Source of the DNA: Planktothricoides raciborskii GIHE-MW2
GTDB taxonomy: Bacteria > Cyanobacteriota > Cyanobacteriia > Cyanobacteriales > Laspinemataceae
Direction: 5' to 3'
NCBI RefSeq assembly: GCF_040564635.1
Contig: NZ_CP159837.1
Coordinates: forward strand, 5,133,001-5,197,000
Length of the DNA: 64,000 bases
The position numbers and the translations under genes are program-made. Below are positions 1 through 64,000 of this stretch, in pieces (positions within the stretch are counted from its first letter, which is position 1; each line of letters starts with the position of its first letter). The notes below the pieces were generated by a model. That model did no database searches and was not told the origin of the DNA. It saw only the letters and a program-made list of their open reading frames with translations.

Positions 1-2
1 GC

Positions 3-779
3 CTGGAAAGTTGCCCGACCCTTGCCCAATTGCCAAATAATTTAACCGAAATTTTTACCGAGGGGGATAATCAAACTTCACCGCTACCCCTGATGAACCT
101 GATGAAATATTTACAAAATCATCGCTGTTTAATTATTTTAGATGATATCCATTACCTGTTTATGCGGGGAGAATTGGCCGGTCAGTATCAACCAAACTAT
201 GAGGATTATCGCAGTTTCTTTAAACAAATTAAAGAGCGATCGCATCAAAGTTGTTTTCTGCTAATTGGTTGGGAATACCCGCGAGAAATTGCTCAAATTA
301 AACACCCAAATACCCCTAACCCCCGTCTTCACGGGGGCAGGCTTAATCTTGCAGGGTTAGACACTGCATCCGCTCACCAAATTATCGCCGAACAAGGATT
401 AGAACCCGAAGCAAACGGCTCCCGATTCATTGACTATTATCAAGGCAACCCGTTATGGTTAAAAACTGTGGCGAATTTTATGGTTGAATTAGGCTTAACT
501 GTGACTGAGGTGTTACAAAATCAGCCTTTATTATTTCCCCAAGATTTGAAAGATATTTTACAGCAACCGTTGGCTTACCTATCGGAACCAGAAAAGCAAC
601 TTTTATCCCTATTAGCTAAAAAAGATGAGGCGATCACCCTGGTCAAACTATTAGAAATTGCCCCGATGCCATCTTCCGATTTACTGGATATCCTACAATC
701 TCTTTGCCGTCGTTCTTGGGTGGAAAAAACCGATCATCTTTATCGGATGTCACCTGTATTGAGACAGTACCTAGGATGA
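3..779 (+). CDS. STAND/NB-ARC-type ATPase, C-terminal part (runs off the left edge)
   Basis: The frame is open from base 3 without a start, so this is the C-terminal part of a longer protein; a TTG at 30 is only an internal Leu codon. Visible are a Walker B-like strand (LIILDDIHYLF), a sensor-like strand (FLLIGWEYPREI), and a GLPL-type motif (YQGNPLWLK) followed by a winged-helix-like tail (LSEPEKQLLSLLAKKDEA). This order is that of the NB-ARC nucleotide switch of STAND signalling ATPases, common in filamentous cyanobacteria. The Walker A and the effector domain lie outside the window. No WD40 or TPR sensor follows, so the protein ends soon after the switch. A small GC-rich hairpin repeat is built into the reading frame near 320-340. 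Specific partner unknown. Confidence 0.7.
   Translation: MESCPTLAQLPNNLTEIFTEGDNQTSPLPLMNLMKYLQNHRCLIILDDIHYLFMRGELAGQYQPNYEDYRSFFKQIKERSHQSCFLLIGWEYPREIAQIKHPNTPNPRLHGGRLNLAGLDTASAHQIIAEQGLEPEANGSRFIDYYQGNPLWLKTVANFMVELGLTVTEVLQNQPLLFPQDLKDILQQPLAYLSEPEKQLLSLLAKKDEAITLVKLLEIAPMPSSDLLDILQSLCRRSWVEKTDHLYRMSPVLRQYLG
320..340. repeat. Short GC-rich hairpin repeat inside a coding region
   Basis: Arms CCCCCGT and ACGGGGG with a CTTC loop, followed by CAGGC. The same design (C5-G arms, four-base loop, CAGG flank) recurs between genes at 35530-35550 and 48026-48047, so it appears to be a dispersed element that here is read in frame. Confidence 0.6.
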
Positions 780-829
780 TCGCTTCTACCCAGAAACCGG
801 ATTTATTGCCTAAATCTCTGTCACCCAAC

Positions 830-866
830 CTAGAAACCGGGTTTCTTAAAGAAACCCGGTTTCTAG
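830..866. terminator. Perfect hairpin between convergent genes, bidirectional terminator candidate
   Basis: Arms CTAGAAACCGGGTTTCTT (830-847) and its exact complement (849-866) around a single base, followed by CCCGGTTTTTAT. It sits between the ATPase stop (779) and the stop of the opposing glycosyltransferase gene (892). The AAACCCGGTTT core recurs at three other gene ends in this window. Confidence 0.65.
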
Positions 867-891
867 CCCGGTTTTTATATTTGACTATCTA

Positions 892-2493
892 CTAATTAAT
901 TTGCCATAATTGCGCTCGTTTTTGCTCAAATACCCGATTGAGAGTTACATTTTTTTCGCTTTGCAAGTGATTTATTAAAGCATCAGAAGCCGCAAACACA
1001 AATACGGTCTGCTTCAGGGACTGCACCGCTAAATTTGACCAATCTCCCTCGGATACTAATTGCAGTGTTACCTCTGGATTCAACAGATAACTCAACGAAA
1101 GAATATTCGTTTCCGAAGTATCGCTAATCACCAGGGGATGACTCCCTTGATTAATCACCTCAGCTATTCTTGGATAATATTTAGTTTCTGCCAGATTTTT
1201 ATTCCACCAAGACTCAGCCTGAGAACTCACACTATTAGAAATAACTCCAGCGGAAATCAGTAAAACTGCTACAAACTGCCAGACTCTTTGCTGCCAAACT
1301 TTGGTAAATTGAGTCAGTTTAACCGCAAACAGATAAGCCATTGATAATTCCAGGGCTAAAGCACACGGAATTAAATAGCGAGTTCTGACCGATCGCTGTC
1401 CTCCGGTGATTAAATCTGGCAGTCCCAAAGTTAACGCGGTGATGCCAAATAAGGTAAAAACAAACCACCAAACTCGTTTGGTTGTCTGGCGATAAATAAA
1501 ATAGAAAGAATAAGCCCCTAATAAGACTAAGATAATATTAGTTGTTCCCAAGTCCGCATCGTGAAAAAACCGATTTACGCTGCGAAACCACTTGCCCATT
1601 AACTCTTCAACGGGGATTTCACGGCCTAATGCTGTGGTAATACTGTCGAAATAGTGGGAGTTATTTTTATATTGGATAAATACCCAAATCCAAGGGGCAA
1701 CAACCAAAAGTGCCGCCGCAGAAGCTACCAAATAATCTCGGACTATTTTATTTAGTTTTATCCCTTCGATCCCTAGGAGATAAATCCCATGCCCCAGGGC
1801 AATTAAGGCAAAAAATAAATGAGTATAACAGCCCAAAACTAGGGTTATTCCATAAATTGTCCAACTGCCAATACTTTTTTGGCGCATTGCCCGCAATAAA
1901 GCAGCACTAGAGAGTAAAATTATCACAATCCAGAGACTATATTGCCTTGCTTCTTGAGCATAAAGCACGTGAATTGGGGATACGGCAATGAGTGCGATGG
2001 CGAAGCCTCCCGGTGAGGGAATCGCCCCCCAAGAAACTAACGGTGCTGCAAATAATTCTTGACATAGCCAATACATTGCTGGAAATCCCAATAAACTGAT
2101 GAATGCAGGCAAACTCCGCATAGATGTTACGGAACCGCCAAACATTTGCGCCCAAAATCTGGCCATCAGATAATAGAGTGGTGGATGTTCCGCTTTATCC
2201 ATTAAAACTTGTAGGGTATCCCCTAACGTTTTGCTCTGGTTGGGTGACTGATAACGTTCTCTTAACTGACCAACAGTGATGGGGTGACTATTGTAAACTT
2301 CTTGGACAAATTCTATTTTAGAATAGCCAGAAATTCTCAATGAGGTGGCGGCTTCATCTTGCCAATAGACTTTGCGATCTAGATTCACAAAGCGAAAAAA
2401 TATCCCTAGGATTAAGACGATCGCCAAGAATAGCTTAAACCCCTGATGGGGCGATCGCTTTGGGAGTAACTCTGGTAGTAATTTATTTCCCAT
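892..2493 (-). CDS. Multi-pass membrane glycosyltransferase, GT-C fold (GT39/ArnT-like)
   Basis: 533 residues with about ten hydrophobic segments. The first lies near residues 17-35 and is followed by VYWQDEAATSL, the acidic motif in the first periplasmic loop of GT-C enzymes, and later HPPLYYLMARFW, typical of the GT39 family (RgtA/B/C/D-like). Such enzymes move a sugar from a polyprenyl-phosphate donor to a lipid or protein outside the membrane; the acceptor cannot be told here. ATG start at 2493. It converges on the ATPase fragment across a perfect hairpin, and upstream is a long noncoding gap, so it looks monocistronic. Confidence 0.8.
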   Translation of the reverse strand: MGNKLLPELLPKRSPHQGFKLFLAIVLILGIFFRFVNLDRKVYWQDEAATSLRISGYSKIEFVQEVYNSHPITVGQLRERYQSPNQSKTLGDTLQVLMDKAEHPPLYYLMARFWAQMFGGSVTSMRSLPAFISLLGFPAMYWLCQELFAAPLVSWGAIPSPGGFAIALIAVSPIHVLYAQEARQYSLWIVIILLSSAALLRAMRQKSIGSWTIYGITLVLGCYTHLFFALIALGHGIYLLGIEGIKLNKIVRDYLVASAAALLVVAPWIWVFIQYKNNSHYFDSITTALGREIPVEELMGKWFRSVNRFFHDADLGTTNIILVLLGAYSFYFIYRQTTKRVWWFVFTLFGITALTLGLPDLITGGQRSVRTRYLIPCALALELSMAYLFAVKLTQFTKVWQQRVWQFVAVLLISAGVISNSVSSQAESWWNKNLAETKYYPRIAEVINQGSHPLVISDTSETNILSLSYLLNPEVTLQLVSEGDWSNLAVQSLKQTVFVFAASDALINHLQSEKNVTLNRVFEQKRAQLWQIN

Positions 2494-2952
2494 ACCTGTT
2501 GACTTTTGCCCGTGTCCTTTGTGCTTGGATGAGTTTTAATTTAAATCAATCATCAATCAATACACCACAAAGACACAAAGAACACAAAGGAGACAAAAAA
2601 CAGGTGGTTGTTAAATGCCCACGGGTTTTAACCGGGGGCGATCACTTTTTTGATTTTTTCACCCTTGTGTAAAGTTTTGTGAAATCACCTGGGGGGAATT
2701 TCTGGTAAAAATACTTATGAAATCCCGGAAAAATTCGCCCAGATTTTCGCCCAGATTGATTTCAAAATACTCCCCAGGGAGTGCGAAGAGAGTGCGATCG
2801 CTCTCTTGTTTTCCTCTATAACCGGCGATCCCCTCCAGGATAGAGAAGCCGCTGTAACCGTGAAACCGCAAGGATTTGAAAGCAGCATCTAGCAGCAATT
2901 TTAGTTGATTTTTTAGTCAATTTTTTAGCGTTCATCGGATAAATTGTAAACA
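2494..2952. other. Intergenic, no convincing gene
   Basis: Contains a short ACACAAAG-type direct repeat near 2569-2592 and otherwise ordinary sequence. A minus-strand frame at 2659-2898 exists but has no recognisable domain or ribosome binding site, so it is not called. Confidence 0.5.
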
Positions 2953-3246
2953 TTTGTATCATTTACTTGCACTGAGAAAAAGTTGTGATAGATTGATAAC
3001 AGAAGCAAGAAAGCTTCCCTGGCAGATCAAACAGTTACGTTCACTTACTAAAAAAAGAGGTTCATTCTGTTTAATCAAACATCTGTCTCGTTTAACAACA
3101 ATAGCACCCTGACCGAGGGCTGATACTTCCTAAAGTGATTAATCGGCAGCAAATTCATTCAAGATCCTTGATTGAAAATCTGCGAATAAATTATAGCAAT
3201 TACAGGAAGTCACTCAGTTTTTATGGCCTGGGTGCTATTGTCTTTT
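2953..3246 (+). ncRNA. Candidate structured noncoding RNA, copy 1 of a duplicated unit
   Basis: A promoter-like pair TTGCAC (2967) and TAGATT with a 16-base spacer precedes GAAGC/GCTTC and CAGAT-AAACAG / CTGTTT-ATCTG hairpins. A long rod follows: CAATAGCACCC (3099) pairs exactly with GGGTGCTATTG (3230-3240). Inside it CTGA-T-ACTTCCT pairs with AGGAAGT-CAC-TCAG, and a nested hairpin GCAG...TTCA-T-TCAAG / CTTGA-T-TGAA...CTGC caps it. The unit ends in TCTTTT. Copy 2 differs at only about seven places, and the change in the apical hairpin falls in its loop. There is no ORF. The family was not recognised. Omega-RNA/HEARO-like or retron-like RNA are untested ideas, and no IscB, TnpB or reverse transcriptase lies in the window. 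Confidence 0.55.
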
Positions 3247-3314
3247 AGGGTTATTTTCAGGTTTTTTTAAAGAAAATCTTCAAGAGAATCAAGCAAACAA
3301 GTAAAATATAAAGT

Positions 3315-3608
3315 TTTGTATCATTTACTTGCATTAAGAAAAAGTTGTGATAGATTAATAACAGAAGCAAGAAAGCTTCCCTGGCAGATCAAACAGTTAC
3401 GTTCACTTACTAAAAAAAGAGGTTCATTCTGTTTAATCAAACATCTGTCTCGTTTAACAACAATAGCACCCTGACCGAGGGCTGATACTTCCTAAAGTGA
3501 TTAATCGGCAGCAAATTCATTCAAGTTTCTTGATTGAAAATCTGCGAATAAATTATAGCAATTACAGGAAGTCACTCAGTTGTTATGGCCTGGGTGCTCT
3601 TGTTTTGT
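3315..3608 (+). ncRNA. Candidate structured noncoding RNA, copy 2
   Basis: The same unit displaced by exactly 362 bases with no indels. The promoter-like pair, all hairpins and the ACTTCCT/AGGAAGT pairing are kept. The apical loop is TTT instead of ATC between unchanged TCAAG and CTTGA arms. The closing stem has one mismatch (GGGTGCTCTTG), so copy 1 has the better closing helix. The ~70 bases between the copies are unrelated, so this is a spaced direct duplication or two insertions of one small element. Confidence 0.55.
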
Positions 3609-3683
3609 GAGCAAAAATTAAACACCACAAATAATTACAGCGGTTTTCAGATTACTAAACCGCGAGCAGGCCTGTGCAATATT

Positions 3684-3828
3684 GTAGGGGCGAATGCGCT
3701 CGTCGCCCCTGCTGCCGGAATTCTTTGCCCCTACAACAATTTGTGGTTTACTCCACAGAAAAGCGCTGTAACGCGCAAATCCTTAAAGCACAAATAAAGC
3801 ACAAATAAAGCACAAATAAAGCACAAAT
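3684..3828. repeat. GTAGGGGC-type inverted repeat and 11-mer tandem repeat
   Basis: TTGTAGGGGC near 3689 is complementary to GCCCCTACAA near 3728, a looser member of the GTAGGGG hairpin family seen at 16389, 23190 and 41206. Downstream at 3784-3828 the 11-mer TAAAGCACAAA is repeated four times just before the end of the next gene on the other strand. Confidence 0.7.
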
Positions 3829-3898
3829 AATGAAAGCGCCGGCCAGTTTTTTAACACCTAACCCGCGCTCTTAACTTTTACGGTTGGCATGGGATAAT

Positions 3899-5437
3899 TT
3901 AGGCTTGCAAGGCTGGGATTAGGTACTGAGTCAAGGTAAACGCATCAACACCGAGTTCAGTTCTTTCTTTAGCCGCTAAAATTCCCGCTTGTGCGTGCCA
4001 CCAGACAGCAGTTTGAACTTGAGCGATTAGATTTTCCGGGTTGACTTGAGCGATCAGTCCGCCCATTAATCCGGTGAGGACATCACCACTGCCTCCTCTG
4101 GCAAGGGCTGGGGTACTGTCGGGGTTGATGTAGATGTTGCCATCCGGTTCCGCGATCGCCACTCTAGCGCCTTTCAACACCACGATCGCGCCACTCTGTT
4201 GGGCGGCGCTTTGGCCGGCGGCAATTCGATTGGATAAATCCATGATTAAATCAGGAAATAGACGCAGGAACTCGCCAGGATGAGGGGTCAAAATTGTCGG
4301 CGCCGATCGTTGGGGTAAGATTTGCCGAGGATCGATCTGGGCAAGAATATTTAACGCATCCGCATCGAGCAGCAAAGGCCGATCGCTGTCTAATATCTGT
4401 TTGACCAATAGCATGGGCTGCATGGTTAATCCCGGCCCACAGGCGATCGCCTGATAAGCACTGAAGTCTATCTCTGGGGGCAAATGGGCGATCGCGCCAC
4501 TCTCGGTTTCGGGACAATCAATCACCAACGCTTCTGGCAGATGACGATTTAACAGCAGCTTGAGGGATTGGGGCACCACCATCGAAAGCATCCCCACCCC
4601 ACTACCGCGAGCCCCCAGACCGGCCAAAATCGCTGCCCCCGTGTACTGCCGCGAACCACAAATTAACAACAAATGACCCAGCTTATACTTATGAACTGCT
4701 GGCGGACGGGGTAGGGGTAAACCGGATTTTGCTTGCTCGGTGACGATCCGGTGGACTTTTGAGAAATTGCCCAACACCGCTTCAATATCAGCCAAAGGCA
4801 AATCAAAATCAACTAACTCCACCTGACCGAGATACTCTAAGGCTTGGTCTTGGAGAAAAGCGAGTTTCCATAAACCTAGGCAAAAAGTGTGGGTAGCAGA
4901 AATGGCGGTGCCTAACACTGCCCCAGTATCCGTATGTAACCCGGAGGGAATATCAATACTGAGAATCGGTTTGCCCCAGGTATTCACAAGGGCGATCGCT
5001 GTGGCTACGGGGTCTTTAATTGCCCGTTCCAAACCAAACCCAAACAAGCCATCCACAAATAAAGCACAATTTTGGAGAAAGTCAATTTCTTGATAAATAG
5101 GTATGCCCAAACTCGCCGCATAATTTGCATGATGCTGGGTTAACTCCTTCAGCTTGGTAAACGGGCAATAAATGATGACTTCATAGCCCCGAAAATGTAA
5201 CTCCCGTGCCACCACCAGGGCATCTCCGCCATTATGTCCCGGCCCGACTAATACCCCAACGGATAAAGTGTTGGCGGACTTAGGCAGGGGGTAAAGGGCT
5301 TGAATCCGACGAGCGACTAAGGTTGCCACTTTTTCCATTAATGCGGCCACGGGCATTCCCGCATCAAATACCCGGTTTTCAATCGCCCGCATCTGTTCGG
5401 CAGTGACGATAAATTGTTCAATTTCTGGTCGATTCAT
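3899..5437 (-). CDS. nnr: Bifunctional NAD(P)H-hydrate epimerase / ADP-dependent NAD(P)H-hydrate dehydratase
   Basis: 512 residues in the fused order usual for bacteria. The N-terminal YjeF_N epimerase (about 15-225) has GPGHNGGDALVVAR and SIDIPSGLHTDTG. The C-terminal ribokinase-like dehydratase (about 245-510) has GPGLTMQ, LTPHPGEFLRL and GGSGDVLTG, the last binding ADP. Together they repair damaged NADHX and NADPHX, the epimerase interconverting R and S forms and the dehydratase restoring NAD(P)H. Cytosolic housekeeping enzyme. ATG start at 5437. The promoter region is embedded in a repeat-rich gap shared with the SPOR gene upstream on the same strand. All landmark motifs are intact. Confidence 0.93.
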   Translation of the reverse strand: MNRPEIEQFIVTAEQMRAIENRVFDAGMPVAALMEKVATLVARRIQALYPLPKSANTLSVGVLVGPGHNGGDALVVARELHFRGYEVIIYCPFTKLKELTQHHANYAASLGIPIYQEIDFLQNCALFVDGLFGFGLERAIKDPVATAIALVNTWGKPILSIDIPSGLHTDTGAVLGTAISATHTFCLGLWKLAFLQDQALEYLGQVELVDFDLPLADIEAVLGNFSKVHRIVTEQAKSGLPLPRPPAVHKYKLGHLLLICGSRQYTGAAILAGLGARGSGVGMLSMVVPQSLKLLLNRHLPEALVIDCPETESGAIAHLPPEIDFSAYQAIACGPGLTMQPMLLVKQILDSDRPLLLDADALNILAQIDPRQILPQRSAPTILTPHPGEFLRLFPDLIMDLSNRIAAGQSAAQQSGAIVVLKGARVAIAEPDGNIYINPDSTPALARGGSGDVLTGLMGGLIAQVNPENLIAQVQTAVWWHAQAGILAAKERTELGVDAFTLTQYLIPALQA

Positions 5438-5446
5438 AATTTTTTG

Positions 5447-5570
5447 CTGATGGTTGATGGTTGATGGTTGATGGTTGTTAGTTATTGGTTGTTAGTTGTT
5501 GGTTGATGGTTGATGGTTGATGAACAAACAACAAACAACCAACAACCAACAACAAACCACCAATAACAAG
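5447..5570. repeat. TTGATGG/GTTGTTGG repeat with complementary arm
   Basis: Tandem 7-mers (TTGATGG and variants) are followed by AACAAACAACCAACAAC-type sequence that is broadly complementary, so the block can fold on itself. Similar TTGGTT-rich material lies at 6419-6450, 16250-16300 and 44219-44275. It separates nnr from the SPOR gene. Confidence 0.7.
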
Positions 5571-6389
5571 TTAATTTTGAAAATGAATTCGGGCATCAAG
5601 GCCAAACTTTTGTAAATAACCACTTTCTTGTTCGGCGGTGGTGCGATCGCGAAAAGGCCCGATCGCAATATGAGGGCCAAACGGTTCTTCTCTGGTGAAA
5701 ATTTCTGCACCAGAAATTCCCGCATCCACGGCGGTTTGGATCATCCTGGGTAAATCTTGGCGGTTGCCCGGAACGATCAGAAAGTACGCTCTGGCTAGTT
5801 GGCTGCCCCCACCGGGAGGGGGTGCCGGAAGGATGGAGAGTGAAGTCCCAATCGGGGGCATAGCCTGAGAATTATTCACCGGAGGAAGATTATAGCCAGA
5901 AGCTAGGGGAGGGTTACTCCAAGCTGGGGTGACATTGGTTGCCGGTTGCGGTTGCTCAATGGAGGCGATCGCGGCTCGAATGCCGCCTAATTCTAATTCT
6001 CTGGCCAATCGTTGAGCATTATTGCGATTAGCAAAAACCCCGATCTGAATCACCGTTCGTCCTTTGTACTGACTCAAAAATGCCTCTGGTTCATATAACC
6101 GGACTTGGGCAAGGGTCCGGGGATTTTGTCCGGGAATATAGACCAAATAGCGTTTACTGTCCAAATTCCGCGAATTATCCCGAAAATCTGGGTTAGTAAA
6201 ATTCGGATTAACTTGAAAACTCCGGTCTTGTGGCAAAACCACCGATGGCAAAGCATAAGGATCGGGAGGCATTCCTTGATTGCCAAAAGGCAACGGGGGT
6301 AAAGGTTCCCCTTGAGCAATTTTTCCCCCTGCGGTTGAGAGTTGAAGGGCGATCGCCCCAATTAGCAGATAAATTTTTTTCATGTTCAT
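5571..6389 (-). CDS. Secreted SPOR-like domain protein
   Basis: 272 residues with an N-terminal signal-like stretch (MNMKKIYLLIGAIALQLSTA). A first SPOR-like unit (GRTVIQIGVFANRNNAQRLA, near residue 115) and a second near the C-terminus (ARAYFLIVPGNR ... FGPHIAIGPFRDR) flank a Pro-rich linker. SPOR domains bind denuded septal peptidoglycan, so a cell-wall or septum-associated role outside the membrane is likely, though this pair is divergent. Either Met1 or Met3 could be the start, the two ATGs lying six bases apart. It is upstream of nnr on the same strand, separated by repeats, so co-transcription is uncertain. Confidence 0.75.
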   Translation of the reverse strand: MNMKKIYLLIGAIALQLSTAGGKIAQGEPLPPLPFGNQGMPPDPYALPSVVLPQDRSFQVNPNFTNPDFRDNSRNLDSKRYLVYIPGQNPRTLAQVRLYEPEAFLSQYKGRTVIQIGVFANRNNAQRLARELELGGIRAAIASIEQPQPATNVTPAWSNPPLASGYNLPPVNNSQAMPPIGTSLSILPAPPPGGGSQLARAYFLIVPGNRQDLPRMIQTAVDAGISGAEIFTREEPFGPHIAIGPFRDRTTAEQESGYLQKFGLDARIHFQN

Positions 6390-6599
6390 ATCCAGTATTT
6401 CTCTATTTTTAGTTCTTAGTGGTTATTTGTTGTTGGTTGTTTGTTATTTGTTATTCCTTATTAGGTAGGATATCTATTAGAGTTTTTTGCAAGTCTTAAT
6501 ATATATAGGTTATAGGCTGTTTTTAGCCCCTTTAACGCCACCTTCATAGCCACCTGGAGTATTATCAGAGTCAGATCCACTGTTCTCTAATAAATATAT
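6390..6599. other. Intergenic, left edge of the integrated element
   Basis: AT-rich, with TTGTTGGTTG-type repeat at 6428-6455 and no tRNA-like 3' end that could serve as an attachment site. GCCACCT occurs here (near 6541 and 6552) and as a tandem GCCACCTATCCC at 13632-13662 at the far end of the element; this is too short to claim as att. Confidence 0.4.
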
Positions 6600-7883
6600 A
6601 TGATTCCCAAAATCACCCCTAAGCCCAAAAAATCTGGGTCAATATTTATCCGATTTAGACTGACTCAAAACGGTAAGCAGAAAAATTATGAAATGACTTT
6701 GCCACTTAAATGGGATGATTGACGGGACCGCCGTAAGGCTGAAAAAATTGCAGATATCATTAAACAAGATATCAAACATGATTTTGTAGGATTACAACCA
6801 CCGGCATTTGACCCAACACTGCAAAAGTATCGCCCTGGATTAAAAATTGCGGTGGCGCCAAAAATCCCATCATTGCTAGATGTTTGGATTAAGTTTGTTG
6901 ATTTCAAAACTCAGCAAGGGAAAGTCGAAGAAACAACATTGACAAAAGCTTATCCCCTTGTCACAAAAATCCTTACAAAAGTTGACCCAGAGTTACTTAA
7001 GCCTAGTAACTATAAACAACTTTTGAGTTTTTTAACCAAACGTTACAAACCAAGCACCTTGGTTTCTTACTACACAAAGATATCTGCTTGCGCTAATTGG
7101 GCCTTAAAACAAGACATCTGGGAAAAAAATCCTTATAGCCGTGATTTAGCCATTTTAAAGAGTCAGTGTGAAAATCCTGATAAATCTGGTAAGGCTTATT
7201 CTGACTCTGAAGCTACTGTAATTCTCAACGCGATCGCCACTGACCGATTGACCCCACCCCGTGCCTGGACCAAACATTCTTACTATGCTCAGTTTTTACA
7301 ATTCATGTTTCTGACCGGGGTCCGACCGCAATTAGCGATCGCTCTGGAGTGGGAACAAATTGTGTGGGAACGGGACCGGCCTATCAAGATTTACTTTGAC
7401 CGTGCCTACACATCTGGGATTCTTAAACCGAGTAAGGGCGATCGCAATGGCAAAAACACCCCACGGGTTTTTCCGGTTAACTCTGAACTCGCAGATTTAA
7501 TCATGGCAATTCCCAAAAAAGAGACGATTCACCGTGAACCAAGAATTTCCCGTCATTTAAAGACTATCGATCGCCCTCATTGCCCCGATCTGGTTTTTCC
7601 GTCACCCCGTCGTTGGTATATTGCCATTGACCACTTTACTAATCGGATATTTAAGCCGGTCGTTGAGTCACTGGTAAAACTGGGAGAAGTCAGCGAATAC
7701 CTTCCGACATACCATTCCCGTCACACTACCCAGAATCGTTGGCTAGAGTCTGGGATGTCGGAAGAAGCGATCGCCGCGTTACTCGATACATCACCGACAA
7801 GGATCCGCAAGCATTACCGAGATGACCGTCTTGATTACGAAAATTTAGCCCAAAATATCACCTTGCCAGAATTAGGGGATTAA
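6600..7883 (+). pseudogene. Tyrosine recombinase/integrase with an in-frame TGA
   Basis: From ATG 6600 the frame reads MIPKITPKPKKSGSIFIRF, an arm-binding N-terminus, and meets TGA at 6720-6722 after LPLKWDD. It then continues in the same frame (RDRRKAEKIADII) to 7883. The catalytic part after the stop is whole: an SAM-like core-binding domain, Arg I in TGVRPQLAI, box II as YHSRHTTQNRW, and the Tyr nucleophile in RKHYRDD. A GTG at 6852 could start a 343-residue form lacking the N-terminal arm domain. TGG to TGA would explain the stop. It could be a damaged integrase, a shortened one, or a readthrough case. It marks the left end of the element that runs to about 13.7 kb. Confidence 0.8.
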
Positions 7884-7916
7884 GTTTTTGCGGTGAGTTA
7901 AGTCTAGCGAGGTTGA

Positions 7917-7936
7917 GCAGGGGATTAATCCCCTGC
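7917..7936. terminator. 20-base perfect palindrome after the integrase
   Basis: GCAGGGGATTAATCCCCTGC lies 33 bases after the integrase stop. It has no T-run, so it could be a transcription attenuating hairpin or a protein site. Confidence 0.45.
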
Positions 7937-7972
7937 CAGAGATACACGCAATTTGCGGGCAAAATTACAGAG

Positions 7973-8295
7973 TTGTAATGGCACTAGGTGGCTAGATATG
8001 TGCTATGCTGTATGTGCGGAAAACATTGTATTCATTTTCTTTTAGCTTTTAGTTTAACTCTCAAAAAAACTCTGGTAGTAGGTTGACCGGCCATACCAGA
8101 GTTTTTTAGTGAGAAAAGTTGTAATGGCACTAAGTGGACTTGACGTGGCTACTTAGTGCCATTTTGGGTTATTTTGGGTTATTTTGGGTCACGATTTTGA
8201 GGAAAAAACCCGTTTTTTAGGGTTGACTAGGGCTATTTTGGGCTATTTGTGGCTTAACGTGGCTACTTAGTGCCACTTAGTGCCACTAAGTGCCA
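7973..8295. repeat. AGTGCCA/TGGCACT repeat cluster
   Basis: GTTGTAATGGCACTARGTGG occurs at 7973 and 8119, and ACGTGGCTACTTAGTGCCA at 8143 and 8258. The second is followed at once by ACTTAGTGCCACTAAGTGCCA, giving six or more 7-mer boxes in both orientations. Between them are TTTTGGGTTA triplications (8162-8190). The region is noncoding and has the look of an iteron or partition site of the element. Confidence 0.6.
8064..8107. terminator. Strong bidirectional terminator
   Basis: A perfect 14-bp stem AAAAAACTCTGGTA / TACCAGAGTTTTTT with a 16-base loop. The T-run on either strand makes it a rho-independent terminator in both directions. Confidence 0.75.
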
Positions 8296-8361
8296 TGTCA
8301 AGCCATGTTCAGAGAAATTTTTATCATCAATGCACTATGCGGATTCATTCCGGGTTATTCC

Positions 8362-8426
8362 GGTTACCGTAACCAGTCACACCGCCACCGCCACACGGGG
8401 TGACAAGCCTTACATCACCCCGTGGC
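8362..8426. repeat. Palindromes near the element's repeat region
   Basis: GGTTACCGTAACC (8362-8374) and a long hairpin GCCACACGGGGTGA / TCACCCCGTGGC (8390-8426, one bulged base). The ACACGGGGT core recurs at 8531. Downstream, ACACTAGRGATGGGCA is repeated twice near 8561 and 8592. Confidence 0.55.
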
Positions 8427-8682
8427 TATACAAAGCTTGAAACCAGTGCAGCGTCTAAGTTTTAAGCTTATTGAAAATATTGTTAAAAAGCTTGTGATGC
8501 TTGCCAGATAAGGTTTTTGGCTCCCAGCATGACACACGGGGTCACAGCAAAGTTACAAACACACTAGGGATGGGCAGAAGGATTAGTTAAAACACTAGAG
8601 ATGGGCATAATGACATTTTTCCCACATCACACGAGGTAACGCGGCCCCGCTACACGGGCTGCCAGCGGCCTCGGTTCCCAAC

Positions 8683-8709
8683 AAAAAACCTACCCGGTTA
8701 GGGGTAGGT
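8683..8709 (-). terminator. Rho-independent terminator of the XRE gene
   Basis: On the minus strand ACCTACCCC pairs with GGGTAGGT and is followed by TTTTTT. It lies 27 bases after the end of the XRE gene. Confidence 0.75.
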
Positions 8710-8735
8710 AATTGGTCAGCGATCGAGCGTTGCGG

Positions 8736-8999
8736 TTATACCACGTCATTGTCTGGGGTCCACTGAAGTAACTCACCGGGTTGACATTCGAGGGCCGTAC
8801 ATATTTTTTGCAAGGTTTTCATTCTGATATGACTAGGCAGGTTGTTTTTTAAGTTGCTGATGGTAGCACGGTGCAACCCAGTTATTGCAGCCAAATCGTT
8901 AACCCCCATGTCTTTTTCAGCCATGACAACCGCTAGTCGCCATTTCATCGGCATATTAAGCAAGGTTCTTGACATATTCAGTGTAGCATTTAAATTCAT
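8736..8999 (-). CDS. XRE-family (Cro/CI-type) HTH regulator
   Basis: Up to 87 residues, almost all one helix-turn-helix domain: KWRLAVVMAEKDMGVNDLAA (helices 1-2), ITGLHRATISNLKNN (recognition helix), then IRMKTLQKICTALECQPGEL, the usual C-terminal half. An inner ATG at about residue 16 or 18 probably is the true start, since the DNA coding for the first residues holds one of two repeated GTAGCA boxes. It is divergent from the small-gene operon at 9137 and is likely the repressor of the element's early promoter. Confidence 0.85.
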   Translation of the reverse strand: MNLNATLNMSRTLLNMPMKWRLAVVMAEKDMGVNDLAAITGLHRATISNLKNNLPSHIRMKTLQKICTALECQPGELLQWTPDNDVV

Positions 9000-9017
9000 T
9001 ATCTATACACTGTAGCA
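8979..9017. promoter_or_regulatory. Putative operator pair for the XRE regulator
   Basis: CAGTGTAGCA (8979-8988) and CACTGTAGCA (9008-9017) are nine-of-ten identical boxes 29 bases apart, flanking the start of the XRE gene; the second includes TACACTGTA, a 9-base palindrome. Placement suggests autoregulation. Confidence 0.5.
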
Positions 9018-9045
9018 GTTTTAAGGATTTTTTTTAATATTTGTA

Positions 9046-9074
9046 TTGACTTATGTCGCCATTTCGACTACTCT
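9046..9074 (+). promoter_or_regulatory. Putative sigma70-type promoter of the divergent operon
   Basis: TTGACT (9046) and TACTCT (9069) with a 17-base spacer; GTCG...CGAC inverted half-sites lie within the spacer. It would drive the 9137 gene and its followers. Confidence 0.45.
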
Positions 9075-9136
9075 ATTAATAGGGTTATTTTAGTTTTGAC
9101 CCTAAAAACGTTAAAACCCGCGTCAACGTTAAGTTC

Positions 9137-9436
9137 TTGGCGGAACACGCTGACACGGGTTATTCAAACACCTTAAAACAAGGGTTCTTTTATGAGAATA
9201 GCACAAAACCACGGGGGGCACGCGGTATGAAAAGACTGTATGTGACCCTCACGATCCGTCAGTTAAAGGCTAAGGTGTCCCGTCTCAGTCGGACTGCCTT
9301 CAAAGTCACTCGCAACTTTTTCCAGTCCAGACTAGGTATCGTCAAGCGGGACTGGTCACGGTTGACTAAGGCTGAAATCATCCGAGTTTTAGATTATTAC
9401 TATGGTTCTTTAGTGCCTGACTTAGCAAAAACCTAA
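9137..9436 (+). CDS. Small basic protein of the integrated element, unknown function
   Basis: No family recognised. The longest form begins at TTG 9137 (99 residues), but ATG 9227 after ACGGGGGGCACGCGGT gives a 70-residue protein starting MKRLYVTLTIRQLKAKVSRL, which is more likely. It is rich in Lys and Arg and seems helical, so a DNA-binding or accessory role is possible but not shown. First gene downstream of the promoter divergent from the XRE repressor, in the position of an early gene. Confidence 0.5.
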   Translation: MAEHADTGYSNTLKQGFFYENSTKPRGARGMKRLYVTLTIRQLKAKVSRLSRTAFKVTRNFFQSRLGIVKRDWSRLTKAEIIRVLDYYYGSLVPDLAKT

Positions 9437-9480
9437 GTGATTACCGTTTTCAGGTAACAAGTCAAGACAATTTTCTCAGT

Positions 9481-9828
9481 GTGTTGCCTAAATTACGCAG
9501 TGAGTCAGGTCAGCAATGGCGATTAATAGAATCGGCCAAAAAGATAGATGAGTTGAGTGACTCTGTGATTCCCTTGTATTACGTTCATTTTCGGAAAGTT
9601 TACCCACCCCGTTACCAAATGGACATCTGGGATAACCCAGAGTGTTTTCTGGTAGTTGCTGGGATAGGCAAAGAACTCTATATCTATGTCTCTCAGCGTC
9701 GTTTTGACGTGGCTGAGTTTTTGGAACAAATCAAGCAAAAGTATGCAGAGTTAATGTTTGAAATGTCATCCCGTTTCCGTTCAGTTAGGGGTGACTTTCG
9801 CGGTGAACCGAGGGTGACTCAGGGGTGA
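9481..9828 (+). CDS. Hypothetical protein of the integrated element
   Basis: 115 residues from GTG 9481, 44 bases after the previous gene. Not recognised. The sequence looks like a compact alpha/beta domain (FLVVAGIGKELYIYVSQRRF) with a helical end (DVAEFLEQIKQKYAELMFEM). The last ~12 codons run into the GGGTGA repeats (9789-9839), so the C-terminus (RGEPRVTQG) is formed by repeat DNA. Confidence 0.5.
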   Translation: MLPKLRSESGQQWRLIESAKKIDELSDSVIPLYYVHFRKVYPPRYQMDIWDNPECFLVVAGIGKELYIYVSQRRFDVAEFLEQIKQKYAELMFEMSSRFRSVRGDFRGEPRVTQG

Positions 9829-9924
9829 CTCAGGGGTGAATGTGAACCCAAAAAGTCACCCAACGATCACCTAGGTTCACCCTTGATCTGACTAGGGTTC
9901 ACCCATTTTCCCAAAAGTTCACCC
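9789..9924. repeat. Phased iteron-like boxes (GGGTGA and TTCACCC)
   Basis: GGGTGA at 9789, 9812, 9823 and 9834 (the last three spaced exactly 11 bases) faces TCACCC at 9856, 9877, 9899 and 9919 (21, 22 and 20 bases apart; the last three extended to GTTCACCC). Spacing of one and two helical turns is characteristic of plasmid replication iterons. A replicase-like pseudogene lies 1.1 kb downstream. Confidence 0.6.
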
Positions 9925-10177
9925 ACCCGCGACGCGATCGCACCGAGTGCAGAATCTTGAACCGAGTGCAGTCCAGTTTTGTGTTAGTCCAAACATTTTC
10001 ATAGCAAGTTTAAAGGTTATTAAACTGTCTAATAATCAATGGGTTTAGATTATAGCTAAGTTGACCTTAGCCCGCTCTATTCTGGCAAGTGCAACTCTAG
10101 ACATTGATAATGCTGTATCTGACATTAATGCCGGTCACTCAAGCCTATCAAGCGAGTCAGCCAAAATCCTATAAACC

Positions 10178-10393
10178 ATGATTAACGACTTGATGAATAT
10201 CAGTAACGATATAGGGGAAAAAGCAGTATATATCCCTGACGTTTTCTTACAGTTAGACCAGCAATTCAGTCAGTCAACTACCCAGACAGAATCCCTAGAA
10301 AAGCTGAGTCAAACTGTTAGTGATTCACTGGTTAACTGGAATAACTTTGCTAGTTATCCCAGTGCCAACGGTCTAAACAGAAAGGCAAGTTAA
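10178..10393 (+). CDS. Small hypothetical protein, doubtful
   Basis: 71 residues from ATG 10178, acidic and Ser/Gln-rich (LQLDQQFSQSTTQTESLEKL), with no recognised domain and no clear ribosome binding site. Reading upstream in other frames also gives peptide-like stretches, so it may be the end of a decayed gene. It stops just before the hairpin array. Confidence 0.3.
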   Translation: MINDLMNISNDIGEKAVYIPDVFLQLDQQFSQSTTQTESLEKLSQTVSDSLVNWNNFASYPSANGLNRKAS

Positions 10394-10398
10394 TCACA

Positions 10399-10915
10399 GA
10401 TAACAGATATTTGTTCGTTAACTCTATATCTGTTATTGTCAATTGCTGACTATCGCTATAATATTCAGCAATTAGCCATTGGTTACATAGCACTTTCACA
10501 ACCGACAGTCGGAAGTGTCAGTCAACCCGCAAATTTTGCGGATGTGTACGCTAACCGTACATTGTAGCTATGTGCAACTTTGCACATTTTATTCAGAAAT
10601 AAATAGCTATTTATGATTATCGGAAGTGTTAGTCAGTCCGCAAATTTTGCGGATGTGTACGCTAACCGTACATTGTAGCTATGTGCAACTTTGCACATTT
10701 TATTCAGAAATGAACAATGTCACCGTTAGATACATTTTGTAAGGCATACCTTACACTGTGACCATCGGTCACGGCAAGCTTTTGAGTCATTTTGAACCAT
10801 GTAAAGCCGTGGCTAAAATGTCACCGTTAGATACATTTTGTAAGGCATACCTTACACTGCGACCATCGGTTACATTGGGTATCTAACTAATCCAAATGAG
10901 TCATTTTGACTCATC
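10399..10915. repeat. Array of about a dozen different perfect hairpins
   Basis: In order: AACAGATAT/ATATCTGTT, AATTGCTGA/TCAGCAATT, CCGAC-A-GTCGG, CCGCAAA-T-TTTGCGG, GTACG-CTAAC-CGTAC, TGTGCAA-CT-TTGCACA, AAATAGCTATTT. A second copy of the middle three follows, then TGTAAGG-CATA-CCTTACA, GTGACC-ATC-GGTCAC, CACGGC/GCCGTG, TGTAAGG again, and ATGAGTCA/TGACTCAT. Two direct repeats underlie part of this: a 91-base unit (10510-10600 and 10621-10711) and a ~54-base unit (10716 and 10817). No gene is present. It lies just upstream of the replicase pseudogene, so an origin or a structured leader RNA is plausible. Confidence 0.7.
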
Positions 10916-11035
10916 AAAAATGACTTACTTACTATAAGATTTTCATGCTATTCTATGAAGGATAAATATTTAAAAGGGTGTGATTTTATTTCGTCTCTGG
11001 ACTTCACACACCAAGTTTAGAGACAAAAAAACCCG

Positions 11036-13626
11036 GTGTTAGAGCACCGAGTAGACCTTGATCAACCCAAACATCCTTTTTTGCATGAAACCTGTTATGG
11101 TAAGCAATTTTGGGAATGGGCGATCGCCAATAACTTGCCCGTCGTCATCACTGAAGGGGCAAAGAAAACCGCGTGTCTGCTTTGTGCTGGTTACGTTGCT
11201 ATTGGGCTACCAGGGATATGGAACTTTTCTGATACCAGTGATAGAAGTATCGCGGCATTTAAAGCACCTTTAAACCCGTGGCTGCAATCATTCTTTAGCC
11301 GGTTTCAACAACTCGAAATCACGATCGCTTTTGACGCTGATAGCAGAGTCTCAACTGCCTTAGATGTTGACAATGCCGCGTCCAGACTAGCCAATAAAAT
11401 CACTTGGCTGGTTAACAGAAAAGCAGTTGTTAAAATTGCTCAGTGGCATCCTGAGTTAGGTAAAGGTGTTGATGATATCTTTGTCCAGAATGGCATTGAA
11501 ACACTTGAGACGGTTTTAAATTCTGCCTTACCATTGCAAGTGTCTAAGTTCAGAAAGTATATAAACTTAAGCTATCCCGTCTTAGACTTTAATCGGAGAC
11601 ATTTAGATAAACTTCCTAAACTTTATGCAAAAATTGTAGCAATTAAATTCCCTAAAAACACGGGTAAAACTTGGACACTTTCCCAGATGGTCAGTGACGC
11701 CATAAAAGCAGGTCATAAAGTGATTGTGCTAGGACACAGAGTGCAATTAATGTCCCACTTATGTGACCGTTTCGGGATTCAATTTCTCAATGAGATGACC
11801 TCTAAAAAAGATTGGTTAGAGGCTTTATATTTTGGCTTAGGACTGTGTATTGATTCTTTACATCCTAATTAATTCTAAAGCTAAAATTGACCTGACGGTT
11901 GATAATTACCTTGACGGTTGTCTTTTGGTTGTTGATGAGTCTGAACAAGTTTTAAATCACTTATTACACGCTGATACTAAGTATCTTAGAAAAAAACGGG
12001 CTGAAATTATGACTCTGCTTAAGATAGTCAAAACGCTTCAAAAATTTATTTGGCTGACGCTGACTTATCTGATTTTTCCATTTAGTTTTTTAGAAAAATG
12101 GCTGAATTAGGCAAGTCAGATGTAGCGTTAATCAATCCAAAATAATTAGAAGTTTGATAAGGCTGAATTATGGATTTTTTTATTTACCAATAAAACAACC
12201 CATACAGACTGTTAGCAGAGTGTAAACCTCGCTTGTCAAAAGGTAATTGCGTATTTTTATTCTGCGTTATACAGAAGATTAAGTCCTTGTATTATGGCCA
12301 AAAAAATGCCACTATATTATCACTTTATTGTCAAATTTAAGTTTGATTAATTGACTGTAATAATGTTAATTAATTAACGTGAGTATAAAGCTTATTGTAT
12401 ATTAAGTAAACTAGGCCATTTAAGCGAATAAAAATTAGTCATTTATTTCAGTATTTTATACAGAGTGTTTAGTATTAATAATGACTTGTCTATCACGGTT
12501 TTTATGTGGTTTATAGCGTTGAATATGTTCAGTCAGTCGCTCAATTTGTGGCACGGTATCGCTGGCCCGTTGACCGGCATATCTGGCTCCCAAAATCAGG
12601 TAACGCTACATATATGAAATTTGGTGGTGCGTTATCATCGGATCAGGTTAAGCATTGCTTACAAACCAACAAAAAGAGAATGCAATCTTTTCTCAAAGAT
12701 TTTACCGCTTTAGATAATGGGTTATTTTATGCTTACTGTGAGTCTGTAGCCCTTAGCAATTTAGGGTTAAGTGCTTACCGGGAAAATTTAGAATGGTTGC
12801 TGACTTCCGACGGTCATCGGTGCCACTATGTTGACCCTGTAAAGGTGCATGATACTGAAATCAGAGAGATTAGAAATGCGGCTTATGATACTGAAGTCAG
12901 CGAGATTGATACCACTGAGAATCCCTCTGATGATGAATTAAAAACCCTTAATAATGCCGTGGCAAAAACTAAGCATCAACGGTATAAACAACGGGGAATT
13001 TAGTTAGAACTTATGGCTATTGTTCTAAGGCTTTAATCATGGCTGATGATCACGGTTGTTTCCGACCGTTACAACTGCTGTATTACCTGACCATTGGTAA
13101 AGCTTTTGCCGTGTCTCACGATGCTAAACAAGTCCAGACTTTTACCTCTAAAACTCAGTGCCTTGACCATGAAATCAGCAAGTATGCAGTCAGTCTCAGA
13201 CAAGCATACTTATCGGTGCTTTTTGACAAGGGCTTATCCCGGTTTTTGACGGGTGAAAATTTCGCCTATAACGATCCGTTCCTCACCGATACCGTTGCCA
13301 GGTTAAACCCAGATGAGTTTGTAGAGACATTTGGCTGGGGGCTCCCGGTTAAGACGGGCGATCGCATCAATGTCATTTTGGATCTCATTGGCTACCAGAA
13401 AAAATATGCGTGCCGGGTGGGAACGGGGGCCGATGCTATCCGCCACTATTGTGCCGTGCCCAAGTTTGACGGCATAGACGTGGATCAGATTTTTGATTTC
13501 TGGTTTGACCGGGATATGAAGTCTCAGGAATTTTCCGGCACCGAGGCCGGGGATTTTGCTGGAGATTTTTCCGGCACCGAGGCCGGGGCTGCCGGTCACT
13601 TTGCCGGGGATTTTGCGCGGGCATAA
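11036..13626 (+). pseudogene. Decayed CyRepA1-like plasmid replicase (DUF3854 primase-like plus helicase)
   Basis: Five pieces in order match the layout of CyRepA1-family replication proteins. 11036-11872 has a TOPRIM-like segment (ITEGAKKTACLLCAGY), then a P-loop altered to PKNTGKT and FGLGLCIDSLHPN. The frame breaks at a 4-base duplication AATT-AATT (11867-11874); removing one copy restores HPNSKAKIDLTVDN. The next piece (LLVVDESEQVLNHLL) breaks again in an A5 run near 12045, after which the other frame reads KIYLADADLSDFSI before stops. 12130-12500 is degenerate. 12506-13003 resumes (VQSVAQFVARYRWPVDRHIW), and after another shift 13039-13626 gives the C-terminus. The N-terminus is also short. 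It cannot make a full protein. Confidence 0.7.
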
Positions 13627-13631
13627 TCACC

Positions 13632-13702
13632 GCCACCTATCCCGCCACCTATCCCGCCACCTAATAAAATTAAAAGCCTTGTAACCGATGAGTTACAAGG
13701 CT
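13632..13702. terminator. GCCACCTATCCC repeat and strong hairpin at the right end of the element
   Basis: CCGCCACCTATC is repeated about three times, followed by a perfect 11-bp stem AGCCTTGTAAC / GTTACAAGGCT (13675-13702). The T-rich side is on the minus strand (TTTTAATTTTATT). It separates the element remnant from mnmA. Confidence 0.6.
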
Positions 13703-13772
13703 AAAACCGTTGATTTTCCGTGGTTTTTTTGGGGCTTTGGCCGGGGTGATAGTATCTCTATTCGGCAAACAA

Positions 13773-13832
13773 CCAAAGAATCCCTACCCAAAGAATCCCT
13801 ACCCAAAGAATCCCTACCCAAAGAATCCCTAC
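13773..13832 (+). repeat. 15-mer tandem repeat upstream of mnmA
   Basis: CCAAAGAATCCCTAC is repeated four times. Its length keeps the mnmA frame open and would encode KNPYP repeats if translation began upstream, but the mnmA start is downstream. Confidence 0.8.
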
Positions 13833-13916
13833 CCAACAACCAACAAACAACAAACAACCACCAACCAACAACCGTCACGATTTGTTAAAGTAATTGAGAG
13901 GATTTTTTTTTATGAT

Positions 13917-15020
13917 ATGACAAGGATTGTCGTTGGCTTATCCGGTGGCGTTGACAGTTCAACTGCGGCGGCCACCCTCCATCATCAAGGATATGAAGTT
14001 GTCGGTCTGACCCTTTGGCTGATGAAGGGCAAAGGTCAATGCTGCTCTGAGGGAATGGTTGATGCCGCTGCACTTTGCGAACAATTAGGCATCCCATATC
14101 ATGTTGTGGATAGCCGCGAACTGTTTGAGAAGAATATTATCAATTATTTGGTGTCCGGCTACAGTAGTGGTGTGACACCATTGCCTTGTTCTCAATGTAA
14201 TAAAGCGGTGAAATTTGGCCCAATGTTGAAATATGCCCAGGAAGAATTGGGCATCGATCGCATTGCCACAGGTCATTATGCGCGGATCGAATATAACGGG
14301 GAAACTGGCCGTTATCAGTTGTTGCGGGCAGTCGATCACAATAAAGATCAATCCTATTTCTTATACGATCTGACCCAAGATTTGTTAGCTCATTGTTTAT
14401 TTCCCCTAGGAAATATTCCCAAGACAGAAACGCGCAAAATTGCCGCTGAATTTGGGTTGAGTACGGCGGACAAACCAGAAAGTCAAGACCTTTGTTTGAT
14501 TGAAGCTCATGGTTCGATGCAGAACTTTTTGGAACAATATATTGAGCGCCAAAAAGGACAGATTGTGGATACCCAAGGTAATGTTTTGGGCGAACACGAG
14601 GGGATTCATCGATACACCATTGGACAAAGACGGGGAATTGGGTTGGCAGCGCCAGAACCGCTTTATGTGGTGGCCTTAGATCCGATAAAAAATCAAGTGA
14701 TTGTGGGCGATCGCACCGTGGCAACTCAAGAAGAATGCACCGTTAAACAAATCAATTGGGTTTCTATGGAACCACCCAGCAGCCCGATCCGCGCTGAGGT
14801 ACAAATTCGCTATCGGACGCCACCAGTGCCGGTGACAGTGATTCCTTTAGAAGGAGGCGATCGCGTCAAATTAGTATTTGATGAACGACAGTTTGGGGTG
14901 ACACCCGGACAAGCCGCAGTCTGGTACAATGGCGAAATTTTACTCGGTGGCGGCATTATTGAACCGGCAAAGGCGAACGCGGGCAAAGATTTTTTGTCTG
15001 GAGATACGTTGGCAAAGTAG
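13917..15020 (+). CDS. mnmA: tRNA-specific 2-thiouridylase MnmA
   Basis: 367 residues from ATG 13917. It adenylates and thiolates U34 of tRNA-Lys, -Glu and -Gln using sulfur relayed from a cysteine desulfurase, one of which lies at 49.5 kb. The PP-loop SGGVDSS is at 9-15, the catalytic Cys in PCSQCNK near 94, and the second Cys in SQDLCLI near 193; the C-terminal beta-barrel is complete. The frame is open further upstream through a KNPYP repeat, but family alignment favours [17 protein letters not shown] at 13896-13901 and the upstream ATG-ATA-TGA at 13912, whose TGA overlaps the mnmA ATG, form a two-codon leader that could couple initiation. Confidence 0.95.
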
Positions 15021-15076
15021 GATAGAAAAGTCAGCAAAATTAATCGTTACTGTTCACATAATTCAGAGGATAACCC

Positions 15077-16246
15077 TTGAGTCATCATCCACAAGACGCC
15101 ATTGCCCCCCACGGCGGACACCTAATTAATCGCATTGCCAGCCCTGGTCAAAAGCAGGAATTTCTTGACCAAGCTGATTCTTTGCCCCGCATTCAACTCA
15201 CAGAAAGATCCTTATCGGACTTGATTCTGATTGCCATTGGTGGCTTTAGCCCTCTAAATGGCTTTATGGAACAGAAAGACTATGAACCAGTAGTCACCGA
15301 TATGCGGATGGCCAATGAATTACCCTGGGCAATTCCCATCACTTTACCTGTCACCGAAGAAGAGGCAGACCGGGTTAAAGAAGGGTCTTGGGTACGCTTA
15401 GACGATCCCAACGGTCGATTTGTCGGGGTGCTGGAACTGACCCAAAAATATCGTTACAACAAAGCCCTGGAAGCGAGTAACGTCTATCGCACAGAAGATA
15501 TTAACCATCCTGGGGTCAAGGTGGTTTATGAACAAGGGCCAATTAACCTCGCTGGTCCCGTCTGGTTACTGCAACGAGATCCCCATCCCTTGTTTCCCAA
15601 CTATCAAGTCGATCCCGCTGAGTCTCGGAAAATCTTCCGGGAAAACGGCTGGAAAAGCATTGTGGCTTTCCAAACCCGTAACCCCATCCACCGGGCCCAT
15701 GAATACATTACTAAATGTGCCTTGGAAAGTGTGGATGCGTTATTTTTGCATCCCCTGGTCGGCGCTACTAAAGAAGATGATATTCCCGCAGATGTGCGGA
15801 TGCGCTGTTATGAAATTTTGCTAGAGAAATATTATCCCAAAGATAAGGTAATGCTGGCAATTAATCCGGCAGCCATGCGTTATGCGGGACCGAGAGAGGC
15901 GATTTTCCATGCCTTGCTGCGGAAAAACTATGGTTGCACTCACTTTATTGTGGGTCGCGATCATGCGGGTGTGGGTGATTACTATGGCACCTATGATGCT
16001 CAATATATTTTTGATGAGTTTGAACCCGGTGAATTAGGCATTTTACCGATGAAGTTTGAGCACGCTTTCTACTGCACCGTGACTCAGGGCATGGCGACGA
16101 CTAAAACCAGTCCGAGCACTCCAGAGCAACGGATTCACTTGTCAGGAACAAAGGTGCGGGAAATGTTGCGCGATGGTAAGTTACCCCCGCCAGAATTTTC
16201 TCGTCCAGAAGTGGCGGCAGAATTAGCCCGTTCTATGCACAAGTAG
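15077..16246 (+). CDS. sat: Sulfate adenylyltransferase (ATP sulfurylase)
   Basis: 389 residues. It makes adenosine 5'-phosphosulfate from sulfate and ATP, the first step of sulfate assimilation. [11 protein letters not shown] (199-209) and GRDHAGVG (293-300) are the nucleotide-binding motifs of the homo-oligomeric Sat family; no APS-kinase domain is fused. Start is TTG 15077, set by AGAGGA (15065-15070). It follows mnmA by 56 bases on the same strand, so the two sulfur-related genes may be co-transcribed. Confidence 0.95.
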
Positions 16247-16254
16247 ATCAATTT

Positions 16255-16620
16255 TTGGTTGATAGTTGATGGTTGATAGTTGATGGTTGTTGGTTGTTGG
16301 TTGGTTGGGGTGTAGGGTGTAGGGCCGCCATCGGCCGCCATCGGTGTGGGGGGAAAGTGAAAAGTGATGCATTGAAAAGTGAAAAGTCGTAGGGGCGAAT
16401 GGCCATTCGCCCCTACAAAAAAAATATCACTATTCACTATTCACTATTCACTATTCACTATTCACTATTCACTATTCACTATTCACTATTCACTATTCAC
16501 TCTTCACTCTTCCCTACACCCTAAACCCTCTCTTCCCCCACACCCTACACCCTACACCCTCTCTTCCCGATGGCGGCCGATGGCGGCCGATGGCGGCCCT
16601 ACACCCTACACCCCAACCAA
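16255..16620. repeat. Composite repeat block: inverted arms, 28-base palindrome, heptamer array
   Basis: Left arm GGTTGGGGTGTAGGGTGTAGGG plus CCGCCATCGG units is the reverse complement of the right arm near 16568-16616. Between them lie AGTGAAAAGT repeats, a perfect 28-base palindrome (16389-16416, half-site GTAGGGGCGAATGG) followed by A8, then about eleven ACTATTC heptamers (16428-16505). A second, shorter block with the same order of modules is at 41131-41290. STRR-like heptamers of this sort are known in cyanobacteria. Confidence 0.85.
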
Positions 16621-16675
16621 CGCACCACCTAATGATTTAGACTAGCTATATGAGGTTAGAGGCTAGGAAAAGGGA

Positions 16676-18955
16676 ATGGGACTAAATCGACGAGAGTTTA
16701 TTCAACAAATCAGTGGTTTGCTGGCCGCATTCGGGATGAGTGAAACGGTACTTTGGCAAGCAGGCGATCGCTACTATCAAGCCTTAGCCCAACCGACCGC
16801 AAGGAAGTTAGCATTACTCGTGGGGATTAATCAATATCCCGGTGATATCTCCCTATCCGGCGCTGTGACTGATGTTGCCTTACAAGAAGAATTACTTAAA
16901 TATCGCTTTGGCTTTCAATCGTCAGATATTCTTACCCTGAAAAACGAACAAGCCACTCGCGCAAATATTGAATCAGCCTTTATGGAACATCTGATTAATC
17001 AAGCGAGTGCCGCCGATTTAGTAGTATTTCACTTTAGTGGTTATGGTCGCTGTTTGAAGTGGGAAAGTACCGAGGAAAATCCCTTATCCAAAAATAGTTT
17101 AGTCCCGGTGGATGGCGGATTGTCCGACGCTTCTAATGCTTCTAAATTAGGGGTGAATGATTTACTCGAAGAAACCTTGTGGCAACTGTTGGCTATGCTA
17201 CCAACTAAGCGAGCGATCGCAGTCCTGGATACCAGCTACACCTATCCGGGCAGCAATTTCCAAGGCAACCTGATGATTCGTTCTCGCCCCAGCCCCCGCA
17301 CCAGTCAACTCACCTCAGAAGCCCTAGCCTTTCAAGAAAAACTGAAAAATCAAACCTCTCCAACCAGTAATCCGCAAAATATCCCGGCTTTAATCCTCAG
17401 TGCCACCAGTCCGAACCAAGTCGCCACGGAAGCGAAATTGCAAGGATTTAGCGCTGGATTATTTACATTAGCCTTAACTCAGCAATTGTGGTTAGCCACT
17501 CCCGCCACCAGTCTGCAATCCAGCTTACAAAAAGTCTCCTGTACCGTCCAGGAGTTAGGGGGATTTCTTCAGCAACCGCAAATGGTCAAACCGGGCGTTT
17601 TACTCAAAAGCGATTCCCGCATCTTACCGATTACCCCTGGGGAGAATAATGGACTGATTCCCGTCTTGCCATCAGCAGATGGGGTGATTAAGTCTGTGGA
17701 AGAAGGGAGCAAGACGGCACACCTATGGCTGGGGGGATTACCGGCAAATATTTTAGAAACCTACTCGGCCAATTCTATTTTTTCTTTGGTGCCGCCGACG
17801 AATTCTCCAGAGTCAAGCCCTACTACATTACAAATTCGTGTCCGAGATGGCTTAACCGCTAAAGCCCAACTTTTAGACCAATCGACAACGGCTTTAGAGG
17901 CAGGGCAATTGTTGCAAGAAGCGGTGCGGGTTTTGCCCCGTCATCTCAACTTGACCGTGGCTTTAGATACGGAGTTACAGCGGATCGAACGGGTAGATGC
18001 TACCAGTGCTTTTGCCTCCATGCCCAATATTTCCACGGTGCTAAAAGGAGAACAACCGGCGGATTGCTTGTTTGGTCGCGTCCGACAAGACGCATTAGCC
18101 CAGTCAGCCCTTTTGTCCCCCGGTTCAGCTTCTCTGATTTTGCCCCAGGGGAGTTATGGGTTATTTTCTGTGGGTCAAACTCTGCTGGTGAATACGGTAG
18201 GGGCAGGAGGAGAAGCGGTGAAATTGGCGGCACAACGATTAACTCCCTACTTAGAAATGTTACGGGCGGCGAAGTTAATTGGTTTAAGCGCGAATCAAGG
18301 ATCGTCCCGTTTGGGCGTCCGTGTCACCTTGGAAAAAGTGACACCAGAAGAAAAATTACTGATGCAAGCCTCGACCAGACGGGCGCCTTGGCCTTCCCCT
18401 TCTGAGGGGTCGGCGGTTTCTGGAGATAGTAGTATTTTATCTTTGGCTGTGGGCAGTCGGATTCGCTATCGGATTTTTAACTATAGTGATCGCCCCATCT
18501 ATTCTTTCTTGTTTGGCATTCATAACAGTGGTAGCGCGATCGCCTTCTATCCTTTTCCGTCCCAAAATCAATCCGCCAAAAGTCAGCCGGAAATTGAACA
18601 AAACCTGATTCAGCCCGGAACCACCCTCACCCTCCCTGATGATGCCGTCGGTTCCGCTTGGTCAATTAATGGCACCGTGGGACTGGCAAAAACTCATTTA
18701 ATTTGTAGCAGTAGCCCTTTTTTGCAAACCTTTAATGCCTTAAAACCCGTAATGGGTTCTCGCGGCGATGGTCAGGGAATAATCACCCTGCAAAATCCTT
18801 TTAAAATCGCCCAAGCGGTGTTAGAAGACTTACATCATGCCAGCGCTTCCAACCCTCCAATCGGTTTTTCTAATTGGGCCGGAATTTCTGATGAGTTTTG
18901 GGCATTAAATGTCAACCATTGGGCAACCCTGAGTTTTATCTATCGAGTGATATAG
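16676..18955 (+). CDS. Pseudo-orthocaspase (caspase-like, YS variant) with DUF4384
   Basis: 759 residues. Twin-arginine-like signal (NRREFIQQISGLLAAFG) then a caspase p20 fold: ALLVGINQYPG, HFSGYG and VLDTSYTY. The catalytic His of the usual HxSGHG is Tyr123 and the catalytic Cys of DxCHSG is Ser187, so no peptidase activity is expected. This Tyr/Ser pair is a known class of cyanobacterial inactive orthocaspases. The C-terminal half contains a DUF4384-like beta domain (SRIRYRIFNYSDRPIYSFLF). Likely exported and acting as a binding or scaffold protein; target unknown. Start ATG 16676 follows AGGAAAAGGGA. Confidence 0.85.
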   Translation: MGLNRREFIQQISGLLAAFGMSETVLWQAGDRYYQALAQPTARKLALLVGINQYPGDISLSGAVTDVALQEELLKYRFGFQSSDILTLKNEQATRANIESAFMEHLINQASAADLVVFHFSGYGRCLKWESTEENPLSKNSLVPVDGGLSDASNASKLGVNDLLEETLWQLLAMLPTKRAIAVLDTSYTYPGSNFQGNLMIRSRPSPRTSQLTSEALAFQEKLKNQTSPTSNPQNIPALILSATSPNQVATEAKLQGFSAGLFTLALTQQLWLATPATSLQSSLQKVSCTVQELGGFLQQPQMVKPGVLLKSDSRILPITPGENNGLIPVLPSADGVIKSVEEGSKTAHLWLGGLPANILETYSANSIFSLVPPTNSPESSPTTLQIRVRDGLTAKAQLLDQSTTALEAGQLLQEAVRVLPRHLNLTVALDTELQRIERVDATSAFASMPNISTVLKGEQPADCLFGRVRQDALAQSALLSPGSASLILPQGSYGLFSVGQTLLVNTVGAGGEAVKLAAQRLTPYLEMLRAAKLIGLSANQGSSRLGVRVTLEKVTPEEKLLMQASTRRAPWPSPSEGSAVSGDSSILSLAVGSRIRYRIFNYSDRPIYSFLFGIHNSGSAIAFYPFPSQNQSAKSQPEIEQNLIQPGTTLTLPDDAVGSAWSINGTVGLAKTHLICSSSPFLQTFNALKPVMGSRGDGQGIITLQNPFKIAQAVLEDLHHASASNPPIGFSNWAGISDEFWALNVNHWATLSFIYRVI

Positions 18956-19037
18956 AATTAATCTGAATTTCATTTGTAGGGTGGGCAATCCCCACCTGTC
19001 AAAAAAAAAATCGGGATATTTTATTGGGATATTTTTC

Positions 19038-19769
19038 ATGATAAATCTACCAAGTTCTTGGGATCTGCCCCCGGTCATTAAAAATCGCTTTGGCCAAAAA
19101 AGCCTGGGTCAACAACGGGCGATGATTGCACACAATCATCTGTTACTGGTATTACATAAACCCCCGGAACCGAATGAACGGAAACGTGAGGTTGCCTTGT
19201 TTTGGCGACAACCGGATGGAACTTGGAAACAGACGGCGATCGGCAATGGCATTGAACCTTTAATCAGGCATTTAAAAGAATATAATGCAGCGGCAGAAAA
19301 ATTTATCGAAGATTATCACCAAGCCCAAGAAGCGGAAGATTATTTTCGCATTCTTGAGGCTATGTCTCCCTTGCGTTTGGCTACAAAAAACCTGCACGCC
19401 ACCTTGCAAGCAGCCAGAGAAGGCATCCCCGGCGATCGCGATCTAATTGATTTGCGCGATTATGCTTATGAAATTGAACGCAGCTTAGATTTACTTTATG
19501 AAAATACCAAAAATGCTCTAGATTTTCGGATTGCTAAACGAGCGGAAGAACAAACTAAATTAAGTTTGGCAGCCGTGAAAGCTGGTGAAAGATTGAATAT
19601 TTTAGCGGGGATTTTCTTTCCTTTGACCGCAATTACTTCAGTGTTTGGGATGAATCTTATCAGTGGTCTGGAGAGTAATTCTATAGAAACTTTTTGGTTA
19701 GTTGTATTGATCGGCATCGTTCTCGGTGTTTTTGTGCTGCAATGGAGTATTAAAGGCAAAAAGAATTAG
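19038..19769 (+). CDS. CorA-like membrane protein
   Basis: 243 residues from ATG 19038; a GTG at 18981 in frame would add 19 residues but lies in a low-quality leader. A soluble helical N-terminal region ends in two membrane segments, the first containing GIFFPLTAITSVFGMNL with the GMN signature of CorA-type Mg2+ channels and the second LVVLIGIVLGVFVLQW. The N-terminal part is shorter than in classic CorA (about 316 residues), so substrate and activity are uncertain. It follows the pseudo-orthocaspase by about 80 bases on the same strand. Confidence 0.65.
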   Translation: MINLPSSWDLPPVIKNRFGQKSLGQQRAMIAHNHLLLVLHKPPEPNERKREVALFWRQPDGTWKQTAIGNGIEPLIRHLKEYNAAAEKFIEDYHQAQEAEDYFRILEAMSPLRLATKNLHATLQAAREGIPGDRDLIDLRDYAYEIERSLDLLYENTKNALDFRIAKRAEEQTKLSLAAVKAGERLNILAGIFFPLTAITSVFGMNLISGLESNSIETFWLVVLIGIVLGVFVLQWSIKGKKN

Positions 19770-19903
19770 TTTTTTTCTGTACTACGGAAACCAGCGCTTT
19801 AAATGCGATATAAAACCCCGGATGAAGCCATTAGCATTTCGTTCGGCTAATCTAACTAGCTAATCTAACTAATTATTGGTTATTGGAGATTTTGATTTAA
19901 CGG

Positions 19904-19958
19904 TGAACTGTGAACTGCTAACAGTTCACAGTTCACAGTTCACAGTTCACAGTTCACA
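19904..19958. repeat. GTTCACA heptamer array with complementary start
   Basis: GTGAACTGTGAACTG is followed by CTAA and six AGTTCAC heptamers, so the start can pair with the array as a hairpin. Confidence 0.85.
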
Positions 19959-19960
19959 GA

Positions 19961-20553
19961 TTATATTAAAAAAACATCTGCCCCGGCTTCTTGTAACTTT
20001 TTGCTCTTTCTGCTTCGGCTGCGGATAGCTTGCTTGGCCTTCACCACCACAGGAAGTCTTGATTCAATTAAATATGCAAGCCTCTCGGAGTCCCAAACCT
20101 GTGAGGATTCTCACTTCTTTGAGAATGGCAATTTTTTTAGCTACGGGAACAGTATTTAACATCACATCAAATTCAGTTTGCAGACGAATGGGATAGGTAG
20201 AGTCACTGGTGCTATCTTTGCTGCTATATTTAATGTCAAACTCTTGTAAAAGTCTATCCAGTTTTTGTTCAATCAGAGCTAATCTATCGGGTTCTTTGAG
20301 TGGAGATTGTCCAGAGGTCTGATGGGCTTAAATTTCTTGCAAAAGCCGCTCAATTCGTTCAAGCAGGCGAGATCGCTTGGGGCGTTGCGGAGCAATATCG
20401 CTGTCCCTCAGACCGCTGTAAGGAATTCTGCCCTTTTTGAAAGACAAAATCACCAGATAAGAAACCAAGGCTAATATAAAATAATTAAATAATATTATAT
20501 TGCCAAAACTATCACCATCCTTATGGTTTGCAATATGGTAAATTTTGGGGCAT
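19961..20553 (-). pseudogene. Broken membrane-anchored L7/L12-like C-terminal-domain protein
   Basis: Minus-strand reading in shifting frames gives a hydrophobic segment (IILFNYFILALVSYLVILSF), a linker, and [20 protein letters not shown] followed by [13 protein letters not shown], closely like the bL12 C-terminal domain. After a frameshift comes [20 protein letters not shown] ... LQEAGADVFLI and stop. A TAA interrupts the linker near 20326, a shift follows GLGLREA near 20075, and another is needed near the ATG at 20551. bL12-like domains on a membrane anchor occur as uncharacterised cyanobacterial proteins; this copy is dead. Confidence 0.6.
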
Positions 20554-20652
20554 TTAACGGTTCACAAACCGATTACGAACCAGACACAAACTATACATAA
20601 AATAAATCAGGATTAGCATGATTCAAAGCTAAAAATATACTGATGATGCTGC

Positions 20653-21072
20653 TTAATCTGGAAGCCGGGAAACCGATTCGGTGATATCTTCTTCTGTGGT
20701 TTCAATCTCGGCAGTTTCGCAGTTCACCGATGCCCCAAAATTTGGGTATTTTGATTCGGTTGGCAGCACCGTAGAATGCAGATAAATTTTCAGGGTTGGC
20801 CCAGAAACAGCTAAACGAATCATTGCTTGATTTGACAATTGTATTTGTGTCACCATTGTGCCATCAACGTATGTGCCATTACTCCCTAAATTAATTAATT
20901 CCCATTGCTCACCAATTTTTCGCAACTCAATGTGTTTTCGAGAAACCACTGCACTGTATAGAACAACATGATTCGTAGAGGATCTCCCAATTCTAATCAC
21001 AGATTCTGTTGGAAATCTCCAAGTCTGAATTGGGGTCGATTGAGTTGGATGAAGTAAAGTTATTGTAATCAC
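20653..21072 (-). CDS. FHA-domain protein
   Basis: 139 residues: one forkhead-associated domain (IGRSSTNHVVL at 28-38, VSRKHIEL at 43-50, NLGSNGTYVDG) with a short acidic tail. FHA domains bind phosphothreonine, so a partner Ser/Thr kinase is implied; one is encoded at 37.1 kb. Start is GTG 21072, with no strong ribosome binding site. A second FHA gene follows upstream on the same strand beyond a 14-mer repeat array. Confidence 0.85.
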   Translation of the reverse strand: MITITLLHPTQSTPIQTWRFPTESVIRIGRSSTNHVVLYSAVVSRKHIELRKIGEQWELINLGSNGTYVDGTMVTQIQLSNQAMIRLAVSGPTLKIYLHSTVLPTESKYPNFGASVNCETAEIETTEEDITESVSRLPD

Positions 21073-21147
21073 GGTAGGATCGCGCCCTGGCGATAGCTAT
21101 GCATAGTTTTGACCGCGTTAACCGAACTGGTTGCCTGCACTGATTCC

Positions 21148-21376
21148 TAGTGATATGTAGCCAGTGATATTTAGCCAGTGATATGTAGCCAGTGATATTT
21201 AGCCAGTGATATTTAGCCAGTGATATTTAGCCAGTGATATTTAGCCAGTGATATTTAGCCAGTGATATTTAGCCAGTGATATTTAGCCAGTGATATTTAG
21301 GTTGGGTTGAGAAGAAAACCCAACCTAAGAAACAAGGGTGATATGTAGGTTGGGTTGAGAAAGAAACCCAACCTAG
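21148..21376. repeat. 14-mer tandem array and two AACCCAACC hairpins
   Basis: GTGATATTTAGCCA is repeated about eleven times (two early units have GTAGCCA). It is followed by two copies of a hairpin with arms AGGTTGGGTT and AACCCAACCT (21299-21327 and 21346-21376). The array lies between the two FHA genes. Confidence 0.9.
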
Positions 21377-21500
21377 GAAGCTTTAACGATGGAAGCTTTA
21401 ACGATGATTTCACAAACTAGGGAAGGAGAGAAACTCATCTGAACTTGCCGAAAAAAGTCCGGTTGCCTCAAAAAATCCCGATCCCCTTTTTTGATTAACC

Positions 21501-22265
21501 CTAGGAAAGCTGGAATAAAAAGGTCATTAAATCTCCTTTCCCCAAGGCAATGCGATCGCCTGGTCGGAGGCGATGACGATTTCCTTTGGGCAACGGTAAA
21601 TTATTGATGTAAGTGCCATTAGAACTGCCCACATCTTCGATATAAAAAGCATCGGCTTCCACCCGAATATCCGCATGAATTCGCGAGACAATCTCAGAAT
21701 TGGCAAAACCCGACACATCAATGTCTGGCGGTATCATATCATTGGGTTTGCCGATATGAATCACATCAAGATGTTGGAGCAACTCCAGGGTGGTATTGGT
21801 TTGAACATGAACCAATCGAGCGGTTTGCACTTGCAGTTGAGTAGCTGAACTAGGCGTCGGCGGAGCGGGGGCGGGGGACGGCGGGGGTGCAGCTACAGGT
21901 TTGGCGGGACTGGGAATGCTGGCTGGTGACTCTAAACCGCTACTCATGCCAGAGATAGGATCCGGTGAATTCCAGGAACTTTTTGCCCCTTCAGACTCTA
22001 GTGGAGAATTCCCTTCGGGCGCCGAGACTGCGGTGGCGGGAATTCCCCCTGACAATGATTCGCAGGCGCCGGCTGGTTCCTCGCTTTCTGACTGGGCAGT
22101 GCTGGGCTGAAGATTATAGCCACATTGACCACAGAATGTGGCATCAGTTTGCACCGTTGCCCCGCACTGTGGACAACTGGTGGTGGCAGGTAAGGGACTG
22201 TAGCAAGCTTCACAGGCTGCAGCGCCCTCTGGGTTTTGGTGGTTACAATTTGGACAGACAATCAT
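21501..22265 (-). CDS. Double zinc-ribbon plus FHA-domain protein
   Basis: 254 residues. Eight Cys in four CxxC pairs (4/7, 18/21, 31/34, 45/48) form two zinc ribbons. A Pro/Ser-rich linker (about 60-140) leads to an FHA domain (HIGKPNDM, VSRIHADIRV, DVGSSNGTYINN) close to the C-terminus. Cytosolic phosphothreonine reader, possibly bringing a kinase substrate to another protein. ATG start at 22265. It belongs with the smaller FHA gene downstream. Confidence 0.9.
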   Translation of the reverse strand: MIVCPNCNHQNPEGAAACEACYSPLPATTSCPQCGATVQTDATFCGQCGYNLQPSTAQSESEEPAGACESLSGGIPATAVSAPEGNSPLESEGAKSSWNSPDPISGMSSGLESPASIPSPAKPVAAPPPSPAPAPPTPSSATQLQVQTARLVHVQTNTTLELLQHLDVIHIGKPNDMIPPDIDVSGFANSEIVSRIHADIRVEADAFYIEDVGSSNGTYINNLPLPKGNRHRLRPGDRIALGKGDLMTFLFQLS

Positions 22266-22385
22266 AGTTTTCCTTAAATCTAAAAGATTCTAGCTAAATT
22301 CTCTTTCTTCACCAGTTCTATAATCAATAGCTCATTTGCTATTTCCATCAAGATACTGAAGACTTAACACTTGGCGAGCGAGATT

Positions 22386-23105
22386 TTAGGTTGCGGGGAA
22401 AGAAGCCCGATCGAGCAACCACCACAGTTCACCGTTTTTCGGATGAATTAGCGCGGATGGATAAGTTTTGCCGTCAGGGTTTGGGGCAAGGACTTGAGTT
22501 AAAGCATCTTTTTTGCTGGCACCAGCCACGATAAATATGACACCAATGGCTTGGTTAATTAGCGGCACGGTGAAAGTAATTCGGGGCTGACCATCTTTGT
22601 TGCCCACGGTGACGAGGCGATCGCACACTTCTAGGGCTTCGGTGTGGGGAAACAGAGAGGCTGTATGGCCATCATCTCCCATTCCCAACAAAATAATGTC
22701 AAAAACCGGGATTTCTCCGGCAGAGACCCCAAAAAACTCTTGCAGTTCGCGATCGTACTTTTGGGCGTCAAGCGCTGGATCTCCCGCACTGGTGGGCATC
22801 GGATGAATATTTTCTTGGGGAATATTCACCTGATTGAGCCATGCTTCGCGGGTCATGCGTTGATTGCTGTCTGGATGATCGGCACTGACATAACGCTCAT
22901 CCCCCCAAAAAACATGAATTTTTTCCCAGGGTAGATTTTCCTGGGCTAATGCTTGGTATAAGGCTTTGGGAGTGCTGCCACCGGATAAGGCGATGGTACA
23001 ACGATCTCTTTCAGAAATCGCCCCGTTGATTTTACTCACGACCAAGTTGAGCGATCGCTCGATCAGTGCGAGTTGATCGGTTAAAACTTCGATGTTCTTA
23101 TTCAT
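22386..23105 (-). CDS. pgl: 6-phosphogluconolactonase
   Basis: 239 residues, usual length for the DevB type. ALSGGSTPKALYQAL, VFWGDERYV and GMGDDGHTASLFP are the substrate-phosphate and catalytic segments. It hydrolyses 6-phosphogluconolactone in the oxidative pentose phosphate route, the main source of NADPH in the dark in cyanobacteria. ATG 23105. Alone on its transcript as far as can be seen. Confidence 0.95.
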   Translation of the reverse strand: MNKNIEVLTDQLALIERSLNLVVSKINGAISERDRCTIALSGGSTPKALYQALAQENLPWEKIHVFWGDERYVSADHPDSNQRMTREAWLNQVNIPQENIHPMPTSAGDPALDAQKYDRELQEFFGVSAGEIPVFDIILLGMGDDGHTASLFPHTEALEVCDRLVTVGNKDGQPRITFTVPLINQAIGVIFIVAGASKKDALTQVLAPNPDGKTYPSALIHPKNGELWWLLDRASFPAT

Positions 23106-23189
23106 CTAAATCTGTTTGGATAGTTGAAATCAGTTCTATTCTGGAAGTCATCTCCGGTTTTAGTCAAATTTAGTCAAATTTGGTGGTAT

Positions 23190-23218
23190 GTAGGGGTGAT
23201 TCGCTTTCTCACCCCTAC
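23190..23218. repeat. GTAGGGG-family hairpin
   Basis: Arms GTAGGGGTGA / TCACCCCTAC, 9-base loop. Compared with the 16389 palindrome the arm has T for C and the partner A for G, so pairing is kept. Confidence 0.8.
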
Positions 23219-23299
23219 AGAGCCTACGGGTGTGGATGAATTGCAAGGAACCTTAATGCGACAGGAATCCCTAACCAACAAAAATAGGATCCATTTGGT

Positions 23300-23879
23300 T
23301 TAAGGATTAGCGGTGACAAAAGTAGCGTTAATTTGAACCCAGGTAATTAATGAGGGAATTGTTCCGGTGGCATACATCAAGTATACATTGCCATTAGGGA
23401 AAAAATCTACTCGACAGGGATAATAAGCGTCATTCCAATACGCCCAACATATTGACATTATATTAACGCTGGGACGACAAGTTGAGGGCAATACTAAAAT
23501 ATAACATTATTGGTTCCGGCTATACGCTGTACCACTCCTATTATAACAATTAAACTCGAAAACTTATTGATTTGTAAAGCCCAGGATGGATTATGATTAA
23601 CCCACCCTGTATTGAAAGTGAATGAAACATCATTGCGACCTGTAGATTAGTTCTTGCCGCTGATACGGTACTAGGCCCGGTGCCACCATTGGCGATCGCA
23701 GCTATCCCGGTAATATTGGCGGCACTCCCGGAAATATTCCCAGAAATTTGAGCGCCGGTCTGAGTATGCGATGCGGCGGCTGCACCGATCGCCTCTGGGG
23801 TAAGCGGGTCAGTGCCCTCGATTGCGTGGTTTGGGGCGTGGGTCTCAGAAGTCTCAATGATTGGTCGTAAAGGAATCAT
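23300..23879 (-). pseudogene. Phage tail-fibre-like protein, two frameshifts
   Basis: From ATG 23879 the first part has the tail-fibre repeat NITGIAAIANGGTGPSTVSA. A shift near 23640 is needed to continue as NDVSFTFNTGWVNHNPSWAL, and another near 23505 to reach the C-terminus (VDFFPNGNVYLMYATGTIPS, stop at 23300). It starts three bases after the stop of the gene upstream, as in a virion operon. Probably a remnant of a prophage or tailocin-like cluster. Confidence 0.65.
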
Positions 23880-23881
23880 AA

Positions 23882-24223
23882 TTACCAGTTTTCAGTAATC
23901 AAAGCTTCGGCGCGTGAATCAGGTGTCGATTTGCTTGCCCAAAGGAAATTGATTGCAGTTGTAGGCACAGCAGAAAATTCATAAGCGTACTGGCCGGGAA
24001 TTTCAATTTCAGCATTTGCGGCAGTAGCTGGTTTGCTGGCCACCGTACCTGTTGCCACATACAAAGTATTAACAGAACGATTGATAATGATTAATCGCTT
24101 TCTGTCACTACGTGCGGCGATCGCATCGACAGCCGTCACAGACACAGCAATGGTGGCATGAGCGCTATTGCTGTAAGTTTTGGTGTTGTTGCTGACTGGT
24201 TGATTGCCAATAAATTGTAACAT
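23882..24223 (-). CDS. Phage-structure-like hypothetical protein
   Basis: 113 residues from ATG 24223, intact. The composition (IAVSVTAVDAIAARSDRKRL then IIINRSVNTLYVATG) suggests a small beta-sandwich like those in phage or gas-vesicle-associated loci, but no family is assigned. Its stop is next to the start of the tail-fibre-like pseudogene, so they formed one operon. Upstream, 24230-24445 is AT-rich without genes. Confidence 0.45.
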   Translation of the reverse strand: MLQFIGNQPVSNNTKTYSNSAHATIAVSVTAVDAIAARSDRKRLIIINRSVNTLYVATGTVASKPATAANAEIEIPGQYAYEFSAVPTTAINFLWASKSTPDSRAEALITENW

Positions 24224-24447
24224 TTTTACTCCTTGTTTGTTTCTGGATAACTAATGGATAATTTCCACGGATAAAATTCAATTATAAAGAAATATTTTGC
24301 CGTATTTTATCCTATTTTTTTAAAAAAACATAAGATTTTTTTGTTTAAAAAAATAGCTTAATTTTTATTTAAACCTCGTTTTTTATGCGTAAAAAAACCA
24401 ATTAACAGTGAAATTTTATAAAAACAAGTAAATCATTTAACAATCTA

Positions 24448-25394
24448 ATGTTAATTGGCATAAAATCACCTCAAATTACACAGACAAAAAAGCATAAGGG
24501 TCTACGCGTATTCGGCGACTGCATCAAAATAACAACCAATAGACTCGAAACCGTCCTCGACACAATCCACAGCAAGTTGATTGACGACTTGTGCTTTTTC
24601 AATGGAAGAATCGTCCGAAAAGATGGGGAACTAGACCCGGATAAGCCGCAGGCTTTTCGGGCATGGGTGGTCAACTGGATACCGACGGGCAAATGGAAAG
24701 TTCGCAAAGGCGATGTCACCAACTGGACAAGAGAGTACAACGAAGCGCTGGAATTTGGCAGTGCGACCGGAATTTCTGACGAAACCCGCGAGCTTGCCTA
24801 CATCATCTGCTTGATGCAGTGAAGCGCGGCTGGAGGAGCGATTGCTAAAGCTACTTGCCGATCCACTTTTTGTCCCCTACCATCGTGTATTTTCTAAATT
24901 TATGTTTGGTCATCGGTCGCGGGCGTGGATTTTGATTCGCATTTTCCCTTTTTCTAAATACCTTAAAGATGGGAAACCAATTATTGACTATACGATAGGA
25001 CAAGAGAAAAAAGACCCGAAGCATCTGACTAAAAAAAATCGCAGCGGCGCTTCCGACAAGCTTTAGGGCTGGGAGAAGTTGTCCGAAAATCAGGCGCGAC
25101 TGTCAATTCAAAGTCCAAGGCAAAAGGGTCAGGAATGGCGCGATCGATAATGTGGCTGTACGTCAATAACAATTTTGAAATGGCTCTTACAGAGAACGGC
25201 AAATTCAACAAAAAGTTTAGTGAAACACCATTCGCCCAATTCTCTAATATTGGCTGAACCGTGCCTACAAGCTACTGCCTGATGCTTCCTTGCAAAAACT
25301 TAGCGGGAAAGCACTTTATGCTGCCCGTGGTGCAACTATGCGAAAGGTGGCTGCGATGATTTACTCGGAGTTGCTGAAGGAATTGTCTGATTAA
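24448..25394 (+). pseudogene. Broken gene, possibly an IS110-like transposase remnant
   Basis: Three or more pieces join in shifting frames. They are 24448-24819 (ending LAYIICLMQ), EERLLKLLADPLFVPYHRVF from 24820, RRFRQALGLGEVVRKSGATV from about 25045, and AYKLLPDASLQKLSGKALYA to the stop at 25394, with a TGA at 25256. The LGL...SG...K...R pattern resembles the C-terminal part of IS110-type transposases, but this is tentative. A terminator follows at once. Confidence 0.4.
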
Positions 25395-25408
25395 GATAAT
25401 ATATAAAG

Positions 25409-25435
25409 CGCCACTGCTGTTTCAAGTGGCGTTTT
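25409..25435 (+). terminator. Rho-independent terminator
   Basis: CGCCACT / AGTGGCG stem with a 9-base loop followed by TTTT, 15 bases after the stop of the broken gene. Confidence 0.75.
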
Positions 25436-25538
25436 ATAATTTACCAATTATATCCCCGCATTGAGGATTGCGGAGTTCTGGGATGGGCGATGATGTCATT
25501 AAACGATCGCCTAATTGTTCCAGAAACATCTTTCTCTA

Positions 25539-26395
25539 GGGCGTGTCATCAATTGGAAGACTTGACAAAAAGCAGGAGAAATGCAGAGGTAGAAGCAGAA
25601 AACTTTTTAGATCATCAGGTGAATTATGCGCCGTTACGCTCTCAGAGACGACCAATGGGAAAAAATTGAGCCTCTGCTTCCGGGCAGAAAAGGACATGTC
25701 GGAGTTACGGCCAAAGATAATCGTCTCTTTGTTGAAGCAGTTCTCTATCGCTATCGTGCCGGTATTCCTTGGCGTGATTTACCCGACAGATTTGGTGATT
25801 TTAGGGTGATTCACACTCGATTTAGTCGTTGGTGTCGTTCTGGGGTGTGGGAGAATATCTTCGAGTTACTGGCAGAAGATGCGGATGATGAATATGCCAT
25901 GATTGATAGTACGATTGTGCGAGCCCATCAACACAGTGCCGGGGCGGAAAAAAAGGGGGAGAAGACCAAGCCATTGGACGTAGCAAAGGGGGGTTGAGCA
26001 CTAAGATTCATGCCACTTGTGATGCACTGGGGAATCCGACCGGATTTCATTTAACTGCGGGGCAAGCCCATGACTTAGAGGGAGCGGATGTCTTGTTACC
26101 AGAGATAGAAGCGGAGGCAGTTTTAGCAGACAAAGCATATGATGCAGATGAGCGAGTTCGAAAGCGATATCTTCCGCCAAAAAATGTGAGGCGGTGATTC
26201 CCTCAAAAGGGAATCGCACAGTCTCTTACCCATATGACAAAGAGCTTTATAAAGCCCGTCATTTAATTGAGAACTTTTTTGCCCGTCTGAAGCAATATAG
26301 AGCGATTGCAACTCGTTATGATAAGACTGCTCGTAATTTTTTAGGAGCAATTTATCTCATCGCTTCTGTCATTTGGCTTAATTGATGACACGCCC
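25539..26395 (+). mobile_element. IS5-family insertion sequence (IS427-like), 857 bp
   Basis: Terminal inverted repeats GGGCGTGTCATCAATT / AATTGATGACACGCCC are perfect over 16 bases, with TA duplicated at both ends (25537-25538 and 26396-26397). One transposase fills the interior. Ends and target duplication are intact, so the insertion is recent, but the transposase carries an extra frameshift. Confidence 0.9.
25626..26385 (+). pseudogene. IS5-family transposase, frameshifted
   Basis: ORF A (25626-25997, MRRYALRDDQWEKIEPLLPG, AMIDSTIVRAHQHSAG with the first Asp of DDE) ends just after A3G6 at 25985-25993. A -1 slip there joins LSTKIHATCDALGNP, the normal programmed fusion of this group. The second part ends at 26197 after an A6 run near 26179; one more A would restore KKCEAVIPSKGNRTV and the end RHLIENFFARLKQYRAIATR (containing the final Glu). 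The second shift is not expected, so the copy is probably inactive unless slippage rescues it. Confidence 0.85.
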
Positions 26396-26397
26396 TA

Positions 26398-27290
26398 GGT
26401 TAAATAAGTTAAATAAATATACAGAGAGTTGCTGATGTCACCCATGAATCTGCGCCGGGACCGGGATTGACCCATCGGGTACAAACCGAATCTGAGAATA
26501 TTTCTGAACAGAAACAGATCCAGAAACAGAGTCAATCGGCTGGGCGGAATCGAAGAATCCCCTAAGCCGGGAGACTTTTGAGCGGATTTAGCCAGCGATC
26601 GCCCCACTCTCCGTGAAATCAATGTCCACCGTCCGCGCTTTGTAGATTTTTGTAGATTTATGTAGATTTATGTTAAGTTATTGTAGCAAAAATTTTCGAC
26701 CAAAAAATCAAAAATTTTAAGAAAATATTATTAGGAAAATATTAGGAAAATCTTTCAAATAACCCTTTGATGGCTTTTTCAACTATTTTCGGTTTAATTA
26801 TAATAAAAAATGACGATTAATTTTGTAGTCAGGCTTAATTGATTAAAACCTAGCCAAAAACAAAAAAAAATTAAAAAAATTACATCAATATATATAAAAA
26901 TATCTTTTTTGGCTTTAATTTTTTTAAAAAAATTTTTTTTATAAGTTTAAGTTTGAAAATACAGAAAAATATCCTGATACACTGAACTTTATCTAGGAAA
27001 AATATCGGTATTTTTATCGGTAGATGAATCGGTTAAAAAGCCGGTTGAGTTAGCAAAAAAACAACAAAGCCAAGGAGGTAATCAACTGAGAAGCCTAAAG
27101 TTTATCGGGGGAATTAAACCACCCAAGTAATGTCCAGCTAACCGCTTTTTTCTCTTTGTGAAACAGCCTCTTGTGAAACTTCCTCTGTGGTTGCCAAGAT
27201 GGATAGAGGCAGTTCTGAAGCAGATCGAAGCGATCTCTCCGAGCCAAAAATAAGTCAAACTGATAATAAGCATATATCAAAAATAAAACT
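26398..27290. other. AT-rich intergenic region
   Basis: TGTAGATTTATG-type short repeats at 26640-26672 and very AT-rich DNA to 27000. An AAGGAGG at 27072 precedes only a 14-codon frame without a normal start. It probably holds the promoter of the WD40 gene; no gene is called. Confidence 0.5.
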
Positions 27291-29441
27291 ATGACAAAAA
27301 CATCAAATCATCCTAGCGAGCGCGATCAGGTTTTAACCCATCTCAAGTTAAGAATCACTCGGTTAAAACAAGCTTTGAATCAAGGAGAAAAAGGATTAGA
27401 CTTAGTAATTGCGGCGTTGCAAGATGACTCAGAACCGATCACCAGAGCCGCCTATATGTTGCTCAAGCAAAATCCACACCCCAAGGTCAGAGAAGCGCTC
27501 AAGCAATATAACCCTTATCGGTTTTTCAAATGTATCCGTACTCTCGGTGGACATTCCAGCCGAGTATATACCATTGCCATTAGTCCCGATGGCCAAATGT
27601 TAGCCAGTGGCACGAATGACAATATCATCAAACTTTGGCATATTCAAAGAGGTCTGGAAGAGCGAATATTCACGGGACATATTGATTGGGTGGATTCCGT
27701 AGCCTTTAGTCCCGATGGGCATATGCTGGCTAGTGGCAGTGGTGACAGTAGCATTAAGTTGTGGAATGTCTCGACCGGGGAATTGATTCAAACCCTGAAA
27801 GATCATAGCCGCTGGGTTACTTCCGTGGCTTTTAGTCCCGATGGGAAGATGCTGGCTAGTGGCAGTAAAGATAACACGATTAAGCTCTGGAATTTGGTGC
27901 CGGATGCCAATGGCCAAATTTCGTCCCAGCCGCTGTACACAATGGAGGATCACTACGACTGGGTATATGCTGTGGTGTTCAGTCCCAATGGGGAGATGTT
28001 AGCCAGCAGTGGGGACAGTACCATTAAAGTCTGGGACTTACGCACTAGGATCTGTAAACTCACTTTGACTGGCCATTATGATTGGGTTTACACTGTGGCG
28101 TTTAGTCCCGATGGCCATATGTTAGCCAGTGGATCGGAAGATGCCACGATTAAACTCTGGCAGGCGAACACCGGCAAAGCGATCGCGACTTTAAAAGGAC
28201 ATTCTTTAGGGGTGAATTCTCTGGCATTTAGTCCCGATGGTCAGACTTTGGCCAGTGGTAGTGCGGATCAAAGTGTCAAACTGTGGGATATGAGGAGTTA
28301 CAAGCATATTACTCTGCGAGGTCATTCTGATTGGGTCAGTTCCGTGGCGTTCAGTGCCAATGGCAAGATTTTAGCCACGGGGAGTGGCGATCGCACCATC
28401 AAAATCTGGGATCCGGTGACAACTGAAGAAAAAAATACCCTCGGTGGAGATGTGGAATTTGCCGAGTCAGTGATTTTTACTCCCGATGGGCAAATTTTAG
28501 GCAGCAATCAACCCCAAGAACCGCCGAAACTCTATAATCTCCATGCGGGGGAAGAATTTCTCAGCATCACTGGTCACTCCAGTTGGGTGGAAGTGGTCAG
28601 CGTCAGTCCCACGGGGCCAATTTTAGCCAGTGGCAGTGAAGACGGCATTATTAAATTGTGGAATTTGCGGACAGGTTACATAATTCAAACCCTGCGAGGG
28701 CACAAAGGAGGAGTTTGGGCGATCTCCTTCACTCCCGACGGTCAGACCTTAGTCAGTGGTGGTAACGATACCACGATTAAACTATGGAATCTAGAAAACC
28801 ATCAAGAGATGCTTTCTCTGAATGGGCATTCTGAAAGAATTGATGCGATCTCCATCAGCCCGAATGGGGAAATTCTGGCCACGGGGAGTGCCGATGAAAC
28901 CATCAAACTTTGGCACCTACCAACTCGCCAACAAGTATTAACTTTAACCGGACATACTGACCGGGTAAGTTCTCTATCTTTTAATCGAGATGGAGATATT
29001 TTAGCCAGTGGCAGTAGCGATGGCACGGTCAAATTTTGGCATCCAGTCACCGGCGAAATCTTACACAATTTTAAAACCCAAACAGATGGCGTTAATCACG
29101 TTGCTTTTAGTGGCCGGTCTGGACTCCTAGCCGCCGCAGGAGACAACGGCACCGTCAAACTTTGGAACCTGAAAAATAACGAGGCTTATGCCACCTTTGA
29201 TGGCCATAAAGATGCGGTAATGACTGTGGCATTTAGTCCCTATGGGCATCAACTTGCCAGTGGCAGTGCCGATACCAGTATTAAAGTTTGGAATCTTTAT
29301 AACGGTCAACAACTAAGAACTTTGAATGGACATTCTGAGTCCGTGAATTCTCTATGTTTCAGCTTAAGCGGATTCGGCAAATCCTATATTTTAGCCAGTG
29401 GCAGTGCTGATGGTACGGTTAAAGTTTGGGGGGTTTTATGA
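27291..29441 (+). CDS. WD40 beta-propeller protein with about 15 repeats
   Basis: 716 residues. A helical N-terminus (LVIAALQDDSEPITRAAYML, HEAT-like) is followed by some fifteen WD repeats ending at the last residue; typical units are VAFSPDGHMLASGSGD-SIKLWN. The eighth (VIFTPDGQILGSNQPQ) has lost the WD signature, so two propellers of about seven blades separated by a degenerate unit are likely. No enzymatic domain is present. A cytosolic scaffold in signalling is the usual guess for such cyanobacterial proteins. ATG 27291 has no strong ribosome binding site. Confidence 0.88.
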   Translation: MTKTSNHPSERDQVLTHLKLRITRLKQALNQGEKGLDLVIAALQDDSEPITRAAYMLLKQNPHPKVREALKQYNPYRFFKCIRTLGGHSSRVYTIAISPDGQMLASGTNDNIIKLWHIQRGLEERIFTGHIDWVDSVAFSPDGHMLASGSGDSSIKLWNVSTGELIQTLKDHSRWVTSVAFSPDGKMLASGSKDNTIKLWNLVPDANGQISSQPLYTMEDHYDWVYAVVFSPNGEMLASSGDSTIKVWDLRTRICKLTLTGHYDWVYTVAFSPDGHMLASGSEDATIKLWQANTGKAIATLKGHSLGVNSLAFSPDGQTLASGSADQSVKLWDMRSYKHITLRGHSDWVSSVAFSANGKILATGSGDRTIKIWDPVTTEEKNTLGGDVEFAESVIFTPDGQILGSNQPQEPPKLYNLHAGEEFLSITGHSSWVEVVSVSPTGPILASGSEDGIIKLWNLRTGYIIQTLRGHKGGVWAISFTPDGQTLVSGGNDTTIKLWNLENHQEMLSLNGHSERIDAISISPNGEILATGSADETIKLWHLPTRQQVLTLTGHTDRVSSLSFNRDGDILASGSSDGTVKFWHPVTGEILHNFKTQTDGVNHVAFSGRSGLLAAAGDNGTVKLWNLKNNEAYATFDGHKDAVMTVAFSPYGHQLASGSADTSIKVWNLYNGQQLRTLNGHSESVNSLCFSLSGFGKSYILASGSADGTVKVWGVL

Positions 29442-29444
29442 GCG

Positions 29445-29507
29445 GAAACCGGGTTTTTTCCCTCTGCCAAAAGCATCTCAGTGGCTCACAGCAAAAAACC
29501 CGGTTTC
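29445..29507. terminator. AAACCCGG-family hairpin between convergent genes
   Basis: GAAACCGGGTTTTTT (29445) and AAAAAACCCGGTTTC (29493) form a 15-bp stem between the WD40 stop and the ndhD stop. Confidence 0.75.
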
Positions 29508-29514
29508 TTGAATT

Positions 29515-31101
29515 TTACCAAGCGTCGCCAATGGTGGGGGCTTGCATTGGCTCGGATAAAGCAACGGAAGGCTGTTTCACCAAGCTGGGCACCACTTCTC
29601 TGAGTTTGGCATTCAACTGTTGAGTGGTGGCATCATAGATTTGCGTGGTTAATTTGGGATAGACTCCAATGCCAATAATCGGCACTAACAAAGAAGCAAT
29701 AATAAAGACTTCTCTAGGTTCGGCGTCCACCAAAATTTGACTTTCTACTAAGTTTTTATTTTCCGGTCCGTAGAGGATTTCTCGTAACATGGACAGCAAA
29801 TAAATTGGCGTCAAAATCACTCCAACAGCGGCCAAAATTACCACCACTAATTTAAATGTGGGGTTGTAAGCATCACTGGTGGCAAAGCCAACAAAGACCA
29901 TTAACTCCGCCACAAATCCACTCATTCCAGGCAAGGCTAAAGAAGCCAAAGAACAGGTCGTCCACATGGCAAAAATTTTCTTCATTTTTTGCCCAACGCC
30001 ACCCATTTCATCCAACATCAACGTATGAGTGCGATCGTAGGTGGCTCCCACCATAAAGAAGAGACTGGCACCAATTAAACCGTGGGAAATCATTTGCAGC
30101 ATGGCCCCACTCATGCCCAAATCGTTAAATGAAGCAATGCCAATTAGGACAAAGCCCATGTGAGAAATGGAAGAGTAAGCAATTTTCCGCTTGAGATTTC
30201 TTTGGGCAAAAGAAGTTAACGCCGCATAGACAATATTCACCACCCCCAAAATTACCAATACCGGGGCAAATTGGGCATGGGCTTCTGGGAGCATTCCCAC
30301 GTTCATTCTAATTAGGGCATATCCACCCATTTTCAGCAGAATGCCAGCCAGTAACATATGTGCGGGTGCGGTGGCTTCCCCGTGAGCATCCGGCAGCCAG
30401 GTATGCAGGGGGAAAATGGGCAATTTCACGCCGTAAGCAATTAAAAAGCCACCGTAGAGGAGCAGTTGGAAGTTCATGGCATAGTCTTTGGCGGCGATCG
30501 CTCTCATATCAAACGTCACCGTATCACCATAAAATGCCATTGCCAGGGCTGCTACCAAAATAAACAGAGAACCACCGGCAGTGTAGAGAATAAACTTAGT
30601 GGCGGCATAGAGGCGTTTTTTGCCCCCCCAAATGGACAAAATCAGATAAACCGGCACCAGTTCTAGTTCCCAGACCAGGAAAAACAGCAGCATATCCTGG
30701 ACGGCAAACACGGCAATTTGACCACCGTACATGGCCAACATTAAGAAATAGAACAGCTTGGGCTTAAAGGTGACTGGCCAAGCGGCCAAAATTGCCAAGG
30801 TGGTAATAAAACCAGTCAGTAGAATTAAGGGCATGGACAAGCCATCGGCACCCACAGACCAGTTTAAATCCAGATTGGGAACCCAACCATAGCTTTCCAC
30901 CAGTTGTAGGTCGGGATTGCTCAGATCGTAGTGATTGCAGAAAACGTAAGCGATCGCAGCAAAGTCAATTAACGCCACAATCAAGGAATACCACTTTACG
31001 GTCTGACCATCTTTATCGGGCAACAATGGAATTGCCAGGGCTGCCACAATGGGAAATAAAATTATGAAAGTCAGCCAGGGAAAATCAGTCATATTAATCA
31101 A
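29515..31101 (-). CDS. ndhD: NAD(P)H-quinone oxidoreductase chain 4 (NdhD1-type)
   Basis: 528 residues, about 14 membrane segments; a proton-pumping Mrp-like subunit of thylakoid NDH-1. Family landmarks include [35 protein letters not shown] (the conserved Glu of TM5) and [20 protein letters not shown]. Start is ATG 31101 (MINMTDFPW) or the ATG three codons later. It follows ndhF on the same strand after a 235-base repeat gap, the usual ndhF1-ndhD1 pairing for respiratory and cyclic electron flow. Confidence 0.95.
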
Positions 31102-31144
31102 TCATTGTTTGTTGTTCATTATTGGTTCACCGTTGACCGTGATT

Positions 31145-31336
31145 GGTTATTGGTTATTTGTGGTTTGAGGCAAATACCAAATAACCAATAACCGTTCATC
31201 GGAAAGAGGAAAGAGGAAAGATGAAAGAGGAAAGAGGAAAGATGAAAGATGAAAGAGGAAAATTTTCTCTTCTCTCTTCTGTGTTCTCTATTCTGTGTTC
31301 TCTATTCTCTTTTCTCTCTTCTCTCTTCTCTCTTTA
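31145..31336. repeat. Hairpin and mirror purine/pyrimidine tracts between ndhF and ndhD
   Basis: A perfect 16-bp stem GGTTATTGGTTATTTG / CAAATAACCAATAACC (31145-31193) is followed by a purine run of GAAAGAG/GAAAGAT units (31200-31260) and then a long TTCTCTCT pyrimidine run. The two runs are broadly complementary and can form a second large hairpin. Confidence 0.85.
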
Positions 31337-33415
31337 TTAGGTGACACCAGAAATAATCACTAAACCCAAAACGGCCACAAATACGATTAAGGCGTAGAAT
31401 TGGGCGCGACCATTCTCGAAGTATTTCAATCCTTCTCCGGTAATCACCGTCACCAAACCCGTCAGGTTGACGGCCCCATCGACGACGCGGGAATCCACTT
31501 CTAGGACTTGTCGGGCTAACCGGCGAGAACCTTTGACAAAGAGGAAGTCATTGATATCATCGAAGTACCACTTATTCAGGGATAACTGATACAAGGGTTG
31601 GATTTTTTGGGCGATCGCTGCGGGGTCAATTTTACGACTCATATACATCAGCGAAGCGATGGTAATCCCAATCAGGGCAATGCCCACGGAAGAACCCCCC
31701 ATCACCAGAAATTCAGTCAAATCAAATTCCTCAGCGTGTTCGAGGACTTCCGCCACCGTTTCACTGGGTGGATGAATGAACTCTTCAAAGTAGTTGGCAA
31801 ACGGGGTGCCGACTAATCCAATCAGCACTGAAGGTACTGCCAGAGCCATCAAGGGGAAAGTCATGGTCAAAGGCGACTCATGGGGATATTCACTATGACC
31901 GTGAGAGTGGTCGCAGTTGTCACCATCATGGCCGTGAGCCAATTCTTTGGGATCCATTGCTCCCGGCCCAAAAGCGTTAGCCGGTTTACCACCATTAGCG
32001 GTGGCTAAAAGTTGATTGCGGATATCGATTTCATTGCCTCGAAACTTGCCTTCAAAGGTGTTGAAGTACATCCGAAACATATAGAAAGCGGTTACACCAG
32101 CGGTCAGCCAACCAACCACCCACATCGCGGGATTGGCGGCAAAGGTACTGCCGAGGATTTCATCTTTTGACCAGAACCCGGCAAAGGGGGGAATCCCACA
32201 AATGGCCAAAGTACCAATCAAAAAGGTGGTGGCGGTAATCGGCATATATTTACGCAGACCCCCCATCAAACGCATATCCTGAGCCAGTACGGGGTCATGG
32301 CCGACCACCCCTTCCATACCATGAATCACTGAGCCAGAACAGAGGAACAGCATGGCTTTGAAATAAGCGTGGGTCATTAAGTGGAATAACCCGGCGCCGT
32401 AAGCCCCGACGCCCATTGCCATGACCATATAGCCAAGTTGGGAAATCGTGGAATAAGCTAATCCTTTTTTAATGTCGTTCTGAGTAATCGCGATCGTGGC
32501 GCCCAAGAAAGCCGTACAGCATCCAGTCCAAGCAATGACATCCATTGCCAGGGGAATTTCTTCAAAAACTGGGTACATCCGGGCAATCAAGAAGACTCCA
32601 GCGGCCACCATTGTGGCGGCGTGGATTAACGCGGAAATCGGGGTCGGGCCTTCCATCGCGTCGGGAAGCCAGACATGGAGCGGGAATTGGGCAGATTTCG
32701 CTACTGGGCCGAGAAAGACCAACACGGCAAATAAGGCCGCTAGACCAGAGGCGATCGCCCCTGACTCCACCAGTTCCGTTAGGCGATCGCCCATGACGAT
32801 AAAGTCAAAACTATCGGTAGCCCAGTAGATGCCTAAAATACCGAGCAGCAAACCAAAGTCCCCGACTCGGTTGGTGACAAATGCTTTTTGGCAAGCATCA
32901 GCCGCAGCGGTGCGATCGTACCAAAAGCCAATCAGCAAGTAGGAAGCCATCCCTACCAGTTCCCAGAATATATAGATCTGTACCAGATTGGGAGAGATCA
33001 CCAACCCCAACATGGAGGAGCTAAATATGCTCAAGTAAGCGTAAAAGCGTACATATCCTGGATCGTGAGCCATGTACCCATCGGTGTAAATCATCACCAA
33101 AAAGGTTATGGTCGTAACGATCGCCAGCATCAGAGAGGAAAGATGGTCTATCGTATAACCCATCGATAGATGAAAATTCCCTGCTGCTGCCCATTCAAAC
33201 ATTTGCGTATAGGGTTCATGTCCTTGCAGTTGACTCCACAACAGCAGAAAGGACAAGACCATTGAAGCGCCCACCAAAGAGACGACAAAGACTGCATTAG
33301 CTTGCCGCAGAGCATTCGTCGCCTTGTTGTATGAAATCAGGCCAAGGCCAACAATCATTGCTCCTGCCAAGGGCAAGACCGGGATCAGCCATGCATACTG
33401 ATATATCGGTTCCAT
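31337..33415 (-). CDS. ndhF: NAD(P)H-quinone oxidoreductase chain 5 (NdhF1-type)
   Basis: 692 residues with about 16 membrane segments. It has the LQGHEPYTQMFEWAAAGNFH entry region, YIFWELVGMASYLLIGFWYD, and HVWLPDAMEGPTPISALIHA, the proton channel segment of antiporter-like subunits. The C-terminal extension with a lateral helix and final anchor is present. ATG 33415. It is the distal pump of NDH-1. The RbcR regulator lies 2.5 kb away on the other strand, a common neighbourhood. Confidence 0.96.
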   Translation of the reverse strand: MEPIYQYAWLIPVLPLAGAMIVGLGLISYNKATNALRQANAVFVVSLVGASMVLSFLLLWSQLQGHEPYTQMFEWAAAGNFHLSMGYTIDHLSSLMLAIVTTITFLVMIYTDGYMAHDPGYVRFYAYLSIFSSSMLGLVISPNLVQIYIFWELVGMASYLLIGFWYDRTAAADACQKAFVTNRVGDFGLLLGILGIYWATDSFDFIVMGDRLTELVESGAIASGLAALFAVLVFLGPVAKSAQFPLHVWLPDAMEGPTPISALIHAATMVAAGVFLIARMYPVFEEIPLAMDVIAWTGCCTAFLGATIAITQNDIKKGLAYSTISQLGYMVMAMGVGAYGAGLFHLMTHAYFKAMLFLCSGSVIHGMEGVVGHDPVLAQDMRLMGGLRKYMPITATTFLIGTLAICGIPPFAGFWSKDEILGSTFAANPAMWVVGWLTAGVTAFYMFRMYFNTFEGKFRGNEIDIRNQLLATANGGKPANAFGPGAMDPKELAHGHDGDNCDHSHGHSEYPHESPLTMTFPLMALAVPSVLIGLVGTPFANYFEEFIHPPSETVAEVLEHAEEFDLTEFLVMGGSSVGIALIGITIASLMYMSRKIDPAAIAQKIQPLYQLSLNKWYFDDINDFLFVKGSRRLARQVLEVDSRVVDGAVNLTGLVTVITGEGLKYFENGRAQFYALIVFVAVLGLVIISGVT

Positions 33416-33623
33416 CTCTAACTTCTATTTAAGAATTTGTACTTAAGAAACACTCTGGATCACATTTTGACACAATTGCAGTCTCTTAACCTTATGCGCC
33501 ACTCAATACCATAGTCTATTCGCAGAATTTATTGACTGCTACTGTGTTAATTGTTCATTACATGAATTTTTGCTGGTACTGACCGTCAGGGGTTAGCATC
33601 AAGCAACGGATACCCAGGCTAAG

Positions 33624-34013
33624 TCATGTTTTTTTCGCAAAACTGACATCATACTCTGGTTCAGGCAACAGGGGTTGACCCTGGTTGACTAATTTGAAAA
33701 TCAGACATTGTAGCGTTCTGTATAGTTCATCGCGATGATGACACCCTTCTGCCCGATATCGCACTTCGCCCCCTTCAAACAGGATAATGGTGGGGAGGGT
33801 GGTGAGACGATAAGCGCTGGCTAGGGGTAAACTTTGATCCGCGTTGATCCCCACCAGCTTAATTTGTTCTCCCCACCTGGCTTTACAGGAAGTTAACACC
33901 GGCTCCATCATGCCACACAAGCTACACCAAGGAGCCCAAAAGTGAACAATGACTGGGGTGGATGCTTCTAAAACTTCTTGTTTAAAAGTGTACTGATTAA
34001 CTAGCAACAGCAT
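33624..34013 (-). CDS. Thioredoxin-like protein with WCSLC site
   Basis: 129 residues. HFWAPWCSLCG carries the redox Cys pair 30/33, with Ser-Leu instead of the usual Gly-Pro, and the cis-Pro is in TLPTIILFEGG. A C-terminal tail of about 30 residues (LVNQGQPLLPEPEYDVSF) goes beyond the classic 105-residue fold. No signal peptide, so cytosolic. The active-site spacer suggests a redox potential unlike TrxA. It is located upstream of ndhF on the same strand but 200 bases away. Confidence 0.85.
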   Translation of the reverse strand: MLLLVNQYTFKQEVLEASTPVIVHFWAPWCSLCGMMEPVLTSCKARWGEQIKLVGINADQSLPLASAYRLTTLPTIILFEGGEVRYRAEGCHHRDELYRTLQCLIFKLVNQGQPLLPEPEYDVSFAKKT

Positions 34014-34523
34014 TCTCCTCTCAGATCAAATAGGTTTTCTAAACAATCCTGGAATTATGCTACATCCATTTGCGATCTTTGGGGGAATAAATCCATCGCT
34101 ATCTGGATTGTTATTGAGCCACCTATGGATGTTATTTATATAAATAATTAATCTAAATAATCACTTCGATATTTTTGACATTAATCGGCTCCAATTAAAG
34201 CATAGACTGTTGCCATATCTTCTATAAATTTTAGATACCATCTATCTATGTGTTATGCCGATAAATTAACTATCTATATAATTTGACAAGTATTTTACTT
34301 ATAAAACGACTATTGTTTTATAAGTAAAATCATAAATTTAAATTTTCAATGCTATTAGCAGATAAAATAATTAGTATTTTTATCGTTATTAACCGGATAT
34401 TTTCATGTCAGGGAATTAGATTAACTAGGGGCAATTGATTAATTGCCCCTAGTTAATCTATATCTAACCACTCAGTGATAATGTGGGGCGGAAGGGGGGA
34501 GCGAAATTTAAAATTTTTATCCC
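34014..34523. other. AT-rich intergenic region
   Basis: No gene. A palindrome ATAAAACGACTATTGTTTTAT sits near 34300-34325 and a CTAGGGGCAATTGATTAATTGCCCCTAG hairpin at 34426-34454 (GGGGCAATT / AATTGCCCC arms), which could terminate the neighbouring NnrU-family gene. Confidence 0.55.
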
Positions 34524-35237
34524 TTACCAAGCAACGGTGGCAGTTGCTCGCATGAGTAAGGGGTGAGCCCACCATAAACCAAAGATAAAAATGGTAACTC
34601 CCAAATAGGCTGGGCGGATAAACTCGGCAAAATTTATGGTTTGTCGGCCTTGCAAAATCGCTAAAAAAGGTATGATTGATGTCCGATCTTTGACTTGAGC
34701 AAATGCTTCGCCATAACGAGCCATTAAGCGGCGATCGCCATGCCAAACCGCAAATAAATGATGCAGGATTAATCCCAGGGAAGTGACTAAAGTAAAGCTG
34801 GTGCCAATCCAGAGGGTATGAGCAATACACCAAATCACTTGACCTACCATTTGCGGATGACGGCAAATGCGAATAATCCCAGTTTCATACAGGTGAACTT
34901 CCGGTTTTTTGATGGCGGCAATTTCTATTAGATTAAATGTGGCTGGATAAAGAAAGAAAAAGGAAATGGCTGAAAGTACCCAAACAATCGGTTTGACGAC
35001 GGGAACTCCCTGGAGTTGCCAAAGTTGTAAGCCATCATAGCGATGGTTGAAAAAATAGATAATTAACACCACAGCCAAAGGCAAACTTACTAAGGCAAAG
35101 AGGACTCGATACAACCGGGCGCCGATCCACATTTCGCCCTTCGGTCGCAAGGCGGCTAAACCACTGTGGGCGATCGCAAACCCCAACAACAGCCCCATCA
35201 TCTGAAAATGGCTCAGAGTCAACCAATCAAGATTCAT
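34524..35237 (-). CDS. NnrU-family membrane protein (Z-ISO-like)
   Basis: 237 residues, six to seven hydrophobic segments, no signal peptide. FAIAHSGLAALRP near the N-terminus and YETGIIRICRHPQMVGQVIW near the middle carry the conserved His of the NnrU family, which includes 15-cis-zeta-carotene isomerase of plants, a heme-dependent carotenoid enzyme. A carotenoid isomerase role here is an inference from the family; some NnrU members act near denitrification genes instead, and none are present. ATG 35237. Confidence 0.75.
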   Translation of the reverse strand: MNLDWLTLSHFQMMGLLLGFAIAHSGLAALRPKGEMWIGARLYRVLFALVSLPLAVVLIIYFFNHRYDGLQLWQLQGVPVVKPIVWVLSAISFFFLYPATFNLIEIAAIKKPEVHLYETGIIRICRHPQMVGQVIWCIAHTLWIGTSFTLVTSLGLILHHLFAVWHGDRRLMARYGEAFAQVKDRTSIIPFLAILQGRQTINFAEFIRPAYLGVTIFIFGLWWAHPLLMRATATVAW

Positions 35238-35969
35238 TTCTGATTTTTAATCCCCATTGAGAACAATTAATCATCAACAACCATCGTGACATAATTCGGG
35301 CTCAGGCCACGAACTTTCGTCTGTTTTGAATATTCATATAGGGGCGTAATGCTTAGGCCAGGGGGCTACCGGATCACCTGTAGGGGCGATCGAGCTTTCT
35401 CTCCCGACGCTTTCTGGAAGCGCCCTCTGGAAACGACCGGGGATCTCGTTCTTAGGGGATCACCAGTTTTAGACATATAGCAATCTTAAATGATTTATGA
35501 AACTGCTCCCCTCTCCCGTTTTGGGCTGCCCCCCGCGAAGGCGGGGGCAGGGGTAGGTTGGGGGTGAGGGTTCATTCCACAACTGATATAGGATTGCTGT
35601 ATCTCGACATATCTAATGGATCTGGGATATGGGATATGGGATCTGGGATCTGGTCAAAATATCCGGGCGCGTCCGCCAACGAGTGGGGGGGTGGTAAACT
35701 GCAATTGCAATCCCTTTTACAAAAAACAGTGAGAGGATTAAGGAGAGACATTTTTCTGTCGCCATCAAAAGAAAATCTTGATTCAATACCCACCCTTAGT
35801 GCCGAGGACGAACCTCTATCTCGCGCAGATCACCCAGTAGGGTGGGGATATTTGGCGGTTCAATAAAAATCCAGCTAAGGATCTTGAATCTTGTCTTGGC
35901 CAAAGAAATCCGTTTTTTGTGTTGACTTTACGCAACACCCCCAAAAAACTATAACTACGGGAAAAAACT
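35238..35969. other. Intergenic with repeats upstream of rbcR
   Basis: A GC hairpin CCCCCGC-GAAG-GCGGGGG (35530-35547), GGGATATGGGATCTGG repeats (35626-35652), and GTAGGGGCGAT near 35381. Just before rbcR, GTGTTG/CAACAC (35919-35938) is an inverted repeat of the size used by LysR proteins and may be an autoregulatory site. The frame at 35558-35866 is repeat DNA, not a gene. Confidence 0.5.
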
Positions 35970-37001
35970 ATGTCGGATATTCCTTTTACTTTAGATCAGT
36001 TACGCATTCTCAAAGCAATTTCTGCGGAGGGAAGCTTTAAACGCGCTGCGGATAGTTTATTTGTCTCCCAGCCAGCCATCAGTCTGCAAGTACAAAACTT
36101 AGAGCGACAGCTAGATGTGCCATTGTTCGACCGAGGAGGCCGAAGGGCGCAGCTGACCGAAGCGGGTCACTTGTTACTCAGCTATGGTGAAAAAATTCTC
36201 GGTCTTTGTCAGGAAACTTGTCGGGCGATTGAAGATTTACAAAATCTCCAAGGTGGCACCTTGATTATCGGTGCCTCCCAAACTACGGGAACTTATCTGT
36301 TGCCTCGAATGATTGGAATGTTCCGCAAGCACTATCCTGATGTGGCGGTACAACTCCATGTTCACTCGACTCGTCGGACGGCTTGGAGTGTGGCCAATGG
36401 ACAAGTGGATTTGGCGATCGTGGGCGGTGAAGTCCCCACGGAATTACAAGACTCTCTGAAAGTGCAGTCTTATGCCGAAGATGAATTAGCCCTGATCGTG
36501 CCAGTATCTCATCCGATGGCGAAATTAAACACCATCGATAAAGATGATCTTTATAAATTAGAGTTTATTACCCTAGACTCTCAATCAACCATTAGAAAAG
36601 TGATCGATCAAGTTCTCACTCGCTATGAAATTGACACCAGGCGGTTAAAAGTGGAAATGGAGTTAAACTCTATTGAAGCAATTAAAAATGCCGTTCAGTC
36701 CGGTTTAGGCGCCGCTTTTGTCTCAATTTCCGCGATCGAGAAAGAGTTGCAAATGGGGATGTTGCACCGAGTGACGATTCATGAAGTGGAAGTTAAACGA
36801 ATTTTATGGGTAATGGTCAATCCGAATCGCTATCGTTCTAAAGCAGCCGAGGCATTTAGTCGGGAAATTTTGCCTCAGTTTGGTGCTGCCCCGAAATGGT
36901 TTGAGAATGAACCGGGACAGTCCTCAGCCTCAGCAACAGCGATCGCCGACGATCTATCTGACCCTGGGGAGGAGGATGCTTCTAATTTAAATAATCGCTG
37001 A
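35970..37001 (+). CDS. rbcR: LysR-type transcriptional regulator, RbcR group
   Basis: 343 residues. Winged HTH at the N-terminus ([40 protein letters not shown]), then a periplasmic-binding-like effector domain starting near [18 protein letters not shown]. RbcR controls Rubisco and, in some strains, carbon-concentrating and NDH-1 genes. Strong overall match to the conserved cyanobacterial and plastid Ycf30 type. The extra C-terminal tail (about 30 residues, Ser/Asp-rich) is variable. ATG 35970. Confidence 0.9.
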
Positions 37002-37099
37002 CTTTTATTAACTGTTGACCGTTGCCAGTTGTCTGGTGACTGTTGACTGTCAACGGTCAGGAAAGTGCCAAAAAATACCCTCGTGAATTGCCAAAAGTT

Positions 37100-38557
37100 A
37101 TGAAGATTTTCTGTACTCGTCCGGGTTGTTCTCGTCCCAACAATGATTTTGCTGACCTTGATAATCATCAGACTTTAAAAACGGTTCAACAAAAATATTG
37201 TACAACTTGTGGCATGACTCTAATTTTAGATGGTCGATATCTGCCGCAAAGACTCTTAGGACAAGGAGGATTTGGGGCTGCTTTTTTGGCTTTCGATCGC
37301 CGCTCCCCCGGAATGCGTGAATGTGTGGTGAAACAATTTCAGCCCGCTGGAGATTTGAGTCCACAACAAATGGAACTGGCTTTAAGTTTATTTGAACGCG
37401 AAGCGGTGGTGCTGGACAATTTAGGCAGAAAACATCCGGCAATTCCAGATTTGTTGGCTTATTTTCCTTTAGAAGCGTCTGGGTGGAAATCTAAAAAATC
37501 TGAACAATATTTTTATCTGGTTCAAGAATTTATTGATGGTCAGAATCTTGAAGAAGAATTAGCCCAAAAAGGTCAGTTTTCTGAACCAGAAGTCTTAGAA
37601 GTCCTGAAAGGGATTTTGAAGATTCTTAAGTTTGTTCACGAGCATGAGGTGATTCACCGAGATATTAAGCCTTCTAATATTATGCGCGATCGCACTTCCG
37701 GTCGTCTTTTCTTGTTAGATTTTGGGGCGGTGAAACAAGTCACCCAAGCCGCTGCCAGCGGTGGGGCGGGTCGATCCACGGGGATTTATTCTATGGGTTT
37801 TGCGCCCCCAGAACAAATGGCCGGTCGCAGTGTTTTTCCCTCTACAGATTTATATGCGTTAGCGGTGACTTGTATTATGTTATTCACCGGCAAACCGCCC
37901 CAAGAACTTTTTGATTCTTATACTAATCAGTGGGATTGGCGCAAGTATGTCCAAGTATCTAATCACTTAGGGGATGTGCTGGATAAAATGCTTTTGCCCA
38001 CACCGAGCGATCGCTATGCTTCTGCGGAACAAGTCCTAGGGGCTCTCGATGCTCCAATCCCACAAAAGCCAACCCAACCCGTCAACCCCACCATCATACC
38101 TCCGCCAAATCCCCAGCCAACGGTCAACCCTCCGTCTAATCTGCCGGTTCCGGTACAGCCAACCCTACCCCCATCTCCAGTTAACGTTTCCCCGATCACC
38201 TCTCAGTCTGGTCAATTTTCTACCCTAGAAGTCTTAACCGGGGCGGCATTTACCGGGTTTGAAGGCGGTTTGCTGTTAGTGGCGATCGGCAATTTAATTA
38301 AGGTTCCTGCTGTGAGTACCTTGCTTTGGTTGGGAATTTTGGCAGGTTTATTCTTTGCCCAAAATCGACGGATTATTGAAAAATACGATTTGTTAATTAT
38401 TGCGGTAATTTCTTTAGCAATTGTCTTTTTTATTCCCCCTTTACGAGGAAATCCTGCTAGTCAAATAATTTTGGTTCCCATGTTTGGGGCTTTATGTGCC
38501 ACAGCAGTGACGGCTTTATTTCGCCTGGTGTATAAATTTTTGTCTGATATTTTATAA
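37100..38557 (+). CDS. Ser/Thr protein kinase with N-terminal Cys motif and membrane tail
   Basis: 485 residues from ATG 37100; the earlier TTG at 37043 adds a non-conserved leader. CTRPGC...YCTTC near the N-terminus is the four-Cys motif of SpkB-type kinases. The kinase core has GQGGFGAAFLAFDRR, VIHRDIKPSNIM and LLDFGAVKQV, all intact. A Pro-rich linker (about 330-380) leads to three or four hydrophobic segments, so it is a membrane kinase. Two FHA proteins at 20.6-22.3 kb are possible readers of its phosphorylation. Confidence 0.92.
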   Translation: MKIFCTRPGCSRPNNDFADLDNHQTLKTVQQKYCTTCGMTLILDGRYLPQRLLGQGGFGAAFLAFDRRSPGMRECVVKQFQPAGDLSPQQMELALSLFEREAVVLDNLGRKHPAIPDLLAYFPLEASGWKSKKSEQYFYLVQEFIDGQNLEEELAQKGQFSEPEVLEVLKGILKILKFVHEHEVIHRDIKPSNIMRDRTSGRLFLLDFGAVKQVTQAAASGGAGRSTGIYSMGFAPPEQMAGRSVFPSTDLYALAVTCIMLFTGKPPQELFDSYTNQWDWRKYVQVSNHLGDVLDKMLLPTPSDRYASAEQVLGALDAPIPQKPTQPVNPTIIPPPNPQPTVNPPSNLPVPVQPTLPPSPVNVSPITSQSGQFSTLEVLTGAAFTGFEGGLLLVAIGNLIKVPAVSTLLWLGILAGLFFAQNRRIIEKYDLLIIAVISLAIVFFIPPLRGNPASQIILVPMFGALCATAVTALFRLVYKFLSDIL

Positions 38558-38637
38558 GCAAAAAAACCGGGTTTATTCTCGTCGCAAAATCGCCCATAGA
38601 TTGCCCAGTCAACCTAAACCCGGTTTCGGTTTTTTGC
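38558..38637. terminator. AAACCCGG-family bidirectional terminator
   Basis: GCAAAAAAACCGGGTTTA (38558) pairs with TAAACCCGGTTT and CGGTTTTTTGC (38615-38637) between the convergent kinase and WD40 genes. Confidence 0.8.
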
Positions 38638-38643
38638 AGCCGT

Positions 38644-39894
38644 TTACTGTTTAGTCCAGATTTTCATTTTTCCTTCCGTATCCCCACTGACTAAATAACC
38701 ATCTCTGAAGGCAACAGCACGCACTTCTTGGTTATGTCCTGTCAGTGTAGCTATTTCTTTGCCACTGGCTAAATCCCATAATTTAACCGTTTTATCTTTA
38801 CTCGCAGTGGCTAAATATTGGCCATCATTACTCAGGGCGATCGCATTAATCACATCCCGATGACCTTTGAGGGTATTCGCCTCCCCTGTATTTAAATTCC
38901 AAACTTTAATATCCAGATAGTCACTACTAATTAAACTCTGGCCATTGGGAGTAAATAATAAAGAGTCAACGGAGAATTTACTGCCATCTAAAGTTTGTAA
39001 TATTTCTCCACTTTTACTATCCCAAATATTAATCGTTTTATCCAGACTCCCGGTGGCTAATTTGTCGCCATCGGCACTAAAAGCGATCGCATATACTCGG
39101 TCATTATGACCTTTTAAAACTGCGGTTTCTTTACCACTTGCCACGTCCCAAAGCCGCACGGAAAAATCTTTACCGACCCCACCAGAACCACTGGCTAAAG
39201 TTTGACCGTCAGGACTCCAGGCGATCGCATGGACTTGATCCGTATGTCCAAATAATGTCTGCTTTAATTTGCCAGTTTTCACATCCCACAACATAATTTT
39301 AGTGTCGGCACTGCCACTAGCCACCGTTTGACTATCGGGACTAATTGCCACTGCCCAAACATTGCCCAAATGTTGAGAAAATCGATTAATTTCCTTTCCC
39401 GTTTTCAGATCCCAAAGTTTAACATCATTATCTGACCCACCTGTGGCAATTACTTCACCGTTTTGGCTAATCGCCACTGAAGCAACCGGCTTTTGGTGAG
39501 CGGCGATCGTCATCTTGGCCTGAAAATTTCCGGCGGTATTCTTCACCACTTCTGGCGGCTTGGTATTTTCGCTATCTGGTAAGGGATCTGGGGTGGGCGT
39601 GGGATCTGGTGTGGGATCTGGTGTGGGATCTGGTGTGGGATCTGGCGTGGGATCTGGCGTGGGATCTGGTTTGGGATCTGGCGTGGGATCTGGCGTGGGA
39701 TCTGGCGTGGGATCTGGCGTGGGATCTGGCGTGGGATCTGGCGTGGGTGTGGGATCCGGTGTGGGTGTGGCATCGGGCGTCGGCGTGGGATCCGGTGTGG
39801 TTGTGGGAATGTTGGTGCTCGTCGAATCAATCATTAGGGGCGATCGCGTAGACTGATAAATCTGCACCCCCACCCAAGTCAACGCCACCATCAC
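38644..39894 (-). CDS. Membrane-anchored WD40 protein with DPTP repeat linker
   Basis: 416 residues as called from GTG 39894. A hydrophobic anchor ([14 protein letters not shown]) is followed by a linker of some twenty-five PDPT units encoded by GGATCTGGC/TGTGG-type tandem DNA (39588-39790), then seven WD repeats forming one propeller ([24 protein letters not shown] and others). The propeller is likely outside the membrane or in the periplasm if the anchor is an uncleaved signal. The true N-terminus may lie upstream in another frame: removal of one base from a run of five at 39916-39920 joins ALEAIAYKEFWRSRHPSLPV to [14 protein letters not shown]. Confidence 0.85.
39588..39790. repeat. Coding tandem repeat (PDPT units)
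   Basis: 12-base GGATCTGGCGTG-type units repeated over 200 bases in the WD40 gene linker. The length is likely variable by slippage. Confidence 0.9.
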
Positions 39895-40202
39895 TAACCC
39901 AAAGATGGGCTTTGATTTTTACGGGCAGGGATGGATGGCGCGATCGCCAAAATTCTTTATATGCAATAGCTTCAAGAGCGATCTCCTGAATTCCGAAGCC
40001 AGTAGGGTCTTGGGGTTTCCCCAAGTAGAATAGATGACCTACGATATGATTGATCTTTATTTGTCAAAAATTATCTGATGAACAGCGATCGCCTGCCTTG
40101 TAATAAATGCTAAACTGTTCCGGGATATAAAAGAGCGAAAAATCTCCTGTCATCAATTAATTTGGCAGCCCAACAATTTATCACCCTTGCGGAGGATTGA
40201 CC

Positions 40203-40397
40203 ATGACCCTGGAAATGAAGGTGACTTCAATGGTTTGTGAAGTTTGTGCCAAAACTGTCACCAATACCATCAAAAATGTCGATGCCGGATCCGAAGTCAC
40301 CATTGATTTATCCACCAAAGTTGTTCAGGTAGAAACTCAGGCTTCAGAAACCGCAATTAAAGAGGCGATCGCTGCTGCCGGTCATACGGTTGAATAA
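40203..40397 (+). CDS. Heavy-metal-associated (HMA) domain protein
   Basis: 64 residues from ATG 40203. GGAGG at 40192-40196 sets this start, 6 bases away; a TTG two codons earlier overlaps. One ferredoxin-like metal-binding domain with MVCEVCAKTV (Cys12/Cys15), the CxxC of copper chaperones and P-type ATPase N-termini, though Gly/Met of the usual GMTCxxC is replaced. Cytosolic; copper delivery is likely but no copper ATPase gene is near. Confidence 0.8.
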   Translation: MTLEMKVTSMVCEVCAKTVTNTIKNVDAGSEVTIDLSTKVVQVETQASETAIKEAIAAAGHTVE

Positions 40398-40569
40398 CCG
40401 ATTATAAACTAATAAATCTGAGTCAAACTCAGCATCAAACTCAGCATCAAACTCAGCGTAAAAATCAGCATAAATCAAAATTATCAAGAATATTGATGCT
40501 TGATTTTACCGATAGCGCCCGCTACAGTAAAAATAGATTTTTTCAAACAACCTAACCCGAAACAATTCT

Positions 40570-41118
40570 ATGTCAATTGGTAAAGAACCACCACAACTGA
40601 TCAAACATCGTTTATCTTATTCTGGACGAAAATTTGGTTTTGATGTCAATCTTCTCCGCTTGCCCAATGGTGTAGAAGGAGAATGGGAATGTATCCGGCA
40701 TCCCGGTGGTGCCCTTTGTATTCCAGTCACCAACAATGGCAAACTCATCCTGTTAAGACAATATCGTTTTGCGGTAGAATCGCGGATTTTAGAATTTCCG
40801 GCGGGAACTTTAGAACATGATGAAGACCCAGAAACCACAGTAAAACGGGAAATCGAAGAAGAAACCGGCTACCGCGCCCATAGTTGGAAAAACTTAGGTC
40901 AATTTGTCTTAGCCCCCGGTTATTCTGACGAAATTATCTATGCTTTCTTAGCCAAAAATTTAGAAAAATTACCGAACCCACCCGCCCAAGATGATGATGA
41001 GGATATCGAACTCGTGTTTATGTCTCCTCAAGAATTAGAAAAAGCCATTTTAGGCGGTGAACTGATCGATGCTAAATCTATCGCTAGTTTTTTCTTGGCT
41101 CGTCCTTTTTTAACTTAA
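40570..41118 (+). CDS. NUDIX hydrolase, ADP-ribose pyrophosphatase-like
   Basis: 182 residues. The Nudix box from residue 77 (GTLEHDEDPETTVKREIEEE followed by TGY) matches GX5EX7REUXEEXGU in full. An upstream strand RQYRFAVESRILEFPAG is typical of ADP-ribose pyrophosphatases. Substrate specificity cannot be read from this. ATG 40570. Downstream begins a composite repeat. Confidence 0.9.
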   Translation: MSIGKEPPQLIKHRLSYSGRKFGFDVNLLRLPNGVEGEWECIRHPGGALCIPVTNNGKLILLRQYRFAVESRILEFPAGTLEHDEDPETTVKREIEEETGYRAHSWKNLGQFVLAPGYSDEIIYAFLAKNLEKLPNPPAQDDDEDIELVFMSPQELEKAILGGELIDAKSIASFFLARPFLT

Positions 41119-41130
41119 CCTAATTAACCC

Positions 41131-41290
41131 AGGAGGGGTGTAGGGTGTAGGGTGTAGGGCCGCCATCGGTGTAGGGTGTGGGGGAGCAGGGGAAAGTGAA
41201 AAGTCGTACGGGCGAATGGCCATTCGCCCGTACAAAAGAATTATCACTATTCACTATTCACTATTCACTATTCACTATTCACTTCCTCAT
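41131..41290. repeat. Composite repeat block, copy 2
   Basis: GTGTAGGG units, CCGCCATCGG, GAAAGTGAAAAGT, a perfect 28-base palindrome (41206-41233, half-site GTACGGGCGAATGG) and six CACTATT heptamers, the same order as 16255-16620. In the palindrome both arms differ from copy 1 by one paired change. Confidence 0.9.
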
Positions 41291-41411
41291 CTCCTCTGCC
41301 GACGGCGGGCTCCTCTGCCCCTCAATTCTGACCAATCCTGTATTTCTGCCGAAAATTGGCACAAAAATATGCTAGGATTAACAGTTTAGGAATTTCAGCG
41401 TATGTAGGCTA

Positions 41412-42872
41412 ATGGCTGATAGCGTAATTTTATTTTGGCACCGGCGGGATCTACGCATAACCGACAACGTGGGACTGACAAATGCTCGCAAGGTTAGTCC
41501 CAAAGTTGTGGGTATATTCTGCCTAGATCCGAATATTTTAGAGAGAGATGACGTGGCACCGGCAAGGATGGCCTATGCTCTGGATAGCTTGCAAGAATTG
41601 CAGGAAAACTATGCCAAGATGGGGAGTCAGTTGTTGATTCTTCATGGCCAACCCGAACGAGCGATCCCATCATTAGCCGCTGCATTGGGGGCACAAGCGG
41701 TTTATTGGAATTCTGATGTTGAGCCTTACTCTAAAAAACGGGATCAAAAGGTGGAAGCAGCCCTGAGTGAAAAAGGCATCGAAGTCAACACTTTTTGGGA
41801 TCAGCTTCTATTACCACCGGGAATGGTGCTGACTGGGAAGGGCAAACCCTACACGGTTTATACACCGTTTTGGAAAAATTGGAGTCGAAAAAATAAGTCG
41901 GAACCCATGCCCGCGATCGCCTCAATGACGGGTTTGAGTGCCGAAGAGTTGGCCTCCGCCAAAAATGCGGGGGCGATCGATCGCCTTCCCAAGGCCAAGG
42001 ACTTAGGATTTATTTGGGATCGGCCATTGGTGCAGGCTCCAGGAGAAAAGGCTGCCCAACTTCAACTAGAAGATTTCTGTCATAAAAAGATTTTGGCCTA
42101 CGACAAACAAAGAGACTTTCCCGATATTCCCGGCACCTCCCAACTCAGTGCCGCCCTGAAATTTGGCGTGATTGGCATTAGAAATGTTTGGGCGGCGATC
42201 GACACTGCTTGGAAAGAATGCCGCAGTGATGAAGCTCGGAGTAATATCCGCACTTGGCAACAAGAACTGGCTTGGCGAGAGTTTTATCAACATATTATGT
42301 ATTATTTCCCGGAATTGGCCGATGGATCCTACCGCGCTGCCTGGAAAAATTTCCCCTGGGAGAATAACCCAGAATATTTTCAAGCTTGGTGCGAAGGACG
42401 TACCGGCTATCCGATCGTTGATGCGGCCATGCGCCAACTGAATGAAACCGGCTGGATGCATAATCGCTGTCGGATGATTGTCGCCAGTTTCCTGACCAAA
42501 GATTTAATCATCAATTGGCAGTGGGGCGAAAAATACTTTATGCAAACCCTGATTGATGGGGACTTGTCCGCTAACAACGGGGGTTGGCAATGGACAGCTT
42601 CTAGTGGCATGGATCCGAAACCGATTAGAATTTTTAACCCCGCTTCTCAGGCGAAAAAATTTGATCCCGATGCGGAATATATTCTGCGCTGGCTCCCAGA
42701 ACTCAGCCGAGTGGATCCTAAGTTTCTCATCACGGGTAAAATTCCCGCAGACAAGCGGGAAGCCGCTAAATATCCAGAGCCAATTGTGGATCACCAACAG
42801 CAGCAGCAGAAGTTTAGGCGGCTTTACCAGCAAAACAAATTCAACAACGCTGAAATCACCAGCGAAGAATAA
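41412..42872 (+). CDS. phrA: Deoxyribodipyrimidine photolyase (class I CPD)
   Basis: 486 residues. N-terminal antenna domain (LFWHRRDLRITDNVGL) and a C-terminal FAD-binding helical domain. ELAWREFYQHIMYYFP, GRTGYPIVDAAMRQLNETGW, and NNGGWQWTASSGMDPKP are the FAD pocket and electron-transfer Trp segments. It repairs cyclobutane pyrimidine dimers using blue or near-UV light; the antenna type (8-HDF or folate) cannot be settled by eye. ATG 41412. It is followed by an ACGAATA repeat and purD 53 bases later. Confidence 0.95.
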   Translation: MADSVILFWHRRDLRITDNVGLTNARKVSPKVVGIFCLDPNILERDDVAPARMAYALDSLQELQENYAKMGSQLLILHGQPERAIPSLAAALGAQAVYWNSDVEPYSKKRDQKVEAALSEKGIEVNTFWDQLLLPPGMVLTGKGKPYTVYTPFWKNWSRKNKSEPMPAIASMTGLSAEELASAKNAGAIDRLPKAKDLGFIWDRPLVQAPGEKAAQLQLEDFCHKKILAYDKQRDFPDIPGTSQLSAALKFGVIGIRNVWAAIDTAWKECRSDEARSNIRTWQQELAWREFYQHIMYYFPELADGSYRAAWKNFPWENNPEYFQAWCEGRTGYPIVDAAMRQLNETGWMHNRCRMIVASFLTKDLIINWQWGEKYFMQTLIDGDLSANNGGWQWTASSGMDPKPIRIFNPASQAKKFDPDAEYILRWLPELSRVDPKFLITGKIPADKREAAKYPEPIVDHQQQQQKFRRLYQQNKFNNAEITSEE

Positions 42873-42925
42873 CGAATAACGAACAAAAAATAACGAATAA
42901 CGAATAATTGTTTGAGGGAAAACCA

Positions 42926-44212
42926 GTGAAAGTTTTAGTCGTTGGCAATGGAGGGCGTGAACACGCCCTGGCTTGGAAACTGCTGCAATCAAAGAAAGTA
43001 GAGCAGGTGATCTGTACCCCTGGAAATGGGGGGACGGCGATGATGCCCGGATGCCAAAATTATCCTTTCGCGGTGGATGACTTCCAAGGGATTAAGGATT
43101 GTGCTTTGGCCAATGATGTTTCTTTGGTGGTGGTGGGGCCTGAAGTGCCTCTGGCGTTGGGAATTACGGATTTTCTTCAAGTCCATAATTTGAAAGTGTT
43201 TGGGCCGACCCAAACTGGAGCCCAACTTGAAGCGAGTAAGTCTTGGGCTAAAGCTTTGATGCAAGAAGCGGGAATTCCTACCGCCGCTTCCGCTGTGTTT
43301 ACCCATACCCTTATGGATGCAGCGATCGCTTATGTGCGTGAGCAAGGCGTGCCAATTGTGATTAAGGCTGATGGTTTGGCTGCGGGTAAGGGGGTGACGG
43401 TGGCACAAACGATCGCAGAGGCAGAGGCCGCGATCGCGGAAGCCTTTGGCGGTGCCTTTGGGTCTGCCGGTGAATGTGTGGTGATTGAAGAATTTTTACC
43501 CGGTCAAGAGGCTTCGGTATTAGCCCTGACTGATGGGAAAACGGTGGTGCCTTTGTTACCGGCTCAAGACCATAAACAAGTGGGCGAAGGAGATACCGGG
43601 CCAAATACGGGCGGTATGGGTGCATACACCCCAACTCCCATTGTCACCCCCGCCCTCCAAGAACGAATTCAGCAAGAAGTGCTTGAACCGACGATCAAGG
43701 CTTTCCGCGATCGCGGCATTGATTACTGTGGGGTTATCTATGCGGGCTTGATGATTGCCCCCAATGGGGATCTCAAGGTGTTGGAATTTAACTGTCGCTT
43801 TGGGGATCCCGAAACTCAAGCTATTCTGCCGTTGCTGGAAACCCCCTTAGAAGATTTGATGTTGGCTTGTGTGGAAAAACGCTTGGCCCAAATGCTGCCA
43901 ATTCAATGGAAACCCGGGGCTGCCGGTTGTGTTGTGATGGCTTCCGCCGGTTATCCGGGCAGTTATGAAAAAGGAAAACCGATCGCCGGTTTGGACAAAG
44001 CCGCCGATACTGGGGCGATCGCTTTTCATGCCGGGACAAAACTCTCGTCTGAAGGGGAGATCGTTACTGATGGCGGTCGGGTTTTAGGCATCACAGCGAT
44101 CGGCAGTAATTTTGACGAAGCCTTAGCTAATGCTTATCAGGCTGTGGATTGTATCGAATTTGAAGGGGCTTATTGTCGCCGAGACATTGGTTATCGGGTG
44201 AAAAATATCTAA
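42926..44212 (+). CDS. purD: Phosphoribosylamine-glycine ligase (GARS)
   Basis: 428 residues from GTG 42926, which has GAGGG 8 bases upstream and starts at the conserved VKVLVVGNGGREHALAW; a TTG six codons earlier is unlikely. ATP-grasp fold with QEAGIPTA, VIKADGLAAGKGV, EEFLPGQEASVLAL, PNTGGMGAYTPTP and EFNCRFGDPETQ. It makes glycinamide ribonucleotide in purine synthesis. It is followed on the same strand by the NblS-type kinase, an order known in other cyanobacteria. Confidence 0.96.
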   Translation: MKVLVVGNGGREHALAWKLLQSKKVEQVICTPGNGGTAMMPGCQNYPFAVDDFQGIKDCALANDVSLVVVGPEVPLALGITDFLQVHNLKVFGPTQTGAQLEASKSWAKALMQEAGIPTAASAVFTHTLMDAAIAYVREQGVPIVIKADGLAAGKGVTVAQTIAEAEAAIAEAFGGAFGSAGECVVIEEFLPGQEASVLALTDGKTVVPLLPAQDHKQVGEGDTGPNTGGMGAYTPTPIVTPALQERIQQEVLEPTIKAFRDRGIDYCGVIYAGLMIAPNGDLKVLEFNCRFGDPETQAILPLLETPLEDLMLACVEKRLAQMLPIQWKPGAAGCVVMASAGYPGSYEKGKPIAGLDKAADTGAIAFHAGTKLSSEGEIVTDGGRVLGITAIGSNFDEALANAYQAVDCIEFEGAYCRRDIGYRVKNI

Positions 44213-44218
44213 CTTGTG

Positions 44219-44275
44219 ATTAGTGGTTGGTGGTTGGCTATTCGCAGCCAAATAACCAACCACTAATAACTAATC
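44219..44275. terminator. Hairpin between purD and nblS
   Basis: GTGATTAGTGGTTGGT faces ACCAACCACTAAT...AATCAC; possible purD terminator of the TTGGTT-rich type. No T-run. Confidence 0.55.
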
Positions 44276-44391
44276 ACAAACAACAAATAACAGATAACAA
44301 ATTTTGCTGGTTCAATAACTAGACGATCTGTTACCATCCAAATGACTATTGAATACTCGTCATCTCCTTGCACGGGGTAGGATTAAGCTTG

Positions 44392-46557
44392 GTGGCTCTA
44401 CTCACACAGATCAAACAAATTATTACAAGCTGGTGGTCTGAGTTCACCCTCCAGACCAAACTAATGGCTGCTGCCACCTTGGTGGTTTCTTTAATTATGA
44501 GTGGCCTGACATTTTGGGCTGTCAATACGATCCAAGATGATGCCAGGATGAATGATACCCGCTTTGGTCGGGATCTGGGTTTATTGTTGGCAAGTAATGT
44601 GGCGCCCTTGATTGCGGAACACAACGAGACAGAGGTGGCCCGCTTTTCCCACCGTTTTTACAGCAGCACTACCAGCGTGCGTTATATGCTGTATGCCGAC
44701 CCTCAAGGACAAATATTCTTGGGAATTCCTTTCTCAGAATCACAGGTGCAAAATTCCCTGATGCTGCAACGGCGAATTCAGTTACCGGAAGGCTTTGCCA
44801 CCAATTCTGATTTGCCAATGGTACGCCAACACCAGACTCCAGCCGGAGAAGTGACCGATGTTTTTGTGCCGTTGATCCATGATGAGCAATATCTAGGAGT
44901 ATTGGCGATCGGGATTAACCCCAATCCTACGGTGGTGGCTTCCTCTCATTTGACCAGGGATGTGACAATTGCTGTGTTTGTCTCGATTTGGGTGATGGTG
45001 ATTTTGGGGGCGGTGTTTAATGCCCTAAATATTACTAAACCGATTAAAGAGTTATTGCTGGGGGTGAAAAATATTGCCGCCGGTAATTTTAAGCAGCGGA
45101 TTGATTTGCCTTTTGGTGGAGAACTGGGTGAATTAATTTTTAGCTTTAATGAGATGGCCGAACGGTTGGAAAAGTACGAAGCCCAAAATATCGAGGAGAT
45201 GACCGCAGAAAAAGCCAAGCTAGAAACCCTGGTTTCCACGATCGCTGATGGGGCAGTGCTAATTGATACTAATTTACAGGTTGTCTTAGTTAATCCCAGA
45301 GCAAGAGTATTTTTTGGCTGGCAAGGCAGCAATATCATCGGCGAAAATGTCCTGCATTGTTTACCTTCGGCAGTGACGGTAAAACTGACGCGACCTTTGT
45401 ATGAAATTGCGGCTGGCGATCGCGAAGGGGCGGAATTTAGAATCAGCCTCACAGAACCCACGCGACGCAGTGTCCGCATTCTGCTGACCACCGTATTACT
45501 CCACAAAGCCCCTGGAGATGAACCTTTGTGTCAAACCTGTACTTACCATCAGGAAAATACTTGTACCTCTTCCCAACGACCGACCGCCACGGAATGTACC
45601 CTCTATCAAGACTCGTTCAAATGTAATATTGGACCTCATTACTATCGTGATAGTCTCAAAGGCATTGCCATGACGATTCAAGATATTACTCGTGAGGTGG
45701 AACTCAACGAAGCGAAAAGTCAATTTATTAGCAATGTTTCCCATGAACTCAGAACCCCACTTTTTAATATTAAATCGTTTATTGAAACTTTGCATGATTA
45801 TGGGGAAGAACTCACCGCAACCGAGCGGCGTGAGTTCTTAGAAACTGCCAATAATGAAACCGATCGCCTGACTCGATTAGTTAATGATGTTTTGGATCTT
45901 TCTCGATTAGAATCCGCTCGAATCTATAACTTTGAAGGAATTGATTTGGCGCAGAATATTGAACAAACGCTGCGGACTTATCAGTTGAATGCCAAAGATA
46001 AAGGTATTCAACTCGGCCAAGAAATTGCTCCCAATTTGCCCCCAGTGGTGGGAAATTATGATTTATTGCTGCAAGTTTTCGCCAATTTAGTGGGCAATTC
46101 CTTGAAGTTCACCACTTCTGGGGGACGGGTGATGATTCGGGCTTATGTCCTCGAAGAGCCCCAGGCGACTATTCGTTTTTCTTGGTCAACGGACAAAACT
46201 GCCGAAATTCAAGAAACAAAAAAAGTGGTGCGGATTGAGATTTCCGATACGGGGATCGGCATTGATCCGGAAGACCAAGAGGCAATTTTTGACCGCTTTT
46301 TCCGGGTGGAAAATCGGGTACATACTTTGGAAGGAACGGGTCTGGGTTTGTCCATTGTGAAGAATATTATGGACAAGCACCATAGTAAAATTAATTTAAT
46401 TAGTGAGGTGGGGGTGGGGACAACTTTTTGGTTTGATCTGGCCGTGTTTGAGGAAGAAATGAATCCGTCAAAGCCAGAGAATTTTCAGCCGATTTTCCAT
46501 CAGGAAACGGTGGATGCGGCGATCGCTTCTCCCGAAAAAATTAGCCAGAAAATTTAA
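44392..46557 (+). CDS. nblS: NblS-type sensor histidine kinase (DspA/Hik33, Ycf26)
   Basis: About 721 residues. Start uncertain: GTG 44392 after TAGGA, or TTG 44368. Two membrane segments enclose a sensor loop; HAMP (NITKPIKELLLGVKNIAAGN), a PAS domain, a His box SHELRTPLFNIKSFIETL near residue 460, and N, G1 and G2 boxes (GNSLKF, DTGIGI, GTGLGLS). NblS controls phycobilisome breakdown and high-light and nutrient-stress genes with RpaB. Between PAS and the His box is a five-Cys segment (CQTC-x7-C-x10-C-x8-C, codons 45525-45630), a possible metal or redox site. Confidence 0.9.
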   Translation: MALLTQIKQIITSWWSEFTLQTKLMAAATLVVSLIMSGLTFWAVNTIQDDARMNDTRFGRDLGLLLASNVAPLIAEHNETEVARFSHRFYSSTTSVRYMLYADPQGQIFLGIPFSESQVQNSLMLQRRIQLPEGFATNSDLPMVRQHQTPAGEVTDVFVPLIHDEQYLGVLAIGINPNPTVVASSHLTRDVTIAVFVSIWVMVILGAVFNALNITKPIKELLLGVKNIAAGNFKQRIDLPFGGELGELIFSFNEMAERLEKYEAQNIEEMTAEKAKLETLVSTIADGAVLIDTNLQVVLVNPRARVFFGWQGSNIIGENVLHCLPSAVTVKLTRPLYEIAAGDREGAEFRISLTEPTRRSVRILLTTVLLHKAPGDEPLCQTCTYHQENTCTSSQRPTATECTLYQDSFKCNIGPHYYRDSLKGIAMTIQDITREVELNEAKSQFISNVSHELRTPLFNIKSFIETLHDYGEELTATERREFLETANNETDRLTRLVNDVLDLSRLESARIYNFEGIDLAQNIEQTLRTYQLNAKDKGIQLGQEIAPNLPPVVGNYDLLLQVFANLVGNSLKFTTSGGRVMIRAYVLEEPQATIRFSWSTDKTAEIQETKKVVRIEISDTGIGIDPEDQEAIFDRFFRVENRVHTLEGTGLGLSIVKNIMDKHHSKINLISEVGVGTTFWFDLAVFEEEMNPSKPENFQPIFHQETVDAAIASPEKISQKI

Positions 46558-46811
46558 ATATTCACCGGATTACCTGTTTCCCCAGAGTGTAAAACAATTT
46601 AGACCACTGGAGGCAAAGGATAGGATCCCCAGGCATTCATCGTGGATGAATTCTCTATGGCAGAATAGAGATAGCGATCGCGTTCAAGATTCAGCCATAG
46701 TTCACCAATAATGAATCCCTGAATGCATCTGATATTGCACAAACAGAGCAAGGGACATGGTTGAGTAATTCAAAAACCCTTATTTTTGACTAATTTAGAG
46801 GATGATAGCGA
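46558..46811. other. Intergenic, nothing assigned
   Basis: Contains GAATTCTCTATGGCAGAATAGAGA (46643-46668) with short inverted parts. No gene seen. AGAGGA upstream of ATG 46812 is the ribosome binding site of the next gene. Confidence 0.45.
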
Positions 46812-47135
46812 ATGGATAATAATAATTTGATCAAACAACTGCTGATGATCGGCATTGGCACCACCTCCCTGGTCGCAGAAAAACTCAAAGAAGTTAGCGA
46901 TCAGTGGGTTCAAGATGGCAAAATCAATCCAGATCAAGCGCAGCATTTTGTAGACGATTTGATGCAGAATATCAAATCTGAACAAGGTAATTTTGAAGCC
47001 CAGATGGAACGGCAAATCCGCAATTTAATGCAGGATATTGGGGTGCCGCGTCAAGCGGAGATGGATGAACTACGGGGACGGCTGGATCGCCTGGAACGAC
47101 AGATCCGAGATTTAGAAAATCGGCATTGGCGTTAA
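46812..47135 (+). CDS. Phasin-like helical protein
   Basis: 107 residues, nearly all helix: an amphipathic start (NNLIKQLLMIGIGTTSLVAE), then a coiled coil (MDELRGRLDRLERQIRDL). Like the cyanobacterial phasin-family proteins that are related by composition to polyhydroxyalkanoate granule coats; whether this strain makes such granules cannot be seen here. ATG 46812. Confidence 0.7.
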   Translation: MDNNNLIKQLLMIGIGTTSLVAEKLKEVSDQWVQDGKINPDQAQHFVDDLMQNIKSEQGNFEAQMERQIRNLMQDIGVPRQAEMDELRGRLDRLERQIRDLENRHWR

Positions 47136-47412
47136 TATCGGCCACATGGGGCAAAAAATTACTTAAAACAATGGCACGGCCAAAATCATCAGAGGATTTT
47201 TTCGCAGTTTTTCTTTTTTTCCTGTGACCCTTTAGGTTTAAAGTGAGGATGAAAGCCAATGTACCTTAGAACCAAATTGTAGGGGCAAAGCATTCGCGTA
47301 ACAATCTTGAGGATTATCCAATAAAATTTCAGCGCGGTAAGCTTTCGCCATGCCGTAGGCTATATGCTTTGCCCTGACAAAGATATTGCGACCGATAAAA
47401 GGAGGAGTAATT

Positions 47413-48024
47413 TTGCGAGAAATTTTAATCAGCCTAGGCGTGATGTTGGCCTGCTTTTTGGTACTGGCGATCTCCCAACTGACCAATAAAGGTCAAGAGG
47501 CGATCGCAGGGGAACTGAAGACTGAACAATCCCCAAACCCGGTGACAGAAGTCACGAGCATTGCTTCTCGTCCCCAAAAAACCAGTTTACAAGCGCTGAT
47601 TGACAGCGCGGATCCCAATCAGTCGAAAAAACAAACCTTAATAGCCAGCGCTAACACAACAGAAATGGATAGTTCAAAAAACGTGATTACCACTGACTCT
47701 GGCCTCAAGTATATTGATATTGAACCGGGAACTGGTGCGACTCCCCAACGGGGTAACACCGTGGTAGTTCACTACACCGGCACCCTCGAAGATGGCACCA
47801 AGTTTGACAGTTCACGCGATCGCGGTCAGCCTTTCCAGTTCAAAATTGGTATCGGTCAAGTGATCAAAGGCTGGGATGAAGGTGTTGGCAGTATGAAAGT
47901 TGGCGGTCGTCGTCAACTGATTATTCCCGCAGACTTAGGATATGGGGCGCGTGGCGCCGGTGGAGTGATTCCGCCCAATGCCACTTTAATTTTTGATGTA
48001 GAATTAATCAGAATTGCTAACTAA
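47413..48024 (+). CDS. FKBP-type peptidyl-prolyl isomerase, membrane-anchored
   Basis: 203 residues from TTG 47413. AAAGGAGGAG at 47397-47406 fixes this start and rules out the TTG at 47386. N-terminal hydrophobic anchor (EILISLGVMLACFLVLAISQ), a Ser/Thr-rich linker, then a full FKBP domain (VVVHYTGTLEDGTKFDSSRD, GQVIKGWDEGV, PADLGYGARGAGGVIPPNAT). It catalyses proline isomerisation of exported proteins in the lumen or periplasm. Confidence 0.92.
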   Translation: MREILISLGVMLACFLVLAISQLTNKGQEAIAGELKTEQSPNPVTEVTSIASRPQKTSLQALIDSADPNQSKKQTLIASANTTEMDSSKNVITTDSGLKYIDIEPGTGATPQRGNTVVVHYTGTLEDGTKFDSSRDRGQPFQFKIGIGQVIKGWDEGVGSMKVGGRRQLIIPADLGYGARGAGGVIPPNATLIFDVELIRIAN

Positions 48025-48025
48025 G

Positions 48026-48135
48026 CCTGCCCCCGCCTCTGCGGGGGTTTGAGATTATCGCTATTTGAGATTATCGCTCTTTGCTAGTCATTGTGTGAAA
48101 CAAACCCGGTTTCTTGAGGAGGCCGGTTTTTTTGC
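48026..48135. terminator. GC hairpin and AAACCCGG repeat after the FKBP gene
   Basis: CCCCCGC-CTCT-GCGGGGG followed by TTTGAG (48030-48051) is the likely FKBP terminator, then GAGATTATCGCTMTTTGA is duplicated and AAACCCGGTTTCTTGAGGAGGCCGGTTTTTTT completes the block. Confidence 0.65.
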
Positions 48136-48164
48136 GCTAAACATAACTGGTTCACTGGTGATTT

Positions 48165-48428
48165 GTGATAATAATGATTGACAACGGCACTGCCCTGCTG
48201 GGAATTGTAGAGCTTCCCCCCGGCCTAACCGATGGCGGTCTGCACGGGCGCAGGCGCAGTGAATCCCCGTCCAGACCCCGCCATGAGGTGCGATCGGTTG
48301 CCTTCAGTAACGGCTATTTAGTCAATGGCGAGGAGCAAGGAACTGTTAACATCTGGAAAAAACCGTATAAATCAGCATTCAAGGTCGTTTTTAGGGGCGA
48401 AGCATTCGGGCTAAAAATCTCTGGGTAA
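48165..48428 (+). pseudogene. WD40 C-terminal remnant
   Basis: The segment at 48274-48368 translates as HEVRSVAFSNGYLVNGEEQG then TVNIWKKP, clearly like the last blade of the WD40 protein at 38.7 kb ([20 protein letters not shown]). The reading before and after is not protein-like. It is a single-blade leftover of a second gene copy. Confidence 0.6.
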
Positions 48429-48605
48429 AAACCGACCATTAATTCCCCGAATGCTTGTCCTTACTCGGTAGCTTTTTCAACTTATTCAGGTCTAAAGAGC
48501 AACGATATCATTTCCGCGAATGCGGTCATAAAGTAGGTCATAAAGTAAAATAAATTATGTACCTTAACCTAATGAACAACGCTATAGTTAATTTCCGGTA
48601 AATTT

Positions 48606-49439
48606 ATGATAAAAAACCTTAAATTAATTCGCTTTATTACGAGATTATTTATCTTAGAAATTGTAGTTATATCAAACAATATTGCCCAGTCTCAAGAGTC
48701 AATTAATTTGAGTATAAATGAGCATTTATATAGCCAAAATCAGGTGATTAACGCTTATGAAAAATTTACCCAAAGATGTCTTTCTAGGGAAACCCTAGCA
48801 GCCGATGAGCAGCATACCATTGAAGTTCTATTAACGAAAATGGAAACCCAAGATTGTGCAGAAGCATCGGCAAAATTATTTATGTTAACCACCCTTGACA
48901 TATCGGGATCTGAGATTAAAAATATCCAACCTTTAGGTGATTTAAGCAATCTCACCGAGTTGTATTTGGGGAATAATCAAATCAGCGATATCGAACCGTT
49001 GGCGAATTTAACCAATCTCTCCTGGTTGTCCTTGGATATCAATCAAATCAGCGATATCGAACCGTTGGCGAATTTAACCAATCTCTCCTTATTAGCTTTG
49101 GCGAATAATCAAATCAGCGATATCGAACCGTTGGCGAATTTAACCAATCTTTCCTGGTTGTCCTTGCAGATAAATCAAATCAGTAATCTTGAGCCTTTGG
49201 CCAATTTAACCAATCTCTATGAGTTGTATTTGTCAACTAATCAAATCAGTAATTTAGAACCGTTGGCCAATTTAACCGAACTCACCGAGTTGCAATTAGA
49301 TGATAATCAAATCAGTAATCTTGAACCGTTGGCCAATTTAACCAATATTTCCTGGTTGACCTTGGGAAATAACCCTTTAACAAGCTGTGCTGCCTCTTTA
49401 CCGGAAATAATTCGCTCGGCTTGTGAATCTGCGCGTTAA
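48606..49439 (+). CDS. Secreted leucine-rich-repeat protein (internalin-like)
   Basis: 277 residues. Signal-like N-terminus, a cap region with two Cys, then seven 22-residue LRRs (LTNLSWLSLDINQISDIEPL type). A Cys/Pro end (CAASLPEIIRSACESAR) follows. Consensus LxxLxxLxLxxNQIxDxxPL is the internalin class. Repeats at DNA level are 66 bases long and nearly identical, indicating recent expansion or gene conversion. Protein-protein binding outside the cytoplasm is likely. Confidence 0.88.
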   Translation: MIKNLKLIRFITRLFILEIVVISNNIAQSQESINLSINEHLYSQNQVINAYEKFTQRCLSRETLAADEQHTIEVLLTKMETQDCAEASAKLFMLTTLDISGSEIKNIQPLGDLSNLTELYLGNNQISDIEPLANLTNLSWLSLDINQISDIEPLANLTNLSLLALANNQISDIEPLANLTNLSWLSLQINQISNLEPLANLTNLYELYLSTNQISNLEPLANLTELTELQLDDNQISNLEPLANLTNISWLTLGNNPLTSCAASLPEIIRSACESAR

Positions 49440-49522
49440 TATTTTTGTGACTTTCAAGTCGAAACGCGATCGCATCAATCCACAGTTTTTCCTCTGTCTT
49501 TTCCTATCTGTTTTTAATCACT

Positions 49523-50692
49523 ATGACTCATAAACCCATCTATCTTGACTGTCACTCCACGACTCCGGTAGACGATCGCGTCGTTCAGGCGATGTTGCCA
49601 TATTTTACCGAACATTTTGGCAATGCGGCTAGTAATAATCATCAATATGGTTGGGAGTCAGAAGCAGCGGTAAAACAAGCGCGAGAAACTATCGCGAAAG
49701 CTATCAAAGCTGCCCCAGAGGAAATTATTTTTACCAGTGGGGCAACGGAATCTAATAATTTGGCCATTAAAGGGGTGGCTGAGGCATATTTTCAGAAAGG
49801 CAAACATATTATTACGGTGCAAACCGAACATAATGCGGTACTCGACCCTTGTAAGTATCTGGAAACCCTGGGATTTAAAGTTACTTATTTGCCCGTGAAA
49901 CCCGATGGATTAATTGATTTAGGAGAACTTGAAGCGGCTTTTCGCCCGGATACTATTCTCGTATCTGTGATGGCGGCTAATAATGAAATTGGGGTGTTAC
50001 AACCGTTAGCAAAAATTGGGGAAATGTGTGGATCGCGAGATGTTTTATTTCATACGGATGCAGCCCAAGCCATTGGCAAAATTCCCCTGGATGTGCAGAA
50101 CATGAATATCCATTTAATGTCCTTAACTGCCCATAAAGTTTATGGGCCAAAAGGAATTGGGGCGCTGTATGTCCGTCGCCGGAATCCGAGGGTGAAATTA
50201 GCGCCACAATTGCACGGTGGCGGACATGAACGGGGTCTGAGATCGGGTACTTTAAATACGCCGCAAATTGTCGGATTTGCTAAAGCGGTGGAGTTGGGAA
50301 TTGGGGAAATGAAATCGGAAAGCAAACGGTTAGTTAAATTGCGCGATCGCCTCTGGGCTAAATTATCAACTTTGGATGGAGTTTGTCTGAATGGACATCC
50401 CACAGAACGACTTCCGGGCAATCTAAATATTAGTGTGGAAGGGGTTGATGGGGCAGCCTTATTGTTGGGGTTGCAACCTGTAGTGGCAGTGTCTTCCGGT
50501 TCCGCTTGTACTTCCGCAAAAGTTGCCCCATCTCATGTGTTAAAAGCCCTGGGACATTCTGAATCATTAGCTTATGCTTCGATCCGATTTGGCATTGGTC
50601 GGTTTAATACCCCGGAAGAAATCGATCGCGTGGCTGAAGCGGCGATCGCCACTATTACCGCTTTACGCAAAGTCCTATTCAGAAACAAATAA
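49523..50692 (+). CDS. Cysteine desulfurase (NifS/IscS type)
   Basis: 389 residues. PLP enzyme: TEHNAVLDP, the Lys in LTAHKVYGPKG near 203, and the active Cys in SSGSACTSAKV near 328, all present. It removes sulfur from cysteine for Fe-S clusters and, through carriers, tRNA thiolation by MnmA. The long active-site loop places it in the IscS/NifS group rather than SufS. No iscU or nif gene lies nearby. Its 3' end overlaps the opposing GT2 gene by 18 bases. Confidence 0.92.
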   Translation: MTHKPIYLDCHSTTPVDDRVVQAMLPYFTEHFGNAASNNHQYGWESEAAVKQARETIAKAIKAAPEEIIFTSGATESNNLAIKGVAEAYFQKGKHIITVQTEHNAVLDPCKYLETLGFKVTYLPVKPDGLIDLGELEAAFRPDTILVSVMAANNEIGVLQPLAKIGEMCGSRDVLFHTDAAQAIGKIPLDVQNMNIHLMSLTAHKVYGPKGIGALYVRRRNPRVKLAPQLHGGGHERGLRSGTLNTPQIVGFAKAVELGIGEMKSESKRLVKLRDRLWAKLSTLDGVCLNGHPTERLPGNLNISVEGVDGAALLLGLQPVVAVSSGSACTSAKVAPSHVLKALGHSESLAYASIRFGIGRFNTPEEIDRVAEAAIATITALRKVLFRNK

Positions 50693-51670
50693 ATCAGGGA
50701 CGATCAAAGCTTCATCGGATAACTTTGATGCTCTTTGTCCCTCCGTTCGCGCTTGCCAACAGATTAAATCAATGGGAGTTTTCAGCAAATCCACCAGGGT
50801 ATTTTTTCCCAATAAGGTTTTCCCGGTAGCGATCGGCAATTCTTTTAATAACCACCGACTCAGACGATAAATCGATTCACGGGGAGTCAGTTCACGCATT
50901 AACTCAACCCCGTGAATTTCGTGCAAGTAACGATTAGATTCTCCGTACCGCCGCCACTGACTTTTTAGTTGGCGCAACGTTGAACGGTGACGATGTTCAA
51001 CTAAAGCTAAGGGGGCAAATTTTATCTGCCAATTAGTTCCTCTTAAAATCCGCCAACAAATATCGGCATCTCCCCCAGTAGTGAGGTAAGGCCGAAATAA
51101 GCCGATTTCTGAAAATATCCAACGGCGAATGGCTAAATTTGCGGTTTGTCCATAAGGACAAAAGGAATGATCTAGGGTATGTTTTTGGGATAAAGTTTCT
51201 TGGATATCGGCGTATTTTTCCAGGAGAGTTTTGCCGGATAAGGCAACAATTTCTCCGGCGACAATTCCCACGTTTTCGGCAATAAATGGTTGAATTAAAT
51301 TAGCCAGCCAGTCAGGTTTTGGCCGACAGTCGGCATCGGTAAAGGCGATGATTTGGCCTGTAGCTGCTTGAATGCCTGTATTCCGGGCAGCATAGGAACT
51401 TTGGATGTGATTTTGATTTAAGGCATAAAGCTTAATTGACGATGGATCTGCTTGGCAGGATGCGGCGGCAGTTGCCAAAATTTCCCCGGTGCGATCGCGG
51501 CTATTATTATCAACGAGTAAGTATTCTACTTGTTGCCTGGGATAAGTTTGCCGCCGCAGACACTCTAATAAATCCGGTAAATCTTTTTCCCCATTATAAA
51601 TTGGCACAACGACGGAAACTGGAGGAAAAAAATGGGAATTTTCGGAGGCTTGAATCACAGTTTCAGTCAT
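50675..51670 (-). CDS. Glycosyltransferase family 2
   Basis: 331 residues. GT-A fold: VSVVVPIYNGEKDLPDLLEC, LLVDNNSRDRTGEIL and FTDADCRPKPDWLANL (DxD-like), and GGDADICWRIL further on. No membrane segment, so cytosolic or peripheral. Acceptor unknown; cell-surface polysaccharide is a reasonable guess. It converges and overlaps with the cysteine desulfurase by 18 bases, so the two transcripts overlap. Confidence 0.85.
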   Translation of the reverse strand: MTETVIQASENSHFFPPVSVVVPIYNGEKDLPDLLECLRRQTYPRQQVEYLLVDNNSRDRTGEILATAAASCQADPSSIKLYALNQNHIQSSYAARNTGIQAATGQIIAFTDADCRPKPDWLANLIQPFIAENVGIVAGEIVALSGKTLLEKYADIQETLSQKHTLDHSFCPYGQTANLAIRRWIFSEIGLFRPYLTTGGDADICWRILRGTNWQIKFAPLALVEHRHRSTLRQLKSQWRRYGESNRYLHEIHGVELMRELTPRESIYRLSRWLLKELPIATGKTLLGKNTLVDLLKTPIDLICWQARTEGQRASKLSDEALIVPDLFVSE

Positions 51671-51879
51671 AAAAAATTTTTTATGTATATCTTAGTATAT
51701 TTTAGTATATATTTTAGTATATTTTAGGATATTTTATTTATCGGTTGGCGATATCTGGGGTGACAGATCAAACGGTCTAATCGCTCTTAGCATTCAGCCT
51801 TAAGGGATGAGCCGTCAGCTAAACACTGAAAGCTCAAAGCTAAAAGCTGAAAGCTGAAAGCGAATGGTACTTATGGTAA
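51671..51879. repeat. TTTTAGTATAT and AAAGCTGAAAGC repeats
   Basis: ATATTTTAGTATAT repeats (51690-51735) upstream of the GT2 gene and AGCTGAAAGCTCAAAGCTAA (51826-51862) upstream of the end of mraY. No gene. Confidence 0.7.
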
Positions 51880-52992
51880 TTAACGAATCACCAGACTGAG
51901 AAAGACTAGCAGCGCATTGATCAAATAAAAGATGCCGACTACTTGAATTTCTGACCAACCACTGAGTTCTAAATGATGGTGAATCGGAGCCATTTTCAAG
52001 AGACGTTTACCCACTCCATCGGGGCCTTTTGTGGCTTTATAATAGCCAACTTGGGCGATCACTGAGAGGGCTTCGACAAAGAAAATGCCGCTAATTAAAA
52101 ATAAAGACCAAAGGGTATTACTGAGCAGTGCCACCCCTGCCAAGGCGCCGCCGAGGGCAAGAGAACCTGTGTCACCCATAAATACTTGGGCTGGGTTGCG
52201 GTTGTATAGCAAGAAACCCAGGCAACTGCCACTCATGGCGGCACAAAAGACCATTAAATCAGGAAAATTGGGTGCGACCACTACCCCCAAACCAAAGAAG
52301 GCGATCGCCCCAGTTCCGGCCATTAGTCCATCCAACCCATCGGTCAAGTTAGTGGAATTACTTTCAGCGGCTAGGACAAATGCGGCCAAAGGCCAAAATA
52401 ACCAACCTAAGCGCAGAACTTGGCCAAAAGGCAGGGCGATATTGGTCAGACTGGCTGGTTGAGTTACCGCCAACCATAAACAAAACATTACCGCTAAGGC
52501 AATTTGTAATCCCAGTTTCATCCGGGGGGAAATACCTTTGTTGGACTTTTTCAGCAGAATTTGCCAGTCATCCAACCAGCCGATCGCCCCATAACCCAAG
52601 GTTAAGACTGCCACGCCCAGGACGAGGGGAGAAAACCCTGACAACACCACGGCAACCAGTGCGCCGACGGGAATAAAAAACACGCCTCCCATGGTCGGCG
52701 TGCCACCTTTTTTTAAATGTGTTTGTGGGCCATCTTCACGAATCACTTGCCCAGCTTTGAGTTGGCGCAGTAATGGCACAACCCAATAGCCTAAAACTGC
52801 GGTCAACAAAGCACTAACCAGGAGGGGTAAGGTGAGAGAGAATTGCAGATTCGAAGGTATTCTACCCCCAGTTCTATCTAATATCAGGGCAGCGATACTC
52901 AAACTTAGGGTCAGTATCAGGAACAAATAGGTTCCAGAGAGTCCCAGTGATTTAATGGATAAGAATTTAGCGTTCACAGGTTTTGAAGTCAC
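51880..52992 (-). CDS. mraY: Phospho-N-acetylmuramoyl-pentapeptide transferase
   Basis: 370 residues, ten membrane segments. GPQTHLKKGGTPTMGGVFF, NSTNLTDGLDGLMAG and VFMGDTGSLALGGALAG hold the Asp residues that bind Mg2+ and UDP-MurNAc-pentapeptide; HHHLELSGWSE is the last loop. It makes lipid I, the first membrane step of peptidoglycan synthesis. ATG 52992. It stands alone here, not in a dcw cluster, as is common in cyanobacteria. Confidence 0.96.
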   Translation of the reverse strand: MTSKPVNAKFLSIKSLGLSGTYLFLILTLSLSIAALILDRTGGRIPSNLQFSLTLPLLVSALLTAVLGYWVVPLLRQLKAGQVIREDGPQTHLKKGGTPTMGGVFFIPVGALVAVVLSGFSPLVLGVAVLTLGYGAIGWLDDWQILLKKSNKGISPRMKLGLQIALAVMFCLWLAVTQPASLTNIALPFGQVLRLGWLFWPLAAFVLAAESNSTNLTDGLDGLMAGTGAIAFFGLGVVVAPNFPDLMVFCAAMSGSCLGFLLYNRNPAQVFMGDTGSLALGGALAGVALLSNTLWSLFLISGIFFVEALSVIAQVGYYKATKGPDGVGKRLLKMAPIHHHLELSGWSEIQVVGIFYLINALLVFLSLVIR

Positions 52993-53175
52993 TCCTCACA
53001 ATTTCATCGGTATATGGCGATCGCATCGGTCAAAGAAATAACCGATAAACCAGCTATAGGGCGATCGCACCGAAAGCGATTAACACGAGAGCGATTAGCT
53101 GAAAGCTAATCCTCTTCAGCTAATGACAAATGAAAGCTCAAAGGCAAAAGCTGACGGCGAATCGTTGATGATGGC

Positions 53176-53427
53176 TTAATCATCATCTACCAGGAGGTCA
53201 TCATCGTCATCATCATCGTATTTACCGTCATTTTCAATCAGTTCAGCAATTTCTTCTTCGGAGTCGAGCAGTAGCTCATCATTGTCGTTGGTTCTATCAA
53301 GCATTCGACCACTTCTTTCCAGCCATTCTAGGATGGAAGTTTCATACTGCAAAGGAATGACATCCGCGATTTCATAGCGCGGTTTTTCAGTCAGAGAAGG
53401 GTTACGGATTTCAGATAGCTCAGACAT
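53176..53427 (-). CDS. DUF3134-like small acidic cyanobacterial protein
   Basis: 83 residues. RNPSLTEKPRYEIADVIPLQ then ETSILEWLERSGRML is the hallmark of this cyanobacteria-restricted family, followed by a very acidic C-terminus (DDDDDDD). Function unknown. ATG 53427. Shares the minus strand with mraY, 180 bases apart. Confidence 0.75.
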   Translation of the reverse strand: MSELSEIRNPSLTEKPRYEIADVIPLQYETSILEWLERSGRMLDRTNDNDELLLDSEEEIAELIENDGKYDDDDDDDLLVDDD

Positions 53428-53605
53428 CTTAAGGCCTAATACTAATAACTAAAGGGGTGAATTGGAGACAACCATCAGCCCTTGGGAGGCAGTGGGAGTT
53501 GTCTATGGTAAATCCCGATAGGGATTTCAACTATCATGGATTATGATAGCGGAGATTGCCAAAACAATCCGACTTTCACCCATTCAGTTATTCCCATGAA
53601 AACAA

Positions 53606-54220
53606 ATGGTACAGGTTAATTTAGAGATGCTGATGAGTCGCAAACGAGCCTTGTTAGAGGCGATCGCCGATAAAAATCGGGGTTTACAAGCGACGACCGC
53701 TCAAAAAGAAGCCATCCAAACGGCGATTTCCCAGTTAGAGTTAAGCAATCCCCACCCCCGACCTGTGCAACGACTGGATCTTCTTGACGGGGATTGGCGA
53801 CTGGTTTACACCACCAGTCGGGAACTGTTAAATATTGACCGTTTGCCTTTAGCCAAATTGGGCAATATTTATCAATGTGTCCGCAGCAAAGAGGCCAAAA
53901 TTTACAATATTGCCGAACTCGATGGCTTGCCCTACCTAGCGGCGATCGTCTGTGTCAGCGCTCGATTTACGCCGGAATCTTCCACGCGGGTTCAGGTCAA
54001 ATTTGAACGCAACATTACTGGGTTTCAGGGTTTGATTGGTTATCAGTCACCGGCGCAATTAATTGACGAGATCGCCGCTGGTCAAAGCTATAAATATAAA
54101 GCCATTGATTTTCAGATTAATTCTACCCGTCAAGGTTGGGTGGAAATCACCTATTTAGATCGAGACCTCCGCATCGGACGGGGGAACGAGGGAAATGTCT
54201 TTGTTTTAACCAAAGTTTAA
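53606..54220 (+). CDS. PAP/fibrillin-family protein
   Basis: 204 residues, lipocalin-like. LDGDWRLVYTTSRELLNIDR is the family's entry motif and RNITGFQGLIGYQSPAQLID and the end WVEITYLDRDLRIGRGNEGN match plastoglobulin-type proteins. Soluble or thylakoid-peripheral; binds hydrophobic molecules. ATG 53606. Its mRNA may end at GTGGGGC/GCCCCAC (54326-54351). Confidence 0.88.
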   Translation: MVQVNLEMLMSRKRALLEAIADKNRGLQATTAQKEAIQTAISQLELSNPHPRPVQRLDLLDGDWRLVYTTSRELLNIDRLPLAKLGNIYQCVRSKEAKIYNIAELDGLPYLAAIVCVSARFTPESSTRVQVKFERNITGFQGLIGYQSPAQLIDEIAAGQSYKYKAIDFQINSTRQGWVEITYLDRDLRIGRGNEGNVFVLTKV

Positions 54221-54530
54221 CCGATTAATTTTTTCTGGTCGTTAACAGCCTTGAAGGTGACGGCAGTCATGCCCAACCTAATTAGGCAAATTTTAGCCAT
54301 CAAGTTAGCCATCAAACCGATACTGGTGGGGCGATCGCTCGATTGCCCCACGCAGATATAGAGACAGGTTTTGGGGTAAGTCAAGACTGCCGCGAGGGTT
54401 CATTACGGTTCTGCAATATTTTTGATCGTCAGTTTACCAATTCTTGATTACGGATCATATATAAAGATAAGCTAATCAGCCTGAAAATAAAATTTGTAAT
54501 TCTTATCTTTTCGGCCAAGTTTTCCCCAAA

Positions 54531-54593
54531 GATTCCACATGAGTTTCCACAACATAACCACAGTTTTCCACAGATTAAACAAGCTTTTCCACA
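54531..54593. other. DnaA-box cluster, possible oriC
   Basis: In a 760-base gap (54221-54979) without genes, four same-direction boxes lie at GATTCCACA 54531, GTTTCCACA 54543, TTTTCCACA 54564 and TTTTCCACA 54585; the last three are exactly 21 bases apart (two helical turns). TTTTCCACA is the DnaA box used by cyanobacteria. An AT-rich stretch (54410-54515) lies beside it as a possible unwinding element. No dnaA or dnaN is in the window. Confidence 0.5.
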
Positions 54594-54979
54594 GGCCACC
54601 GCGAGAAAGTTTCAGATTGCCGTTGAGTTGGGGATTTCTGTTTCCTTGACCTCACCACGAAAAATCAGGCGAAATTTATGAAGTTATGTAACAAAAATTG
54701 CCTGATAACCCTGATTCTCTCGTTGGGCAGTCCGGGGAAAACGTCAAGTTGTAACAGTTTGTATCATTGACAATTCCACCCCCTGATCGCAGACAATGTA
54801 TCCACTGACCCCAAAAATTATCTCTGGAATCACCCGTCTACCTAGAACCATAAAAAGTAATGTTTGTCAACTGACAAGCCGCTACTCTCCAGCATCAATG
54901 ATGCAGTTGATGCAGTGAATGGTGAACAAGAACGGGCTCAACCACTGACACTTGACCACCAAAATCGGAAGGAAAAGAG

Positions 54980-55207
54980 ATGAAAACTCCATGCGTTAGC
55001 ATCCTGGCAGAAATTCCAGAAACATTACACGAATCCCTAACTGGATACTTAGAAACACATCCTGATTGGGATCAAGACCGGCTGTTTGCCGCTGCTTTGT
55101 CGCTATTTTTACTGCAAAATAGCCACAGTGGAACCCCTGAAGCATCGCGCTGCTACCACAATGCCGCCAGAGTTTATCTGGAAACTTTGTTTGAACATCA
55201 AACTTAA
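54980..55207 (+). CDS. DUF2811-like small cyanobacterial protein
   Basis: 75 residues from ATG 54980 after GGAAGGAAAAGAG. VSILAEIPETLHESLTGYLE followed by HPDWDQDRLFAAALSLFLLQ matches the cyanobacterial DUF2811 family, resembling a small ribbon-helix-helix or copG-like fold. Function unknown. It is the first gene after the DnaA-box region. Confidence 0.8.
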   Translation: MKTPCVSILAEIPETLHESLTGYLETHPDWDQDRLFAAALSLFLLQNSHSGTPEASRCYHNAARVYLETLFEHQT

Positions 55208-55343
55208 AGATTATTTTTGTTTTGAGCACCGAGGACGCGCAGGTTTTCATCTAAAATCGATGATCTGATGATCTAAAAAGATCCTTAAACAGATCCTTAA
55301 AGATAAAAATTAACTGCTCATCCTTATTAACTGCTCATCAAAG

Positions 55344-56816
55344 ATGAATTCCACCGATTTAGCCAATCCATCTACTACCCTTGATACCTTAATCGTCGGT
55401 GCAGGGATTACGGGTCTTAGTCTCGCCCAAGCACTTCAGCAAGACCGCAAGCGCGGTCGCCAATCAGGGCAGATTTTATTGACAGAAAGTCAAGAAAGGG
55501 TAGGGGGGCGCATTGTTACACAATCGCAAGACGGATTTCTCTGGGAAGAAGGTCCCAATAGTTGCTTACCAACCCCTGAGTTTCTCAAGTTGGCGGTGGA
55601 TGTGGGATTAAAAGATGAGTTGGTGCTGGCTGACCGTCGTCTTCCTCGGTATGTTTATTTACAGGGAGAGTTAATCCCAGTGCCGATGAGTCCGCCAGCA
55701 TTTTTTCAGACGAAGTTACTCAGCGATTGGGGTAAGTTACGCGCGATCGCCGGGGCTTTGGGTTTTGTGCCTCCCGCTATCGGTGCCACCCTATCCGCCC
55801 AAGGGGATGAAGAAACCGTAGCCCAGTTCTTTGGTCGTCACCTGGGGCAGGAAGTCTTGGAACGTCTGGTACAGCCCTTTGTGTCTGGAGTCTATGCGGG
55901 AGATCCCAATCAACTCAGTGCCAGCGCCGCTTTTGGGAAAGTCACTAAAATGGCCGATATCGGCGGTGGACTGGCGGCTGGGGCGATTTTATCTTTAGCG
56001 AAAAATGGGAGAGCGAAAAAGACGGTGGATCCGAGTCTGCCCAAAGTCCAGCGCGGGGAATTAGCTTCATTTCGTCAAGGTCTGGAAGCTTTACCCAAGG
56101 CGATCGCGGCTCAATTGGGCGATGTAGTCAAGTTAGGCTGGCATTTAATCCAAATTAAACCCACAGAACACCAAACTTATCTGGCCGAATTTTCCACCCC
56201 CCAAGGTCCAGCCAGAATTGAAACTCGCAGTATGGTTCTGACCACCCCCAGCTATGTCTCCGCTGACTTGTTAGCCAATCTTTGCCCAGTGGCGAGTCAA
56301 GGGTTAGCCAAAATTCCTTATCCAGCGGTCGCTTGCGTGGTCTTAGGCTATCCTGAAAGCGCCTTTAAAACCAGTGTATCATCGGGTTTTGGCAACTTAA
56401 TCCCCAGAGGTCAAGGAATACGCACCTTGGGTACGATCTGGTCTTCGAGTTTATTTCCCAATCGCGCTCCCGCTGGATGGCGCTTATTGCTTAATTTTAT
56501 CGGTGGCACCACGGATCTGGCGATCGCTCAGTTAAGCCAAGAAGAAATCGTCCAAATCGTACACAGAGATCTGCAAAAAACCCTGCTCAAACAGGACATC
56601 CCACCGAAAGTCCTGGCGGTGCATTTATGGAAGCGGGCAATTCCCCAATATCCCCTCGGCCATCATCAAAACCTGGCACAAATTCATCACTCTTTGCAAC
56701 AACGGCCTGGATTATTTTTATGTGGCAACTATACGGATGGGGTTGCCGTAGGCGACTGTATTCGCCGTGGCCAAGAATGTGCCGCTGACGTGGTGAAATA
56801 TTTAGATCAAGGCTAA
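55344..56816 (+). CDS. hemY: Protoporphyrinogen oxidase (HemY/PPOX type)
   Basis: 490 residues. FAD-binding GAGITGLSLAQAL (about 19-31), the substrate-channel region NSCLPTPEFLKLAVDVGL, QPFVSGVYAGDPNQLSA, and a C-terminal FAD segment FLCGNYTDGVAVGDCIRRG, all usual for the oxygen-dependent enzyme. It makes protoporphyrin IX, the branch-point precursor of heme and chlorophyll. ATG 55344. Some cyanobacteria use HemJ instead; this genome has the HemY type. No neighbour in tetrapyrrole synthesis is visible. Confidence 0.94.
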   Translation: MNSTDLANPSTTLDTLIVGAGITGLSLAQALQQDRKRGRQSGQILLTESQERVGGRIVTQSQDGFLWEEGPNSCLPTPEFLKLAVDVGLKDELVLADRRLPRYVYLQGELIPVPMSPPAFFQTKLLSDWGKLRAIAGALGFVPPAIGATLSAQGDEETVAQFFGRHLGQEVLERLVQPFVSGVYAGDPNQLSASAAFGKVTKMADIGGGLAAGAILSLAKNGRAKKTVDPSLPKVQRGELASFRQGLEALPKAIAAQLGDVVKLGWHLIQIKPTEHQTYLAEFSTPQGPARIETRSMVLTTPSYVSADLLANLCPVASQGLAKIPYPAVACVVLGYPESAFKTSVSSGFGNLIPRGQGIRTLGTIWSSSLFPNRAPAGWRLLLNFIGGTTDLAIAQLSQEEIVQIVHRDLQKTLLKQDIPPKVLAVHLWKRAIPQYPLGHHQNLAQIHHSLQQRPGLFLCGNYTDGVAVGDCIRRGQECAADVVKYLDQG

Positions 56817-56896
56817 TTAATTTCGCCTGCTTTCACCGCTTTCACCGAATAAAAATCATAGGGAATGAATTTAAATTCATTCCCTATGCACATTTT

Positions 56897-57235
56897 TATC
56901 AATGTTCAATGTTCAATGTTCAATGTTCAATGTTCAATGTTCAATGTTCACTAGACCTCTTACAAAATACCTGTTTCGATTCCCCCAACCCCCCGATCGA
57001 GGGCTACTCTGCCTTTTATAATTTTGCCATAATTGTCTATGACTATCTATTGTATTGAACAAAAGATATTGACTAAAAGATATTAGGCAAAAGATATTAG
57101 GCAAAAGATATTGGGCAAAAGATATTAGGCAAAAGATATTAGGCAAAAGATATTAGGCAAAAGATATTAGGCAAAAGATATTGGGCAAAAGATATTAGGC
57201 AAAAGATATTAGGCAAAAGATATTAGGCAAAAGAT
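56897..57235. repeat. TTCAATG heptamers and a 14-mer array with higher-order period
   Basis: TTCAATG runs seven times (56900-56950), and AAAAGATATTAGGC about thirteen times (57061-57235). In the array the variant TTGGGC occurs about every five units (70 bases), so groups of five were copied as a block. Noncoding; it lies between the convergent ends of hemY and the response regulator gene. Confidence 0.9.
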
Positions 57236-57362
57236 TGTTAATTATGGTTAAAATTTCTATGGCCAGAAAAATTCATTGTGTGTCTCGAGTTTTTTTCAAT
57301 GTTTAATTTTAAAACTTGAGTAAGTTTCCCTGGTTTTTCGCCTAATTCCCTTGCATTTCTAA

Positions 57363-58076
57363 TTAAGCTTGTTCCTCGCCCAATTCGTCTGGGATAAATT
57401 TATAGCCCACCCCCCGGACTGTTTTAATCCGGGAACCATTCGGGTCAACCTTGCGCCGAATTTGGCCAATATGAACGTCCACAACCCGTTGATCTCCTAC
57501 ATAGTCATATTGCCAGACTTTTTGCAGCAGTTCACTGCGTCGCCAAACCCGATTGGGATGACTGGCGAGAAAATGCAGTAAATCAAACTCTAGGGCTGTA
57601 AAAGACACTAATTTCTCCCTAAGGGCGACTTCCCGCTTGACGGGATTAATCTTTAATTCACCAAATTCTAAGTTTTGGGAAATCGATGAGGATGTTTCTA
57701 TTCGCGGACGCTTCAAAATCGCTTTGACTCTGGCTCCTAATTCCACCAAACTAAAAGGCTTGGTGATGTAATCGTCAGCACCGAGGGAAAACCCTTTGAT
57801 TTTATCCGCTTCATCTCCTCGACTGGTTAACATCAAGACAAAGACATTGGTGCGACTTTGCATTTCTTTACAAAGTTCATAGCCAGTGGTGTCTGGCAAA
57901 TTGACATCCAGAATGACTAAATCTGGATTCAATAACTCAAACTTAGCGATCGCGGTGTTACCATCTTCGGCGGATTCCATCTGATACTCTTTACTTAAAA
58001 AGCGATGGATTAAATTCCGGATGGCGGGTTCATCATCAACAACAAGAATTTTGGCAGGTGTATTGGCAGAAGCCAT
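57363..58076 (-). CDS. OmpR-family response regulator
   Basis: 237 residues. Receiver domain (VVDDEPAIRNLIHRFL; phospho-acceptor Asp in LVILDVNLPD near 56; Thr and Lys in MLTSRGDEA and ITKPFSLVE) and a C-terminal winged-helix DNA-binding domain (LVSFTALEFDLLHFLASHPN ... TVRGVGYKFI). It differs clearly from RpaA and RpaB, so its regulon cannot be named. The NblS-type kinase at 44 kb or the kinase at 62 kb are possible but unproven partners. ATG 58076. Confidence 0.9.
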   Translation of the reverse strand: MASANTPAKILVVDDEPAIRNLIHRFLSKEYQMESAEDGNTAIAKFELLNPDLVILDVNLPDTTGYELCKEMQSRTNVFVLMLTSRGDEADKIKGFSLGADDYITKPFSLVELGARVKAILKRPRIETSSSISQNLEFGELKINPVKREVALREKLVSFTALEFDLLHFLASHPNRVWRRSELLQKVWQYDYVGDQRVVDVHIGQIRRKVDPNGSRIKTVRGVGYKFIPDELGEEQA

Positions 58077-59042
58077 GGCTACAACGATTACTCTTTTTAC
58101 TGGGGGAGATATAATCAGTCAGCTTAACACCAGAATCCATATCATACATGGCGCTGGGTCAGTAACGGGGGTTGGCTTTTCAGCGTGAGGCTGATCGCAA
58201 TCCGATTTCATATACTTAAGTATTGTACAAACTAAGTTGACAACTTAGAGGTTAAGGCCAAAGTCGAAAATATTTTATAAGATATCGGTAAATATATTTT
58301 ACAATACAATACATCCGTGCCTTTTGCCTCCATATAGACCAGGATATCCGAGGTTGAGGCTCGAACAGTTACGGAAGGTTCACCAATCACGAGAATTCTG
58401 TGGAGCAACTTGTGCGGCTCTGAATCGGTAGATTGATCTTAATAATTTATAACATTTGTGTTGATATTTAATATTTCTCCAGGGAAAAAGTAGTTCGGAT
58501 GGCCACAGAGATCGATGATCCGGTGAATTAACTGCCAAAAATCCTAGGGTGTCCGTCATGCCCCACCATCGATCCAGCGGTGGGGTGCCTGTTTGCTGCA
58601 CGACATACTGACTGAACGTTTGAGCAGAATTCAGCCCCGGTAACGCACCAAGGGTGATCCGTAGAGCAAAGTCGATGATTACCGAAAGCTGTCTAGGGTT
58701 AATGCTGGCGGGGGGATCAACACGATCCGTCTGCGGATGCGATCGCTTGATTTGTCTCAGGATTATTCAGGGGTGAAAATTTGACTCTGGGGATGAATCA
58801 AGAAACATATTCAGTTCCGAAAAGTCTGATAATTATTATTTAGCAAGAGTCGAAGAATCAAATCATGTTTCTTGTACTAAGAATCCCCTGTTGACGGCAG
58901 TAACAACTCCGATAAATAATGACTTGGGTGAGGAATATCCGAATTATGGAACCGCCAGAAACGCCATAGTTTTTCCGATAATCCCATGATTAAATTGGTA
59001 AGATAAGTAAAGCAAAACGTATAATTTTGGGAGATTAAACGG
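58077..59042. other. Long gap with hairpins, no gene recognised
   Basis: A strong hairpin CCCCACC-(11)-GGTGGGG at 58561-58585 and GC-balanced sequence on either side (58330-58780), unlike the AT-rich gaps elsewhere. It does not show the conserved segments of RNase P RNA, tmRNA or SRP RNA. Could hold an uncharacterised RNA or a long leader of the TPR gene. Confidence 0.4.
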
Positions 59043-60038
59043 ATGCCAAAAAATTGGAAAAGCTTAAGTCTAAGTGCGGTGATGCTGACGATCGCGTGGG
59101 GTTTTCCCGGTTTGGCAGTGGAGAATTCCCTCGGAAGGGCGGCTTCTTTAGATGAGGCGATCGCCCAAGAAAATTCTACTCCAGAAACCCCCACTGTCAC
59201 GGAAGAAAATAATTCAGCAGAGACATCAGATGCCACCACAGTGGCTGAAATTTGTGTGCCACAGACCGAGATTAATCAGCCAGAATTACTCCGTGAGGGC
59301 GGTGAAAATGTTTCCGCCTGGATCAGTCAAGGTCAATATTTACTGACGATCAAACAATATCCCCAAGCCCTCACCGCTTATGCCCGGGCGATCGCCCTCG
59401 ATCGGAATAACTCGGATGCTTGGATTGGCTGTGGTAGGGTTTTACAAGAGATGCAACAGTACGACCAGGCGATCGCGGCGGTGAATCAAGCCTTGAACAT
59501 TAATGGCAATTCTTCTATGGCTTTATTTACACGGGGGTTAATTTATAAACAAGCGGAAAGATATGAAGAGTCTTTAGCGGATTTCCAGAAGGCATTGGAA
59601 ATCAATCAAAATTGGGGGCAATTTAATCAAGCCAATGTCGCTATTAACCTCGGTTCAGTGCTTTGGTCTTTGGACAAGCGGGATGAGGCGATCGCCGCTT
59701 TTGAACAAGCCACAAAACTTAACGATCAATTTGCCCTGGCTTGGTTTAATCTGGCTACGGCATTTTTGCAACAAGGCAACAGTTTCTTGCAAGCAGAAAA
59801 CCCGGAAGGGGCGAAAACTAATTTAGAAAAAGCCGTTGAAGCTTACGATCGTGCCTTAGCCAGTCAGGGGGAATGGGGAATCAACACAGGACCTGCTAGT
59901 GCTTGGTATAACCGAGGGGTCGCCTTAGAATTACTAGAAAAGTACGAAGAGGCGATGCAATCTTACGATCAAGCCTTAAGAATTACTCCTAACCATACGA
60001 AAGCGAGACAAAGACTTGCGGCCTTACGCAATCGTTAA
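59043..60038 (+). CDS. Secreted TPR-repeat protein
   Basis: 331 residues with a signal-like N-terminus (LSLSAVMLTIAWGFPGLA), an acidic Thr/Glu linker, and about six TPR units from residue 95 (AWISQGQYLLTIKQYPQALT, YDQAIAAVNQALNINGNSSM and others) ending at the C-terminus. Likely periplasmic or lumenal scaffold. ATG 59043 follows GGGAG by 9 bases. Repeated HIP1-containing codons (GCGATCGC) lie at equivalent positions of several repeats. Confidence 0.85.
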   Translation: MPKNWKSLSLSAVMLTIAWGFPGLAVENSLGRAASLDEAIAQENSTPETPTVTEENNSAETSDATTVAEICVPQTEINQPELLREGGENVSAWISQGQYLLTIKQYPQALTAYARAIALDRNNSDAWIGCGRVLQEMQQYDQAIAAVNQALNINGNSSMALFTRGLIYKQAERYEESLADFQKALEINQNWGQFNQANVAINLGSVLWSLDKRDEAIAAFEQATKLNDQFALAWFNLATAFLQQGNSFLQAENPEGAKTNLEKAVEAYDRALASQGEWGINTGPASAWYNRGVALELLEKYEEAMQSYDQALRITPNHTKARQRLAALRNR

Positions 60039-60227
60039 ACCCCAGATTGCTTGATTCTTGATCGAGTCACGGTTCAAGTGACGGTTCAAGTCACGGTTCA
60101 AGTTAGGGACAGCTTTCAAGCCAGCGCCGATCAAAGCGCCGATCAAAGAGGAGAGAGAATCGAGACTTAGCCGTCAACATTCATCTCCTCTGCAAAAGCG
60201 CTTTTTCTGACGCTTTTTCTGAGATAT

Positions 60228-61748
60228 TCAGGGCAACCACTGAGGGCGAATCCCCACAAAAGGTAAGAGTTGGGGTTCAATTTGTGGCACATCTTCTTTG
60301 ATTAAAGCATTAATATCTAAAGGGATGAGCCACAAACGACTATTGCTCTGGGTTGGATCTGCCGATGTGGGAGCCGAACTCCGATTTTGGCTTTCTTGAT
60401 CAAACAACAAACCGAGGCCATCGGGAGACAAACTCATTTGTATATTGCGCTGATTGGGTAGCAACACTAAGGGTGTGAGTTTTTTAGTTTCAATATTTAG
60501 GGCGGCAATTAATGGTTCTTCCCGATATTCTTCTTCTTCTTCGATTAGCTTAGTGATCAGGCAATAGAGAATTTGATTGGTGGGGTCAAATTTAGCATCT
60601 AAAATAGAGCCTTCGGTGCGGAAAAGTTCTGTTTCTACCCCTTGGTTTGTGAAGAAAAATAGCGATCTTGTCGATTTTTTGGGATCTCGGTTAAAAGTTC
60701 CCATTGCTGCCGCTGTACCATCGCGAGTAAAATCAAATAACATTTCAAACTTGGGGATAAAATCTAACGGCTCACTGTTTGGCTCTAAGGGTAAAATTGC
60801 CACTCCTTGACCCTGTAAAATTGCCACGGTTTTGCTATCTGGGGTGAATAAAAAATTGCCTCCGGGCTGATTCCCTAATGGCTGTGGTTTTCTTCCTTCT
60901 CGAATGATCCACAGACCCGAATCAGATGGATTTTGCAGGTTAATCCGATTGACTAGAATCGTTTTGCCATCGGCTGACAACTCAAACCGGAGATTTTGAT
61001 ACTGATCGCTATCTAAGATTTGTTCCGGTTTGAGCAGTTCAATACTGTTAGGGGGGGTAGTTGAATCGTTTTGACTAGAACACTCTAGGGAAATGCCTGT
61101 TTTTACCTGATAGATACTGGCATTTGATCGAGCATTTCCGCCCTCTGATCGAGGAAGGGCGGAAAATAAAATGCGATCGCCCTGGGGATAGATTTTATAA
61201 TCCATCACTACCAGGTCTTTGGGGGTTAAAATTCTGGTTTCTTGTTTGGTTAGGTTATAAAGAACTAATTGGCCTTGTTCTTCTGGACTTGCTCCCAAAT
61301 AGACAAAAGCGCGATCGCGACTACAAAAAGTACCAATAAACGGTTCACTTAACGACTCAATGTCCCCTGGTTTTGCAAATAAATCCCTGGCTGCTTGGAG
61401 TTGTAATTTAAAGTTTTGACCATAAGGAATTGGTTGGGTTAAAGTATAAGCCATTCTTCTCCCCGCCCAGCTAATTTTTCCGGTTAACAAGGGGTCAATT
61501 CGCAAATTTTCTTCAACACTGCCATGATTCATCGGACGGCTAAATGTCAAAATAAATGCTCGGTCATCACTACCAACTTGTTGCTGCTGCCAGCTAAAAT
61601 GTCTGACCCGTGGGGCTGTCTGGTTGCCAGCGATCAGCAGAGCAATCAGCAAGACCGTTAAAATACCGATCAACACAAATGCAAGGCGATCTAGCGGTTC
61701 GCGAAATTTTTGGTAAATCCAATTTAAACTTGAGTTAGAACTTGACAT
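60228..61748 (-). CDS. Membrane-anchored Ig-like plus beta-propeller protein
   Basis: 506 residues. One membrane segment near 22-45, then an Ig-like domain (FILTFSRPMNHGSVEENLRI, the Big_5 pattern), then TolB/WD40-like propeller blades (YPQGDRILFSALPR, ELSADGKTILVNRINL, FTPDSKTVAILQG, SLSPDGLGLLFDQE). Conserved in cyanobacteria without a known function as far as recalled. Oriented outside the cytoplasm. ATG 61748. Confidence 0.75.
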   Translation of the reverse strand: MSSSNSSLNWIYQKFREPLDRLAFVLIGILTVLLIALLIAGNQTAPRVRHFSWQQQQVGSDDRAFILTFSRPMNHGSVEENLRIDPLLTGKISWAGRRMAYTLTQPIPYGQNFKLQLQAARDLFAKPGDIESLSEPFIGTFCSRDRAFVYLGASPEEQGQLVLYNLTKQETRILTPKDLVVMDYKIYPQGDRILFSALPRSEGGNARSNASIYQVKTGISLECSSQNDSTTPPNSIELLKPEQILDSDQYQNLRFELSADGKTILVNRINLQNPSDSGLWIIREGRKPQPLGNQPGGNFLFTPDSKTVAILQGQGVAILPLEPNSEPLDFIPKFEMLFDFTRDGTAAAMGTFNRDPKKSTRSLFFFTNQGVETELFRTEGSILDAKFDPTNQILYCLITKLIEEEEEYREEPLIAALNIETKKLTPLVLLPNQRNIQMSLSPDGLGLLFDQESQNRSSAPTSADPTQSNSRLWLIPLDINALIKEDVPQIEPQLLPFVGIRPQWLP

Positions 61749-61971
61749 TTACACCAAAGCCTAGTTATCCTAAAATGCTTATTTACTCTAACAGCATAGC
61801 ATCAATCGAAAAAATATGATTAAAATATGATTAAAATCCGCGCCTGGGTTCAATCAAAATCTGCTTATCAAGAGAATTTGGTAAATTTTTTCAGCCCAGA
61901 TTAACATAGAGATTTATTTATTTGGTTAGAGCATAAAAATATTACATCTATTGGATAAATTATTTTAGCAA

Positions 61972-63876
61972 ATGAAAAATATTAATTTAGTACAACTGGT
62001 TAAATCGATGCCGATATTGAATCCCGGAAAATTTATAGGCAAGCGATCATCAAGCAATTTTAAACTACCCCCCCAATTAACTGCGATCGTCTCCTTAATT
62101 TGCGTTTTGCCATTCTTAATGAATCTCTTGGGGGTAGATTTTGCCTCATCTCAATATGCCTTAGATTTTGCGGCAGCAGCTAATCTCGATCCTCGTATTC
62201 TTGACGATCAACTCCATCAGACTTTAGCCGGAAGTTTTACCCATACCATCCTAGAGTGGAGTGCATTTTGTGCAGCGATATTCACCACAATTTTAGCATT
62301 TGCCCACTTTACGATTAAGCGCGAGACAACCACTCTGGTCATTGGTATAGCCCTATTATGTGCCGGAATCATGGATGCTTTTCATACATTAGCGGCAGAT
62401 CGGTTAATTAGTGCGGCTGCGGATAATCATAACCTAATTCCCTTTACTTGGGCAATTTGCCGAATGTTCAACGCTTTACTCACTATCATTGGGGTGAGTA
62501 TTTTTCTGTTTTTTAAGTCAGAAAAGTGGCAGGGGAATATCACCGTAGTCATTATCACTAGCTTAATTTTTGGTTTAATCGCCTATCAGATGATTAAAAT
62601 TAGTGCTACCAGTCATACTCTGCCGGAAACGATATTTCCTGATTCCTTGATTACTAGACCTTGGGATGTGGCTCCTTTAATAACGTTTATTTTAGCCGGT
62701 TTACTGGTTTACCCAAAGTTTTACCAAAGGTATCCCAGTGTTTTTGCTCATTCTTTGAGCGTTAGTACCATTCCTAATGCCGCCACTCAAATACACATGG
62801 CTTTTGGTTCAAAGGCTTTGTTTGATAATGATTTTAATATTGGTCACTTTTTAAAGATTATTGCTTACCTAGTTCCCTTAGCCGGATTAATCATCGATTA
62901 TATAAAAACCCATCATCAATTAAAGAAAACAAATCAAAAAATATTAAATGAAATTGATGATCGGAAAAGAGTCGAGGAAAATCTCCGCCGTTCTGAAGAA
63001 ATGTTAAAAACCAAAAACGAAGAGTTAAATCAAGCTTTTGGTGAATTACAATTGGCGCAAATTAAGTTAATTCAAAAAGAAAAAATGGCCAGCCTAGGAA
63101 ATTTAGTTGGCGGCATTGCCCATGAAATTAACAATCCCATTAATTTTATTTATGGGAATTTATTTTATACCGAAGAATATACCAAATTTTTGCTAGAGTT
63201 AATTCATTTATATCAAGAAAATTATCCTGGATTAACTCCAAATATTGCCGCCAAATTAGAGCAAATTGAACTAGAATTTATTGAAGAAGACTTACCGCAG
63301 CTAATCACTTCTATGAAACATGGCAGCAATCGCATTCGAGAGTTGGTCATTTCTTTGCGAAACTTTTCTCGGCTGGATGAAGCTGAATTAAAAGAGGTGG
63401 ACTTACACCAAGGAATTGAAAGCACTTTATTAATTTTAAAAAATCGACTGGATAATAAAATCACTGTGATTAAAGAATATGGTGAATTGATGCCAGTGGA
63501 ATGTTATCCCGCCCAACTCAACCAAGTGTGGTTTAATTTGCTCAATAATGCCATTGATGCCTTAAAATCCGATCCCAGTTTAGAACCTAAACAAATTACG
63601 ATTCGCACCGAAATGAGTTCAGCGGACTTAGTGACGGTAAGAGTTAAAAATAATGGGCCGGTGATTCCCATAGAAATTCAACAGCATATGTTTGATCCTT
63701 TTTTCACCACTAAGCCAGTGGGTTCGGGAACCGGATTAGGATTGGCGATCGCTTATCAAGTGATGCAACAGCATCATGGTCAGATTTCTTGTCAGTCCGA
63801 TCCAGATATCGGCACAGAATTTATGATGACTTTCCCGATTCATTATTCCCAGTCTGACGGAGGCGATCGCCTCTAA
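61972..63876 (+). CDS. Sensor histidine kinase with multi-pass membrane sensor
   Basis: 634 residues. The N-terminal half has about eight membrane segments of a MASE-like integral sensor (HTILEWSAFCAAIFTTILAF, ALLCAGIMDAFHTLAADRL). A coiled coil follows, then a phosphoacceptor GGIAHEINNPINFIYGNL (His near 383) and ATPase boxes FNLLNNAIDAL and GTGLGLAIAYQVMQQ. No receiver domain is attached. Signal unknown; this sensor type is common in cyanobacteria. ATG 61972. Confidence 0.85.
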   Translation: MKNINLVQLVKSMPILNPGKFIGKRSSSNFKLPPQLTAIVSLICVLPFLMNLLGVDFASSQYALDFAAAANLDPRILDDQLHQTLAGSFTHTILEWSAFCAAIFTTILAFAHFTIKRETTTLVIGIALLCAGIMDAFHTLAADRLISAAADNHNLIPFTWAICRMFNALLTIIGVSIFLFFKSEKWQGNITVVIITSLIFGLIAYQMIKISATSHTLPETIFPDSLITRPWDVAPLITFILAGLLVYPKFYQRYPSVFAHSLSVSTIPNAATQIHMAFGSKALFDNDFNIGHFLKIIAYLVPLAGLIIDYIKTHHQLKKTNQKILNEIDDRKRVEENLRRSEEMLKTKNEELNQAFGELQLAQIKLIQKEKMASLGNLVGGIAHEINNPINFIYGNLFYTEEYTKFLLELIHLYQENYPGLTPNIAAKLEQIELEFIEEDLPQLITSMKHGSNRIRELVISLRNFSRLDEAELKEVDLHQGIESTLLILKNRLDNKITVIKEYGELMPVECYPAQLNQVWFNLLNNAIDALKSDPSLEPKQITIRTEMSSADLVTVRVKNNGPVIPIEIQQHMFDPFFTTKPVGSGTGLGLAIAYQVMQQHHGQISCQSDPDIGTEFMMTFPIHYSQSDGGDRL

Positions 63877-63890
63877 ACGGAGGATCTGGG

Positions 63891-64000
63891 TTAATCCGTT
63901 GTCCATGTTTCAATTTCTGCGATCGGTAACAACAAAGTAGCTTCGATCTCTTGCCGCAAATCACTGGAAACGTAAGTCGCCCGGTTTAAGCAATCAATCA
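63891..64000 (-). CDS. C-terminal end of a gene running off the right edge
   Basis: The last 36 codons of a minus-strand frame (IDCLNRATYVSSDLRQEIEA ... IAEIETWTTD, stop at 63891). Too short to assign. It converges on the histidine kinase with a gap of 14 bases. Confidence 0.5.
   Translation of the reverse strand, partial: IDCLNRATYVSSDLRQEIEATLLLPIAEIETWTTD

What the first reader, a model, noticed from the sequence alone, without database searches (positions are those of the whole stretch)
2953..3608. Duplicated, strongly foldable noncoding unit: unnamed RNA candidate
Two ~294-base copies at a 362-base offset share a promoter-like pair and several nested helices, including an 11-bp closing stem in copy 1 and an ACTTCCT/AGGAAGT inner helix. 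Most differences lie outside paired bases, including one confined to a hairpin loop. The closing inverted repeat around a structured core recalls retron RNA (a1/a2), and ORF-less copies recall HEARO/omega RNAs, which are numerous in cyanobacteria. Neither was confirmed, and no partner gene is present.
Basis: partly seen in the sequence, partly recalled or inferred. Interest (0 to 1): 0.75.

Follow-up and report, generated by a model that had tools for sequence, protein, structure and literature searches.

The report
Tandem light-regulated cyanobacterial small RNA genes
The repeated stretch holds two back-to-back genes for a folded regulatory RNA found across many cyanobacteria, most likely the relative of a known Synechocystis RNA (PmgR1) that helps cells manage stored sugar in dim light or darkness.

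Summary
The window carries two tandem copies (about 3000-3245 and 3362-3607, + strand) of a structured RNA of about 245 nt, each with its own promoter region and a terminator-like closing stem. A covariance model finds five copies in this genome, 134 of 291 genomes of the class, and up to seven per genome. Base pairs covary strongly, including an apical helix that was not in the model. No Rfam family matches it, and nothing links it to retrons or HEARO. Synteny points to a known small RNA. In three Synechocystis-type genomes the match lies between hoxE and hypD, divergent from hoxE, where Ncr0700/PmgR1 maps: its transcription unit TU1715 is numbered next to the hox unit TU1714. The promoter has a conserved HLR1-like (RpaB-type) box near -56 to -41, which fits the published drop of PmgR1 in high light. 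Best reading: two PmgR1-family sRNA genes, made in low light or darkness and involved in glycogen control. The molecular mechanism is inferred. What is new here is the structure model, the tandem and multi-copy habit, the range and the promoter box. The family link rests on position, not on a direct comparison with the PCC 6803 sequence.

The parts
3000..3245 (+). sRNA copy 1 (PmgR1-family candidate); the covariance model matches 2994-3247
   Evidence: R1 208.2 bits, E 4.7e-55; start inferred from the -10 position and the conserved 5' stem
3362..3607 (+). sRNA copy 2; the covariance model matches 3356-3609
   Evidence: R1 207.6 bits, E 6.8e-55; 96% identical to copy 1
2943..2960 (-). HLR1-like (RpaB-type) box of copy 1, GATACAAATGTTTACAAT on the minus strand
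   Evidence: 15 of 16 fixed positions of the recalled HLR1 consensus; 57 of 109 family promoters have their best site here against a mean of 9 in shuffles
3305..3322 (-). HLR1-like box of copy 2
   Evidence: 14 of 16 positions
2989..2994 (+). -10 element TAGATT of copy 1
   Evidence: conserved T..A....T at -13, -12 and -8 before the 5' stem in 109 promoters
3351..3356 (+). -10 element TAGATT of copy 2
   Evidence: same conserved position
3002..3017 (+). 5' hairpin GAAGC/GCTTC
   Evidence: helix 1, 100% of cells paired in 113 distinct sequences
3021..3087 (+). second hairpin GGCAGAT/ATCTGTC, with an inner helix ACAG/CTGT
   Evidence: helix 2, 99.6% of cells paired; inner helix
3055..3061 (+). 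near-invariant loop AAGAGGT
   Evidence: core G109/112, A112/112, G112/112, G111/112
3098..3241 (+). 3' domain: closing stem ACAATAGCACCC/GGGTGCTATTGT followed by a T-rich tail (terminator-like)
   Evidence: 10 of 10 pairs of helix 3 have changes on both sides; inverted repeat I1
3125..3210 (+). inner helix ACTTCCT/AGGAAGT
   Evidence: helix 6, 6 of 6 pairs with changes on both sides
3146..3183 (+). apical helix GCAG/CTGC
   Evidence: A2 columns 410-413 with 533-536, not in the search model: 112, 111, 112 and 109 of 112 paired; one pair A-T in 76 and G-C in 36

Best explanation
The region holds two complete, independently transcribed genes for a structured trans-acting RNA of about 245 nt, a member of the Ncr0700/PmgR1 family of cyanobacterial sRNAs. 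Shown here: a conserved structure with covariation, an own promoter with an HLR1-like box and a terminator-like stem per copy, an old tandem duplication with a second triplet elsewhere in the genome, and presence in much of the class. Strongly inferred: identity with PmgR1, from the hoxE-adjacent position in Synechocystis. Inferred from literature on Synechocystis: it is made in dim light or darkness, falls sharply in high light, and acts below PmgA on glycogen accumulation and photomixotrophic growth. Proposed mechanism: RpaB bound at the upstream box activates transcription in low light. The folded RNA presents a near-invariant AAGAGGU loop, which pairs with ACCUC-type sequences of target transcripts. 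Several gene copies raise the dose.
For: Two copies at 208.2 and 207.6 bits; five in the own genome; 102 of 386 phylum and 134 of 291 class genomes. Structure on 113 distinct sequences: 96.1% of cells paired, 22 pairs changed on both sides against 11.5 +/- 1.6 in shuffles (0 of 500), slid controls 43-60% paired; apical helix outside the model. Promoter: GT[AG]AA[GC]TTT in 55 of 109 upstream regions against 0.4 in shuffles; HLR1-like site 57 of 109 against 9.05. PmgR1 link: 3 of the 4 Synechocystis-genus genomes with a match (5 searched) carry it beside hoxE and hypD, divergent from hoxE. PMC4060947 says hox and hypD cluster in PCC 6714 but not in 6803. PMC11368403 lists the 6803 hox operon as TU1714. 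PMC5386190 lists Ncr0700 as TU1715 in 6803 and as the free-standing TU3047, the most abundant transcript and maximal in darkness, in 6714. PmgR1 log2 change -4.13 in high light (PMC12850537).
Against: No direct sequence comparison with PCC 6803 Ncr0700 was possible: that genome was not recognised among the held ones and de Porcellinis 2016 is not in the library. PMC5386190 gives only a 195-nt overlap between the 6803 and 6714 Ncr0700, whereas the model match in the 6714-like genome spans 298 nt. The Synechocystis copies are among the weakest (81-91 bits). A fourth Synechocystis-type genome (G019) has its copy away from hoxE. In single-sequence folds the GAGG loop is no more unpaired than average (0.44 against 0.40; 9 of 105 above 0.7), which weakens the seed idea. 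I found no expression data for this organism.
Confidence: 0.8

Rival explanations
1. A structured sRNA family distinct from PmgR1 that merely lies beside hoxE in Synechocystis.
For: The link is positional; length mismatch (195-nt overlap quoted in PMC5386190, against a 298-nt match); weak scores in Synechocystis.
Against: In the 6714-like genome the hoxE-to-next-gene gap holds this RNA, in the divergent orientation expected for TU1715 beside TU1714; hypD adjacency identifies the strain arrangement.
Confidence: 0.13
2. Same RNA, but it works as a protein-binding scaffold (RNP) rather than by base-pairing with mRNAs.
For: Deep conservation of overall structure; the conserved GAGG and AGGA motifs are not unusually open in single-sequence folds; PMC12475003 reports PmgR1 in gradient fractions 5-12 with a peak at 8-9, near RNase P RNA and above the bulk of short RNAs.
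Against: No protein partner is known from any call; the AAGAGGU core is as invariant as a pairing seed would be.
Confidence: 0.35
3. A cis-acting leader or riboswitch of a downstream gene.
For: 47 of 159 loci have the same 256-aa orphan gene directly downstream on the same strand, 23-342 nt after the RNA, like the 'actuaton' arrangement of PMC5386190.
Against: In the window no same-strand gene follows directly: the next gene, nnr, lies on the other strand. Other loci have other neighbours; tandem copies each have a promoter and terminator-like stem. The own-genome homologue of the orphan gene has no copy near it.
Confidence: 0.05
4. Retron msr-msd RNA, HEARO or omega RNA, or another mobile-element RNA.
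For: Closing inverted repeat; multiple copies.
Against: No Rfam match; no reverse transcriptase or nuclease among the five neighbouring window proteins scanned; copies recur at a few shared genomic sites with conserved promoters and are absent from phage and plasmid records by blastn.
Confidence: 0.02

Closest known systems
PmgR1 / Ncr0700 of Synechocystis sp. PCC 6803 and PCC 6714
   Same: Position beside and divergent from hoxE in Synechocystis; abundant free-standing sRNA; light-down regulation fits the HLR1-like box
   Different: Here in two plus three tandem copies at other genomic sites; longer conserved unit than the 195-nt overlap quoted; direct sequence identity not tested
6S RNA (RF00013, ssaA)
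   Same: Conserved structured RNA of similar size, widespread in cyanobacteria
   Different: The genome's 6S RNA is a separate gene at G000:C1:871735-871920; no Rfam match here
NsiR1 (tandem sRNA array upstream of hetF)
   Same: Tandem direct repeats of an sRNA gene
   Different: NsiR1 repeats are short and heterocyst-specific (passages of PMC3610870; PMC4734099); no heterocyst restriction here
Retron / HEARO RNAs
   Same: Closing inverted repeat around a folded core
   Different: No partner protein, no model match, no mobility signs

Membership tests
PmgR1/Ncr0700 | Gene divergent from and adjacent to the hox operon (TU1715 beside TU1714) in Synechocystis | tested here: met
   R1 match between hoxE and hypD in 3 of the 4 Synechocystis-genus genomes with a match; literature; the strain identity of G452 is inferred
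PmgR1/Ncr0700 | Sequence match to PCC 6803 ncr0700 | not testable with these tools
   6803 not recognised among the five held genomes of that genus; original paper not held
PmgR1/Ncr0700 | Accumulation in low light or darkness, loss in high light | tested here: inconclusive
   Only indirect: conserved HLR1-like box; expression data are for Synechocystis
PmgR1/Ncr0700 | Effect on glycogen and photomixotrophic growth | not testable with these tools
   Needs deletion strains
HEARO (RF02033, number recalled) | Match to the HEARO covariance model | tested here: not met
   No match at gathering score or at E up to 10
Retron | Adjacent reverse transcriptase gene | tested here: not met
   Five neighbouring window proteins scanned with Pfam: PMT_2, YjeF/Carb_kinase, SPOR, a weak phage-integrase match, none
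6S RNA | Match to RF00013 | tested here: not met
   6S found elsewhere in the genome, none in the window

The most novel reading that the evidence does not exclude
The PmgR1-type RNA is a class-wide, dose-tuned, light-switched structured RNA that acts as an RNP regulator comparable in reach to 6S RNA, with the near-invariant AAGAGGU element docking on a protein or the ribosome rather than on single mRNAs. Its tandem arrays (two to three, up to seven copies per genome) would set how much sugar a cyanobacterium stores in dim light.
Probability: 0.2. Interest if true: 0.75.

Novelty: new member of a known kind. Interest (0 to 1): 0.5.

Why it matters
PmgR1 controls carbon storage in a model cyanobacterium, but how it works at the molecular level is open as far as I know (recalled; the original paper was not held). 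If these loci are its relatives, the alignment and covariance model give its consensus structure, a near-invariant loop to mutate, a conserved promoter box to test with RpaB, and a range far beyond Synechocystis, with natural copy-number variation. That makes the mechanism directly testable and would supply an Rfam family that is missing now.

Tried and rejected
6S RNA: rejected, it is a separate gene. Rfam at E up to 10: four chance matches only.

The Nostoc PCC 7120 sRNA 2462444f (258 nt, Northern-verified, PMC4734099) looked like a candidate because a related genome, G132, has its copy at 2.53 Mb. Using Yfr1 as a landmark, neither candidate distance (3.11 or 1.54 Mb, my arithmetic) agrees with the 2.41 Mb expected in 7120, and 2462444f was reported as exclusive to heterocystous strains. 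Not supported.

Nodularia spumigena CCY9414 was recognised by its scaffold length (5,462,271), but the text lists no sRNA at 3.93 Mb.

Cis-regulation of the downstream 256-aa protein: present in 47 of 159 loci only. That protein has no Pfam or NCBIfam match at the limits used, only weak Pfam hints, and a low-confidence model (mean pLDDT 67.4) whose C-terminal half resembles DNPH1/TIR folds. Not pursued.

The GAGG loop as an open seed: single-sequence folding does not make it unusually accessible.

The promoter count used 109 of 114 rows; five lacked upstream sequence or an anchor. Alignment A2 came from 100 sources that I picked from about 260 fetched loci, and some loci are the same place fetched twice (e.g. 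L036 and L155), so counts over loci are not independent.

Full report
WHAT IS THERE. The window (G000:C1:5133001-5197000) contains a 300-nt direct repeat, 2940-3239 and 3302-3601, 96% identical, spacing 362, between a glycosyltransferase-like gene and the NAD(P)H-hydrate repair gene nnr, both on the minus strand. No open reading frame of 60 aa or more lies inside the units. The + strand folds far better than shuffles (z -4.24, 0 of 200), but so does the minus strand, so other evidence was needed.

RELATIVES. blastn with the unit found it in 48 of 99 related genomes, often in tandem. A profile over fetched loci showed that the whole unit is conserved: of the 159 loci searched, 131 have one copy, 23 two and 5 three at 40 bits or more, counting some places twice. 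A covariance model built from 46 units (A1; R1) finds five full copies in the own genome: the window pair and a triplet at C1:6067790-6069027, minus strand. It finds 102 of 386 genomes sampled from the phylum and 134 of 291 from the class, with up to seven matches per genome. The listed genomes without a match include many small ones.

STRUCTURE. On 114 matches (113 distinct) from 100 chosen sources, the 30 model pairs are 96.1% paired. Twenty-two pairs show changes on both sides, against 11.5 +/- 1.6 in shuffles (0 of 500 reach it), and sliding one strand by 1-3 columns drops pairing to 43-60%. All 10 pairs of the closing stem and all 6 of the ACTTCCT/AGGAAGT helix covary. Because that alignment was fitted to the model, the better test is an apical helix that the model did not contain: its four pairs are formed in 112, 111, 112 and 109 of 112 sequences, and one of them is A-T in 76 and G-C in 36. 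The most conserved stretch outside the model's helices is AAGAGGU in the 5' domain (core G109/112, A112/112, G112/112, G111/112). It is not unusually open in single-sequence folds.

TWO GENES, NOT ONE DUPLICATED SCRAP. Each copy has its own -10 region, an upstream box, and a closing stem followed by a T-rich tail. In 109 upstream regions the strongest conserved positions are a block at -54 to -41 and the -10 region; the -35 hexamer is not conserved. GT[AG]AA[GC]TTT occurs in 55 of 109, nearly always at -58 to -55, against 0.4 in shuffles. Read on the minus strand, the block resembles HLR1, the RpaB box (consensus recalled, not from a call): the best site falls at -62 to -52 in 57 of 109 against 9.05 in shuffles, and window copies 1 and 2 match 15 and 14 of 16 fixed positions. 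The match is weaker in the two hoxE-adjacent Synechocystis copies shown (12 of 16, shifted). The tandem state looks old at this site: in Laspinema and a related genome, copies group by position across genomes (94.9 and 96.1%) rather than within a genome (88.3 and 91.3%). In the window genome and its sister genus member the two copies are nearly alike within each genome (96.9 and 97.6%) but 85.3% between genomes, which suggests homogenisation or repeated duplication.

WHICH RNA IS IT? No Rfam family matches at gathering score in the window or in seven related loci. The lead came from Synechocystis. PMC4060947 (passage) states that hox and hypD cluster in PCC 6714 but lie 1.62 Mb apart in 6803, and PMC5386190 gives 6714 as 3739 kb with three plasmids, so G452 is very probably PCC 6714. 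PMC11368403 lists the 6803 hox operon as TU1714 (passage). PMC5386190 lists Ncr0700 as TU1715 in 6803 and as the free-standing TU3047 in 6714, the most abundant transcript there and maximal in darkness (passages). Ncr0700 is PmgR1, described as acting downstream of PmgA in glycogen regulation (PMC6166021, passage). It falls by log2 -4.13 after a shift to high light while PsrR1 rises (PMC12850537, passages). RpaB can activate or repress depending on the place of its site and controls 22 promoters of regulatory RNAs (PMC12850537, passage). I recall, without having seen it here, that de Porcellinis et al. 2016 call Ncr0700 widely conserved and inversely correlated with light.

AGAINST THIS. The identification rests on position. 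The quoted 6803/6714 overlap is 195 nt, shorter than the match here (298 nt). The hoxE-adjacent Synechocystis copies are among the lowest-scoring matches (81-91 bits).

HOW IT LIKELY WORKS. Shown: a conserved fold, a promoter box, tandem genes. Inferred: RpaB-driven synthesis in dim light, and action on carbon storage in trans. The final step is open. Pairing through AAGAGGU is one option; a protein scaffold is the other, favoured by PmgR1 sedimenting near RNase P RNA (PMC12475003, passage). I give the family assignment about 0.85 and the base-pairing mechanism about 0.5.

NOT A RETRON OR HEARO. No model match, no partner enzyme among the five scanned neighbours, recurring genomic sites, and no blastn match in phage or plasmid collections.

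OTHER CONTEXTS. In 47 of 159 loci the RNA is followed directly by a same-strand 256-aa orphan protein, like the sRNA-mRNA 'actuatons' of PMC5386190; at the window site it is not.

Noticed in passing
L230:7791-9028 (G000:C1:6067790-6069027, minus strand): A second array in the same genome: three diverged copies (71.5% and 62.3% for the two pairs compared) just downstream of a gene that looks like sufR, with a sufB-like gene beyond (names by eye). The three are 100% identical in Planktothricoides sp. SR001.
   Followed up: partly
e.g. L086:1805-2572, L102:3406-4173: A conserved 256-aa orphan protein directly downstream of the RNA in 47 of 159 loci; its predicted C-terminal half resembles DNPH1 nucleotide hydrolase / TIR folds, with a low-confidence N-terminus.
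   Followed up: partly
window 3784-3838: Head-to-tail copies of an 11-bp unit TAAAGCACAAA, the last one degenerate.
   Followed up: no
window 3682-3736: Inverted repeat TTGTAGGGGCGAA ... TTTGCCCCTACAA; a similar GTAGGGGCGA sequence occurs elsewhere in the genome, suggesting a dispersed palindromic repeat.
   Followed up: no
window 6852-7883, + strand: An integrase-like gene (phage integrase and SAM-like domains, below the curated cut-offs) about 3 kb downstream.
   Followed up: no

Follow-up and report, generated by a model that had tools for sequence, protein, structure and literature searches.

A variable palindrome cluster in front of the CyRepA1 gene of an integrated Planktothricoides replicon, possibly part of its control region

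The integrated element and the borders of the rep gap

The window analysed here is a stretch of 64,000 nucleotides (G000:C1:5133001-5197000) from the 7.2-Mb chromosome of the cyanobacterium Planktothricoides raciborskii GIHE-MW2, and it carries an integrated plasmid-like replicon whose palindrome array is flanked by a small ORF on one side and by a rep gene of the CyRepA1 (DUF3854) type on the other. The rep gene is a pseudogene (11036..13626, plus strand) with about 155 N-terminal residues gone and its frames broken; the small ORF upstream of the array encodes about 122 aa in a related element, and no intact ORF was called there in the window. The tyrosine integrase of the element (6852..7883, plus strand) matches the phrog_1 integrase at 1.5e-22 and Pfam Phage_integrase at 5.9e-5, the latter under the cut-off, and its 5' part outside this ORF is degraded. 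A Cro/CI-type HTH protein (HTH_26; PF13443, 1.9e-21) is encoded at 8736..8999 on the minus strand.

Planktothricoides sp. SR001 (G037), a genome of the same species, has two relatives of the element in which the rep gene is intact, L007 (8707-11970, 1087 aa) and L008 (4122-7427, 1101 aa). Taking an NCBIfam score above 200 as membership of NF042913 (CyRepA1 plasmid replication protein), these proteins belong to the family with 299.2 and 280.9 bits, respectively, while the window fragment reaches 67.5, as expected of a pseudogene. The original prediction had linked the array to a CyRepA1-like replicase, and this link holds, since the intact relatives match NF042913 and the array stands directly upstream of the putative rep promoter. 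In place of the HTH gene, L007 has an HTH_26 gene (6172-6450) and L008 a different 78-aa ORF (9494-9730); this small gene differs between the window, L007 and L008 as though it were also a swapped module. A second copy of the window element, L006, lies on the same chromosome. The comparison thus covers three genomes of the genus and four gaps (window, L006, L007 and L008); the SR001 orthologue of the window copy ends inside rep on its contig, and its array allele is absent from the comparison.

The noncoding stretch 7884-8334 of the element also folds unusually strongly (z -7.7); inside it, 8100-8310 is, beside the array, the second palindrome-rich noncoding stretch, with GGCACTTAGTGCC-type words in both orientations. 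Near the right end, at 13675-13702, AGCCTTGTAAC-CGATGA-GTTACAAGGCT is an inverted repeat with arms of 11 bp and a spacer of 6 bp, and in L006 this spacer is reverse-complemented relative to the element; two sites of this type occur in G000, two in SR001 and none in G184, another species of the genus. This inverted repeat looks like a crossover site for a tyrosine recombinase, or else like a minus-strand terminator. In G184 the element survives as degenerate remnants (L035 and L036) from which the gap and the greater part of rep are missing; L035 occupies the locus of L007, which makes this insertion an old one.

The left border of the gap consists of two stem-loops. Stem-loop 1, AACAGATAT...ATATCTGTT (10396..10439), has a left arm common to all four copies, and stem-loop 2, AATTGCTGA...TCAGCAATT (10441..10473), is destroyed in L006; both are kept in the window, L007 and L008, while L006 keeps the arms of the first only. 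The right border, TGCTATTCTATGARGGATAAATATTT, is extended -10-like with a core identical in 4/4 copies, and the sequence TGCTATTCT (10946..10954, plus strand), likewise identical in all four, was judged by eye to be the probable rep promoter. An intrinsic terminator on the minus strand (11031..11052), just upstream of rep, would end an antisense RNA; L007 and L008 also have a strong minus-strand terminator immediately before rep, and in both a promoter-like sequence matching the consensus, TTGACA-17-TAGAGT, lies inside the 5' end of rep. These signals suggest that a short antisense RNA probably spans the start codon of rep (L007 8756-8649; L008 7378-7481). In the window the terminator is kept, and the antisense promoter was lost with the deleted rep start.

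The palindrome array and its background

Between 10497 and 10946 there are 11 non-overlapping perfect dyads (arm of at least 6, loop of at most 8), 8/11 of them with an arm of at least 7. Dinucleotide shuffles of the same DNA gave 1.16 +/- 0.99 dyads with a maximum of 4 (n=300), and the folding energy of the array DNA has a z of -8.4 against shuffles. Among 3037 background windows of 450 bp, drawn from 20 stretches of 20 kb elsewhere on the chromosome and from the remainder of the window (~460 kb), the mean was 1.28 dyads and the maximum 8, and none had 9 or more. The palindrome cluster is therefore genuine. The densest background window, with 8 dyads, consists of one tandemly repeated motif, GAAACCGGGTTTC; this tandem palindrome array (L123 ~360-790, near 3.8 Mb of the same chromosome) is the densest other hairpin region sampled.

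Much of the array is built of two modules, each present in two copies with 96% identity. The 95-nt module lies at 10509..10603, with three perfect dyads, and again at 10620..10714, both on the plus strand; the 57-nt module (10716..10772 and 10817..10873, plus strand) begins with a degraded dyad, AATGTCACCGTTAGATACATT, followed by two perfect ones, and in its second copy the last dyad, GCGACCATCGGTTAC, has lost perfection through two arm changes. The perfect dyads are, from left to right, CCGCAAATTTTGCGG (10527..10541), TGTACGCTAACCGTACA (10545..10561 and 10656..10672), ATGTGCAACTTTGCACAT (10570..10587 and 10681..10698), ATAAATAGCTATTTAT (10599..10614), TCCGCAAATTTTGCGGA (10637..10653), TGTAAGGCATACCTTACA (10738..10755 and 10839..10856), GTGACCATCGGTCAC (10758..10772) and ATGAGTCATTTTGACTCAT (10896..10914). 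The word TGTACGCTAACCGTACA is also found in both SR001 rep gaps, and the position of ATGAGTCATTTTGACTCAT matches that of TTGATTAGTCA...TTGATTAGTCA in L007 and L008. Because the modules are duplicated, only 7/11 dyad sequences are distinct, four (CCGCAAA-, TGTACG-, TGTGCAA- and TGTAAGG-) being present twice. Dyad lengths vary over 14-19 bp and the spacing is also uneven; 5/11 dyads have loops of 0-2 nt, their symmetry running up to the centre, and the two strands of the window array fold equally well (dG difference 0.0).

The original prediction had described a dozen non-identical perfect hairpins at 10399-10915, partly duplicated as whole modules and not repeating one sequence as CRISPRs, attC arrays or iterons do. 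The array is confirmed, with 11 perfect dyads against 1.16 by shuffling, but non-identity applies to only seven of them; the module duplication is borne out; and the variable palindromes begin after ~10497, the first two stem-loops being a separate conserved pair. A CRISPR, attC or iteron array is ruled out, as there is no single repeated word: where an iteron origin has several direct copies of one word, only two-copy module repeats and seven unlike dyads occur here. Fixed-spacing CRP/NtcA sites are ruled out by the varying dyad length (15 to 19 bp).

Shared half-sites and the replaced cassette

In the corresponding gap, L007 and L008 have different palindromes, built from shared half-site words (TGTNACC, TGTACG and TGTAAGG). 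Their gaps contain 7 and 2 perfect dyads, respectively, the L008 gap including a 68-base N run, and fold with z values of -5.0 and -10.8; in L008 the plus strand folds better. The N run, in the stretch 7612-8000, lies exactly between inverted-repeat arms of more than 20 nt, and apparently assembly or sequencing failed in these palindromes. The half-site words are concentrated in the gaps of the three elements, which hold 12 of 23, 13 of 27 and 9 of 21 of them (expected 1.4, 1.9 and 1.3), with p-values that are descriptive, the words having been picked after the gaps were viewed. The half-sites also mix: TGTCACC is paired with TGTTACC and TGTAAGG with TGTAAACC, and TGTGACC belongs to the set as well.

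Within the two genomes, the dyad words tested are specific to the elements. TGTACGNTNANCGTACA has two sites in G000 and two in SR001, every one in a rep gap, and ATGTNACCGNCGGTNACAT, with at most 2 mismatches, has five sites in SR001 (counted per site), all in the L007 and L008 gaps; in the searches of the own and SR001 genomes, both occur only in rep gaps. Scattered copies of the kind that define REP, SDR or RHE repeats were looked for in the own genome with two dyad words, and none lay outside the array, so a genome-wide dispersed repeat is rejected. Outside the genus, TGTACGNTNANCGTACA is present in only 2 of the other 193 sampled genomes of the order (G096 and G130), and about 4 chance matches are expected in 193 genomes by our own estimate, so that two hits are not significant as such. 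In both genomes, from one related genus, 17-bp dyads of the TGTACGG-N3-CCGTACA type (TGTACGNTNANCGTACA and a sister dyad) flank XRE genes (L093 1158-1176 and 1500-1518; L094 1501-1517 and 1870-1886). By their placement these dyads are likely operators, and the two matches are suggestive through the shared operator-like setting.

The window element and L006 are 98.5% identical over 5267 aligned columns. Their identity is 100% at 10201-10409, similarity is lost over 10410-10950, and identity is 94-100% from 10951, so that two nearly identical copies carry unrelated cassettes at 10410..10950; the L006 gap has only 3 dyads, of other sequences. Either the cassette was replaced, or the flanks may have been homogenised by conversion. 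Both copies lack the rep N-terminus, and for this reason the event is no evidence of present function. The HTH gene is common to the two copies, yet L006 is without the window dyads, and the element's own HTH protein is thereby rejected as the sole reader of the dyads.

The array is also rejected as a general hallmark of CyRepA1. The 700 bp upstream of 20 other CyRepA1 loci of the order contain 0-5 dyads, with folding z values from +3.2 to -4.7, and because these loci have no such array, CyRepA1 replication as a rule does not depend on one. In PLSDB there is no DNA match to the array, and the CyRepA1 plasmids match at the protein level with ~30% identity; viral_contigs contains no relative of the rep protein and no exact copy of the one dyad word searched. 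No Rfam family matches the array region at the gathering score, so a known Rfam structured RNA is rejected. In the available portions of the literature, no heterogeneous dyad cluster is described in front of CyRepA1.

Possible functions of the array

Several known systems are comparable in part. Cro/CI-type operator clusters such as lambda OR/OL have, like this array, 17-bp dyads (here TGTACGG-N3-CCGTACA and TGTGACC-N3-GGTCACA) clustered near a promoter, but the seven unlike dyads are not variants of one operator. REP and SDR elements are dispersed palindromes in bacteria; they and the repetitive hairpin-forming elements (RHEs) of mitochondrial DNA resemble the array in having many short palindromes in noncoding DNA with local duplications, whereas the words tested here are limited to the rep gaps of the Planktothricoides elements. 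Single-strand hairpin assembly and priming sites are represented by ssiA/ssiB of RSF1010. It has been reported that replication of the Synechocystis 6803 plasmid pSYSA requires the ssr7036/asRNA1 locus together with slr7037 (CyRepA1), and priming was proposed in the spacer upstream of CyRepA1 (PMC9978351). As far as the available portion of that report goes, the order of small ORF, noncoding spacer and CyRepA1, with an antisense RNA in the control region, is the same; however, no palindrome array was found there, the rep proteins are only ~29% identical, and the antisense RNA of pSYSA covers the small ORF while the putative one of L007 and L008 would cover the rep start. The orf904 replicon of pRN1 cannot do without a stem-loop that is poorly conserved (PMC4234260). 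It too depends on a primase-helicase and has, between conserved flanks, a noncoding region that is structured but little conserved; it differs in having one 100-nt stem-loop downstream of rep instead of many short dyads upstream, and its primase type is unrelated.

The array may be the variable part of a cis control or origin region of the integrated CyRepA1 replicon, with dyads read as double-stranded DNA, a reading we favour tentatively and put close to, though short of, an even bet. Dyads of 14-19 bp, made largely of a few half-sites (TGTNACC, TGTACG, TGTAAGG and others) and placed upstream of the conserved putative rep promoter, would be bound by one or more sequence-specific dimeric proteins; such binders might gate rep transcription, replication initiation or both, and the reading of the dyads could help to define which replicon is which. 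What the data show directly is the cluster and where it lies, its restriction to these elements, the common half-site vocabulary and the abrupt exchange of the cassette; binding by proteins, any influence on rep or origin and any part in replicon identity are inferred. A control region is supported by the location of the array, with the small ORF on one side and on the other a promoter-like sequence that all four copies preserve, by the concentration of half-site words and the restriction of the tested dyads to the gap, by the unrelated cassettes of two nearly identical copies, by the related dyads that flank XRE genes, and by the need of pSYSA for the locus upstream of CyRepA1. Reading as double-stranded DNA is favoured over hairpins because of the central symmetry, the equal folding of the strands in the window and the mixed half-sites with mostly uncompensated changes. 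Among the three options originally proposed (a single-strand origin or primase start, a multi-stem RNA and a landing site for several proteins), the protein landing site fits best on the same grounds and the multi-stem RNA is disfavoured. Several results count against this reading: one ordinary repressor would hardly serve as many as seven different dyads, spacing and dyad length are uneven, the other CyRepA1 loci tested have no such array, L006 has the same HTH gene without the dyads, and the plus-strand bias of L008 is not predicted by a pure double-stranded reading. Since rep is dead in the window copy, the array there is a relic unless a protein of the cell still binds it.

It is rather unlikely that the palindromes extrude or fold as single-stranded hairpins on which the CyRepA1 helicase-primase would assemble or prime, as happens at the stem-loop of pRN1 or at ssiA/ssiB of RSF1010. 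In favour, CyRepA1 has Toprim-like and helicase parts (PMC10079941), all three arrays fold far more strongly than their shuffled versions (z -8.4, -5.0 and -10.8), perfect stems preserve the fold while the sequence differs, and in pRN1 a conserved, required stem-loop sits in a poorly conserved region between conserved flanks (PMC4234260). Against it, the regions upstream of other CyRepA1 genes mostly have no array; loops of 0-2 nt in 5/11 dyads extend symmetry beyond what a hairpin needs, and the window has no strand preference. Free substitution in the arms of homologous regions had been proposed as the refutation of hairpins, and the outcome is mixed, mostly against them: among the few homologous dyads most arm changes are uncompensated, with one possible double compensation, TGTAAGG/CCTTACA versus TGTAAAC/GTTTACA, for which L007 has an intermediate. 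A multi-stem regulatory RNA, in which the gap is transcribed and its hairpins might, for example, control copy number by antisense or prime replication, seems very improbable. Transcripts of pSYSA extend into the spacer that precedes CyRepA1, where they may act as primers (PMC9978351), L007 and L008 have an antisense promoter and terminator around the rep start, and two conserved stem-loops are present at 10396-10473; but the array lies upstream of the putative rep promoter and outside the antisense unit, Rfam gives no match and the window has no strand bias.

Functionless proliferation of palindromes in a tolerant noncoding gap, by local duplication, template switching or selfish hairpin-like elements, is an unlikely explanation that would account for the recent module duplications, the rapid turnover between copies, the strong folding of 7884-8334 and the persistence of the array next to a dead rep. 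A precedent is sponge mtDNA, in which RHEs multiply (PMC2800124). Against this reading, the tested words stay within the rep gap instead of being scattered over the genome, elements whose rep is intact have the same words in their gaps, and the gap borders are conserved. Beyond the favoured reading of dyads as double-stranded DNA, we consider it quite doubtful that the gap is a swappable identity cassette, by which co-resident CyRepA1 replicons of one cell would exchange or diversify the palindrome cluster together with the HTH gene and so become compatible, the code being a mixed half-site set and not one iteron word.

CyRepA1 is a Rep family widespread on cyanobacterial plasmids, whose origins and incompatibility determinants are hardly known. 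Across the two genomes there are four elements of this lineage, of which two retain an intact rep; they have conserved borders and a sharply replaced middle, and they pinpoint the 0.5-kb gap as the exact region in which origin, operator and compatibility functions may be sought.
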